Source of the DNA: a virus
DNA length: 29,561 bases
IMG/VR virus record: IMGVR_UViG_3300027792_000046
Location: 1 to 29,561 of that record
Reading direction: 5' to 3' (one strand)
Of the stretch, positions 1 through 29,561 are shown piece by piece. The translations under genes were made by a program, and so were the position numbers. How positions within the stretch are numbered: the first letter of the stretch is position 1; the number at the start of each line of letters is the position of its first letter. The notes under the pieces are model-generated. The model was not told the origin of the DNA. It did not search any database and worked only from the letters and a program-made list of their open reading frames with translations.

Positions 1-150
1 GACTGGCAAGTCATTGTCCATAATTTGTTGATAGAGTGGGACTTTGATAGCAGTTGTTAGTTCATTAAAACGGGGAGTTTCTATGAGTTCATCCATGGGG
101 ATGAATTCTTTTTCTCGTGGGTTGTATGCAGTGCTTGTAAAATAGGACAT
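1..150 (-). CDS. Hypothetical protein, 3' end outside the window
   Basis: The ATG at 150-148 opens a frame that stays open for 50 codons to the window edge. Its start lies directly after the stop codon (151-153) of the upstream gene, so the two are very likely co-translated as the downstream part of the leftward operon. The visible part is polar with a few acidic residues and shows no motif that I recognise. The function is unknown. Confidence 0.6.
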   Translation of the reverse strand, partial: MSYFTSTAYNPREKEFIPMDELIETPRFNELTTAIKVPLYQQIMDNDLPV

Positions 151-597
151 TTAAGCCACCTCGATAATGGGTGATTGGGGAGATTCTATTGCTGCTTCTG
201 CATAGAATTCTTCCCGTTTTTTGATTTCCGGGTAAACATACCCGTTTTCTTTGCGGTGAGCATAGTATTTTTCTTCTGCTACTATTCTTTGTTCTTCGGT
301 GATTCCGAACTTTATGCAGTCCCGTTCGTGGACCCATTTGTTGAAGTCCGTGTTATATTGTTTGAGTTTTTCGTTGTAGAATTCTCCGACTTCTTTTTCT
401 TCGAGTACTGATGCTTTTATTGTCAGTTCGAAGTAGTCGTTTGTGTGGCGGGTTACTTCTGCTATTGTGATTATGATTCCTTTTTCTTTGGCTATAGCGG
501 TAATGGCGTTGCCCATTGCTTTTAGGAGTTCGTGCTTGCAGGAATCATTTTCGGTTGGTGCGATTGGCTTTACTGGTTCTTTTCGGAGTGTAGACAT
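151..597 (-). CDS. Hypothetical 148-residue protein of the leftward operon
   Basis: A soluble, charged protein (148 aa) rich in Glu and Lys, with predicted long helices in its second half. There is no signal peptide, membrane segment or cysteine cluster. The start follows directly on the stop of the DUF2637-like gene (TAA then ATG with no spacing), and its own stop is followed in the same way by the next gene, so it sits in a translationally coupled chain. I do not recognise the family. Residues about 30-70 resemble an alternating strand/helix fold, but that is impression only. Confidence 0.75.
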   Translation of the reverse strand: MSTLRKEPVKPIAPTENDSCKHELLKAMGNAITAIAKEKGIIITIAEVTRHTNDYFELTIKASVLEEKEVGEFYNEKLKQYNTDFNKWVHERDCIKFGITEEQRIVAEEKYYAHRKENGYVYPEIKKREEFYAEAAIESPQSPIIEVA

Positions 598-1032
598 TTA
601 TTCCACCTTTGTTGATGTAAATTGCCCGTTTGACCCCCGGGTTGGGGGTTTTTTAATTGGTTTCTTTTCAACTGGTTTTTTCTCAATTATCATTGCACTT
701 AATTCAGTGCAGGCAAATACTCCAATTGGTGCAATTGCATAGATGTAGACTTCTAATGCGTCCCGTGCTGCCACAGCATTAACGATGATGCTCGTGGCCG
801 TGAAGAAGGCCATAATCAGCAACGGTGCTTTGGTGTCTTTACCTATTTTACTGAAGTATACTCGGATGAACATTGAGAGTGCCATTGTCCCATCTACGGT
901 TAATGGGAAGAGCTCAGCAACAGCAATGCTGTGCATCATTGCTACGTGATACATTGCTCCGTAGGATACAGCCATACATACGAAACTCATGATGATTGTT
1001 CCTACCAGAGCCATTTTAAACTCTAGTTTCAT
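598..1032 (-). CDS. DUF2637-like four-helix membrane protein
   Basis: The protein (144 aa from ATG 1032) has four hydrophobic segments at about residues 7-28, 38-60, 69-90 and 97-115, then a Lys/Pro-rich cytoplasmic tail. The motif PLTVDGTMALS in the second segment matches the hallmark PLxVDG region of DUF2637, a family best known from actinobacterial plasmid and phage transfer-type (SpdB-like) membrane proteins. A GTG lies three codons upstream, but GTGAT next to ATG 1032 serves as the Shine-Dalgarno site and favours the ATG. The molecular role of DUF2637 is unknown; a role in envelope remodelling or exclusion is inference. Confidence 0.72.
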   Translation of the reverse strand: MKLEFKMALVGTIIMSFVCMAVSYGAMYHVAMMHSIAVAELFPLTVDGTMALSMFIRVYFSKIGKDTKAPLLIMAFFTATSIIVNAVAARDALEVYIYAIAPIGVFACTELSAMIIEKKPVEKKPIKKPPTRGSNGQFTSTKVE

Positions 1033-1065
1033 TGTTATCACTTTAAGAAAAAGAATTAAACGGGG

Positions 1066-1323
1066 TTACTCGTTGTCGAAGTCTCGTTTAGCAATATAGT
1101 CTGGGAGCCAATACCAATAGTTACAGAATGTGCATTCCCAGATTCGTTCTAATGGTCCTTCAGATACATCTACGATTCCTGTTGGATGGTAACTAATCTG
1201 TTTGCATTTTGGGCATCGTACGAGTTTGTTTTTCCCGTGATATGGGTGTATTAGGATGCCATCCCGTTTGTTCAATTTCGGTTTTGATTTTTTGGCGTAG
1301 TTTTCAGTATTCTGATGTGTCAT
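1066..1323 (-). CDS. Zinc-ribbon protein
   Basis: 85 aa with two CxxC knuckles, CPKC at about residues 37-40 and CTFC at about 64-67, spaced as in a zinc ribbon. The N-terminal third is Lys-rich and could bind nucleic acid. An AGAGGA Shine-Dalgarno site lies about 11 nt before ATG 1323. Such single-ribbon proteins in archaeal viruses are often transcription regulators, but nothing in the sequence fixes the target. Confidence 0.78.
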   Translation of the reverse strand: MTHQNTENYAKKSKPKLNKRDGILIHPYHGKNKLVRCPKCKQISYHPTGIVDVSEGPLERIWECTFCNYWYWLPDYIAKRDFDNE

Positions 1324-1420
1324 ATATTTTATTCCTCTTTTGTTTCGGGGTCGAGTGTTTGGAATGCATAATTTTTGATAGCATTAATGATGCATAGGTT
1401 GTTTCGTATTACATCTCCAT

Positions 1421-1585
1421 TTATGCAGTATATGGTTGATTTATACTACCATGGACAGTCTTTTTTGCATTTTTTTCATTGTATTCCCAGTCTGTGATTG
1501 CATCAGCAGTGAAATGTAGGAGGTTTATTGCCTCGATACATCTTCCTGGCATTGAATGTGGATGGGTGTTCCATAATTTGACCAT
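1421..1585 (-). CDS. Hypothetical 54-residue protein
   Basis: I place the start at ATG 1585, one base past the TGA of the 45-residue gene upstream, with AGGTG as the Shine-Dalgarno site. A longer in-frame version from ATG 1645 would overlap that gene by about 60 nt and gain two cysteines. The protein contains a single Cys, two His-Pro pairs and an acidic middle. The family is unknown. About 100 nt downstream to the zinc-ribbon gene contain no gene with a normal start codon. Confidence 0.55.
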   Translation of the reverse strand: MVKLWNTHPHSMPGRCIEAINLLHFTADAITDWEYNEKNAKKTVHGSINQPYTA

Positions 1586-1586
1586 G

Positions 1587-1724
1587 TCACACCTGTAAGT
1601 TGGGCGAGAGATGTAACATGTTCCTGTCAGCCCACACGAGGTCATCCCAGAATGACCCGTTTTCGTCTTCGCTTTCTTCGGGATGCATTACATCCCACAT
1701 TGTCATGAATTCAATTGTTTTCAT
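1587..1724 (-). CDS. Small acidic protein (45 residues)
   Basis: The start ATG at 1724-1722 is preceded by GGTGG at a good distance. The 45 codons include a run of Glu/Asp/Ser residues (PEESEDENG) followed by a Trp-rich segment (FWDDLVWADR). It overlaps the 3' end of the zinc-ribbon gene upstream by 14 nt and its stop abuts the next start, which supports translation as part of the chain. There is no known family; acidic mini-proteins of this kind are often inhibitors or DNA mimics, but here that is only a guess. Confidence 0.55.
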   Translation of the reverse strand: MKTIEFMTMWDVMHPEESEDENGSFWDDLVWADRNMLHLSPNLQV

Positions 1725-1851
1725 ATTTTACCACCTTTTCATACTTGCAGTTCTTGCATTTGTAGACCCGGACAAGACATCGTGCTAGGTTTTCAAATGA
1801 GACGGTTCTGTAATTCATTTTGGTGCCACAGTTGGGGCATAGTTCAGTCAT
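1711..1851 (-). CDS. Mini zinc-ribbon protein (46 residues)
   Basis: The frame from ATG 1851 encodes CPNC (residues 5-8) and CKNC (residues 32-35), a compact two-knuckle zinc ribbon with little else. It overlaps the upstream gene by 8 nt and the downstream gene by 14 nt, as is usual in this operon. Likely a nucleic-acid or protein-binding accessory factor; the partner is unknown. Confidence 0.7.
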   Translation of the reverse strand: MTELCPNCGTKMNYRTVSFENLARCLVRVYKCKNCKYEKVVKYENN

Positions 1852-1975
1852 GTCTATCCCACCATAAGATGCGTTCATATATCTCGATGCTGTCTGGGAG
1901 TTCTATGCGTTTTGCTGGTTTATCGATGTGGAGCATTCTCCCATCCCATAACCAGTCATCTTTTACATCTGGCAT
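1844..1975 (-). CDS. Hypothetical 43-residue protein
   Basis: ATG 1975 directly follows the stop of the upstream gene (TAACATG), with GAGGA about 10 nt upstream. The frame extends further upstream, but that part would lie wholly inside the previous gene. The short product is Trp-rich (DDWLWDGR near the N-terminus, ILWWDRHD at the C-terminus) and has no known family. Confidence 0.55.
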   Translation of the reverse strand: MPDVKDDWLWDGRMLHIDKPAKRIELPDSIEIYERILWWDRHD

Positions 1976-1976
1976 G

Positions 1977-2165
1977 TTACCAATCCTCGTTGAATGTTGT
2001 TCTCCACCATCCTTCAATTGGGATTGCTGTGAAGTTATTATGCATGTTCTCAAGTGTTAGGCGTAACAGTGCCTTTGTATGGCTGTAACTGTTGCCTTCT
2101 ACTTCCACTTTGATGTTGGAGTAGTTTGGGAGGGCTATTGTGCCTCCTAATCTAATTGCGGTCAT
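1977..2165 (-). CDS. Hypothetical 62-residue protein
   Basis: I choose ATG 2165 because it forms an ATGA overlap with the stop of the 29-residue membrane peptide and has GGTGG just upstream. A GTG at 2261 would extend it by 32 codons, but only across that peptide gene. The product has alternating beta-like stretches and ends with a Trp-rich tail (EGWWRTTFNEDW). The family is not recognised. Confidence 0.6.
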   Translation of the reverse strand: MTAIRLGGTIALPNYSNIKVEVEGNSYSHTKALLRLTLENMHNNFTAIPIEGWWRTTFNEDW

Positions 2166-2251
2166 GATACCACCATTATAGCGAGTTCTATATATGATAC
2201 AATGAACCACCCAGTAAGGATGGCTATGGCTGTCTTTGGTCTTAATTTCAT
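2162..2251 (-). CDS. Single-span membrane peptide (29 residues)
   Basis: The frame from ATG 2251 begins with a basic tip (MKLRPK) followed by one hydrophobic helix through residues 7-28, the layout of a small N-in membrane peptide. AAAGGTG lies about 8 nt upstream of the ATG, and the stop overlaps the next start as ATGA. It appears to be the first gene of the leftward operon. The role is unknown; small viral membrane peptides may act in exclusion or in the envelope. Confidence 0.5.
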   Translation of the reverse strand: MKLRPKTAIAILTGWFIVSYIELAIMVVS

Positions 2252-2290
2252 GTTTAAACACCTTTTGTTAGAAGTTAAAAGAATTAAATG

Positions 2291-2314
2291 AGGTTTTGCC
2301 TCTCTAGGTTTTGC
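2291..2314. repeat. Direct repeat in operon leader
   Basis: AGGTTTTGC occurs at 2291-2299 and again at 2306-2314, 15 nt apart start to start. It lies about 40-60 nt upstream of the first leftward gene, where an operator would be expected. GAGG and CCTC around the first copy could also form a short hairpin in the leader RNA. Confidence 0.45.
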
Positions 2315-2483
2315 TTTGTAAGCCTTAATGTGGTATTATAATTAAGATATATTTGATAAGAAAAGATAAAGCAAATTCACAGTGTGATTTTGGGTATACT
2401 TGCATTCGCAACGTCAGACATATACCTTGATTTCCACTGGAATTAGTGGTGGGATGTAATTAATAATAAAATAATGATAATAC

Positions 2484-2508
2484 ATTGATTAAATGATTAT
2501 TAATCAAT
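2484..2508. repeat. Inverted repeat in AT-rich core
   Basis: Nine-base arms ATTGATTAA (2484-2492) and TTAATCAAT (2500-2508) are exact reverse complements around a 7-nt spacer. A second pair, ATAATCA (2527-2533) and TGATTAT (2545-2551), flanks the C-run. These could be binding sites for a dimeric initiator or repressor. Confidence 0.55.
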
Positions 2509-2687
2509 TATATGATAATAAAATAGATAATCATGCCCCCGTGATGATTATATGTTAATCAGTGAATGTGTGAAACACTAATTATCACACTAATAGAATC
2601 AATCAGTACTAAGATAATAGATCATTAATGTATGTAAATCTATCTGCGGCACGTATTGATGGAATGAACATATAATATTGGGGGTGC

Positions 2688-2765
2688 ATGGAGATGGATC
2701 TCCGGGACGTGTACGATTATCCGGAGGGATGGAGAACCACCTCACTGATAATAAAAAAGAATTAA
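2688..2765 (+). CDS. Possible 25-residue ORF
   Basis: The ATG follows TATAATA (2671-2677) and a GGGGGTG Shine-Dalgarno-like run. The product is short and acidic at the N-terminus (MEMDLRDVYDYPEG). The first part overlaps a palindrome (GGAGAT/ATCTCC around a GG centre) and CTCCGG/CCGGAG arms, so the segment may instead be a structured RNA or operator. Confidence 0.3.
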   Translation: MEMDLRDVYDYPEGWRTTSLIIKKN

Positions 2766-2784
2766 ACGGGGGTGTGGCCCGGTG

Positions 2785-3015
2785 TTAGGCAGTGCAATGC
2801 TCGCGATATTTACATCCATCGCGTGACTCGGCGAATCCACAGTCATCCTCGTCGCTTGTGTATCTTACTTCGCCGTCTGGTTGTGTGTGTCTGTATGTCG
2901 CCATGTTGATCACTGGGAGATAAAAGAACCAAACGAGATAGCGAGTGTGATCCTGTCCCGTGAACCGATGAGCACAAAGCAAGAGGGCATCTTTTCGAAT
3001 ATACGTCTGAGCCAT
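2785..3015 (-). CDS. Small Cys-containing protein, start uncertain
   Basis: The frame from ATG 3015 gives 76 aa, with a hydrophobic stretch at about residues 26-37 and a Cys-rich tail (CGFAESRDGCKYREHC). A TATA-like TTTTAAAA lies about 15-20 nt upstream, and the GGATATGG context resembles other promoter-first genes here. The alternative ATG 2904 has a very good GTGATC site and would leave a 39-residue Cys-rich peptide, which may be the true product. The family is unknown. Confidence 0.5.
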   Translation of the reverse strand: MAQTYIRKDALLLCAHRFTGQDHTRYLVWFFYLPVINMATYRHTQPDGEVRYTSDEDDCGFAESRDGCKYREHCTA

Positions 3016-3060
3016 ATCCAGAAAAATTTTAAAATAATTTTTGATAGATAGTGTTAATGC
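3016..3060. promoter_or_regulatory. Divergent AT-rich promoter region
   Basis: AAAATTTTAAAATAATTTTT at 3022-3041 lies between the leftward small gene and the rightward HNH gene and can be read as a TATA box on both strands. No Shine-Dalgarno site precedes the HNH ATG. Confidence 0.4.
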
Positions 3061-3081
3061 ATCACGGGGCTATTATAATTC

Positions 3082-3552
3082 ATGAAAGAGATTGAGTTGA
3101 CTTATGGGCAAGTTGCAGTGGTTGACGACAGAGATTATGAAGAGTTGAGTGAATACAAGTGGCATGCACGAATTCAATCATACACTGGGAAGTATAGAGC
3201 GAAGAGAGGTGGAAAACCAAAAGAAGTGGATATGGCACGATGGATAATGGATTGTCCTCCTCATCTTGAAGTAGACCACATAAACGGGGATTTACTTGAT
3301 AACCGGCGTAGAAACCTCCGGGTATGCACCCATAGTGAAAACATGCGGAACAGGAAACTCCAGAGAAATAACACCAGTGGGTATAGAGGGGTGTCTATGG
3401 TATACCCATCCAGGAGATTCACAGCCCAGATTTACGACAATAGGAGGAGAATACACCTTGGAACATTTGATACTGCAGAAGATGCTGCAAGAGCATATAA
3501 TGCGGCAGCAATGCAGCACTATGGTGAATTTGCAAGACTGAACGAAGTCTAG
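3082..3552 (+). CDS. HNH endonuclease with AP2 DNA-binding domain
   Basis: 156 aa. An N-terminal region (about 1-56) leads to an HNH nuclease core with DHING at residues 65-69, conserved Asn residues at 74 and 78, and a CTHSEN segment near 82-87. An AP2/ERF-type domain follows (about 100-154), with GYRGV, the GTFDTAEDAARAYNAAA helix and a terminal LN. This architecture is typical of free-standing phage HNH-AP2 endonucleases, which cut DNA site-specifically and often act as mobile homing enzymes. It has its own surroundings between two promoter-like AT stretches, consistent with a mobile insert. Confidence 0.92.
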   Translation: MKEIELTYGQVAVVDDRDYEELSEYKWHARIQSYTGKYRAKRGGKPKEVDMARWIMDCPPHLEVDHINGDLLDNRRRNLRVCTHSENMRNRKLQRNNTSGYRGVSMVYPSRRFTAQIYDNRRRIHLGTFDTAEDAARAYNAAAMQHYGEFARLNEV

Positions 3553-3602
3553 GGCAAAGCATCAGGCGTTTGTCTTATTAGTCGTGTGAGCCCTCCGTAG
3601 AA

Positions 3603-3618
3603 AAATTTTTAAAAATTT
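3603..3618. terminator. AT palindrome with T-run after the HNH gene
   Basis: AAATTTTTAAAAATTT is a perfect 16-nt palindrome about 50 nt after the HNH stop. The T5 run could end transcription in an archaeon. It could equally serve as an upstream promoter element for the following operon. Confidence 0.35.
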
Positions 3619-3630
3619 CACAGACCACTT

Positions 3631-3640
3631 AATTAATATA
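3631..3640 (+). promoter_or_regulatory. TATA-box candidate for the rightward small-gene operon
   Basis: AATTAATATA lies about 26-35 nt before ATG 3666, the right distance for an archaeal TATA box that gives a leaderless or nearly leaderless message. The gene that follows has no Shine-Dalgarno site and starts in a GGATATG context. Confidence 0.45.
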
Positions 3641-3665
3641 GTATAGTATACAATATAGTGTGGAT

Positions 3666-3809
3666 ATGCCATTGGTGAGCATCCGCCCGTCTGTGTATGA
3701 TATGGGCATGAAAATAAAAGGTAAAAACTCGTGGTCTCAATTTTTAGAAGACCTGATTAGTGAGTCTGGTATAGCGAAGAACCTAGTTGAATCGGTGGAA
3801 GGAAAATGA
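3666..3809 (+). CDS. Ribbon-helix-helix-like small protein
   Basis: 47 aa. A short beta-strand candidate (PLVSIRPSVYD) is followed by KGKNSWSQFLEDLISESG, which fits the S-x-S-x-[FL]-x-x-x-[LI] first helix of Arc/MetJ-type ribbon-helix-helix regulators. Dimers of such proteins insert the strand into the DNA major groove. It is the first gene after a TATA candidate, so it may autoregulate the operon. The protein is shorter than many relatives but complete for the fold. Confidence 0.55.
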   Translation: MPLVSIRPSVYDMGMKIKGKNSWSQFLEDLISESGIAKNLVESVEGK

Positions 3810-3812
3810 CAT

Positions 3813-3923
3813 GTGCAAGTTTATTCTCGCGGGGTTCAGATGATGAAACCTTACGAGTCGTGGTCAGCATTCGTAGAACGGCTGATGGACTGCTATGAAC
3901 CAGTTATGGAGAAACGTGAGTAA
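3813..3923 (+). CDS. Second ribbon-helix-helix-like mini protein (GTG start)
   Basis: GTG 3813 follows the previous stop by 3 nt in the same frame, with GGAAGGAA as Shine-Dalgarno site. The 36-residue product has a strand-like MQVYSRGVQM and then ESWSAFVERLMD, closely matching NSWSQFLEDLIS in the preceding gene. The two look like a tandem duplication. An in-frame ATG at 3840 would remove the strand. If paired, they could form a heterodimeric regulator. Confidence 0.5.
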   Translation: MQVYSRGVQMMKPYESWSAFVERLMDCYEPVMEKRE

Positions 3924-3925
3924 GA

Positions 3926-4108
3926 ATGGTAATTAAGAAAGTGACCGTAAAGTTTGATTCGTGTACCGATTGCCCGGTCCAGCAATATACTGGGTGTGAG
4001 TATGCGGTTGAGTGTGGAATATCTGAATCGTGCCCACTTGGAGAATCCACCATGATGAATCGGTATACCGATATTCGGCGTGTGTCAATAGAGACACCAG
4101 AGGTATAG
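3926..4108 (+). CDS. Cys-rich small protein
   Basis: 60 aa with five Cys: CTDC (residues 13-16), then three single Cys (about 24, 30 and 36). This could hold one zinc ion. It starts 2 nt after the previous stop. There is no family assignment. Confidence 0.6.
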   Translation: MVIKKVTVKFDSCTDCPVQQYTGCEYAVECGISESCPLGESTMMNRYTDIRRVSIETPEV

Positions 4109-4111
4109 AAC

Positions 4112-4270
4112 ATGGCAGAGAAACAATTGACGCAGGAGCAGAAGAACGAGAAGCGTTTGGCTGCATGTAAAGGGTGTGGAGAGGTTACGTATAAGACTGG
4201 GATGTGTGTATGCAAGAAGACCGGGAAACGGTCGATTGAGATGTATGGGTGCCCATTGAAGGGGTGGTGA
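4112..4270 (+). CDS. Small zinc-binding protein (52 residues)
   Basis: ATG 4112 follows AGAGG. The product has a charged N-terminal helix and then CKGC (19-22), CVC (32-34) and a further Cys at 47, a compact treble-clef or zinc-finger-like layout. It starts 3 nt after the previous stop and is part of the same chain. The family is not recognised. Confidence 0.6.
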   Translation: MAEKQLTQEQKNEKRLAACKGCGEVTYKTGMCVCKKTGKRSIEMYGCPLKGW

Positions 4271-4272
4271 AT

Positions 4273-4479
4273 GTGGAATCGAAAAATGACATGGTTGCAA
4301 ACATCATTGAGTGCATATATCTGAATAATGAAGACACCCAGTTTGAGTTAGCCTGGGAAACGATTCGGCGAGTCCCGAAACCGGTCCTTAACTACATATA
4401 TGGGCTGCAGGCGCGGTGTTATGACCTTGAACGTGCGAACATCAAGTTACAGGGGTTGGTGAACAAAAATGAAGTGTGA
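4273..4479 (+). CDS. Hypothetical 68-residue protein
   Basis: The most likely start is GTG 4273, just after the previous stop and downstream of a GGGGTGGTGA site; ATG 4291 and ATG 4249 are in-frame alternatives. The product is mostly helical, with a coiled-coil-like end (YDLERANIKLQGLVNK). Its stop overlaps the next gene by 11 nt. Function unknown. Confidence 0.55.
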   Translation: MESKNDMVANIIECIYLNNEDTQFELAWETIRRVPKPVLNYIYGLQARCYDLERANIKLQGLVNKNEV

Positions 4480-4858
4480 CACTGGAATCTGCGAAATTAA
4501 TGACATGCCACTAGGCCAGATAACTGGGGTTGAGTTTAAAATGCCAAAGAACAGTGAGTTTGCAAAGTTTCTGAAAGAGTTTGTTGAAATTGTAAAAGAA
4601 GAGCGAAAATGCGAAGATGCGCCTGATATCCGCGACCATATGGAGACGTGCCCATATAATGCACACTTCGGGTGTTGTAATGGCAACGTGTGTTATATAC
4701 GCCATGTAGAGGAAGAAACTGCAATTCGCACGATAATTGCCCGGCTTACGGACCAATATTGCCGTGCCTGGTCAGATAAGTATAACCGGTGTCTCCGGTT
4801 AGAACCTATACACCCTGAAGAACGGCGTATAGGTAGAGACTCTACTCCGGTGTCGTAA
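4469..4858 (+). CDS. Cys-rich hypothetical protein
   Basis: 129 aa with about nine Cys, including CDTGIC at the N-terminus, and CPYN, CC and C near the middle (about 61-75). An acidic/basic helix at about 28-47 lies between them. Metal binding is likely but the pattern fits no family I know. It overlaps the preceding gene by 11 nt. Confidence 0.7.
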   Translation: MKCDTGICEINDMPLGQITGVEFKMPKNSEFAKFLKEFVEIVKEERKCEDAPDIRDHMETCPYNAHFGCCNGNVCYIRHVEEETAIRTIIARLTDQYCRAWSDKYNRCLRLEPIHPEERRIGRDSTPVS

Positions 4859-4907
4859 GTCTTAACCTGTGTGGCAAAGTGAAAAATTTGAATAAAGGTG
4901 CATAAAA

Positions 4908-5105
4908 ATGTTGGTAATGGAATTAGAAACTGAAGTAAGCACAGAGATGCTTGAAAAGAAATCTGAATTTGCAAAGAAGTTGCTGAAAGAGCACATGACC
5001 AGACTGGACCGTGCGAGAAAGATTGTTGCCAAACTGGAATTAGATTTAGAAGAGTTTGAAAAACTCGATGTTGCAGACCTTGATTTAGGCGAATACAGGT
5101 ATTGA
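4908..5105 (+). CDS. Small coiled-coil protein
   Basis: 65 aa, strongly acidic/basic alternating with Leu heptads from residue 10 to 55 (KKLLKEHMTRLDRARKIV, LELDLEEFEKL). AAAGGTG precedes ATG 4908. Probably a dimeric helical hairpin; the partner is unknown. Confidence 0.7.
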   Translation: MLVMELETEVSTEMLEKKSEFAKKLLKEHMTRLDRARKIVAKLELDLEEFEKLDVADLDLGEYRY

Positions 5106-5107
5106 CC

Positions 5108-5452
5108 ATGTTTTATACAGGTCATGGCCGGGGTTCATTCGCTGCTATTTGCGGGGACTACCGCATCAGGGTAAAAGAGGGGCATATCAACTGCCTCTCT
5201 TGGAACTTTCCCAAACCAACAATCGTTCAGTCGGCGTATTCCATGCGTCCGATTACGGTACACGACCCAGGTGCCAGGATGGAAGTCTCTGTATCTATGT
5301 TTGTTGGGGATTCCGGGATGGTGGTAGAGTTATATGACCCGCTTGCCCCCGTCCCGGTCGGGTCTAAAACTGTTGATGAATGCACAAACGATGAATTGTT
5401 GTTTGCCTTGCAATACAGGCTTGGGTTGTTACATGGGGGGTTGATACAATGA
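5108..5452 (+). CDS. Hypothetical 114-residue protein
   Basis: ATG 5108 is preferred over TTG 5102, which would overlap the previous stop. The product looks like a beta-rich soluble fold, with a helical last 30 residues (DECTNDELLFALQYRLGLL). There are no motifs that I recognise. It overlaps the next gene by 4 nt (ATGA). Confidence 0.7.
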   Translation: MFYTGHGRGSFAAICGDYRIRVKEGHINCLSWNFPKPTIVQSAYSMRPITVHDPGARMEVSVSMFVGDSGMVVELYDPLAPVPVGSKTVDECTNDELLFALQYRLGLLHGGLIQ

Positions 5453-5754
5453 TTGAATTACACGGGACAAAACCAGGACCGGCATGCCCAGCCTACCACA
5501 GGCAAAAGAACCGGGAACATTGCCAGAAAACAAAATGCCGCTACTACCAGAACCACCGGGTATCCCCAGTCACTACAGGGGCAGCCAGCGAAGCGACAGA
5601 TGTGAACGAGTCTCTTGATGCAATAAGTGTGAAGACACCCACCATTGGGTTTGGTGGGAAAGAGTGGTTTGACGTGTATGAAGAGTGCGAATGGCATTGT
5701 ACTCGGTATGATCTTCCGAGTAAATACATCACGTTGCCATGGGAGTTGGAATAG
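5449..5754 (+). CDS. Hypothetical Cys-containing protein
   Basis: 101 aa. Cys residues lie at about 13, 25, 30, 80 and 84, with the first three in a basic segment (HCQKTKCRYY) that could bind a metal. An ATGA overlap links it to the gene before, and the next gene follows its stop directly. The family is unknown. Confidence 0.68.
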   Translation: MIELHGTKPGPACPAYHRQKNREHCQKTKCRYYQNHRVSPVTTGAASEATDVNESLDAISVKTPTIGFGGKEWFDVYEECEWHCTRYDLPSKYITLPWELE

Positions 5755-6060
5755 ATGAGTGCATTTGCAGAAGATTTTAAGATTGATGGTATCTGTGGGG
5801 CATCTGGTGAGTTTTCCCCACTGTTTTTGCAGAATTGTGTCGGTGATGGAGACTCCATTGTAAACCAGACGTATAAGGCCAGGCAGTTCTTAAAATTCAT
5901 TAATGAGGTGTATAAGCGCCATAAGAACGATTATGGGAAGAAGTCTTCGATTGATATGGAGATGGAGTTTGTAAAACACCCGAAAGTTGGTCCTATTTTT
6001 GTGGTAAAGGTTGGAGACAAGACATATGGGCTGTGCCCATCAACCCCGATTGAAAAATGA
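5755..6060 (+). CDS. Hypothetical 101-residue protein
   Basis: A soluble alpha/beta protein that begins directly after the previous stop and overlaps the next start by 4 nt. Two Cys near the N-terminus and one near the C-terminus form no clear metal site. The N-terminal stretch SAFAEDF resembles SSFNAFADP in the next gene, so the two may share a short interaction motif. Function unknown. Confidence 0.68.
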   Translation: MSAFAEDFKIDGICGASGEFSPLFLQNCVGDGDSIVNQTYKARQFLKFINEVYKRHKNDYGKKSSIDMEMEFVKHPKVGPIFVVKVGDKTYGLCPSTPIEK

Positions 6061-6578
6061 GTTCGTTTAATGCATTTGCAGACCCTCTCCCTCTTTTGTC
6101 CAGGCTGTATGAGCTTAGCGAGGAAGAGACCGATTGGATTTTGGAACTGTACAAACTGGTTGGAGACGCTCCGTTTACGTATAGAGAACTGGATTCTATT
6201 ACTGGCGGGCGGTCATCATTAAAACGGCTTGCATATGTCGGGTATGTAAGGAGACACGGTGTCTGGAAAGATCATGCTCCAAAATACTGGGTGTTTACCC
6301 AGGAGATCCGGTCACGGTTTGAAGAGGCACAATTTGTCGATTTTGAACCGTATAAGTATGAAGTTCCGCCTTATACTAGGTGGAAAGCAAAAAAATCATA
6401 TGTTGAGAAACTTGGCATGACCCTGGACCAGGGCTGGTATTATTGCCGGGTCAGGTATGATAAGCGGTTTGAGTATATCATGTGTAAGGTGACGCATATG
6501 TCCAGGAAACGGCGGGATGTCCCGGCATACAAAGTGGATTGGGAACGGTGTGAGAAGTGGCTGTCTACAAAGAAGTGA
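6057..6578 (+). CDS. Winged-helix-like protein, possible regulator
   Basis: 173 aa. Residues about 18-80 (SEEETDWILELYKLVGD, FTYRELDSITG, SLKRLAYVGYVRRHG, KYWVFTQE) read as a helix-turn-helix with wing, like archaeal transcription factors that distinguish open and closed states of a target. The rest (about 95-173) is basic and aromatic, rich in Arg and Lys, and could contact nucleic acid. It starts in an ATGA overlap with the previous gene. The fold call is by pattern only. Confidence 0.6.
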   Translation: MSSFNAFADPLPLLSRLYELSEEETDWILELYKLVGDAPFTYRELDSITGGRSSLKRLAYVGYVRRHGVWKDHAPKYWVFTQEIRSRFEEAQFVDFEPYKYEVPPYTRWKAKKSYVEKLGMTLDQGWYYCRVRYDKRFEYIMCKVTHMSRKRRDVPAYKVDWERCEKWLSTKK

Positions 6579-6796
6579 GATGGGAGCGTTCCGGGAGGCT
6601 GTTTAAAATCCGGCCTGGGTCATGGGTTGTTGTTTCTGAACCGGACCCTGGGTGGTATAAAATTGAAAACTGGCATTTGGTTGGTGATAGGGGTGTGAAA
6701 TCGAGTTATAGGCGTGCAACAGAAGGATATGTGAAGGCGTTTGACTGGGACACGCAGCGGGCAACCGAGATGACGTTGTATGATCGGGTGGACTGA
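6557..6796 (+). CDS. Small protein, first of a duplicated pair
   Basis: 79 aa from GTG 6557 (GGTGTGA upstream), or 73 aa from GTG 6575, which forms a GTGA overlap. The core has GWYKIENW and the C-terminal EGYVKAFDWDT followed by YDRVD. The next gene shows the same order of elements (DWYFVKN, CGYVKTRDWHR, YRRVDD), so the two are tandem paralogues. Likely a small beta-barrel-like fold; function unknown. Confidence 0.65.
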   Translation: MAVYKEVRWERSGRLFKIRPGSWVVVSEPDPGWYKIENWHLVGDRGVKSSYRRATEGYVKAFDWDTQRATEMTLYDRVD

Positions 6797-7029
6797 TGGG
6801 GTATGAGATCATCCGAACGCCAAAAGGGCGTATAAAGCGGGCCATGACCCGGTATTTGCAGGTGGTGTCTGCAGTTGACCGGGACTGGTATTTTGTAAAG
6901 AATGCGAATGGAACAATGTCCCCATCTGTGTGTGGGAACGCAGAGAAACTGGTGTGTGGATACGTGAAGACCCGCGACTGGCATCGTGGGTGTGACTGGG
7001 TGAACGTGTATAGGAGAGTTGATGATTAA
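6796..7029 (+). CDS. Small protein, second of a duplicated pair
   Basis: 77 aa, starting in a TGATG overlap with the previous stop. It shares a Trp/Tyr signature and the GYVKxxDW motif with its upstream neighbour but has diverged strongly between them, which fits an old duplication. It overlaps the start of the glycosyltransferase-like gene by 8 nt. Confidence 0.68.
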   Translation: MGYEIIRTPKGRIKRAMTRYLQVVSAVDRDWYFVKNANGTMSPSVCGNAEKLVCGYVKTRDWHRGCDWVNVYRRVDD

Positions 7030-7897
7030 AATGTCTCTTTTTGATTGTGTTAAAGAAGATTTCCGGGTATATCCGGAAGTGCTTGGGTATTATTACGCGA
7101 CTGACATTGCAGAGCATCCGGAGAAACTTGAAGCGATAAATTTGCACGACTTTGTGTTTATCTCATCTGATTATGCGATGCCGATACCTGGGTGCGAAGC
7201 GCATCATGTTATGACTTCAGCAGAGGAACCCGGGACGTATATGTGGTTGCAGCAGGACTATACGAACATGCTTACGATGCCATTTTCCGAATGGACAGAT
7301 GTCCCTACAGTCGGGTTTGTTGGCCGGTGCCCGGTGTTTGATATACCGACAGAGACCCCAGACGGAAGGATGGGGACTGTCAAAACGCTGCATCGCGGGT
7401 TTGAACACCGGTTGGGCGCACTTGAACATTTAAACAAATCAGATGAGATTTGTTGCGATTTTCATGTACGGTTTGCCCCGGCTGGAGATTCTGCAGGGTT
7501 TTGGAATGAACGCCACCCAGATTATAAACGGCATGGCCCGTTGTTTAAGACAAACATGCTGGCAAACCAGTATCAGGTATGTGCTCGGGGGAACGCAAAC
7601 TGGTCACTCCGGTTTTATGAAACGCTTGCGAATGGGAGAATCCCGGTGTATGTAGAGTCTGGGGGGATGACGGCGGCAGATTGGTATTACGGCAGGTTAC
7701 AAGATCGACTTGATGATGTCCCGTTTGTATATGTGAAAGACGTTGAAGATATTGAGTGGGAAGTTTTGAAGTTCCACAACACCATTGACAGCATGTCGGA
7801 GATGCAAAGCATGTGCAGGGACTGGTATTTTGAGAACTATTCTCCGGTTGCACAATGGACGGCGTTCCAAAAGAAGTTCGCGGAGTACATGAAATGA
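7022..7897 (+). CDS. Exostosin-family-like glycosyltransferase
   Basis: 291 aa from ATG 7022, which has AGGAGA at 4 nt spacing. The segment at about residues 193-213 (NWSLRFYETLANGRIPVYV) is the recognisable exostosin/GT47 signature, in which the Glu and the Gly-Arg-Ile-Pro-Val turn help bind the nucleotide sugar. An earlier VGFVGR turn (about 97-102) fits the start of the second Rossmann domain. The protein has no signal peptide, so it would act in the cytoplasm. It probably transfers a sugar to a glycan, lipid carrier or viral protein. Confidence 0.72.
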   Translation: MIKMSLFDCVKEDFRVYPEVLGYYYATDIAEHPEKLEAINLHDFVFISSDYAMPIPGCEAHHVMTSAEEPGTYMWLQQDYTNMLTMPFSEWTDVPTVGFVGRCPVFDIPTETPDGRMGTVKTLHRGFEHRLGALEHLNKSDEICCDFHVRFAPAGDSAGFWNERHPDYKRHGPLFKTNMLANQYQVCARGNANWSLRFYETLANGRIPVYVESGGMTAADWYYGRLQDRLDDVPFVYVKDVEDIEWEVLKFHNTIDSMSEMQSMCRDWYFENYSPVAQWTAFQKKFAEYMK

Positions 7898-8097
7898 CAG
7901 ACACCTGCAGTTTTTGCGAAAGTAACCTGGATGGGCACCCTGGAGAATTGCATGACATCGTCGTGGAGGGGTCTATATTCACGGATAGTATGTTGGTGGG
8001 TATAAGTATCGAACACAAGAACTTTTGCGATTTTAGGTGCCTCTATGGATACCTTCAGAATACAGTTGTGAACCAGGTATTCACTCCTGGTGTGTAA
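7894..8097 (+). CDS. Small Cys-rich protein
   Basis: 67 aa, ATGA overlap with the glycosyltransferase-like gene. CSFC at residues 5-8 and CDFRC at about 45-49 form two knuckles about 37 residues apart, consistent with a single zinc site as in MYM- or TRASH-like fingers. Last gene of the rightward chain. Confidence 0.65.
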   Translation: MTDTCSFCESNLDGHPGELHDIVVEGSIFTDSMLVGISIEHKNFCDFRCLYGYLQNTVVNQVFTPGV

Positions 8098-8116
8098 TTT
8101 TTAAGAATTGGTGGGG

Positions 8117-8156
8117 GTTCCCCGACCCCGGAATGCCCGTAACAGGGTCGGGAAAC
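8117..8156. other. Strong hairpin in convergent intergenic region
   Basis: Arms 8117-8128 (GTTCCCCGACCC) and 8145-8156 (GGGTCGGGAAAC) pair over 12 positions with one mismatch, around a 16-nt loop. It follows the last gene of the rightward chain by about 20 nt. It may be a terminator, an mRNA-stabilising end or part of a non-coding RNA. Confidence 0.55.
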
Positions 8157-8211
8157 AGCATACGAGCAAAACTATCGAGGTGTTTCCATTGAATATAAGG
8201 CCAAAGTCTAC

Positions 8212-8253
8212 CAAACCGAGGAACCGACATCTGCTGCCACGATGTCTGGTTTG
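8212..8253. other. Second hairpin in the same region
   Basis: CAAACC (8212-8217) pairs with GGTTTG (8248-8253), and inside it GACATC (8226-8231) pairs with GATGTC (8241-8246). Together with the stronger hairpin about 55 nt upstream this makes 8117-8253 a candidate structured RNA. No tRNA cloverleaf fits. Confidence 0.4.
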
Positions 8254-8303
8254 TGTCGAACCATCATTTCATCGCGGCATACATCTATTAGAAACGCAGG
8301 TAT

Positions 8304-8309
8304 AAAAAA
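8304..8309 (-). terminator. T-run after the histone-like gene
   Basis: Six A residues on the plus strand read as T6 on the minus strand directly after the histone-like stop codon, as expected of an archaeal intrinsic terminator. Confidence 0.45.
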
Positions 8310-8311
8310 GT

Positions 8312-8542
8312 TTAGTTGTTGGATTCAAGGGATTTCAGGTATGCATCCACGTCCTTTTTAAGAATCATGGTTCCATTGCGGTGTTCTGTGAACTGGAGTG
8401 CCCCGGTGAAGATGTTTTTGATATAATCTTCTGTCATGGTTATGACTGAAGTTACCGCTGCCTGTTCAACTCTGATGCCATCTTTCACATGTGCGAGTCT
8501 TGTAACTGTTGCCCGTGCGAGTTCGCTGGTCTTTTTTGCCAT
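8312..8542 (-). CDS. Virus-encoded archaeal-type histone-fold protein
   Basis: 76 aa. Over 66 residues it can be aligned by eye without gaps to methanogen histone HMfB: the N-terminal helix EL...RL, the L1 loop with RV in register, Ala and Glu in the central helix (TEDYIKNIF), the A-L/I-x-[FL]-x-x-H end of that helix, and the final I-x-x-x-D-[VI] helix (KKDVDAYLKSL). HMf-type histones dimerise and wrap DNA. The Lys-Thr of the L2 loop is changed (NGTMI), so DNA contacts may differ. It lies alone on the minus strand, lacks a Shine-Dalgarno site and begins about 26 nt from a palindromic TATA box. A CBF/NF-Y-like non-nucleosomal histone fold is the alternative. Confidence 0.78.
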   Translation of the reverse strand: MAKKTSELARATVTRLAHVKDGIRVEQAAVTSVITMTEDYIKNIFTGALQFTEHRNGTMILKKDVDAYLKSLESNN

Positions 8543-8567
8543 GTCTGTGTTATTTTGTAATTAAGCC

Positions 8568-8581
8568 ATATAAATTTATAT
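8568..8581. promoter_or_regulatory. Palindromic, probably bidirectional TATA element
   Basis: ATATAAATTTATAT is a perfect 14-nt palindrome that lies 26 nt from the histone ATG on one side and 29 nt from the terminase small-subunit ATG on the other. Archaeal TATA boxes sit about 26 nt before the transcript start, so both messages would be leaderless or nearly so. Neither gene has a clear Shine-Dalgarno site. Confidence 0.6.
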
Positions 8582-8609
8582 TACAGTGTGAAATTATACC
8601 TGGATAGAT

Positions 8610-9209
8610 ATGGACATTGATTTTTACACAAAAATAGACCAGGAACTTGCAAAAATCCCATACTGTTCGCCAAAATGTGGGTATTATATGGTGTGCCCGG
8701 TATGTGACCGGTCGAACACAGATACAGCACCGTGTGTATTGTTGTTACTTGAAGAGACACAGCGCAGGCGGTTTGTGAATTTGTATCTCCGGGGGAGGGA
8801 GGGGCTAAAGGCCGAAGCGACTGAACTCTTGTTTAACCTGGCTCGGAGACTTGATTTAAAACAAAATCCTGCTGACATGATAACATATATCGACACAATT
8901 CTCAAAATAGACCGGAGTTTTAAGATTGACCCACGGAAGGTAGTAGAAACACCAAAAGAAGAGCAGGAAGAAGCACCAGCACGGGTAGAAGTATCAGTCA
9001 CAAAAAGGGCGAAATCTAAAGATCCTGATGAGAAAATTGTGAGAAAACTTGAAAAAGAGTTGGATAATAATCCAGATTCGTTGTTTAATTCACCGGTTGT
9101 TGATGAAACGAAAGCAAAAATGAAGATTGGAGAATTTAAACTCCCGTTAGAAAAGAAAGTGATTGAGATTGCTGTTGATGGGCGGGCTGGGAGCGAGTTT
9201 GAGTTATAA
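8610..9209 (+). CDS. Probable terminase small subunit
   Basis: 199 aa directly upstream of the terminase large subunit, with a 1-nt stop/start overlap (TAATG). The N-terminal part carries CSPKC and CPVC (about residues 19-32), a zinc-finger-like site, then helices (about 45-110) that could form the oligomer core, a Glu/Lys-rich linker (about 112-160) and a short C-terminal tail that may bind the large subunit. The call rests mainly on position and size; small terminase subunits share little sequence. A zinc site in this protein is unusual. Confidence 0.6.
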   Translation: MDIDFYTKIDQELAKIPYCSPKCGYYMVCPVCDRSNTDTAPCVLLLLEETQRRRFVNLYLRGREGLKAEATELLFNLARRLDLKQNPADMITYIDTILKIDRSFKIDPRKVVETPKEEQEEAPARVEVSVTKRAKSKDPDEKIVRKLEKELDNNPDSLFNSPVVDETKAKMKIGEFKLPLEKKVIEIAVDGRAGSEFEL

Positions 9210-10651
9210 TGTCAGATCTTAAAATTGGGCTGCACGAAAATCAGATGGTGGTGTATCAATCAAAATGTCGGTTTATTTGTTTGAATTGTGGCCGGAGATT
9301 TGGCAAAACGTGGTTTGCGGCGGCGAAGGTTATTATATCGGCTCTTGCGAAGCCAAATGGGATATTTTGGTTGGTTAGCCCAACGTTTTCGCAGACTGAT
9401 ATTATGTGGAGAATGGTAGTGAAATTACTACCAAAAAAATATACAAAACAGATTTTCCTTGGAAAGTTGTGCATAGAACTTACAAATGGGTCTACAATAT
9501 GGGCAAAGTCTGCTGAAAAATACGACAACCTTCGTGGAGAGGGGTTAGATGGTGTTGTGCTTGATGAAGCAGCAATGATTCACCCGGATGCCTGGTTTAA
9601 GGTTATTAGACCGGCATTAATGGATAAACTTGGGTGGGCGATGTTCTGCACCACTCCCAGAGGGAAGAACTGGTATTATAAGTTGTATCTGAAAGGGGTG
9701 AAAACGCATTACAGTTATAACAAGAATTGGCAGAGTTTCACGTTTTCGTCGTATGATAACCCATTTTTGGAGCGGGATGAGTTAAATGAGATTGTCCAGG
9801 ATCTTTCAGAACTTGAATTTGAGCAGGAAATTTTGGCAATATTTTTGTCGGACGGTGGAACTGTTTTTAAGAATATTGATGCTTGTACACGTCGTCATAT
9901 ATCCGACGCCTACATACCGGGTAGAGTCTATGTTATGGGGGTGGATCTTGGAAGACACCAGGATTTCACTGTCATTGATGTGTGCGACACCGTTACAAAG
10001 GAACTTGCATATACAGAACGGTTTAACAGGACCGCTTGGTCCCATATCAAAGCACGAGTTAAGCATGTATATAAACAATACCACGGACCCCCAGTGTTTC
10101 TTGATACTACAGGAGTAGGCGATGCGATACAGGAAGATCTTGAGAAAGAGGGCGTGAATGTTGTAAGTTACAAGTTTACGCTTGAATCAAAGAAAGAACT
10201 GGTGAAGAGGCTGTCTATAGCCTTCCATAACTGCGAGATATTTATACCTGAAAACCAGAGTTTGAGAGAAGAACTTGAATCGTTTACATACGTGCAGACA
10301 GAGGCTGGGAACATTAAATATGGTGCTCCCAGAGGGTATTTCGATGACCAGGTGTGTGCTCTCATGCTTGCGAACTATGGAATGAATGGTGGGGTTGCAC
10401 TTTGTATTGGTGGGCTGGAAGAAGATCTTACTCAGGAAGAGTATGAGATTCGGATGGAGAGCGTTCGAGCTGGGAAACCCGTGGAGATTGTTTTAGATGA
10501 CGGTGATGATGGAAGTATTTTTGATTGGAATGGGGATGATATGTGGAATGATCCTGATGCTGGATATGTGGATGACATGTTTGCAGATGCGTATGGAGAG
10601 GTTGAAACGAATCCGCGACGATTTCGGCGTGGTGGATATGTCGAAGTGTGA
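9209..10651 (+). CDS. terL: Terminase large subunit (packaging ATPase-nuclease)
   Basis: 480 aa. The ATPase domain has Walker A GRRFGKT (28-34), Walker B VVLDE (116-120) and the coupling motif TTP (148-150). The RNase H-like nuclease domain has GVDLG with Asp 246, LDTTGVGD with Asp 299/305, and FDDQ with Asp 379/380, which fit the metal-binding acids. It pumps viral DNA through the portal into the prohead and cuts it. The acidic C-terminal tail (about 440-470) is a likely portal-contact region. This is the firmest virus hallmark in the window. Confidence 0.96.
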   Translation: MSDLKIGLHENQMVVYQSKCRFICLNCGRRFGKTWFAAAKVIISALAKPNGIFWLVSPTFSQTDIMWRMVVKLLPKKYTKQIFLGKLCIELTNGSTIWAKSAEKYDNLRGEGLDGVVLDEAAMIHPDAWFKVIRPALMDKLGWAMFCTTPRGKNWYYKLYLKGVKTHYSYNKNWQSFTFSSYDNPFLERDELNEIVQDLSELEFEQEILAIFLSDGGTVFKNIDACTRRHISDAYIPGRVYVMGVDLGRHQDFTVIDVCDTVTKELAYTERFNRTAWSHIKARVKHVYKQYHGPPVFLDTTGVGDAIQEDLEKEGVNVVSYKFTLESKKELVKRLSIAFHNCEIFIPENQSLREELESFTYVQTEAGNIKYGAPRGYFDDQVCALMLANYGMNGGVALCIGGLEEDLTQEEYEIRMESVRAGKPVEIVLDDGDDGSIFDWNGDDMWNDPDAGYVDDMFADAYGEVETNPRRFRRGGYVEV

Positions 10652-10674
10652 GTAATGTAAAAAAGATGTAATAT

Positions 10675-11418
10675 TTACCAGATGTGTTCTGGTTCTTTAA
10701 ATTCGGCATACCATGTTTCAAGTGCAAATGGCATTATTTCTGGGTCTATATTTCCATGGACCCAGTTTGGGAATTGTTGTTGTTTCCCGTTGTTTAGATG
10801 TGTGTATCGGTTCCATCTCCGGTTTTTGAATGCATATTTCATGTGGAAGTATGGGTATTGGGTCATGATGTATGAGGTTCCCCCTGTGACTCCTTGGTCG
10901 AGGTCCATGCCAGATATGGTTCGTACATACCCGGAGTGTTTACCGAATATTTTTAGGTGTGGGCATGGGAAATGGTGAAATCCGGTGTCTGGATTTTTGA
11001 TGATGCATTCGGATGTGTTGAGCATGTCCATAATAGGGAAGTATATCCCGTAATATGGTGGGGTTTCTTTGAGATTGAAATTGACGAACTGTTTCATGGG
11101 GATTGACATGAACTCGTCAATATCGAGATGTAATACCCAATCACACCCAGTTTTGTATGCAATTTGTAAAAACTTGTTTATTTTCTGGCTTTCTGGGGTG
11201 GTTTCTTTAAAGTATTCTGATTTTTGTGGTTCGGTGGTGTGGTGGTGGATGGTTGCTGTAGGGTGGGTGTATTCTTTGCAGATTTTTTCGGAGTTGTCTG
11301 TGGACCCGTCATTTAATAGGAAAATGTGTGAAAACTCCTCGAATTTTATGCTGTTTAACCATCGTGGTAGGAGCAATTCCTCGTTCCAGTATTTTGCAAT
11401 GAGCCCAATGTTATACAT
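10675..11418 (-). CDS. Glycosyltransferase, GT2-like fold
   Basis: 247 aa on the opposite strand, between terminase and portal. NDGSTDNS (36-43) is the nucleotide-sugar-binding turn of GT-A enzymes and HLDIDEF (97-103) is the DxD metal site. The remainder, with HMKYAF near residue 200, resembles the Glyco_tranf_2_4 group. There is no membrane segment. The enzyme would use nucleotide sugars in the cytoplasm. Its strand and position mark it as a separately expressed accessory gene, perhaps acquired, that changes host or virion glycans. Confidence 0.85.
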   Translation of the reverse strand: MYNIGLIAKYWNEELLLPRWLNSIKFEEFSHIFLLNDGSTDNSEKICKEYTHPTATIHHHTTEPQKSEYFKETTPESQKINKFLQIAYKTGCDWVLHLDIDEFMSIPMKQFVNFNLKETPPYYGIYFPIMDMLNTSECIIKNPDTGFHHFPCPHLKIFGKHSGYVRTISGMDLDQGVTGGTSYIMTQYPYFHMKYAFKNRRWNRYTHLNNGKQQQFPNWVHGNIDPEIMPFALETWYAEFKEPEHIW

Positions 11419-11514
11419 ATTTAATCATACCCGGTTATTTGTCATTAATTCTTTTGTCTGAAAATTACGAAATCATTTTATTAGTTCCCGGTGGTTTTTA
11501 TTAAGAGGCAGTCA
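11419..11514. promoter_or_regulatory. Divergent promoter region between glycosyltransferase and portal genes
   Basis: This 96-nt stretch separates the divergent genes and is AT-rich. TTTTTATTAA (11495-11504) matches the T-rich element seen before other late genes but lies too near the portal ATG for a leader-forming promoter. AGAGG at 11505-11509 is the portal Shine-Dalgarno site. Confidence 0.35.
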
Positions 11515-13314
11515 ATGGCTGATGTAATATCCGGGATATCAAAAAAAGAGCGAAACATATATGAAGAATTGGATAAGATTCCATCGGAACAACTGACTGA
11601 AATACTCATAAAGGCATTTTCTTCAAGCGAGGGGTTTACTCTTCCAACACCATCGTCAATTTCAACGAATTACGAACCGGAGATTGCAGATGCGAGGAGA
11701 TGGGACGAGTTTAGCGAGTGGGAGCGCGCAATACATCCAATATCTAATTATTATAACACTCTCGGCATAGCACGGCCATATTTTTCAAAGGCTGCGAATG
11801 ACGTGCTTGCAACGACCCCGTATTATTCTATTTGTGAGAAGTCTATCTGTGATTATACTGCCGCGCTGGAATTTGGGGTGTATGATAAAGATAATAATCA
11901 CGTCGAAGACCTTGATGAGTTTATTGATTTCCCAGGCCCGCATCTCACGTTTGGAGACATTGTAAAGAAGTCGCTCCCAGACCTTACCCGGTATGATGCC
12001 GGGGCATTGGTGAAGACATTTGATAGGAGGGGGAAGTGTGTTGAATTTGACTCTTTTTTGGGGACTGAATTTTGGAAGGAAATTGATAGGGTTCCTGTTG
12101 GTATTAATCTTGGGCACTTGCCTGCTGCGAAGCAGATTGGATATTACTCACACGGTCATGTACAAAGGTATTGGCAACGGTCTAGAACTGGGGTCTATGT
12201 TTCATTTCAACCTGATGAAATTGTATATATGTCGATGTATCCTCGTAATGACACTATATATGGAACCGATTGGATATCTTGTCTCAAAGCCCCTATCCAG
12301 TACCTTATCGATTCCACTCGGGCTGCAGGAAAGACATTTCAAAATGGAGTTGTCCCTTCCCTGGTCTATAAACACCCGCAGATTACTGATAGAAAACAGT
12401 TGATTCAACGACTTGCTGACTTGAAAGCAAATAATCAGGGCCCGATGAAGTTTGGGGGAACATTGCATTTGGTAAAGGACGAAGAGGTGGAGACACTTTC
12501 TCACAAACTCCATGATATGGAATGGCTTGAAGGCCAGAAGTTTATGGCACAACTGGTTTGGGCAATGTGGGGGTTCCAACCCCAGGAGTTCGTAGGGCAA
12601 TCACAGAATCGGGCAACTGCATATGTATCTCGTAACATCACGAAATCGAAGATGCTTTATCCGATTATGAAGTTTCTTGAGGTCACGTTTACCAGGGAGG
12701 TTCTCCCGTATCTTGATGGGTATACGAAAGGTATGCGATTTAAGTTTGAGGTTGAGCAGGATTTGGATGACACAATGAAGATTGCGGAGACTAAACTTGC
12801 TCAGTCACAGGCTGCAAAAACAATGTTTGAGATGGGAATCCGGAACCAGGATGCGGCAAGACTTGCTGGGCTTACGAAGGAGCACGACGTTGTCCAGTTT
12901 GAATCTATAAGTGTTCTTGACCTGAACCAGTCGCAGATGCTTGAAGGTGGGAAACCGTCTGAACCTAATAGAGGAAAGAAGACTGACCAGGGAACACCAG
13001 ATAAGAATAAAGGCGGAAGAGGGACACCAAAGTTTGGAGACAAAGAAGAACGGAGTGCTGGAATTAAGAAAGCAACCACAGAGATACGTCTTATAGGGGA
13101 TGACGGGGCAGAAATTACAATTGTGCCGTCTGGGCCATCGGTTACGACAAATCGAAAAGGGTGTGCTTCTGAGGTAGCCAAAGATATTACAAATGAAGTG
13201 AGGTCGATTACGAAACATCACCGATCCAGGATGAGAGACCCGGTAGTCTGGGATGCGGTAGTTGCGAAAGCAATTGAAGATTTTGATTTATCCGTTTTTA
13301 CAGGAGAACAGTAA
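11515..13314 (+). CDS. Portal protein
   Basis: 599 aa from ATG 11515, chosen because AGAGG lies just upstream; the frame extends 8 codons further. The protein shows the layout of phage portals: an N-terminal wing region, a central stem region and a conserved Trp/Gln-rich helix segment (LVWAMWGFQPQEFVGQSQNR, about residues 343-362), followed by FTREVLPYL. The C-terminal third (about 480-540) is Gly/Lys/Glu-rich and disordered, and residues 540-599 may contact terminase or scaffold. It forms the DNA-entry ring at one capsid vertex. It follows terminase with only the reverse-strand gene between them. Confidence 0.88.
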   Translation: MADVISGISKKERNIYEELDKIPSEQLTEILIKAFSSSEGFTLPTPSSISTNYEPEIADARRWDEFSEWERAIHPISNYYNTLGIARPYFSKAANDVLATTPYYSICEKSICDYTAALEFGVYDKDNNHVEDLDEFIDFPGPHLTFGDIVKKSLPDLTRYDAGALVKTFDRRGKCVEFDSFLGTEFWKEIDRVPVGINLGHLPAAKQIGYYSHGHVQRYWQRSRTGVYVSFQPDEIVYMSMYPRNDTIYGTDWISCLKAPIQYLIDSTRAAGKTFQNGVVPSLVYKHPQITDRKQLIQRLADLKANNQGPMKFGGTLHLVKDEEVETLSHKLHDMEWLEGQKFMAQLVWAMWGFQPQEFVGQSQNRATAYVSRNITKSKMLYPIMKFLEVTFTREVLPYLDGYTKGMRFKFEVEQDLDDTMKIAETKLAQSQAAKTMFEMGIRNQDAARLAGLTKEHDVVQFESISVLDLNQSQMLEGGKPSEPNRGKKTDQGTPDKNKGGRGTPKFGDKEERSAGIKKATTEIRLIGDDGAEITIVPSGPSVTTNRKGCASEVAKDITNEVRSITKHHRSRMRDPVVWDAVVAKAIEDFDLSVFTGEQ

Positions 13315-13315
13315 C

Positions 13316-13417
13316 ATGGCACAAGATTCGATAATTTTAGTTGATGGTGACGGGAACCCGGTGGGAATTTCGGGTAACCCCCTGTATTGTCAGGTGGCTT
13401 CACCGGAGGAAGAATAA
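13316..13417 (+). CDS. Mini protein duplicating the tail-fibre N-terminus
   Basis: 33 aa. MAQDSIILVDGDGNPVGISG followed by NPLYCQ aligns with the fibre N-terminus ([20 protein letters not shown], then NPLYIS), so this is a partial tandem duplicate. It starts 1 nt past the portal stop and ends in a TAATG overlap with the fibre start; its last codons supply the GGAGG site for the fibre. It may be a virion assembly peptide or a remnant that survives as the leader of the fibre gene. Confidence 0.6.
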   Translation: MAQDSIILVDGDGNPVGISGNPLYCQVASPEEE

Positions 13418-16400
13418 TGGCAGAAAGAGAAGTTATACTGATTGATTCAGATGGAGAGAGACTGGGAGTAGATGGCAACCCTCTATACATATCAGGGATT
13501 GTTGCTGTTGCTTCCCTTGTAGATCTTACAGATGTGAATGTGGTAGACCCGGCATCCGGGGATTATATTGGGTATGATGCAGCAACTGGGAAATACATCA
13601 ATAAACCAGTTATTGGCGCAGGGTTGGGAGATGTAACGGGCCCGAGTTCTGTAACAGATCGTGCAATTGCTATTTTTGATGATACCAGTGGAAAATCTAT
13701 TGCAGGTACTGAAATCCTGATTACTGAAGACAACGATTTGAATTTGCTTGGAAACCGGGTTTTGAATCTTGAATATCCGGTTTTGACGCACGAGCCTGCT
13801 ACGAAGGGGTATGTAGACCAATATATTCTGGGCATTTCTTGGCAGGAGCCAATTCTTTCAATAGAAGTATCTTCGCCTGAATCGCCTCCAGATAGGGCAC
13901 GGTATATTGTTGATGAAGGGGCGGTAGGCGACTTTATCGGGCATAGCGACGACATTGCAATTTGGCATGAAGACGAGGGGATTTGGTATTTTTATACCCC
14001 CGAAGATGGGTGGGCTTGTTATAATGAAGAACTCGATGCGGTAATGGTTTATAATGAGACTGACTCTGCATGGAGGAATATAGGAACTGGGGGGATTTCA
14101 GAAGCGCCATTAGATGGGTTTCCATATTTGAGGAAAGATGCAGCGTGGTTTAAATCTGGGGAATCTGGGATGTCGCATATTCCACCAGCGACTACAAATT
14201 GTTTGCTTGCGTGGAATGACACGCTTGGGCAATATGTAAAGAATGCTGAGTCTGGGGCATATGTTGAGAACGGGTTGTTTGTACAAACTCCGCATTCTGC
14301 GGGTGCTGGAGAATATATTTTAAAAACGTACGGAAGTCTTGATACACAATCTTATGCCGGGATATTGCAGATAACCCCATATCAATATCAGGGGGGAATT
14401 CTAAATGAGACAAATATCGGGTTTGTTGTAAATTTGTATAAATCCCAGGTGTTTTCCAAATTTGGTGGTGGGTTGTTAATTGCCGGTGGTGGAAGCGATG
14501 GAGATTTTGGAGTAGGGTCGGAAGATCCTAGGTTAATGTTAGTAATAAAACCCAGAAATTCGGTTTCTGTAATGGAAGTTTTGAAAGTTTATAGAGATGG
14601 GTTGGTTAGGTTTAAATATGGTATTTTACCTGCTACAATCAGTATTCCTGCAGGTCAGACGTATAATGTTAATGGGGTTCCGCACGGCCACGATGGGACG
14701 TATTTGAAACTTCTTGGCGGTGTAATGCAGGGTGCCATTAATACGAATGGCAACCGGATTACCGGGCTTCCAGAACCAGTTGATGGAACTGATGCGGTAA
14801 ATAAAGATTATATTTCGGGGTTGGTTCTAAGTATTTCATGGAAGCCATCGGTATTGTCAATTGAATCAACACCACCCGGAACAGATGGGCGATATTTGGT
14901 TGCTTCTACAGATACAGATGGGGTGTTTGTTGGGCACGAATCGGAAATTGCCACGTTGTCTGGGGCTACTTGGTCTTTTGAACCACCGGTAGAAGGTTGG
15001 GGTGTTAGTAATATTGATGATGGGTTTACGTATGTTTGGAATGGTGACGAATGGGTTCAACTTCCAGGTCTTGGTAGCCATTCGGCACTTCAGAATCTTA
15101 CTGGGACCGATGACCATACGCAATATGTTCATATTTCGCTTCCTAGAACAATTACTGGATTAATAACATTTGATTCTGTAGGAGTTCCGTTTGCAGTCAC
15201 GTCAACTTTAAAAGTAGATAATTTGAACGCGAATTATCTCGATGGTGCTTCAAAGGATGAGTTTGCAGATGTGGTACATGTTCATGGGTTTTCCACGTTA
15301 TCTGATTTTATGGTTGCAAGTCCCGTTGATGGGCAGGGGCTGATTTATGATTCAGATATTGGAAAATATGTCAATCAAGAAATCATTAGTTCGTTCTCAA
15401 TAGATCCGGATCATCAGTTTGTGGATGTAGCGTCAAGAGACGCTTATTTCATATATTACCCAGATGAGTTGGTTGATGGGCTGTTGATTGCGGTTGCATC
15501 CGGGTTCCAGCAATACGATTTGGATGATACGGCCTGGTATGACAGAACTGCAGTTATCCGGGGCCCACCTGGGGCAGATGGACGAGATGGTGTTGACGGT
15601 GTGGATGGAGCGACAGGAGATACCGGAGCACAAGGCCCGCAGGGAGAAGACGGCCCCGAAGGCCCACCTGGAAGTCCTGGAACTTCTATTGAGATGCAAG
15701 GTACGGTTGTTGCGTCAGGAGATTTGCCAGAATCCGGGAATGTTGTCAATGACGGGTATTATTGTGAAGAGGATGGCGATTGTTATGTTTGGACATTTGA
15801 AGAAATATGGGTCAACGTTGGCCCGATTGTAGGCCCACGGGGGTTGCAGGGTGTTAAAGGAGACCAGGGAATACAGGGGGTTACAGGAGCAACAGGTGCA
15901 ACTGGAGCAACCGGACCACAAGGTCCACAAGGCCCGATTGGGCTCACTGGTGCCAGAGGTCCAGCAGGTGAGGGGGCTGAATCGTGGCAGGCGCCAGTTG
16001 AAGATATAATAGACGACGTTCCTGGATTTCCGTTTGATTTTAATGACCGATTTTTAGTGTCTGCATCTCCTGATTCTGGTGGTGTATTTGCTGACAATGC
16101 AAATGCGGTTGTGACGTGGCTAGACCCCGGGGTTTGGAATATTGAGACCGCATTGCCGGGATGGGCATGCTATGTTCTTGAATCACAGATGTTGATGTAT
16201 TATGACCCCTATTTGGTAGCATGGACCGAAATTGTTGGGGCGGGTGGAATTGAGGAAGCGCCAATTGATGGGGATTCGTATGTTCGAAAAGACGCTGCAT
16301 GGGCAGTGGCATCCAATGTAAATGCAGATTGGAACTCGGTAAGCGGCGATTCCCAGATACTGAATAAACCTACATTGGGAACCGTTGCGTCATGGGATGT

Positions 16401-17883
16401 TGGAACTTCTGCAACCAATGTTTTACAACTCGACGCATCTGCGAGAATTCCGGCAGTTGATGGTTCTGCATTAACCTCAATAGGTTCAATAAAAGCAACA
16501 AATTTGACAATTGCAGTTCGCGCCGGAGAATATCTGCGGAAAGGGCAGGCGTGTTATATTTCTGGAACCAGTGCGGGAATTCCCCTTGCATGGAAAGTGG
16601 ATGTTACTACTCTGTCAAAATCACGGGTAATTGGGGTTGCTCAGTCTGATATGAACCCGGGTGATGCAACAATTGATGGATTTGTCCGGAGAGGCGGTGT
16701 TGTTACCGGTGTTGATTGCCAGACTTCCGGAACGGTTGCAGGGTATGTTAACCCATTACAGCAGACATGGGCGAATGGGGATCTGCTCTTTGCTCTTGGT
16801 GGTGCGAATGCCGGGGGGCTTACCAATGTCAGACCAACATCGGGTAGATCGGTAAAAGTCTGTTATGCAGTTAATGGTAATGATTCCACATGCACGTTGT
16901 TGGTTCACCCGATGGAAAACCCGGTGTGGATAACTTCTGCATCAGGTGAAAACGTGGTGCTCCGGCTTGGCGACGCTGCAGGAGTCAACAAAGTAAGTGT
17001 CCGGGATTATGCAAATGTAGAAGTTGCATCCATTGATTCAAATGGGAAATTTTATGGAGACGGAAGCGGTCTTACGGGTATTACATCATTGCCCAGTCAA
17101 ACTGGAAATTCAGGCAAGTTCCTTACCACTGATGGTACCGATGCATCGTGGGCAACTGTAGCATCGTATACCTTACCAACTGCATCTGCCGATACATTAG
17201 GTGGAGTCAAGATTGGTAGTGGAATTACTATTACTGATGGTGTAATAAGTGCAAGTGTTGGATCATCAATCGGATGGACTGCAGAGACTGCGTTTACTGC
17301 AACTCCTGCAAGCACATCAACACTTACGATGACAAGCGATAAAACCGCGTCAATCAAAGTTGGTATGGCCGTAAAATACACAATTAGCAGTGTCGTGTAT
17401 TACGGGGTTGTAACTGCAATAACGTCGAATTTAATGACAATTGCCGGTGCTCCAATGGGTGGAGATGTCACTGCATTGTATTATTCAACAAATCCTGCTC
17501 AAGTGGTTCAGGTTGATTTCTATGTTCCGGGCAAATTTGCGGATGCGGCAAATACGGCATTACTTGCATCAGATGCAAAGGTTAAGTTTGATTGGAACTT
17601 GCAGGAAGCAAGATTGGTTCAGATTAGGCATACTGTGTCTGTTGATGATTCGGGGGCAAACCAACCACGGGTCAATATGTCAGTTGGTGGATCTGCAGTA
17701 AGCACTTCAAACACGAATACGGGTGTCGCAGTTGCTGAAACGTGGAGTTCTACCGTAATTGATATTAACACGACAAATTATGTGGTCGCAAGGGATGCAG
17801 CAATTGAGGTTGTTACAGACGCAAATGGTTCTAACGATGATGCAAGTGATTTATCGGTATCTGGCATATTTGTGGTGATATAA
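13417..17883 (+). CDS. Collagen-like tail fibre with DUF2793-like modules
   Basis: 1488 aa; ATG 13417 has GGAGG upstream. The N-terminus repeats the mini gene before it. Three DUF2793-like modules are recognisable by the W/Y-rich order (SWQ or SWK, RYIV or RFLV, GW and W): about residues 140-226, 472-551 and 855-944. Between modules 2 and 3 lie two Gly-X-Y collagen-like stalks (716-757 and 806-853). [20 protein letters not shown] (about 448-467) and [17 protein letters not shown] are familiar phage fibre linkers. The C-terminal part (about 1290-1488) is Thr/Ser/Val-rich and beta-like, and is the likely receptor-binding tip. Role in host attachment is inferred from architecture. Confidence 0.9.
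15562..15687 (+). repeat. Collagen-like Gly-X-Y repeat, first stalk
   Basis: Fourteen uninterrupted Gly-X-Y triplets (GPP GAD GRD ... GSP GTS) form residues 716-757 of the tail fibre. Many positions carry Asp, unlike the second stalk. Confidence 0.9.
15832..15975 (+). repeat. Collagen-like Gly-X-Y repeat, second stalk
   Basis: Sixteen uninterrupted Gly-X-Y triplets form residues 806-853 of the tail fibre and include three tandem GAT triplets whose DNA units are near-identical. Such repeats can vary in copy number. Confidence 0.9.
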
Positions 17884-18803
17884 TGGGAATTATTAATAGG
17901 GTATCCCGATATTACCCTGTTGTTGGAATGGGCAGAGCAGTATTTGCTGGAGGGTGGACTGGGCCACAAAATGTGATTGATTATGTAGAAATCGCAACAA
18001 TTGGCAATGCAACTGATAATGGAGATTTAACAGCAGCAGCATATACCTGTGGTGGATGTGCATCAGATACCAGAGGATTAATTACATTGGGATATACAAC
18101 ATCCAATTCAAAGGGTATTAATTATATTACAATCGCGTCAGTTGGAAACTCTACTAATTTCGGAAATTTAATTGCAATGTCAAATGCAATTGGGGATTTT
18201 TCAAATATTACCCGTGGTGTATTTGCAGGGGGGTATACAACCACATATATTAATGTTATTGAGTATGTTACCATTGCTACTACTGGAGATTCCACTGATT
18301 TCGGAGATACTACCGTTTCAAGATACAGTGCTCGTGGGTCGGGTAGTTCTACTCGGATGGTTATAGATGGCGGAACGATTAGTGGTGGCTATACCAATGT
18401 TATAGATTATGTTACAATCGCAACTACAGGTAACGCAACAGATTTCGGAGATTTAACCGGCGCAAGAGGATATTCCGGGGCATGTTCATCTACAACCCGG
18501 TCTGTATTTGGTGGAGGAATATACACTGGTGGCACATCATATTCAACAGTTATAGATTATGTAGAAATTGCAACTACTGGCAATGCAACTAATTTTGGTA
18601 GTATGACAATAGGAGGTGTGAGTCATGGAGCATCAGGTATAACAAGAGGAGTTTATGCTATTGGAAGTGCAGATACAGCACTAACTTCAAATATTGATTA
18701 TATTACCATAGCAACTACAGGTAATGCAACGAATTTTGGCGAATTAAGCGTATATCGTAATATGTGCGCAGGATTATCTGATTCGCATGGAGGATTAGTA
18801 TGA
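17883..18803 (+). CDS. Kelch-like repeat tail protein
   Basis: 306 aa made almost wholly of about six repeats of some 45-50 residues with the unit RGVFAGGYT...NVIDYVTIATTGNATDFGDL. Such repeats occur in tail-associated proteins of many phages and probably form a beta-propeller-like disc. Nearly every unit carries an N-[AS]-T triplet. The ATG overlaps the last base of the fibre stop. The C-terminus is cut off after a final partial repeat. Likely a fibre tip or base-plate appendage that recognises the host. Confidence 0.82.
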   Translation: MGIINRVSRYYPVVGMGRAVFAGGWTGPQNVIDYVEIATIGNATDNGDLTAAAYTCGGCASDTRGLITLGYTTSNSKGINYITIASVGNSTNFGNLIAMSNAIGDFSNITRGVFAGGYTTTYINVIEYVTIATTGDSTDFGDTTVSRYSARGSGSSTRMVIDGGTISGGYTNVIDYVTIATTGNATDFGDLTGARGYSGACSSTTRSVFGGGIYTGGTSYSTVIDYVEIATTGNATNFGSMTIGGVSHGASGITRGVYAIGSADTALTSNIDYITIATTGNATNFGELSVYRNMCAGLSDSHGGLV

Positions 18804-19630
18804 ACGATTTGGCAATTATTGATAAGCAGGCATTATCTGTGCTCGCTTCACCTGAATACAAGGGAATGCTTGATATCATTGAGCAATCAGCAAGTGATAT
18901 CAATGCAACCACTCAAATCTTTCAAAAAACTCAAAGCCAGTTTATGGACAACATGCTCACAGTTTCTCATCCGACACCATTTCGAAATTTAAGACAGGTG
19001 CTTGCAGAGATGAAACGAACACGGCAGGCAATGGGCGAGGCATACTTCAATATTGAGAAGAAAAAAATACGGATTAAGAAACTTCAGAAACAACTTGAAG
19101 GGTATACTGATTCACTTGACCGGGAAGAAGTTGAATTAAAAATCAAGGAGATTGAATGGCAGATTGAATGTATCCTTGAGAATATTGGTGGTGCTGTGAG
19201 GAAACTTGCTAATTATACTCAGCAATACAATGATATCAAGGAACAATTACCTGATTTATCAGAGGAAACATTTGAGGCAGAGGAAGAACGCTATCATATC
19301 ATGAAGGCATTTGAACAGGGTATGAATGCAGCACGGTCTCATGGCGGGTTCATTGATGAAGGAAACCAGATTTATTTTACTCAAATAGGTATCAATGGAA
19401 CGGTTGCACAGGTTGAGATGACCAATTATCTGAATTGGGAAGCAACGATGTTACATAATAGAGAAGAACCCACTCATGAAGATCAGATGAACTTTTTGAA
19501 TGTTATGGCTGAAAAATTCAAAGGATGTTCAAGAGATTATGCTACACGAAAAGGTATGAGACCAGTTACTGAATTTGCATTATTAGGTGATCAAAATGAA
19601 TTATACAAAGATATGGCAAAGCGAGACTGA
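18800..19630 (+). CDS. Coiled-coil protein linked to kelch-like tail protein
   Basis: 276 aa, ATGA overlap with the kelch-like gene. The segment QKTQSQFMDNMLTVSHPTP (about residues 42-60) and the following RNLRQVLAEM are familiar from proteins next to kelch-like tail genes in marine phages. A charged coiled coil spans about residues 75-150. The last third is acidic and mixed. Its constant partnership suggests a scaffold or chaperone for the appendage; the exact function is not established. Confidence 0.72.
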   Translation: MNDLAIIDKQALSVLASPEYKGMLDIIEQSASDINATTQIFQKTQSQFMDNMLTVSHPTPFRNLRQVLAEMKRTRQAMGEAYFNIEKKKIRIKKLQKQLEGYTDSLDREEVELKIKEIEWQIECILENIGGAVRKLANYTQQYNDIKEQLPDLSEETFEAEEERYHIMKAFEQGMNAARSHGGFIDEGNQIYFTQIGINGTVAQVEMTNYLNWEATMLHNREEPTHEDQMNFLNVMAEKFKGCSRDYATRKGMRPVTEFALLGDQNELYKDMAKRD

Positions 19631-19850
19631 ATATAAGATTCAGCAGGATAGAGACGATGGGATTCGTCGGTGGGTAGATGAGGATTATCATGGGTATGTT
19701 CAATGGCTGGCTGATGGGAATCCGGTAGATGAAGTGGAGTATGTTGCCCCCGAACCATCGCCAGACCCTGGGCCAGAACCATTAATGATTGAAGAACGTA
19801 TGGCGGCATTAGAAATGGCTGTGCTCGAATTGGCAGAGGCAGTATTATGA
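19596..19850 (+). CDS. Hypothetical 84-residue protein
   Basis: ATG 19596 has GGTGATC as Shine-Dalgarno site and overlaps the previous gene by 35 nt. The N-terminal half is charged and aromatic (DDGIRRWVDEDYHGYVQWLADG); then a Pro-rich hinge (PEPSPDPGPEP) leads to a helix with Met/Leu/Glu heptads (MIEERMAALEMAVLELAEAV). Similar mini proteins follow tail-fibre genes in other phages, but no function is known. Confidence 0.65.
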   Translation: MNYTKIWQSETEYKIQQDRDDGIRRWVDEDYHGYVQWLADGNPVDEVEYVAPEPSPDPGPEPLMIEERMAALEMAVLELAEAVL

Positions 19851-19978
19851 GTGAGTTTTGGGCCACGATTGTTAAAAGCCGGTATGATGCACAGACGATT
19901 GATGCGACAAAGGTGCAGAGTTACGTACCGAAGTTAATCACACAGATTGAATGTGATGCCATCGTGTCTCCACAATAA
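19847..19978 (+). CDS. XkdX-like small tail protein
   Basis: 43 aa, ATGA overlap with the previous gene. The layout FW-x5-SRYD followed by VQSYVPKLITQ matches XkdX-type peptides, which usually occur directly after tail-fibre genes in phages. Short length is normal for the family. The function is unknown. Confidence 0.6.
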   Translation: MSEFWATIVKSRYDAQTIDATKVQSYVPKLITQIECDAIVSPQ

Positions 19979-19982
19979 CTCC

Positions 19983-19993
19983 TATTTTTATAT
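19983..19993 (+). promoter_or_regulatory. Promoter candidate before the head genes
   Basis: TATTTTTATAT lies about 24-34 nt before ATG 20017, which has no Shine-Dalgarno site and a TAGATATGG context. The distance fits an archaeal TATA box with a leaderless transcript. Confidence 0.5.
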
Positions 19994-20016
19994 CTCTTGA
20001 CTTACAATCAATAGAT

Positions 20017-20685
20017 ATGGTAAAGCTTTCTACGAGGTGGACGCAGAACCCGGATTGTTATGCGTATCACATGTTAAATAAGTCGAAGATTATCAATGCT
20101 ATGTATGGCCTATTTTCTGGCACGGAACTTGATTTTAAACACCTTGCTGGGATTGTTGTGAAGAAAGATTGGTGCGAGCCGGAACCAACAGATTTCCCAA
20201 ATTACCAGTTCGTTTACAACCTGTCAAAAGCATATATTGCGTATGCAAACACGTTGAATAAACCAGTTGCAGAAGGCATTGTGTATGAGAACCTTGTGCG
20301 ATACCTCGCAAGCCTCGCAAAGCAAGACCCTGCGTATTACACCCGGTTTAATGGGATACTGTTCCGGGTTCTCCATGATTATACCCGTGGAATGGTTTCA
20401 AATGAACCTGGGATGAACATGGAATATGTAAAGTTTGTTGTGAACTGGTGGGACATTTTTGACGGACGAGAGCGAAACCATGAGATATACAAGAAGTTTT
20501 TAGACCATATTGTAGACAAGTATTTTACATCTGCGTTCTACACGAACTCAATTGATTTCTGTTTAAACTGGGTCGGAGAACACCAAAATGAGTTTGTGTA
20601 CTCAGATGACATGAACCCAAAGAAATGGTATGGGAACTGTGGTGTTGGATTCGTGGATAATTTAACCATGGCTGGACAGGGGTGA
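20017..20685 (+). CDS. Hypothetical protein at the start of the head operon
   Basis: 222 aa, mainly helical and aromatic (many Tyr/Trp), without signal peptide or repeated motif. It is the first gene after a promoter candidate and is followed within 5 nt by the next. Position among head genes suggests a role in the virion or its assembly, but I do not recognise it. Confidence 0.78.
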   Translation: MVKLSTRWTQNPDCYAYHMLNKSKIINAMYGLFSGTELDFKHLAGIVVKKDWCEPEPTDFPNYQFVYNLSKAYIAYANTLNKPVAEGIVYENLVRYLASLAKQDPAYYTRFNGILFRVLHDYTRGMVSNEPGMNMEYVKFVVNWWDIFDGRERNHEIYKKFLDHIVDKYFTSAFYTNSIDFCLNWVGEHQNEFVYSDDMNPKKWYGNCGVGFVDNLTMAGQG

Positions 20686-20690
20686 TTGAG

Positions 20691-20807
20691 ATGACACCGC
20701 CAGAAGTAGGATACGAAGAAGCGATATGTCTCCGGACATTTTTCGTAGGGTTTGTTGTAGGATTTGTTGTGAATATTGTTTTGCTCAAAGTTGCAGGTGT
20801 ATTATGA
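20691..20807 (+). CDS. Single-span membrane peptide
   Basis: 38 aa. GGTGATTGAG precedes ATG 20691. Residues 16-37 are strongly hydrophobic (FFVGFVVGFVVNIVLL), one transmembrane helix after a short acidic N-terminus. The stop overlaps the next start (ATGA). The role is unknown; a holin-like or envelope peptide is possible. Confidence 0.6.
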   Translation: MTPPEVGYEEAICLRTFFVGFVVGFVVNIVLLKVAGVL

Positions 20808-20863
20808 ATCTGTTTGATTTGTTTGCGAATGACTGGTGCCCGTATAAAGTGGGTGCGATATGA
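20804..20863 (+). CDS. Micro-ORF (19 residues) in an ATGA chain
   Basis: Both its start and its stop form ATGA overlaps with its neighbours, so ribosomes reading the chain would translate it. The product (MNLFDLFANDWCPYKVGAI) is amphipathic with one Cys. Whether the peptide works or serves only for coupling cannot be told. Confidence 0.45.
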   Translation: MNLFDLFANDWCPYKVGAI

Positions 20864-21555
20864 CCAAGCAGCCAAAACCAGCAAAAGGCGGGGCACCAAA
20901 ACAGCCGGTCCAAAGAGCAAGGCAGGCACAACCACCTTCTCCGGGGTCACAACAGGGGCAGAAGATTACTGCGGATATGCTCATTGATGACCTGGGCATG
21001 TACAAGGATCTGATGTATAAACAGTGCCAGGTGAAGACTCCCGAAGGGATGCAGGTGAATGAGAAGTTCCTGGAACAGATTGAACTTTTGAAATCGTTTG
21101 CGGATATACAGATTCAATCCGGGGTTCTTGATAAGTATAACAGTGTTTATTGTGGGCACGAAACATATGAGGAGTGCATGCAGATAAGCCATGATAGCAA
21201 CACTATGGTTTTGCTTGAGGCTCTCACCAAGGCATCGGAATTCTCGGATATGTCTGACCCCTATGATAGAGGGTTCGTAAACCTACTCAAGATAATAGTA
21301 AGCCTCTATAACGGCAATCCATATACCCGTGACAGGATAGGGTGGTTCATGTGGCTGGTTGCAAAGCACATTTCGCCAAACTGTTATTTCCCATTGCAAC
21401 TTGATTTATATTATGACCCGAGACTATGGCACAGACCTGGAGAACTCCAGAAACAACCTCTCAAAATCCCACCAACCATTGCTTTTGACGGGTCGAGTCA
21501 AGAGTTTGGGCCGGAGGACGATATCTGGAGTTGCGAACTCCCCGATTCCAGATAG
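20860..21555 (+). CDS. Hypothetical head-region protein
   Basis: 231 aa. The first 35 residues are a basic, Pro/Gln/Lys-rich disordered tail; the rest is helical and ends with a Pro-rich segment. It starts in an ATGA overlap, and its last 143 nt overlap the protease gene in another frame if that starts at ATG 21413. The family is unknown. Confidence 0.72.
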   Translation: MTKQPKPAKGGAPKQPVQRARQAQPPSPGSQQGQKITADMLIDDLGMYKDLMYKQCQVKTPEGMQVNEKFLEQIELLKSFADIQIQSGVLDKYNSVYCGHETYEECMQISHDSNTMVLLEALTKASEFSDMSDPYDRGFVNLLKIIVSLYNGNPYTRDRIGWFMWLVAKHISPNCYFPLQLDLYYDPRLWHRPGELQKQPLKIPPTIAFDGSSQEFGPEDDIWSCELPDSR

Positions 21556-22549
21556 AGAAAATGAACTTATTTTGTCTGAAGCAATGGAAAAGGCAATTCC
21601 ACTGTTTCTTAAAATGCCGGTGCTCCATATTGACCATACTGAACGCCCGGCGGGGTTTGTAACCGAATGCCGGGTTCTTAAAGCAGGTGACCCGATTTTA
21701 TGTAATGACCACCCGGATCATGATCCTGCGGCATCTGCAGGTGACACTTATTTTAAAGCAAAGATTCCGGATGATGGAGACACGGATGATATATGGACAA
21801 AGATTGAAAAGGGGCATTATAACAAGATATCTATTTATGGTGTCCGGACTCTTGCATCCGATGAATGTAAGTTAATGCCGCATCAGCGGGTGTCTCCGTG
21901 CGTAACAAAGGCAATCCGGCTTTGGTCGTTTTCACTTGTCGGCGACAATGCAATAAACCCAGGTTCGTATATAAAAGTGGCGAAGGCATTTTCCGGGGAT
22001 TTATGCCCTGAATTTGAAGAAAATACCATAGAGTTAATAAAGGCAGCGTTCCCTGATGTTAGTATGGCTCCTAATGCTGATCAGCAGGACCAGGATACTG
22101 GTGCCGGTTCAGATGCAACCATACAGGTTGCAGATGTTGTAATGAAATCTGAACTGGACCCGGTGATTCAGGATGTAACACTTATGAAAGGAGAGATTGC
22201 GGAAGTCAAGACTGGTGTAGATAAGATCCTCGATTTCATCTCAAAATCGACCCAGGACGAGACTCCAACACCTCCTGTTGTAAGCGGAGAGCAGAATTCA
22301 GAATATATCACGAAAGCAAATCTCGAGACAACTCTTGACCTTATTGTAAAGGCTAAAATTGACCTTGCAGTTGCAGACATCAAGAAGGCGTATGATGTTA
22401 AGTTTGCAGAGTTTGCAAAGCAGATGGAAGCCTTTGGAAGCGAGACTATTAAGAAAGGTGGTCATATGGTTGTTCTGGACATGGATGGAAACCCGCTCGG
22501 TGGCGTGGACAATTCGTTCTTATCGAACCTTGATGCACTGGAGGCATAA
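21413..22549 (+). CDS. Prohead protease fused to scaffold domain
   Basis: 378 aa from ATG 21413. The protease domain (about 21-150) has TGRVKS at its start, PVLHIDHTE with His 72 and His 75, and KISIYG with Ser 140, the pattern of phage prohead serine proteases of the XkdF/S78 type. Residues about 230-350 form Glu/Lys-rich coiled coils, the usual scaffold part. The enzyme would cleave scaffold and capsid tails during maturation. ATG 21413 has no Shine-Dalgarno site and lies inside the previous gene; an internal TTG near 21477 is a possible alternative start. Confidence 0.82.
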   Translation: MTRDYGTDLENSRNNLSKSHQPLLLTGRVKSLGRRTISGVANSPIPDRENELILSEAMEKAIPLFLKMPVLHIDHTERPAGFVTECRVLKAGDPILCNDHPDHDPAASAGDTYFKAKIPDDGDTDDIWTKIEKGHYNKISIYGVRTLASDECKLMPHQRVSPCVTKAIRLWSFSLVGDNAINPGSYIKVAKAFSGDLCPEFEENTIELIKAAFPDVSMAPNADQQDQDTGAGSDATIQVADVVMKSELDPVIQDVTLMKGEIAEVKTGVDKILDFISKSTQDETPTPPVVSGEQNSEYITKANLETTLDLIVKAKIDLAVADIKKAYDVKFAEFAKQMEAFGSETIKKGGHMVVLDMDGNPLGGVDNSFLSNLDALEA

Positions 22550-22552
22550 TAA

Positions 22553-22597
22553 ATGACATTAAGACTTGCGGAGCAGAGTCTCCAGGGAGTATGGTAA
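22553..22597 (+). CDS. Micro-ORF (14 residues) before the capsid gene
   Basis: ATG 22553 has a strong GGAGG site about 11 nt upstream and its TAA ends one base before the capsid ATG. The product, MTLRLAEQSLQGVW, is too short to classify. It could couple translation of the capsid gene to the protease gene, or be a chance ORF that uses the capsid leader. Confidence 0.35.
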   Translation: MTLRLAEQSLQGVW

Positions 22598-22598
22598 C

Positions 22599-23957
22599 AT
22601 GACCTTTAAAGTCGGTGCGTCGGTAAATGGCGACGTAATATCAAAAGCGTCTTTTGGTGGGTATGGCATGTCTGGGTTGTTTGACCAGGCGGGTCTTGTT
22701 GGTGAAGCAATGTGGGCTGGCATTCCCGATGGAACTCCCATTGGGGTTAGCCAGTTAAAGATCCAGCAGAATGCGTTTAAGAAAGCAAAGGGCGAAGGTA
22801 AACAGATTGCTCTTATGCCGATGCTTCCACCAATTCAGGATGAGTTTGTAAAGAAAGCCATCTATTGTGATTCCTTCATGGACAAAGATGAAATGCAGCA
22901 TCTCCGGAAGGCATACAAGGAAGAGATGGATAAGATGACCCGTCAGTATCTTGATAAGGTCATCTCAAAAGCAGATACTACTGAAAGCAACCTGATGCAT
23001 GTCATTGCAGATGAACAGGTGACGTATCTGTATAAGCGTCCATACCCGTTCCAGTCTCTTATCCCTGTTGAAGCAAATAAGGGGAAGTGGGCTGCATGGG
23101 ATGTCATTGGTCCATACGACATTACCAGTGCATACTTCGGTAACGAAGATCCGGATCTGACTGAAACCAACATGAAAGCATACAACCGGTTTGACCGGAT
23201 TCGCTACATGTATACTGTTGGTCGTCTGACCAAGGCTGCACAGTTAGCAGGTCTTACCCAGATTCCAGCACGCGACCTTCGTGCAATCCGTGTTGATATG
23301 GCACAGGACGCAATGCGGGCACTCCGTGAACGTTCCATGCTTGGTGTGACCAGAAACCTGCAGAGCGTTGCAAACACGTTTGAAAATGCAGGTCCACTTG
23401 AGTATCCAGGTCTTGCAGAAATCATCCGGTCAAACACAAAGACTGGTGCTCTCGGTGACAGCACCTGGATTAATGCTGCGGACGTTGGCGGCATCAAGAC
23501 GTTTACTGATATCAACTTTTATCTTGACGAAGTTTACAGTAAGATGGTTCTCTACGGAATGAGACCGAATCTTGCATTATGTGACTACAAGACCTTTGGT
23601 CTGATTCGTCGTGGTATGACTGATTTCATCCGGTATATTGGAGAGCCTGTAAAGACTCTGGTGCCTGGTGTTTCGAAGATTGACCTGGTGTTCCCGAACG
23701 AGGGGGCTCTTCCACTTGTTCCGCATCCGTTCATGTCAATGGTTGCAGGAGACAATGGGGCAATCATGCTTGCTGACACCCGTCTGCTTGCACGGAGAAC
23801 TCTTTGGCAGGATACCTACGAACAGTTAGCCAACATTAATACGTCTGACAAGTTTGTCATTTCGTCTGCAGAGACTGTGATTGACAAGTCTGGTGTTACC
23901 GAGAATGACTCGCTACACGGCGGCCTGTTTGGTATTACCATCAAAGGGAGGGTGTAA
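22599..23957 (+). CDS. Major capsid protein, HK97 fold
   Basis: 452 aa from ATG 22599, with CAGGGAG just upstream. Position after the protease/scaffold gene, length and composition fit an HK97-fold capsid protein: an N-terminal arm and helical region (about 1-130), a P-domain-like helix (RAIRVDMAQDAMRALRERSM, about 229-248), and a C-terminal A-domain-like part with VPHPFM (about 376-381) and TDKF-like ends. Its codon use is noticeably rich in CTT/CTC and GTC-type codons relative to nearby genes, as expected of the most expressed virion protein. It forms the icosahedral shell. Confidence 0.85.
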   Translation: MTFKVGASVNGDVISKASFGGYGMSGLFDQAGLVGEAMWAGIPDGTPIGVSQLKIQQNAFKKAKGEGKQIALMPMLPPIQDEFVKKAIYCDSFMDKDEMQHLRKAYKEEMDKMTRQYLDKVISKADTTESNLMHVIADEQVTYLYKRPYPFQSLIPVEANKGKWAAWDVIGPYDITSAYFGNEDPDLTETNMKAYNRFDRIRYMYTVGRLTKAAQLAGLTQIPARDLRAIRVDMAQDAMRALRERSMLGVTRNLQSVANTFENAGPLEYPGLAEIIRSNTKTGALGDSTWINAADVGGIKTFTDINFYLDEVYSKMVLYGMRPNLALCDYKTFGLIRRGMTDFIRYIGEPVKTLVPGVSKIDLVFPNEGALPLVPHPFMSMVAGDNGAIMLADTRLLARRTLWQDTYEQLANINTSDKFVISSAETVIDKSGVTENDSLHGGLFGITIKGRV

Positions 23958-23959
23958 AC

Positions 23960-24514
23960 ATGGCAGAGATTGAAGGATATAACACCTTTAAGGTTGTTGG
24001 ATACCCGGAGAACTTCGCGGTTGCAAGTAAAGCAGCCCAGAACGATTATCTCCTGTTTAACGACCCGATGGTTCTCATTCAGTCTATCTACACGGATGCT
24101 GGTGGAGCAGAGACGTTCCTTCATGGTGCTCTTACCGTTGCATCAATTGAACTGACTGACACCACATTTACGTATTCAAGTGGGACCGGTATCCCAAGAC
24201 TTCAGGGTGACTATCTCCTGAAGATTGAACATGAGTTTGTTCATGTGAAGGCAGACACAGATGAGACTGCAGATACCGGAACCCTGACTGTAGTTCGTGG
24301 AGCGTTTGGCACCACTGTTGCATCACATGATGCAGGAACCGCATATATCCAGAATTGTATCAAACTCAACAAGAACAGCACTGGTGACGTGAAGATTCTC
24401 TATAAGGGTATCCCACTATTCCGTGATGGTCTGAACATGAGCACTGCTGCAATCAACCAGATGTCGGATGTCAACCCGAACAAGATTTACGGGTCTGATT
24501 ACCCAACTTCCTAA
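23960..24514 (+). CDS. Probable capsid-associated or decoration protein
   Basis: 184 aa directly after the capsid gene (2 nt gap). Beta-rich, with Thr/Gly/Asp-rich loops and a segment (LKIEHEFVHVKADTDE, about residues 86-101) typical of small barrel domains seen in head-decorating proteins. Position is the main argument. It could also be a head-completion protein. Confidence 0.55.
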   Translation: MAEIEGYNTFKVVGYPENFAVASKAAQNDYLLFNDPMVLIQSIYTDAGGAETFLHGALTVASIELTDTTFTYSSGTGIPRLQGDYLLKIEHEFVHVKADTDETADTGTLTVVRGAFGTTVASHDAGTAYIQNCIKLNKNSTGDVKILYKGIPLFRDGLNMSTAAINQMSDVNPNKIYGSDYPTS

Positions 24515-24517
24515 ACC

Positions 24518-24531
24518 TTTTTCATTTTTAA
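24518..24531 (+). promoter_or_regulatory. Terminator/promoter T-tract after the capsid operon
   Basis: TTTTTCATTTTTAA lies just after the stop codon and 17 nt before ATG 24548. The T-runs could end the upstream transcript, and the second half (ATTTTTAA) could act as a TATA box for the next. Confidence 0.4.
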
Positions 24532-24547
24532 TCACTAAGTGAGTTGC

Positions 24548-24682
24548 ATGACAGGATTTGACGATTCTGTGTTTGAGAAACCACTTGACGCAGAAACAAA
24601 GACCCGCAAACCTGGTATGCGAGGATGGGTCACTGAAAAATTGGACGCTATAAAATGTTGTTTCCGTGGGTGTAAGAAATGA
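24548..24682 (+). CDS. Small basic protein before the secreted protein
   Basis: 44 aa; the stop and the next start overlap as ATGA. The C-terminal tail is basic with three Cys (KCCFRGCKK), the rest is polar. No signal peptide or known family. It may help the following protein. Confidence 0.5.
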   Translation: MTGFDDSVFEKPLDAETKTRKPGMRGWVTEKLDAIKCCFRGCKK

Positions 24683-25365
24683 GACTTGTTGCTGGGATAC
24701 TGCTGTTACTGTTTGTTTCCCCGGCATTTGCTGCGATTGCAACAACATCATTTACAGTCCAGACTCTTGGGGCTGTCCACAGAACCCTTGACATTTCCTG
24801 GGCATCTGGCATTGACAACGAATCGTTATCTGGGAACTCTGGCAGTGTGTTACTCACTGCGCCCGGAGACGTAAAGTACCAGACAAAAGACACAGTTGAC
24901 GCAAGAACCGGGAACTTCTACAACCAGACCGGGTATGCAGAATTCACAAACGGGGGCGTCTTTATGGAATCTGTAAACATGGAGAATACAGATCCGTATC
25001 AGAGTGTTGTTGGAACCCATTCTGGATTCTTGCAGACCGCCCAGATTGACACTGCAAAGTTTGTAGATAATGCTGATGTGTCTATAGGTCAACAGGCTGC
25101 ATGGGATGGCGCCGGGTTATACCAGCGAGATATTGCATATACAGTGGTCCAGGAACGGGAGACCATGGGGCACACGTATAAGTTTACAACAAGTTCCCAT
25201 GACCATGGGTTTGTTGGAACGAACACGTCGGGTGGTGCAATTGTAAGACCGGAGTTTGAGTTCATAGATTTCTCGGACTCGTTCATTGCAAATGACACCG
25301 CGATTGCCGCAAATTTAACAAGTAATACAACTGATGTTGTGTCTGAACATACTGGAGCGTTATAA
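24679..25365 (+). CDS. Secreted, sequon-rich viral protein
   Basis: 228 aa. Residues 1-18 form a typical Sec signal peptide (basic Arg, then a Leu-rich core, then AFA before Ala 19). The rest is beta-like and has no C-terminal membrane anchor. It has six N-x-S/T sequons (Asn 47, 82, 182, 205, 212, 216), so AglB-type glycosylation of the exported protein is likely. An exported protein is rare within a structural cluster; it could be a surface factor for exit, exclusion or S-layer change. Confidence 0.72.
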   Translation: MRLVAGILLLLFVSPAFAAIATTSFTVQTLGAVHRTLDISWASGIDNESLSGNSGSVLLTAPGDVKYQTKDTVDARTGNFYNQTGYAEFTNGGVFMESVNMENTDPYQSVVGTHSGFLQTAQIDTAKFVDNADVSIGQQAAWDGAGLYQRDIAYTVVQERETMGHTYKFTTSSHDHGFVGTNTSGGAIVRPEFEFIDFSDSFIANDTAIAANLTSNTTDVVSEHTGAL

Positions 25366-25667
25366 TGATAGAATGGCAACCAATTCTACTGGCGATGATT
25401 TCCGGAGCATTTTACTCCCTGTATTGGTACCTGAACAAAGTTGCTGACCCAACGTCCCCGACTAAGATTGATAACATCGACGTGTTTGCAATCATCGCAA
25501 CAATTTCAACAGGCGCGATTGTAGGGGTCTACATGGTCCTATCTGGTGGTGAGCTTACACAAGTATCGATTGAGATACAACTTGCTTCCTACGTGGCTAT
25601 AACAGCGGTTATAGAAAGGGGTTTAAAAACTGGGGTTAGAATACTGAAAGAGAAGGGTGTGCTATAA
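25365..25667 (+). CDS. Holin-like three-helix membrane protein
   Basis: 100 aa starting within the stop of the secreted-protein gene (TAATG). Three hydrophobic segments are visible at about 5-22, 40-60 and 70-85, with a basic C-terminus (RILKEKG). Size and layout fit a class I holin, but no lytic enzyme is near, and archaeal viruses can use other exit systems. It could instead anchor or export the preceding protein. Confidence 0.55.
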   Translation: MIEWQPILLAMISGAFYSLYWYLNKVADPTSPTKIDNIDVFAIIATISTGAIVGVYMVLSGGELTQVSIEIQLASYVAITAVIERGLKTGVRILKEKGVL

Positions 25668-25909
25668 TGTTTAAAGAGAATGAAGAAGAACAGTTACCTG
25701 TAATCCAGAAGAAGTCGACTGGAGGATTTACCCCGGTTTCTCATGAAACTCTCCAAGGGTTTCTGAACACGTGTGGGTATCCGAAATCAGTGAAGGCTAA
25801 GATTGTCGTCCTGGTTCAGACAAACAACCGGAAGAAAGTTGGTGAGTATGCAATTGATTTTGTTCCGGATGGTCCAATCAAAGTTGAAAATGGCAGGATT
25901 GTGAAGTAA
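25667..25909 (+). CDS. Small protein, first of a tandem pair
   Basis: 80 aa, starts in a TAATG overlap and is followed without spacing by a similar gene. The core SHETLQGFL...SVKAKIVVLVQ and the closing PIKVENGRI correspond to SKSALEFML and FVEFDNGI in the second gene. Soluble, without motif. Function unknown. Confidence 0.65.
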   Translation: MFKENEEEQLPVIQKKSTGGFTPVSHETLQGFLNTCGYPKSVKAKIVVLVQTNNRKKVGEYAIDFVPDGPIKVENGRIVK

Positions 25910-26125
25910 ATGTATCACGAAGATTATCACCCGATTTCAAAGAGTGCTCTTGAATTTATGTTAAATAACAAGAGTTACAGCCAGGAAGAGCGGGAACTCA
26001 TTGTGGCTGGTGTTGAGAAAGCAAACAAAGAAATGATTCGGAAAGTCCGGATTGATTTACCATCTGGCGAATTTGTAGAGTTTGACAACGGCATCCCCAT
26101 TGGTGGGCGTGCTGACGGCGTGTAA
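25910..26125 (+). CDS. Small protein, second of a tandem pair
   Basis: 71 aa, begins directly after the previous stop. It keeps the same order of a His/Ser-rich N-terminus, a helix-forming segment, and a short beta hairpin with DNG near its end. The similarity to its neighbour is weak but covers the whole length, which fits a diverged duplication. Confidence 0.65.
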   Translation: MYHEDYHPISKSALEFMLNNKSYSQEERELIVAGVEKANKEMIRKVRIDLPSGEFVEFDNGIPIGGRADGV

Positions 26126-26138
26126 ATTTACATCACCC

Positions 26139-26152
26139 TTTTTTATTTTTAA
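26139..26152 (+). promoter_or_regulatory. Terminator/promoter T-tract
   Basis: TTTTTTATTTTTAA lies about 13 nt after the preceding stop and 33-46 nt before ATG 26185. It matches the T-rich element before other late genes and may both end one transcript and start the next. Confidence 0.45.
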
Positions 26153-26184
26153 GTTGCATCTACTGGTATTCAGTGGAGATATGC

Positions 26185-26628
26185 ATGGCCGGGGATGCAA
26201 CAAAAATTGTTATTGAAAACATCGATGAGTTGTGCGACATTACCCACAAATGCACGGCACAGGACACCTTGACAAAGATTCAAGTTGAACAGGGTAAGTA
26301 TGGTGAGAATTTAACGCATCTTGCGGTATGTTTTGAACAGGTTGCTGCCCAGTTGCAGGAGCAGAACAAAAACCTCATGGCGTTTATTGACACAAGTAAT
26401 GAAAGGATGCGAATGCTCGAATCAGCAATAAATAAACAACATGTGTGTTCAAAGGAAACCCAACTAATAACTCTTGCTGCTGACGTTACGAATATAAAAT
26501 TGGCCCTTGCGGCAATGCACGGAGAAAGTAAATGGGTTGACCGTGCTATGAACATTGGCCAGGCGGTTTTGGTTGCAATTATCGTTGCCCTTGCTATATG
26601 GTTTATGAAGGGGGGTGCAATAACCTAA
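26185..26628 (+). CDS. Coiled-coil protein with C-terminal membrane anchor
   Basis: 147 aa from ATG 26185, with GTGGAG as Shine-Dalgarno site; a GTG 12 nt upstream is an alternative. Residues about 30-110 form a helical coiled coil, followed by a single transmembrane helix (about 124-141, VLVAIIVALAIWF). The layout resembles haemolysin XhlA-type proteins, which partner holins in some bacteria. The role in an archaeal host is inference. Confidence 0.55.
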   Translation: MAGDATKIVIENIDELCDITHKCTAQDTLTKIQVEQGKYGENLTHLAVCFEQVAAQLQEQNKNLMAFIDTSNERMRMLESAINKQHVCSKETQLITLAADVTNIKLALAAMHGESKWVDRAMNIGQAVLVAIIVALAIWFMKGGAIT

Positions 26629-26629
26629 C

Positions 26630-27364
26630 ATGGTATATGTTTCTATTCTTGATGTCGAGGCGTTTACCGGGTTTGGTGCCGAAGACATGAAACAGGGTTC
26701 CCTTACGATGACTGCGTCGCAATGGGAAGATTACTGCACAAACGATCTGATACCGCGAATTGAACAGTTGGTCAACCGGTATTGTGGCGTTGCCTCTTTT
26801 GATGAGCATACGGTTGTTGAGTACCGAAACTCTCCCGGGGATGTTGAGTACCTCGATAATTACATGTCTTGGATGACCCCAGGTGGCCCTGGTATCACAA
26901 CACTTGAAAAGACCGAGTATATCCTTACAGAACCATGTATTGACGTGTCAAGTGTTGCAATCAAAGACAACGTATGGATAGACTCGTGGGAAAACCTGGT
27001 GCAGGTTTCGTCGGTGCAGGGAGATTGGTATTTTGTTACCATGGATGAACTCACCCATGTATATGTAGGGAACCTCCCACCAGCAGGGAATGCAAACATC
27101 CGGTTTACATACACCGCAGGATACCCGGTGGGGTCGGTTCAGTTCAGGGAAATCCAGTTAATTGTACTGAGGATTATCAGAATTAACCTCGAAGAGAAAC
27201 TGAAATTCCAACAGGCGGGTACGATCCGGAACGTGGGCGTGCGGGACTATGTAGAGATGTATGACATTAACAAAACCCCACATAAGGACACATATTACAT
27301 CCCAGAAGACATCTGCCGTGAACTAAACAAATATAGGCGCCTGCTCATATCACAGGGGATTTAA
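26630..27364 (+). CDS. Head-tail connector protein
   Basis: 244 aa. The start LDVEAFTGF and the helical segments DLIPRIEQLVNRYCG and QFREIQLIVLRIIRINLEEK fit the fold of phage gp6-like connector proteins, which join portal to tail. Position before another connector-like gene and the tail tubes supports this. A mid-region beta insert (about 60-170) makes it longer than most gp6-like proteins. Confidence 0.68.
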   Translation: MVYVSILDVEAFTGFGAEDMKQGSLTMTASQWEDYCTNDLIPRIEQLVNRYCGVASFDEHTVVEYRNSPGDVEYLDNYMSWMTPGGPGITTLEKTEYILTEPCIDVSSVAIKDNVWIDSWENLVQVSSVQGDWYFVTMDELTHVYVGNLPPAGNANIRFTYTAGYPVGSVQFREIQLIVLRIIRINLEEKLKFQQAGTIRNVGVRDYVEMYDINKTPHKDTYYIPEDICRELNKYRRLLISQGI

Positions 27365-27366
27365 AT

Positions 27367-27945
27367 ATGGCACTTCCGCGCGATCCGGAGATTGTGTTGA
27401 ACCGGGGGATAGAAGTTTCATCCCCGGCATCTCCCCATGGAACCCACGTATTTCGGTCTGCTGGCAATTTCGGGCGAATTGTGACAGGGCTGTCGGATTT
27501 GGTCATTGACCATTCGAACCTTATTGGAGACATTGCGTATATTAAGGAGTGGTGGGAAGATCCGGCCATTGCGGGCGAGTCAGAAGAGTTCCCGTGTTTT
27601 TATATTCTCCCAATGTTCATTTCTGCTCCCCGGTCTCCGGCACTCTACAAAGCAGATGACGACAAGACATACCGGTCGGAGCCGTATATTGGCGACCCAT
27701 TGTCAATGACCAGGGTTCCGATAACAGTCATGGCTTATTACAAGTATAATGATATCAGACACCCGGTAACTGACGTAAGAAACTGGGCTTGGAACTACTG
27801 GGACATTTTGTCGCAAGATAAGATGGTATATGCATTGCCTGGGGGAATACAGGCGATGACGCCTCGCGTTGGCTGGTATATTTCCGGAACGAGCTATATT
27901 ATCTTATGGTGGAGTTTACAGATGCAGATTGCTGCAATACTGTAA
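27367..27945 (+). CDS. Probable tail terminator or head-tail joining protein
   Basis: 192 aa, 2 nt after the connector gene and before the tail tubes. It is alpha/beta with several Trp/Tyr-rich strands, and its position matches the tail-completion protein in phages with long tails. There is no motif that proves this. Confidence 0.5.
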   Translation: MALPRDPEIVLNRGIEVSSPASPHGTHVFRSAGNFGRIVTGLSDLVIDHSNLIGDIAYIKEWWEDPAIAGESEEFPCFYILPMFISAPRSPALYKADDDKTYRSEPYIGDPLSMTRVPITVMAYYKYNDIRHPVTDVRNWAWNYWDILSQDKMVYALPGGIQAMTPRVGWYISGTSYIILWWSLQMQIAAIL

Positions 27946-27957
27946 ATTTCACGTAAA

Positions 27958-27968
27958 TTTTTATTTAA
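27958..27968 (+). promoter_or_regulatory. Promoter candidate before the tail-tube genes
   Basis: TTTTTATTTAA lies 12 nt after the preceding stop and about 36-46 nt before ATG 28004; AGGTTGATCA precedes that ATG. It fits the series of T-rich late elements. Confidence 0.45.
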
Positions 27969-28003
27969 GGTCTTCCTGGTTTTAATTGCTAGGTTGATCA
28001 ACT

Positions 28004-28510
28004 ATGGCAGATGCATATAATAACCGTAGAGCATTTTTCGCGAACTACGGTTCTATGACTTTGGTGATTGCCGACGATTTAGGCGCCGACAGCACTGAAG
28101 TCGAAGTCGCTGCATTAAAGGGGATTACAATTACCCCGAAGTTTGAGCATGTGACTTTATTTGGTATGGAACGTGTTACCCGTGCTGCGGTTGCAAAGCA
28201 TTCTCTTGCGGTTGACGTAAGTGTTGAAGTTGCAATGTGGAACCCAGATTCTGATATCATTCTCCAGGGAGTTCTTCTTGGTCATGAAACCGATGATGAC
28301 ATTACTGAAGATAACATGAATAATGTGAACTGGAAGAACAAGGTTGCCAGGTTTAACATTACCATGGCAATGCTGGATACAGATGGAGAAAAAACGGTGA
28401 CTCTGAAAGCAGAAGATGTGTATTTCGAGTCTGTTCCATATGAAATGAAAGAGAACACGTTCATTTCCCGTAGCCTGTCAGGTACTGGAACTTCAATTGA
28501 GATTACATAA
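28004..28510 (+). CDS. Tail tube protein, copy 1
   Basis: 168 aa. Beta-rich with the conserved first segment MADAYNNRRAFFANYGSMT, a central KGITITPKFEHVTL and a C-terminal YFESVPYEMKENTFISRSL. The placement after the connectors and before the tail chaperone fits a major tail tube protein, which polymerises into the hollow tail shaft. It is very similar to the next gene and 21 residues shorter, because it lacks a loop insert and a tail. Confidence 0.8.
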   Translation: MADAYNNRRAFFANYGSMTLVIADDLGADSTEVEVAALKGITITPKFEHVTLFGMERVTRAAVAKHSLAVDVSVEVAMWNPDSDIILQGVLLGHETDDDITEDNMNNVNWKNKVARFNITMAMLDTDGEKTVTLKAEDVYFESVPYEMKENTFISRSLSGTGTSIEIT

Positions 28511-28523
28511 GGAGTGACAAAAA

Positions 28524-29093
28524 ATGGCAGATGTATATAATGACCGTAGAGCGTTCTTTGCGAACTACGGTTCTATGACCATGACTGTTGCTTCCTATAC
28601 TGGGACGGACTTGAATCAAGCCACTCCAGCTGCAACTGTAGAGGTTGCAGCACTGAAAGGTATCACAATCACGCCAAAGTTCGAACATGTGACACTTTAT
28701 GGTATGGAACGAGTCACTCGTGCGGCTGTTGCAAAGCACTCGCTCAATGTTGATGTGAGCGTTGAAGTTGCAATGTGGAACCCTGACTCTGACCATATCC
28801 TGAAAGGAGTTATGCTTGGTCGGTACGACCCTGCAAGTGCGATTAATAAAACGAATATTAACGAAGCACGGTGGAAAAACAAGGTTGCCAGGTTTGTCAT
28901 CCAGATGGAGATGATTGATACCGATGCACTCCGGAAAGTGGCTCTTACCGCTTCTGATGTGTATTTCGAATCAGTTCCATACGAGATGAAAGAGAATGAG
29001 TTTATCTCTCGTAACTTATCCGGAACCGGGAAATCTGTGTTTGTTAAAACATATACCCGTGCGTCAACTGAAGATGAATGGGCAGAACTGTAG
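28524..29093 (+). CDS. Tail tube protein, copy 2
   Basis: 189 aa, about two thirds identical by eye to copy 1; the DNA of the first 56 nt differs at only a few sites, so the duplication is fairly recent. Insertions are a short loop after residue 26 and a C-terminal extension (TRASTEDEWAEL). GGAGTGA precedes its ATG. Either copy could be the main tube protein and the other a tip or decorated variant. Confidence 0.8.
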   Translation: MADVYNDRRAFFANYGSMTMTVASYTGTDLNQATPAATVEVAALKGITITPKFEHVTLYGMERVTRAAVAKHSLNVDVSVEVAMWNPDSDHILKGVMLGRYDPASAINKTNINEARWKNKVARFVIQMEMIDTDALRKVALTASDVYFESVPYEMKENEFISRNLSGTGKSVFVKTYTRASTEDEWAEL

Positions 29094-29109
29094 GGAAAAC
29101 CAACACACC

Positions 29110-29123
29110 TTTTTTTATATTAA
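29110..29123 (+). promoter_or_regulatory. Terminator/promoter T-tract after the tail-tube genes
   Basis: TTTTTTTATATTAA lies 16 nt after the stop and about 19-32 nt before ATG 29142. T7 can end transcription, and TTTATATTAA is a good TATA box for a leaderless or nearly leaderless transcript; no Shine-Dalgarno site precedes the ATG. Confidence 0.55.
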
Positions 29124-29141
29124 CTGCCATTTATCTAGTGT

Positions 29142-29546
29142 ATGGCAGAAAAGAAAGACCTGCTTTCGAAACTGAAAGAGTTTGAACTAAAAGAACTCGA
29201 AGGCAACGAGACTGTCCAGAAAATTTTAGAGAATGCAAAGACCCGGTATCTGACGTTTGACCTCGTTGGTGAACCGTTACATGTGGTATGTGCGTTTCCC
29301 CGTGAAGTCCGGTATTTCTATGAGAAAAACCGGACCCGGACTGATAAAGAGAAACTGAAGTTTGAAGATGTTGAGCATGATGCATACGACATCATGGCGA
29401 AACTCTGCATTGATGCCCCGTTTAACACATCTGCATTCTGGGAATATTTCGATACCCATACTGGTATGTTCTGGGGGACGTTCAACTCGATATACCAGGG
29501 GATTGAGAAGAGCGAAGAGAAGATTGGCGACTTTCGCAAGAAGTGA
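29142..29546 (+). CDS. Tail assembly chaperone
   Basis: 134 aa. Soluble, helical and highly charged, placed between the tail tubes and the window end, where phages with long tails encode the chaperone that holds the tape measure. No classic slippery heptamer is visible near the end; instead the stop overlaps a new ATG (TGATG), which suggests reinitiation. Confidence 0.6.
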   Translation: MAEKKDLLSKLKEFELKELEGNETVQKILENAKTRYLTFDLVGEPLHVVCAFPREVRYFYEKNRTRTDKEKLKFEDVEHDAYDIMAKLCIDAPFNTSAFWEYFDTHTGMFWGTFNSIYQGIEKSEEKIGDFRKK

Positions 29547-29561
29547 TGAAGGCAAGTTCCT
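29546..29561 (+). CDS. Start of the next gene, cut by the window end
   Basis: ATG 29546 overlaps the previous stop and reads MKASS to the window edge. By position it should be the second tail chaperone part or the tape measure protein. Confidence 0.3.

Follow-up and report, generated by a model that had tools for sequence, protein, structure and literature searches.

Whether a tailed virus of archaea carries a histone of its own, and what such a protein would do in the cell, is the question raised by a short ORF in IMG/VR virus record IMGVR_UViG_3300027792_000046. The window analysed here is the whole stretch of 29,561 nucleotides taken from the start of that record. An earlier, sequence-only reading of the window had described positions 8,312 to 8,542 as an archaeal-type histone gene of a tailed virus. 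That description was followed up by profile searches, structure prediction, comparison with related viruses and residue-by-residue comparison with HMfB.

The histone gene, its promoter and its virus

The proposed 76-residue ORF is present and lies on the minus strand (8542..8312), the strand having been left unstated in the earlier reading; the plus strand has an internal stop in the same interval. The translation product, MAKKTSELARATVTRLAHVKDGIRVEQAAVTSVITMTEDYIKNIFTGALQFTEHRNGTMILKKDVDAYLKSLESNN (76 aa), has a predicted pI of 9.1 and a net charge of about +1.7. The pI of the viral histones is 9.1–9.3, basic and close to that of HMfB (9.6). The gap-free alignment to HMf histones, originally made by eye, was reproduced with HMfB at an offset of 5, with a score of 41 versus a shuffle mean of −14 (sd 8.9, z = 6.2), and none of 20,000 shuffles of the same composition reached 41. 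The RV of loop 1 (R24 V25), the terminal-helix pattern I60-x-x-x-D64-V65 and the divergent loop L2 (HRNGTM in the viral protein versus HAGRKT in HMfB) were all found as described.

A search with the large terminase subunit (TerL) retrieved two related viruses, L005 (78 %) and L006 (71 %), both encoding homologues of the histone with about 44–56 % identity (44.6 % and 55.6 % in tblastn; taken over the alignment, the two values are 53 % and 45 %). The gap-free alignments of these homologues with HMfB gave z = 6.9 and 3.3. In both viruses the histone gene has the same location and orientation as in the window and diverges from a TerS-like gene and TerL. Contig G003, 99.9 % identical over 16 kb, represents the same virus as the window. 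Since homologues occupy the same syntenic position in two related viruses, the histone gene is, as judged from sequence, genuine and conserved and no accidental ORF. A helical ORF arisen by chance, or a decaying gene without function, would agree with the window protein alone staying under the curated Pfam and NCBIfam cut-offs, but such a reading is scarcely credible in view of the z of 6.2, the conserved promoter and the distribution of substitutions in the trio of viral histones (38–44 of 72 at third codon positions versus 15–31 at first or second ones), and it is in the main refuted by the three homologues of 44–56 % identity kept in the same place and on the same strand.

The histone gene forms a unit by itself, with a TATA-type promoter of its own and apart from the late operon. 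The TATA-box-like element TATAAATTTATATG (8567..8580, minus) precedes the histone start codon by about 28 nt, and comparison of the upstream regions showed its position to be conserved in the three viruses. Being nearly palindromic, it could act for the divergent TerS/TerL genes as well. A T-run directly after the histone stop (8304..8310, minus), read from the sequence, is a candidate archaeal terminator; no bacterial-type stem-loop was found at the histone 3' end.

The tailed nature of the virus was borne out by terminase and portal genes recognised by profile. Between the histone and TerL lies a conserved gene of 199 aa (8610..9209, plus), a putative small terminase by position, which gave no family match in Pfam or PHROGs and whose homologues are situated directly upstream of TerL in G005 (64 %) and G002 (26 %). 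The terminase large subunit (9209..10651, plus; PF03237 9e-19, phrog_2 3e-47) and the portal protein (11491..13314, plus; PF04860 6e-20, phrog_12 9e-21) follow. The probable major capsid protein (22566..23957, plus) was assigned by position, size and conservation, the only profile match being a marginal one to a major head protein (phrog_9953, E 0.1); of the terminase, portal and HK97-type capsid set expected in the class Caudoviricetes, the first two are thus recognised by profile. This gene defines the virus group, with 87–89 % in the histone-bearing relatives and 43–59 % in relatives without a detected histone.

Other genes of the window were also recorded. A family 2 glycosyltransferase (10675-11418, minus; PF13704 4e-13) separates TerL from the portal gene and is encoded on the opposite strand, and since the TerL-portal gap in G005 is only about 60 bp it looks like a moron inserted here. 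The product of the ORF at 3082-3552 (plus) is an HNH endonuclease that also has an AP2 domain for DNA binding (PF13392, PF00847), and it is probably a homing endonuclease. The ORF at 13387-17883 (plus) encodes a probable tail fibre of 1498 aa with collagen-like G-x-y stretches. Tandem paralogues at 28004-28510 and 28524-29093 (plus), starting with MADAYNNRRAFFANYGSM and MADVYNDRRAFFANYGSM, are probably duplicated structural (tail) proteins. A 292-aa protein (7019-7897, plus) is kept in both relatives and has no Pfam match; its motif ANWSLRFYETLANGRIPVYVESGG resembles by eye the C-terminus of fucosyltransferases (GT10). A DUF2637 membrane protein is encoded at 598-1041 (minus; PF10935 9e-10) and is 77 % conserved in G005.

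The host is very probably archaeal, as indicated by an MCM helicase with archaeal matches together with the TATA promoter. The helicase (PF00493, 2e-75) is encoded on G003, which reaches beyond the window, and is found also in both relatives. All 16 phage records matching MCM were viruses of archaea, and the plasmid records matching it were all archaeal among the matches listed. For the MCM and integrase searches the controls gave signals in all 14 genomes, so that only matches over the cut-off were used. No integrase was found, so the virus is probably non-integrating. Genome contigs searched for a host or provirus with the histone profile and MCM yielded no relative, provirus or close MCM, and no CRISPR link to a host was found.

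Family assignment and predicted structure

In Pfam the window protein matched PF00125 (2e-4) and PF00808 (6e-3), followed by CENP-T, Bromo_TP and TFIID-20kDa, and in NCBIfam the archaeal histone model was the sole match (6e-5); taken alone, the protein does not reach the curated cut-off of PF00125, PF00808 or the NCBIfam model. The L006 homologue passed the PF00808 cut-off (24.5 bits, cut-off 21.4). A profile of the trio searched against PDB sequences gave H3 (7d69) as the best match (5e-6), and the best 60 listed were all histones; TAF12 also occurred among PDB sequence matches. Profile-profile comparison of the trio with four archaeal HMf histones aligned 61 columns without a gap (E 1.3e-5, probability 81). 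A PHROGs search with the viral histone gave nothing. In Pfam, NCBIfam and the PDB sequences only histone-fold families were matched and no other family did better, in agreement with the earlier assignment.

The label 'archaeal-type' stands only in part. The archaeal histone model was the one match in NCBIfam; on the other side, the RKT motif and the R-D clamp, which almost every archaeal histone has, are missing from each of the three homologues, and the best PDB match is H3. A special affinity to H3 is not pressed, the pairwise scores to L039, L038, L037 and HPhA being about as high. A tree of 15 rows grouped the trio with support 98/99 and did not settle its place.

AF2 run on the viral trio alone predicted three helices with weak scores (pLDDT 68, pTM 0.38), and a fold search with this model returned no significant match. 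A second alignment of nine sequences, comprising the trio and six canonical histones from other viral contigs, gave helices at residues 10-17, 27-51 and 62-74 (pLDDT 89, pTM 0.69), a model that was helped, and may be biased, by the canonical histones in the alignment. The first of these helices, alpha-1 (8492..8515, minus, from the AF2 secondary structure), contains R15, the counterpart of the HMfB minor-groove anchor R10. The top fold matches of the nine-sequence model were an H3 variant (9r1d), HPhA, HMfB, HMfA and H3, all of them histone-fold chains, with TM of 0.71–0.79 by query length and Foldseek E of 5e-3 or worse. The VIA Z of this model reached 8.4 with H3/CENP-A chains, a level that for helical folds can mean only a common arrangement. 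Among predicted viral proteins (BFVD) the best structural matches were giant-virus histones. The short-long-short arrangement of three helices expected of a histone was thus found in the model based on the nine-sequence alignment with its canonical histones, and a three-helix histone fold with a full alpha-3 is predicted. Because the Z is not decisive and the added histones may bias the model, the fold assignment rests on sequence and structure together; on both, the viral protein is very probably a histone-fold protein.

Comparison with HMfB and other viral histones

The trio was compared with HMfB position by position with the residue criteria of PMC6136690; the RKT motif in L2 (RxTxxxxD) is defined in PMC11390915 and PMC13260811. 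The motif H54-R-x-G-T-M59 (8366..8383, minus) replaces H49-A-G-R-K-T54 of HMfB in all three viral homologues. With R52-K53-T54 changed to G57-T58-M59 the RKT motif is lost in each of them, versus an intact HAGRKT in six of six canonical comparators, and among the viral histones compared here this L2 replacement is, by alignment, unique to the trio. The position of HMfB R52 is Gly in all three viral proteins and that of D59 (D64) is kept; with RKT lost there is no R52-D59 clamp. D59 as a rule takes part both in the R-D clamp and in the dyad bond to H49; since it persists without R52, the dyad role seems to be the one preserved. R55, invariant and two residues upstream of the R52 position, could be a candidate substitute clamp.

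The minor-groove anchor HMfB R10 corresponds to R15, invariant in the trio, and R19 to position 24, which is R, K and R. At the dimer-dimer positions H49 (H54) and D59 (D64) are kept in three of three, L46 is changed to F and L62 to A. The core alanines A24 and A43 are kept, the stacking residue G16 is replaced by D, P and P, and further HMfB core positions are changed (L28V/A, L32T/A). The trio resembles HMf-type histones (HMfB, 1A7W and 5T5K; HPhA, 1KU5) in having one histone fold, about 70 aa long and aligned without gaps, its R/K anchors, the H49/D59 pair, the two alanines, the basic pI and the single-gene unit, and differs from them in the G-T-M of L2, the missing clamp and T54, the D/P at G16 and the substitutions at L46 and L62. 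Because RKT, the R-D clamp and G16 were looked for and each was found altered, the protein is not filed as a canonical HMf-type histone; on its residues it is a divergent histone-fold variant.

More distant relatives of the virus, with related capsid genes (43–59 %) or related terminases, gave no histone match, an absence that is provisional, several of them being fragments and one search having been run without a positive control. With the histone in the trio only and no match in these relatives, one acquisition followed by long retention is suggested. In the virus of L040 the slot that holds the histone in the trio is filled by two ORFs which by eye resemble DNA methyltransferases (L051:5894-6802 and 7778-8656), upstream of the TerS-like gene. 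A tblastn search of 50,697 phage records with P0001 and HMfB returned nothing credible, two Klebsiella phage matches at E 5 being dismissed.

This is not the only tailed virus to carry a histone. With HMf histones as queries, six IMG/VR contigs with canonical RKT histones were retrieved, which include those at L039:9992-10180, L037:9995-10198, L038:10001-10198 and L035:9995-10201. Like the window, some of these contigs have terminase or portal genes: L039 comes with both terminase subunits and a portal, L035 with a tape measure, a head protease and a portal on its contig, and portal matches were also obtained on the contigs of L036 and L037. The histone is in matching gene order in L037 and L038. 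By pairwise score L039, L038 and L037 are among the nearest to the viral histone, but the L039 terminase shows no detectable similarity to the terminase of this virus. That other tailed-virus contigs have canonical histones suggests that histones were acquired more than once.

In the open-access literature searched, no mention of a histone in an archaeal tailed virus was found, and the histones described there for prokaryotic viruses are of the alpha-3-truncated phage type. These 'phage histones' (Schwab et al. 2024, PMC11390915) likewise have a tailed-virus-encoded histone fold that lacks the RxTxxxD motif, with an alpha-3 truncated to 3–4 residues and a C-terminal helical tetramerisation domain. 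In the protein studied here alpha-3 is full length in the model (62-74) and the chain ends two residues later, with no extra domain, which sets it apart from that type. Giant-virus histones (Marseilleviridae, Medusavirus; PMC11222145), the source of the top BFVD matches, are also virus-encoded histone folds; they are of eukaryotic type, single, doublet or repeat, belong to viruses of eukaryotes, and in several cases nucleosome-like particles have been shown. Histones are known as well from Borgs (PMC12660748), huge extrachromosomal elements that occur in methane-oxidising archaea; the capsid-like proteins of Borgs are similar to those of sphaerolipoviruses and not of tailed viruses.

Possible role of the viral histone

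The protein is regarded, with confidence evenly balanced, as a virus-specific variant of the archaeal single-domain histone acting in the following way; the compaction of viral DNA, mixing with host histones and bias of transcription suggested in the earlier reading are likewise inferred. It would form homodimers, or heterodimers with the host histone, and the dimers would pair via the retained H49/D59 dyad contact. DNA would be bound through alpha-1 and L1 with a weaker grip by L2; loss of RKT could make DNA binding weak or even abolish it. With D or P in place of G16 and a changed grip by L2, short or open particles would be expected and no closed hypernucleosome. As a DNA-binding dimer or tetramer the protein would most likely cover viral DNA during replication in the cell, so that this DNA is ordered and still accessible to transcription and packaging, or else join host chromatin and cap or loosen it.

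This last use, taken as the main function, would make the protein an antagonist of host chromatin: paired with the host histone in a heterodimer, it would serve as a capping or poison subunit that shortens host hypernucleosomes and biases transcription to the virus. The retained dimer core and H49/D59 contact, combined with the loss of the L2 clamp, the L2 Thr and Gly16 in all three proteins, make the pattern of a capping subunit, 'capstone' variants have been proposed for archaea (PMC11894787), and the gene has its own promoter apart from the late operon. The core differences at L28 and L32 could, however, block mixed dimers, and this function is considered rather doubtful. A viral 'saboteur' histone that gave up the L2 clamp and kept the dimer-dimer contact in order to terminate or loosen host hypernucleosomes is judged unlikely.

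The lost RKT motif, the weak CENP-T, Bromo_TP and TFIID-20kDa matches and the presence of TAF12 among the PDB matches would also fit a transcription or replication factor in the style of TAF, NF-Y or NC2, with a protein partner or promoter DNA as its target instead of coating DNA in general. Several canonical HMf-type comparators match the same TAF and CENP models, so these matches do not discriminate, and with the core-histone and archaeal-histone models scoring best, the minor-groove anchors R10/R19 kept, a basic protein and no extra domain, a factor of this kind is quite unlikely. That the protein is packed into virions to condense the genome, as in Marseilleviridae, is very improbable. Its basic character and a gene adjoining and diverging from the packaging genes in all three viruses would suit a virion protein, but the monomer has a net charge of only about +2, which is little for condensing DNA, and adjacency to the terminase is no evidence of packaging. 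Terminase-driven tailed virions hold their DNA as a tight spool and are not known to contain histones.

Under the preferred reading of a virus-specific histone variant, the viruses of the trio seem to supply the infected cell with a modified DNA-packing protein of their own. The trio keeps the minor-groove anchors and the dyad contact and loses RKT and the R-D clamp, and so provides a natural test of the roles of the individual histone contacts. It also makes conflict between virus and host over chromatin in archaea directly testable.
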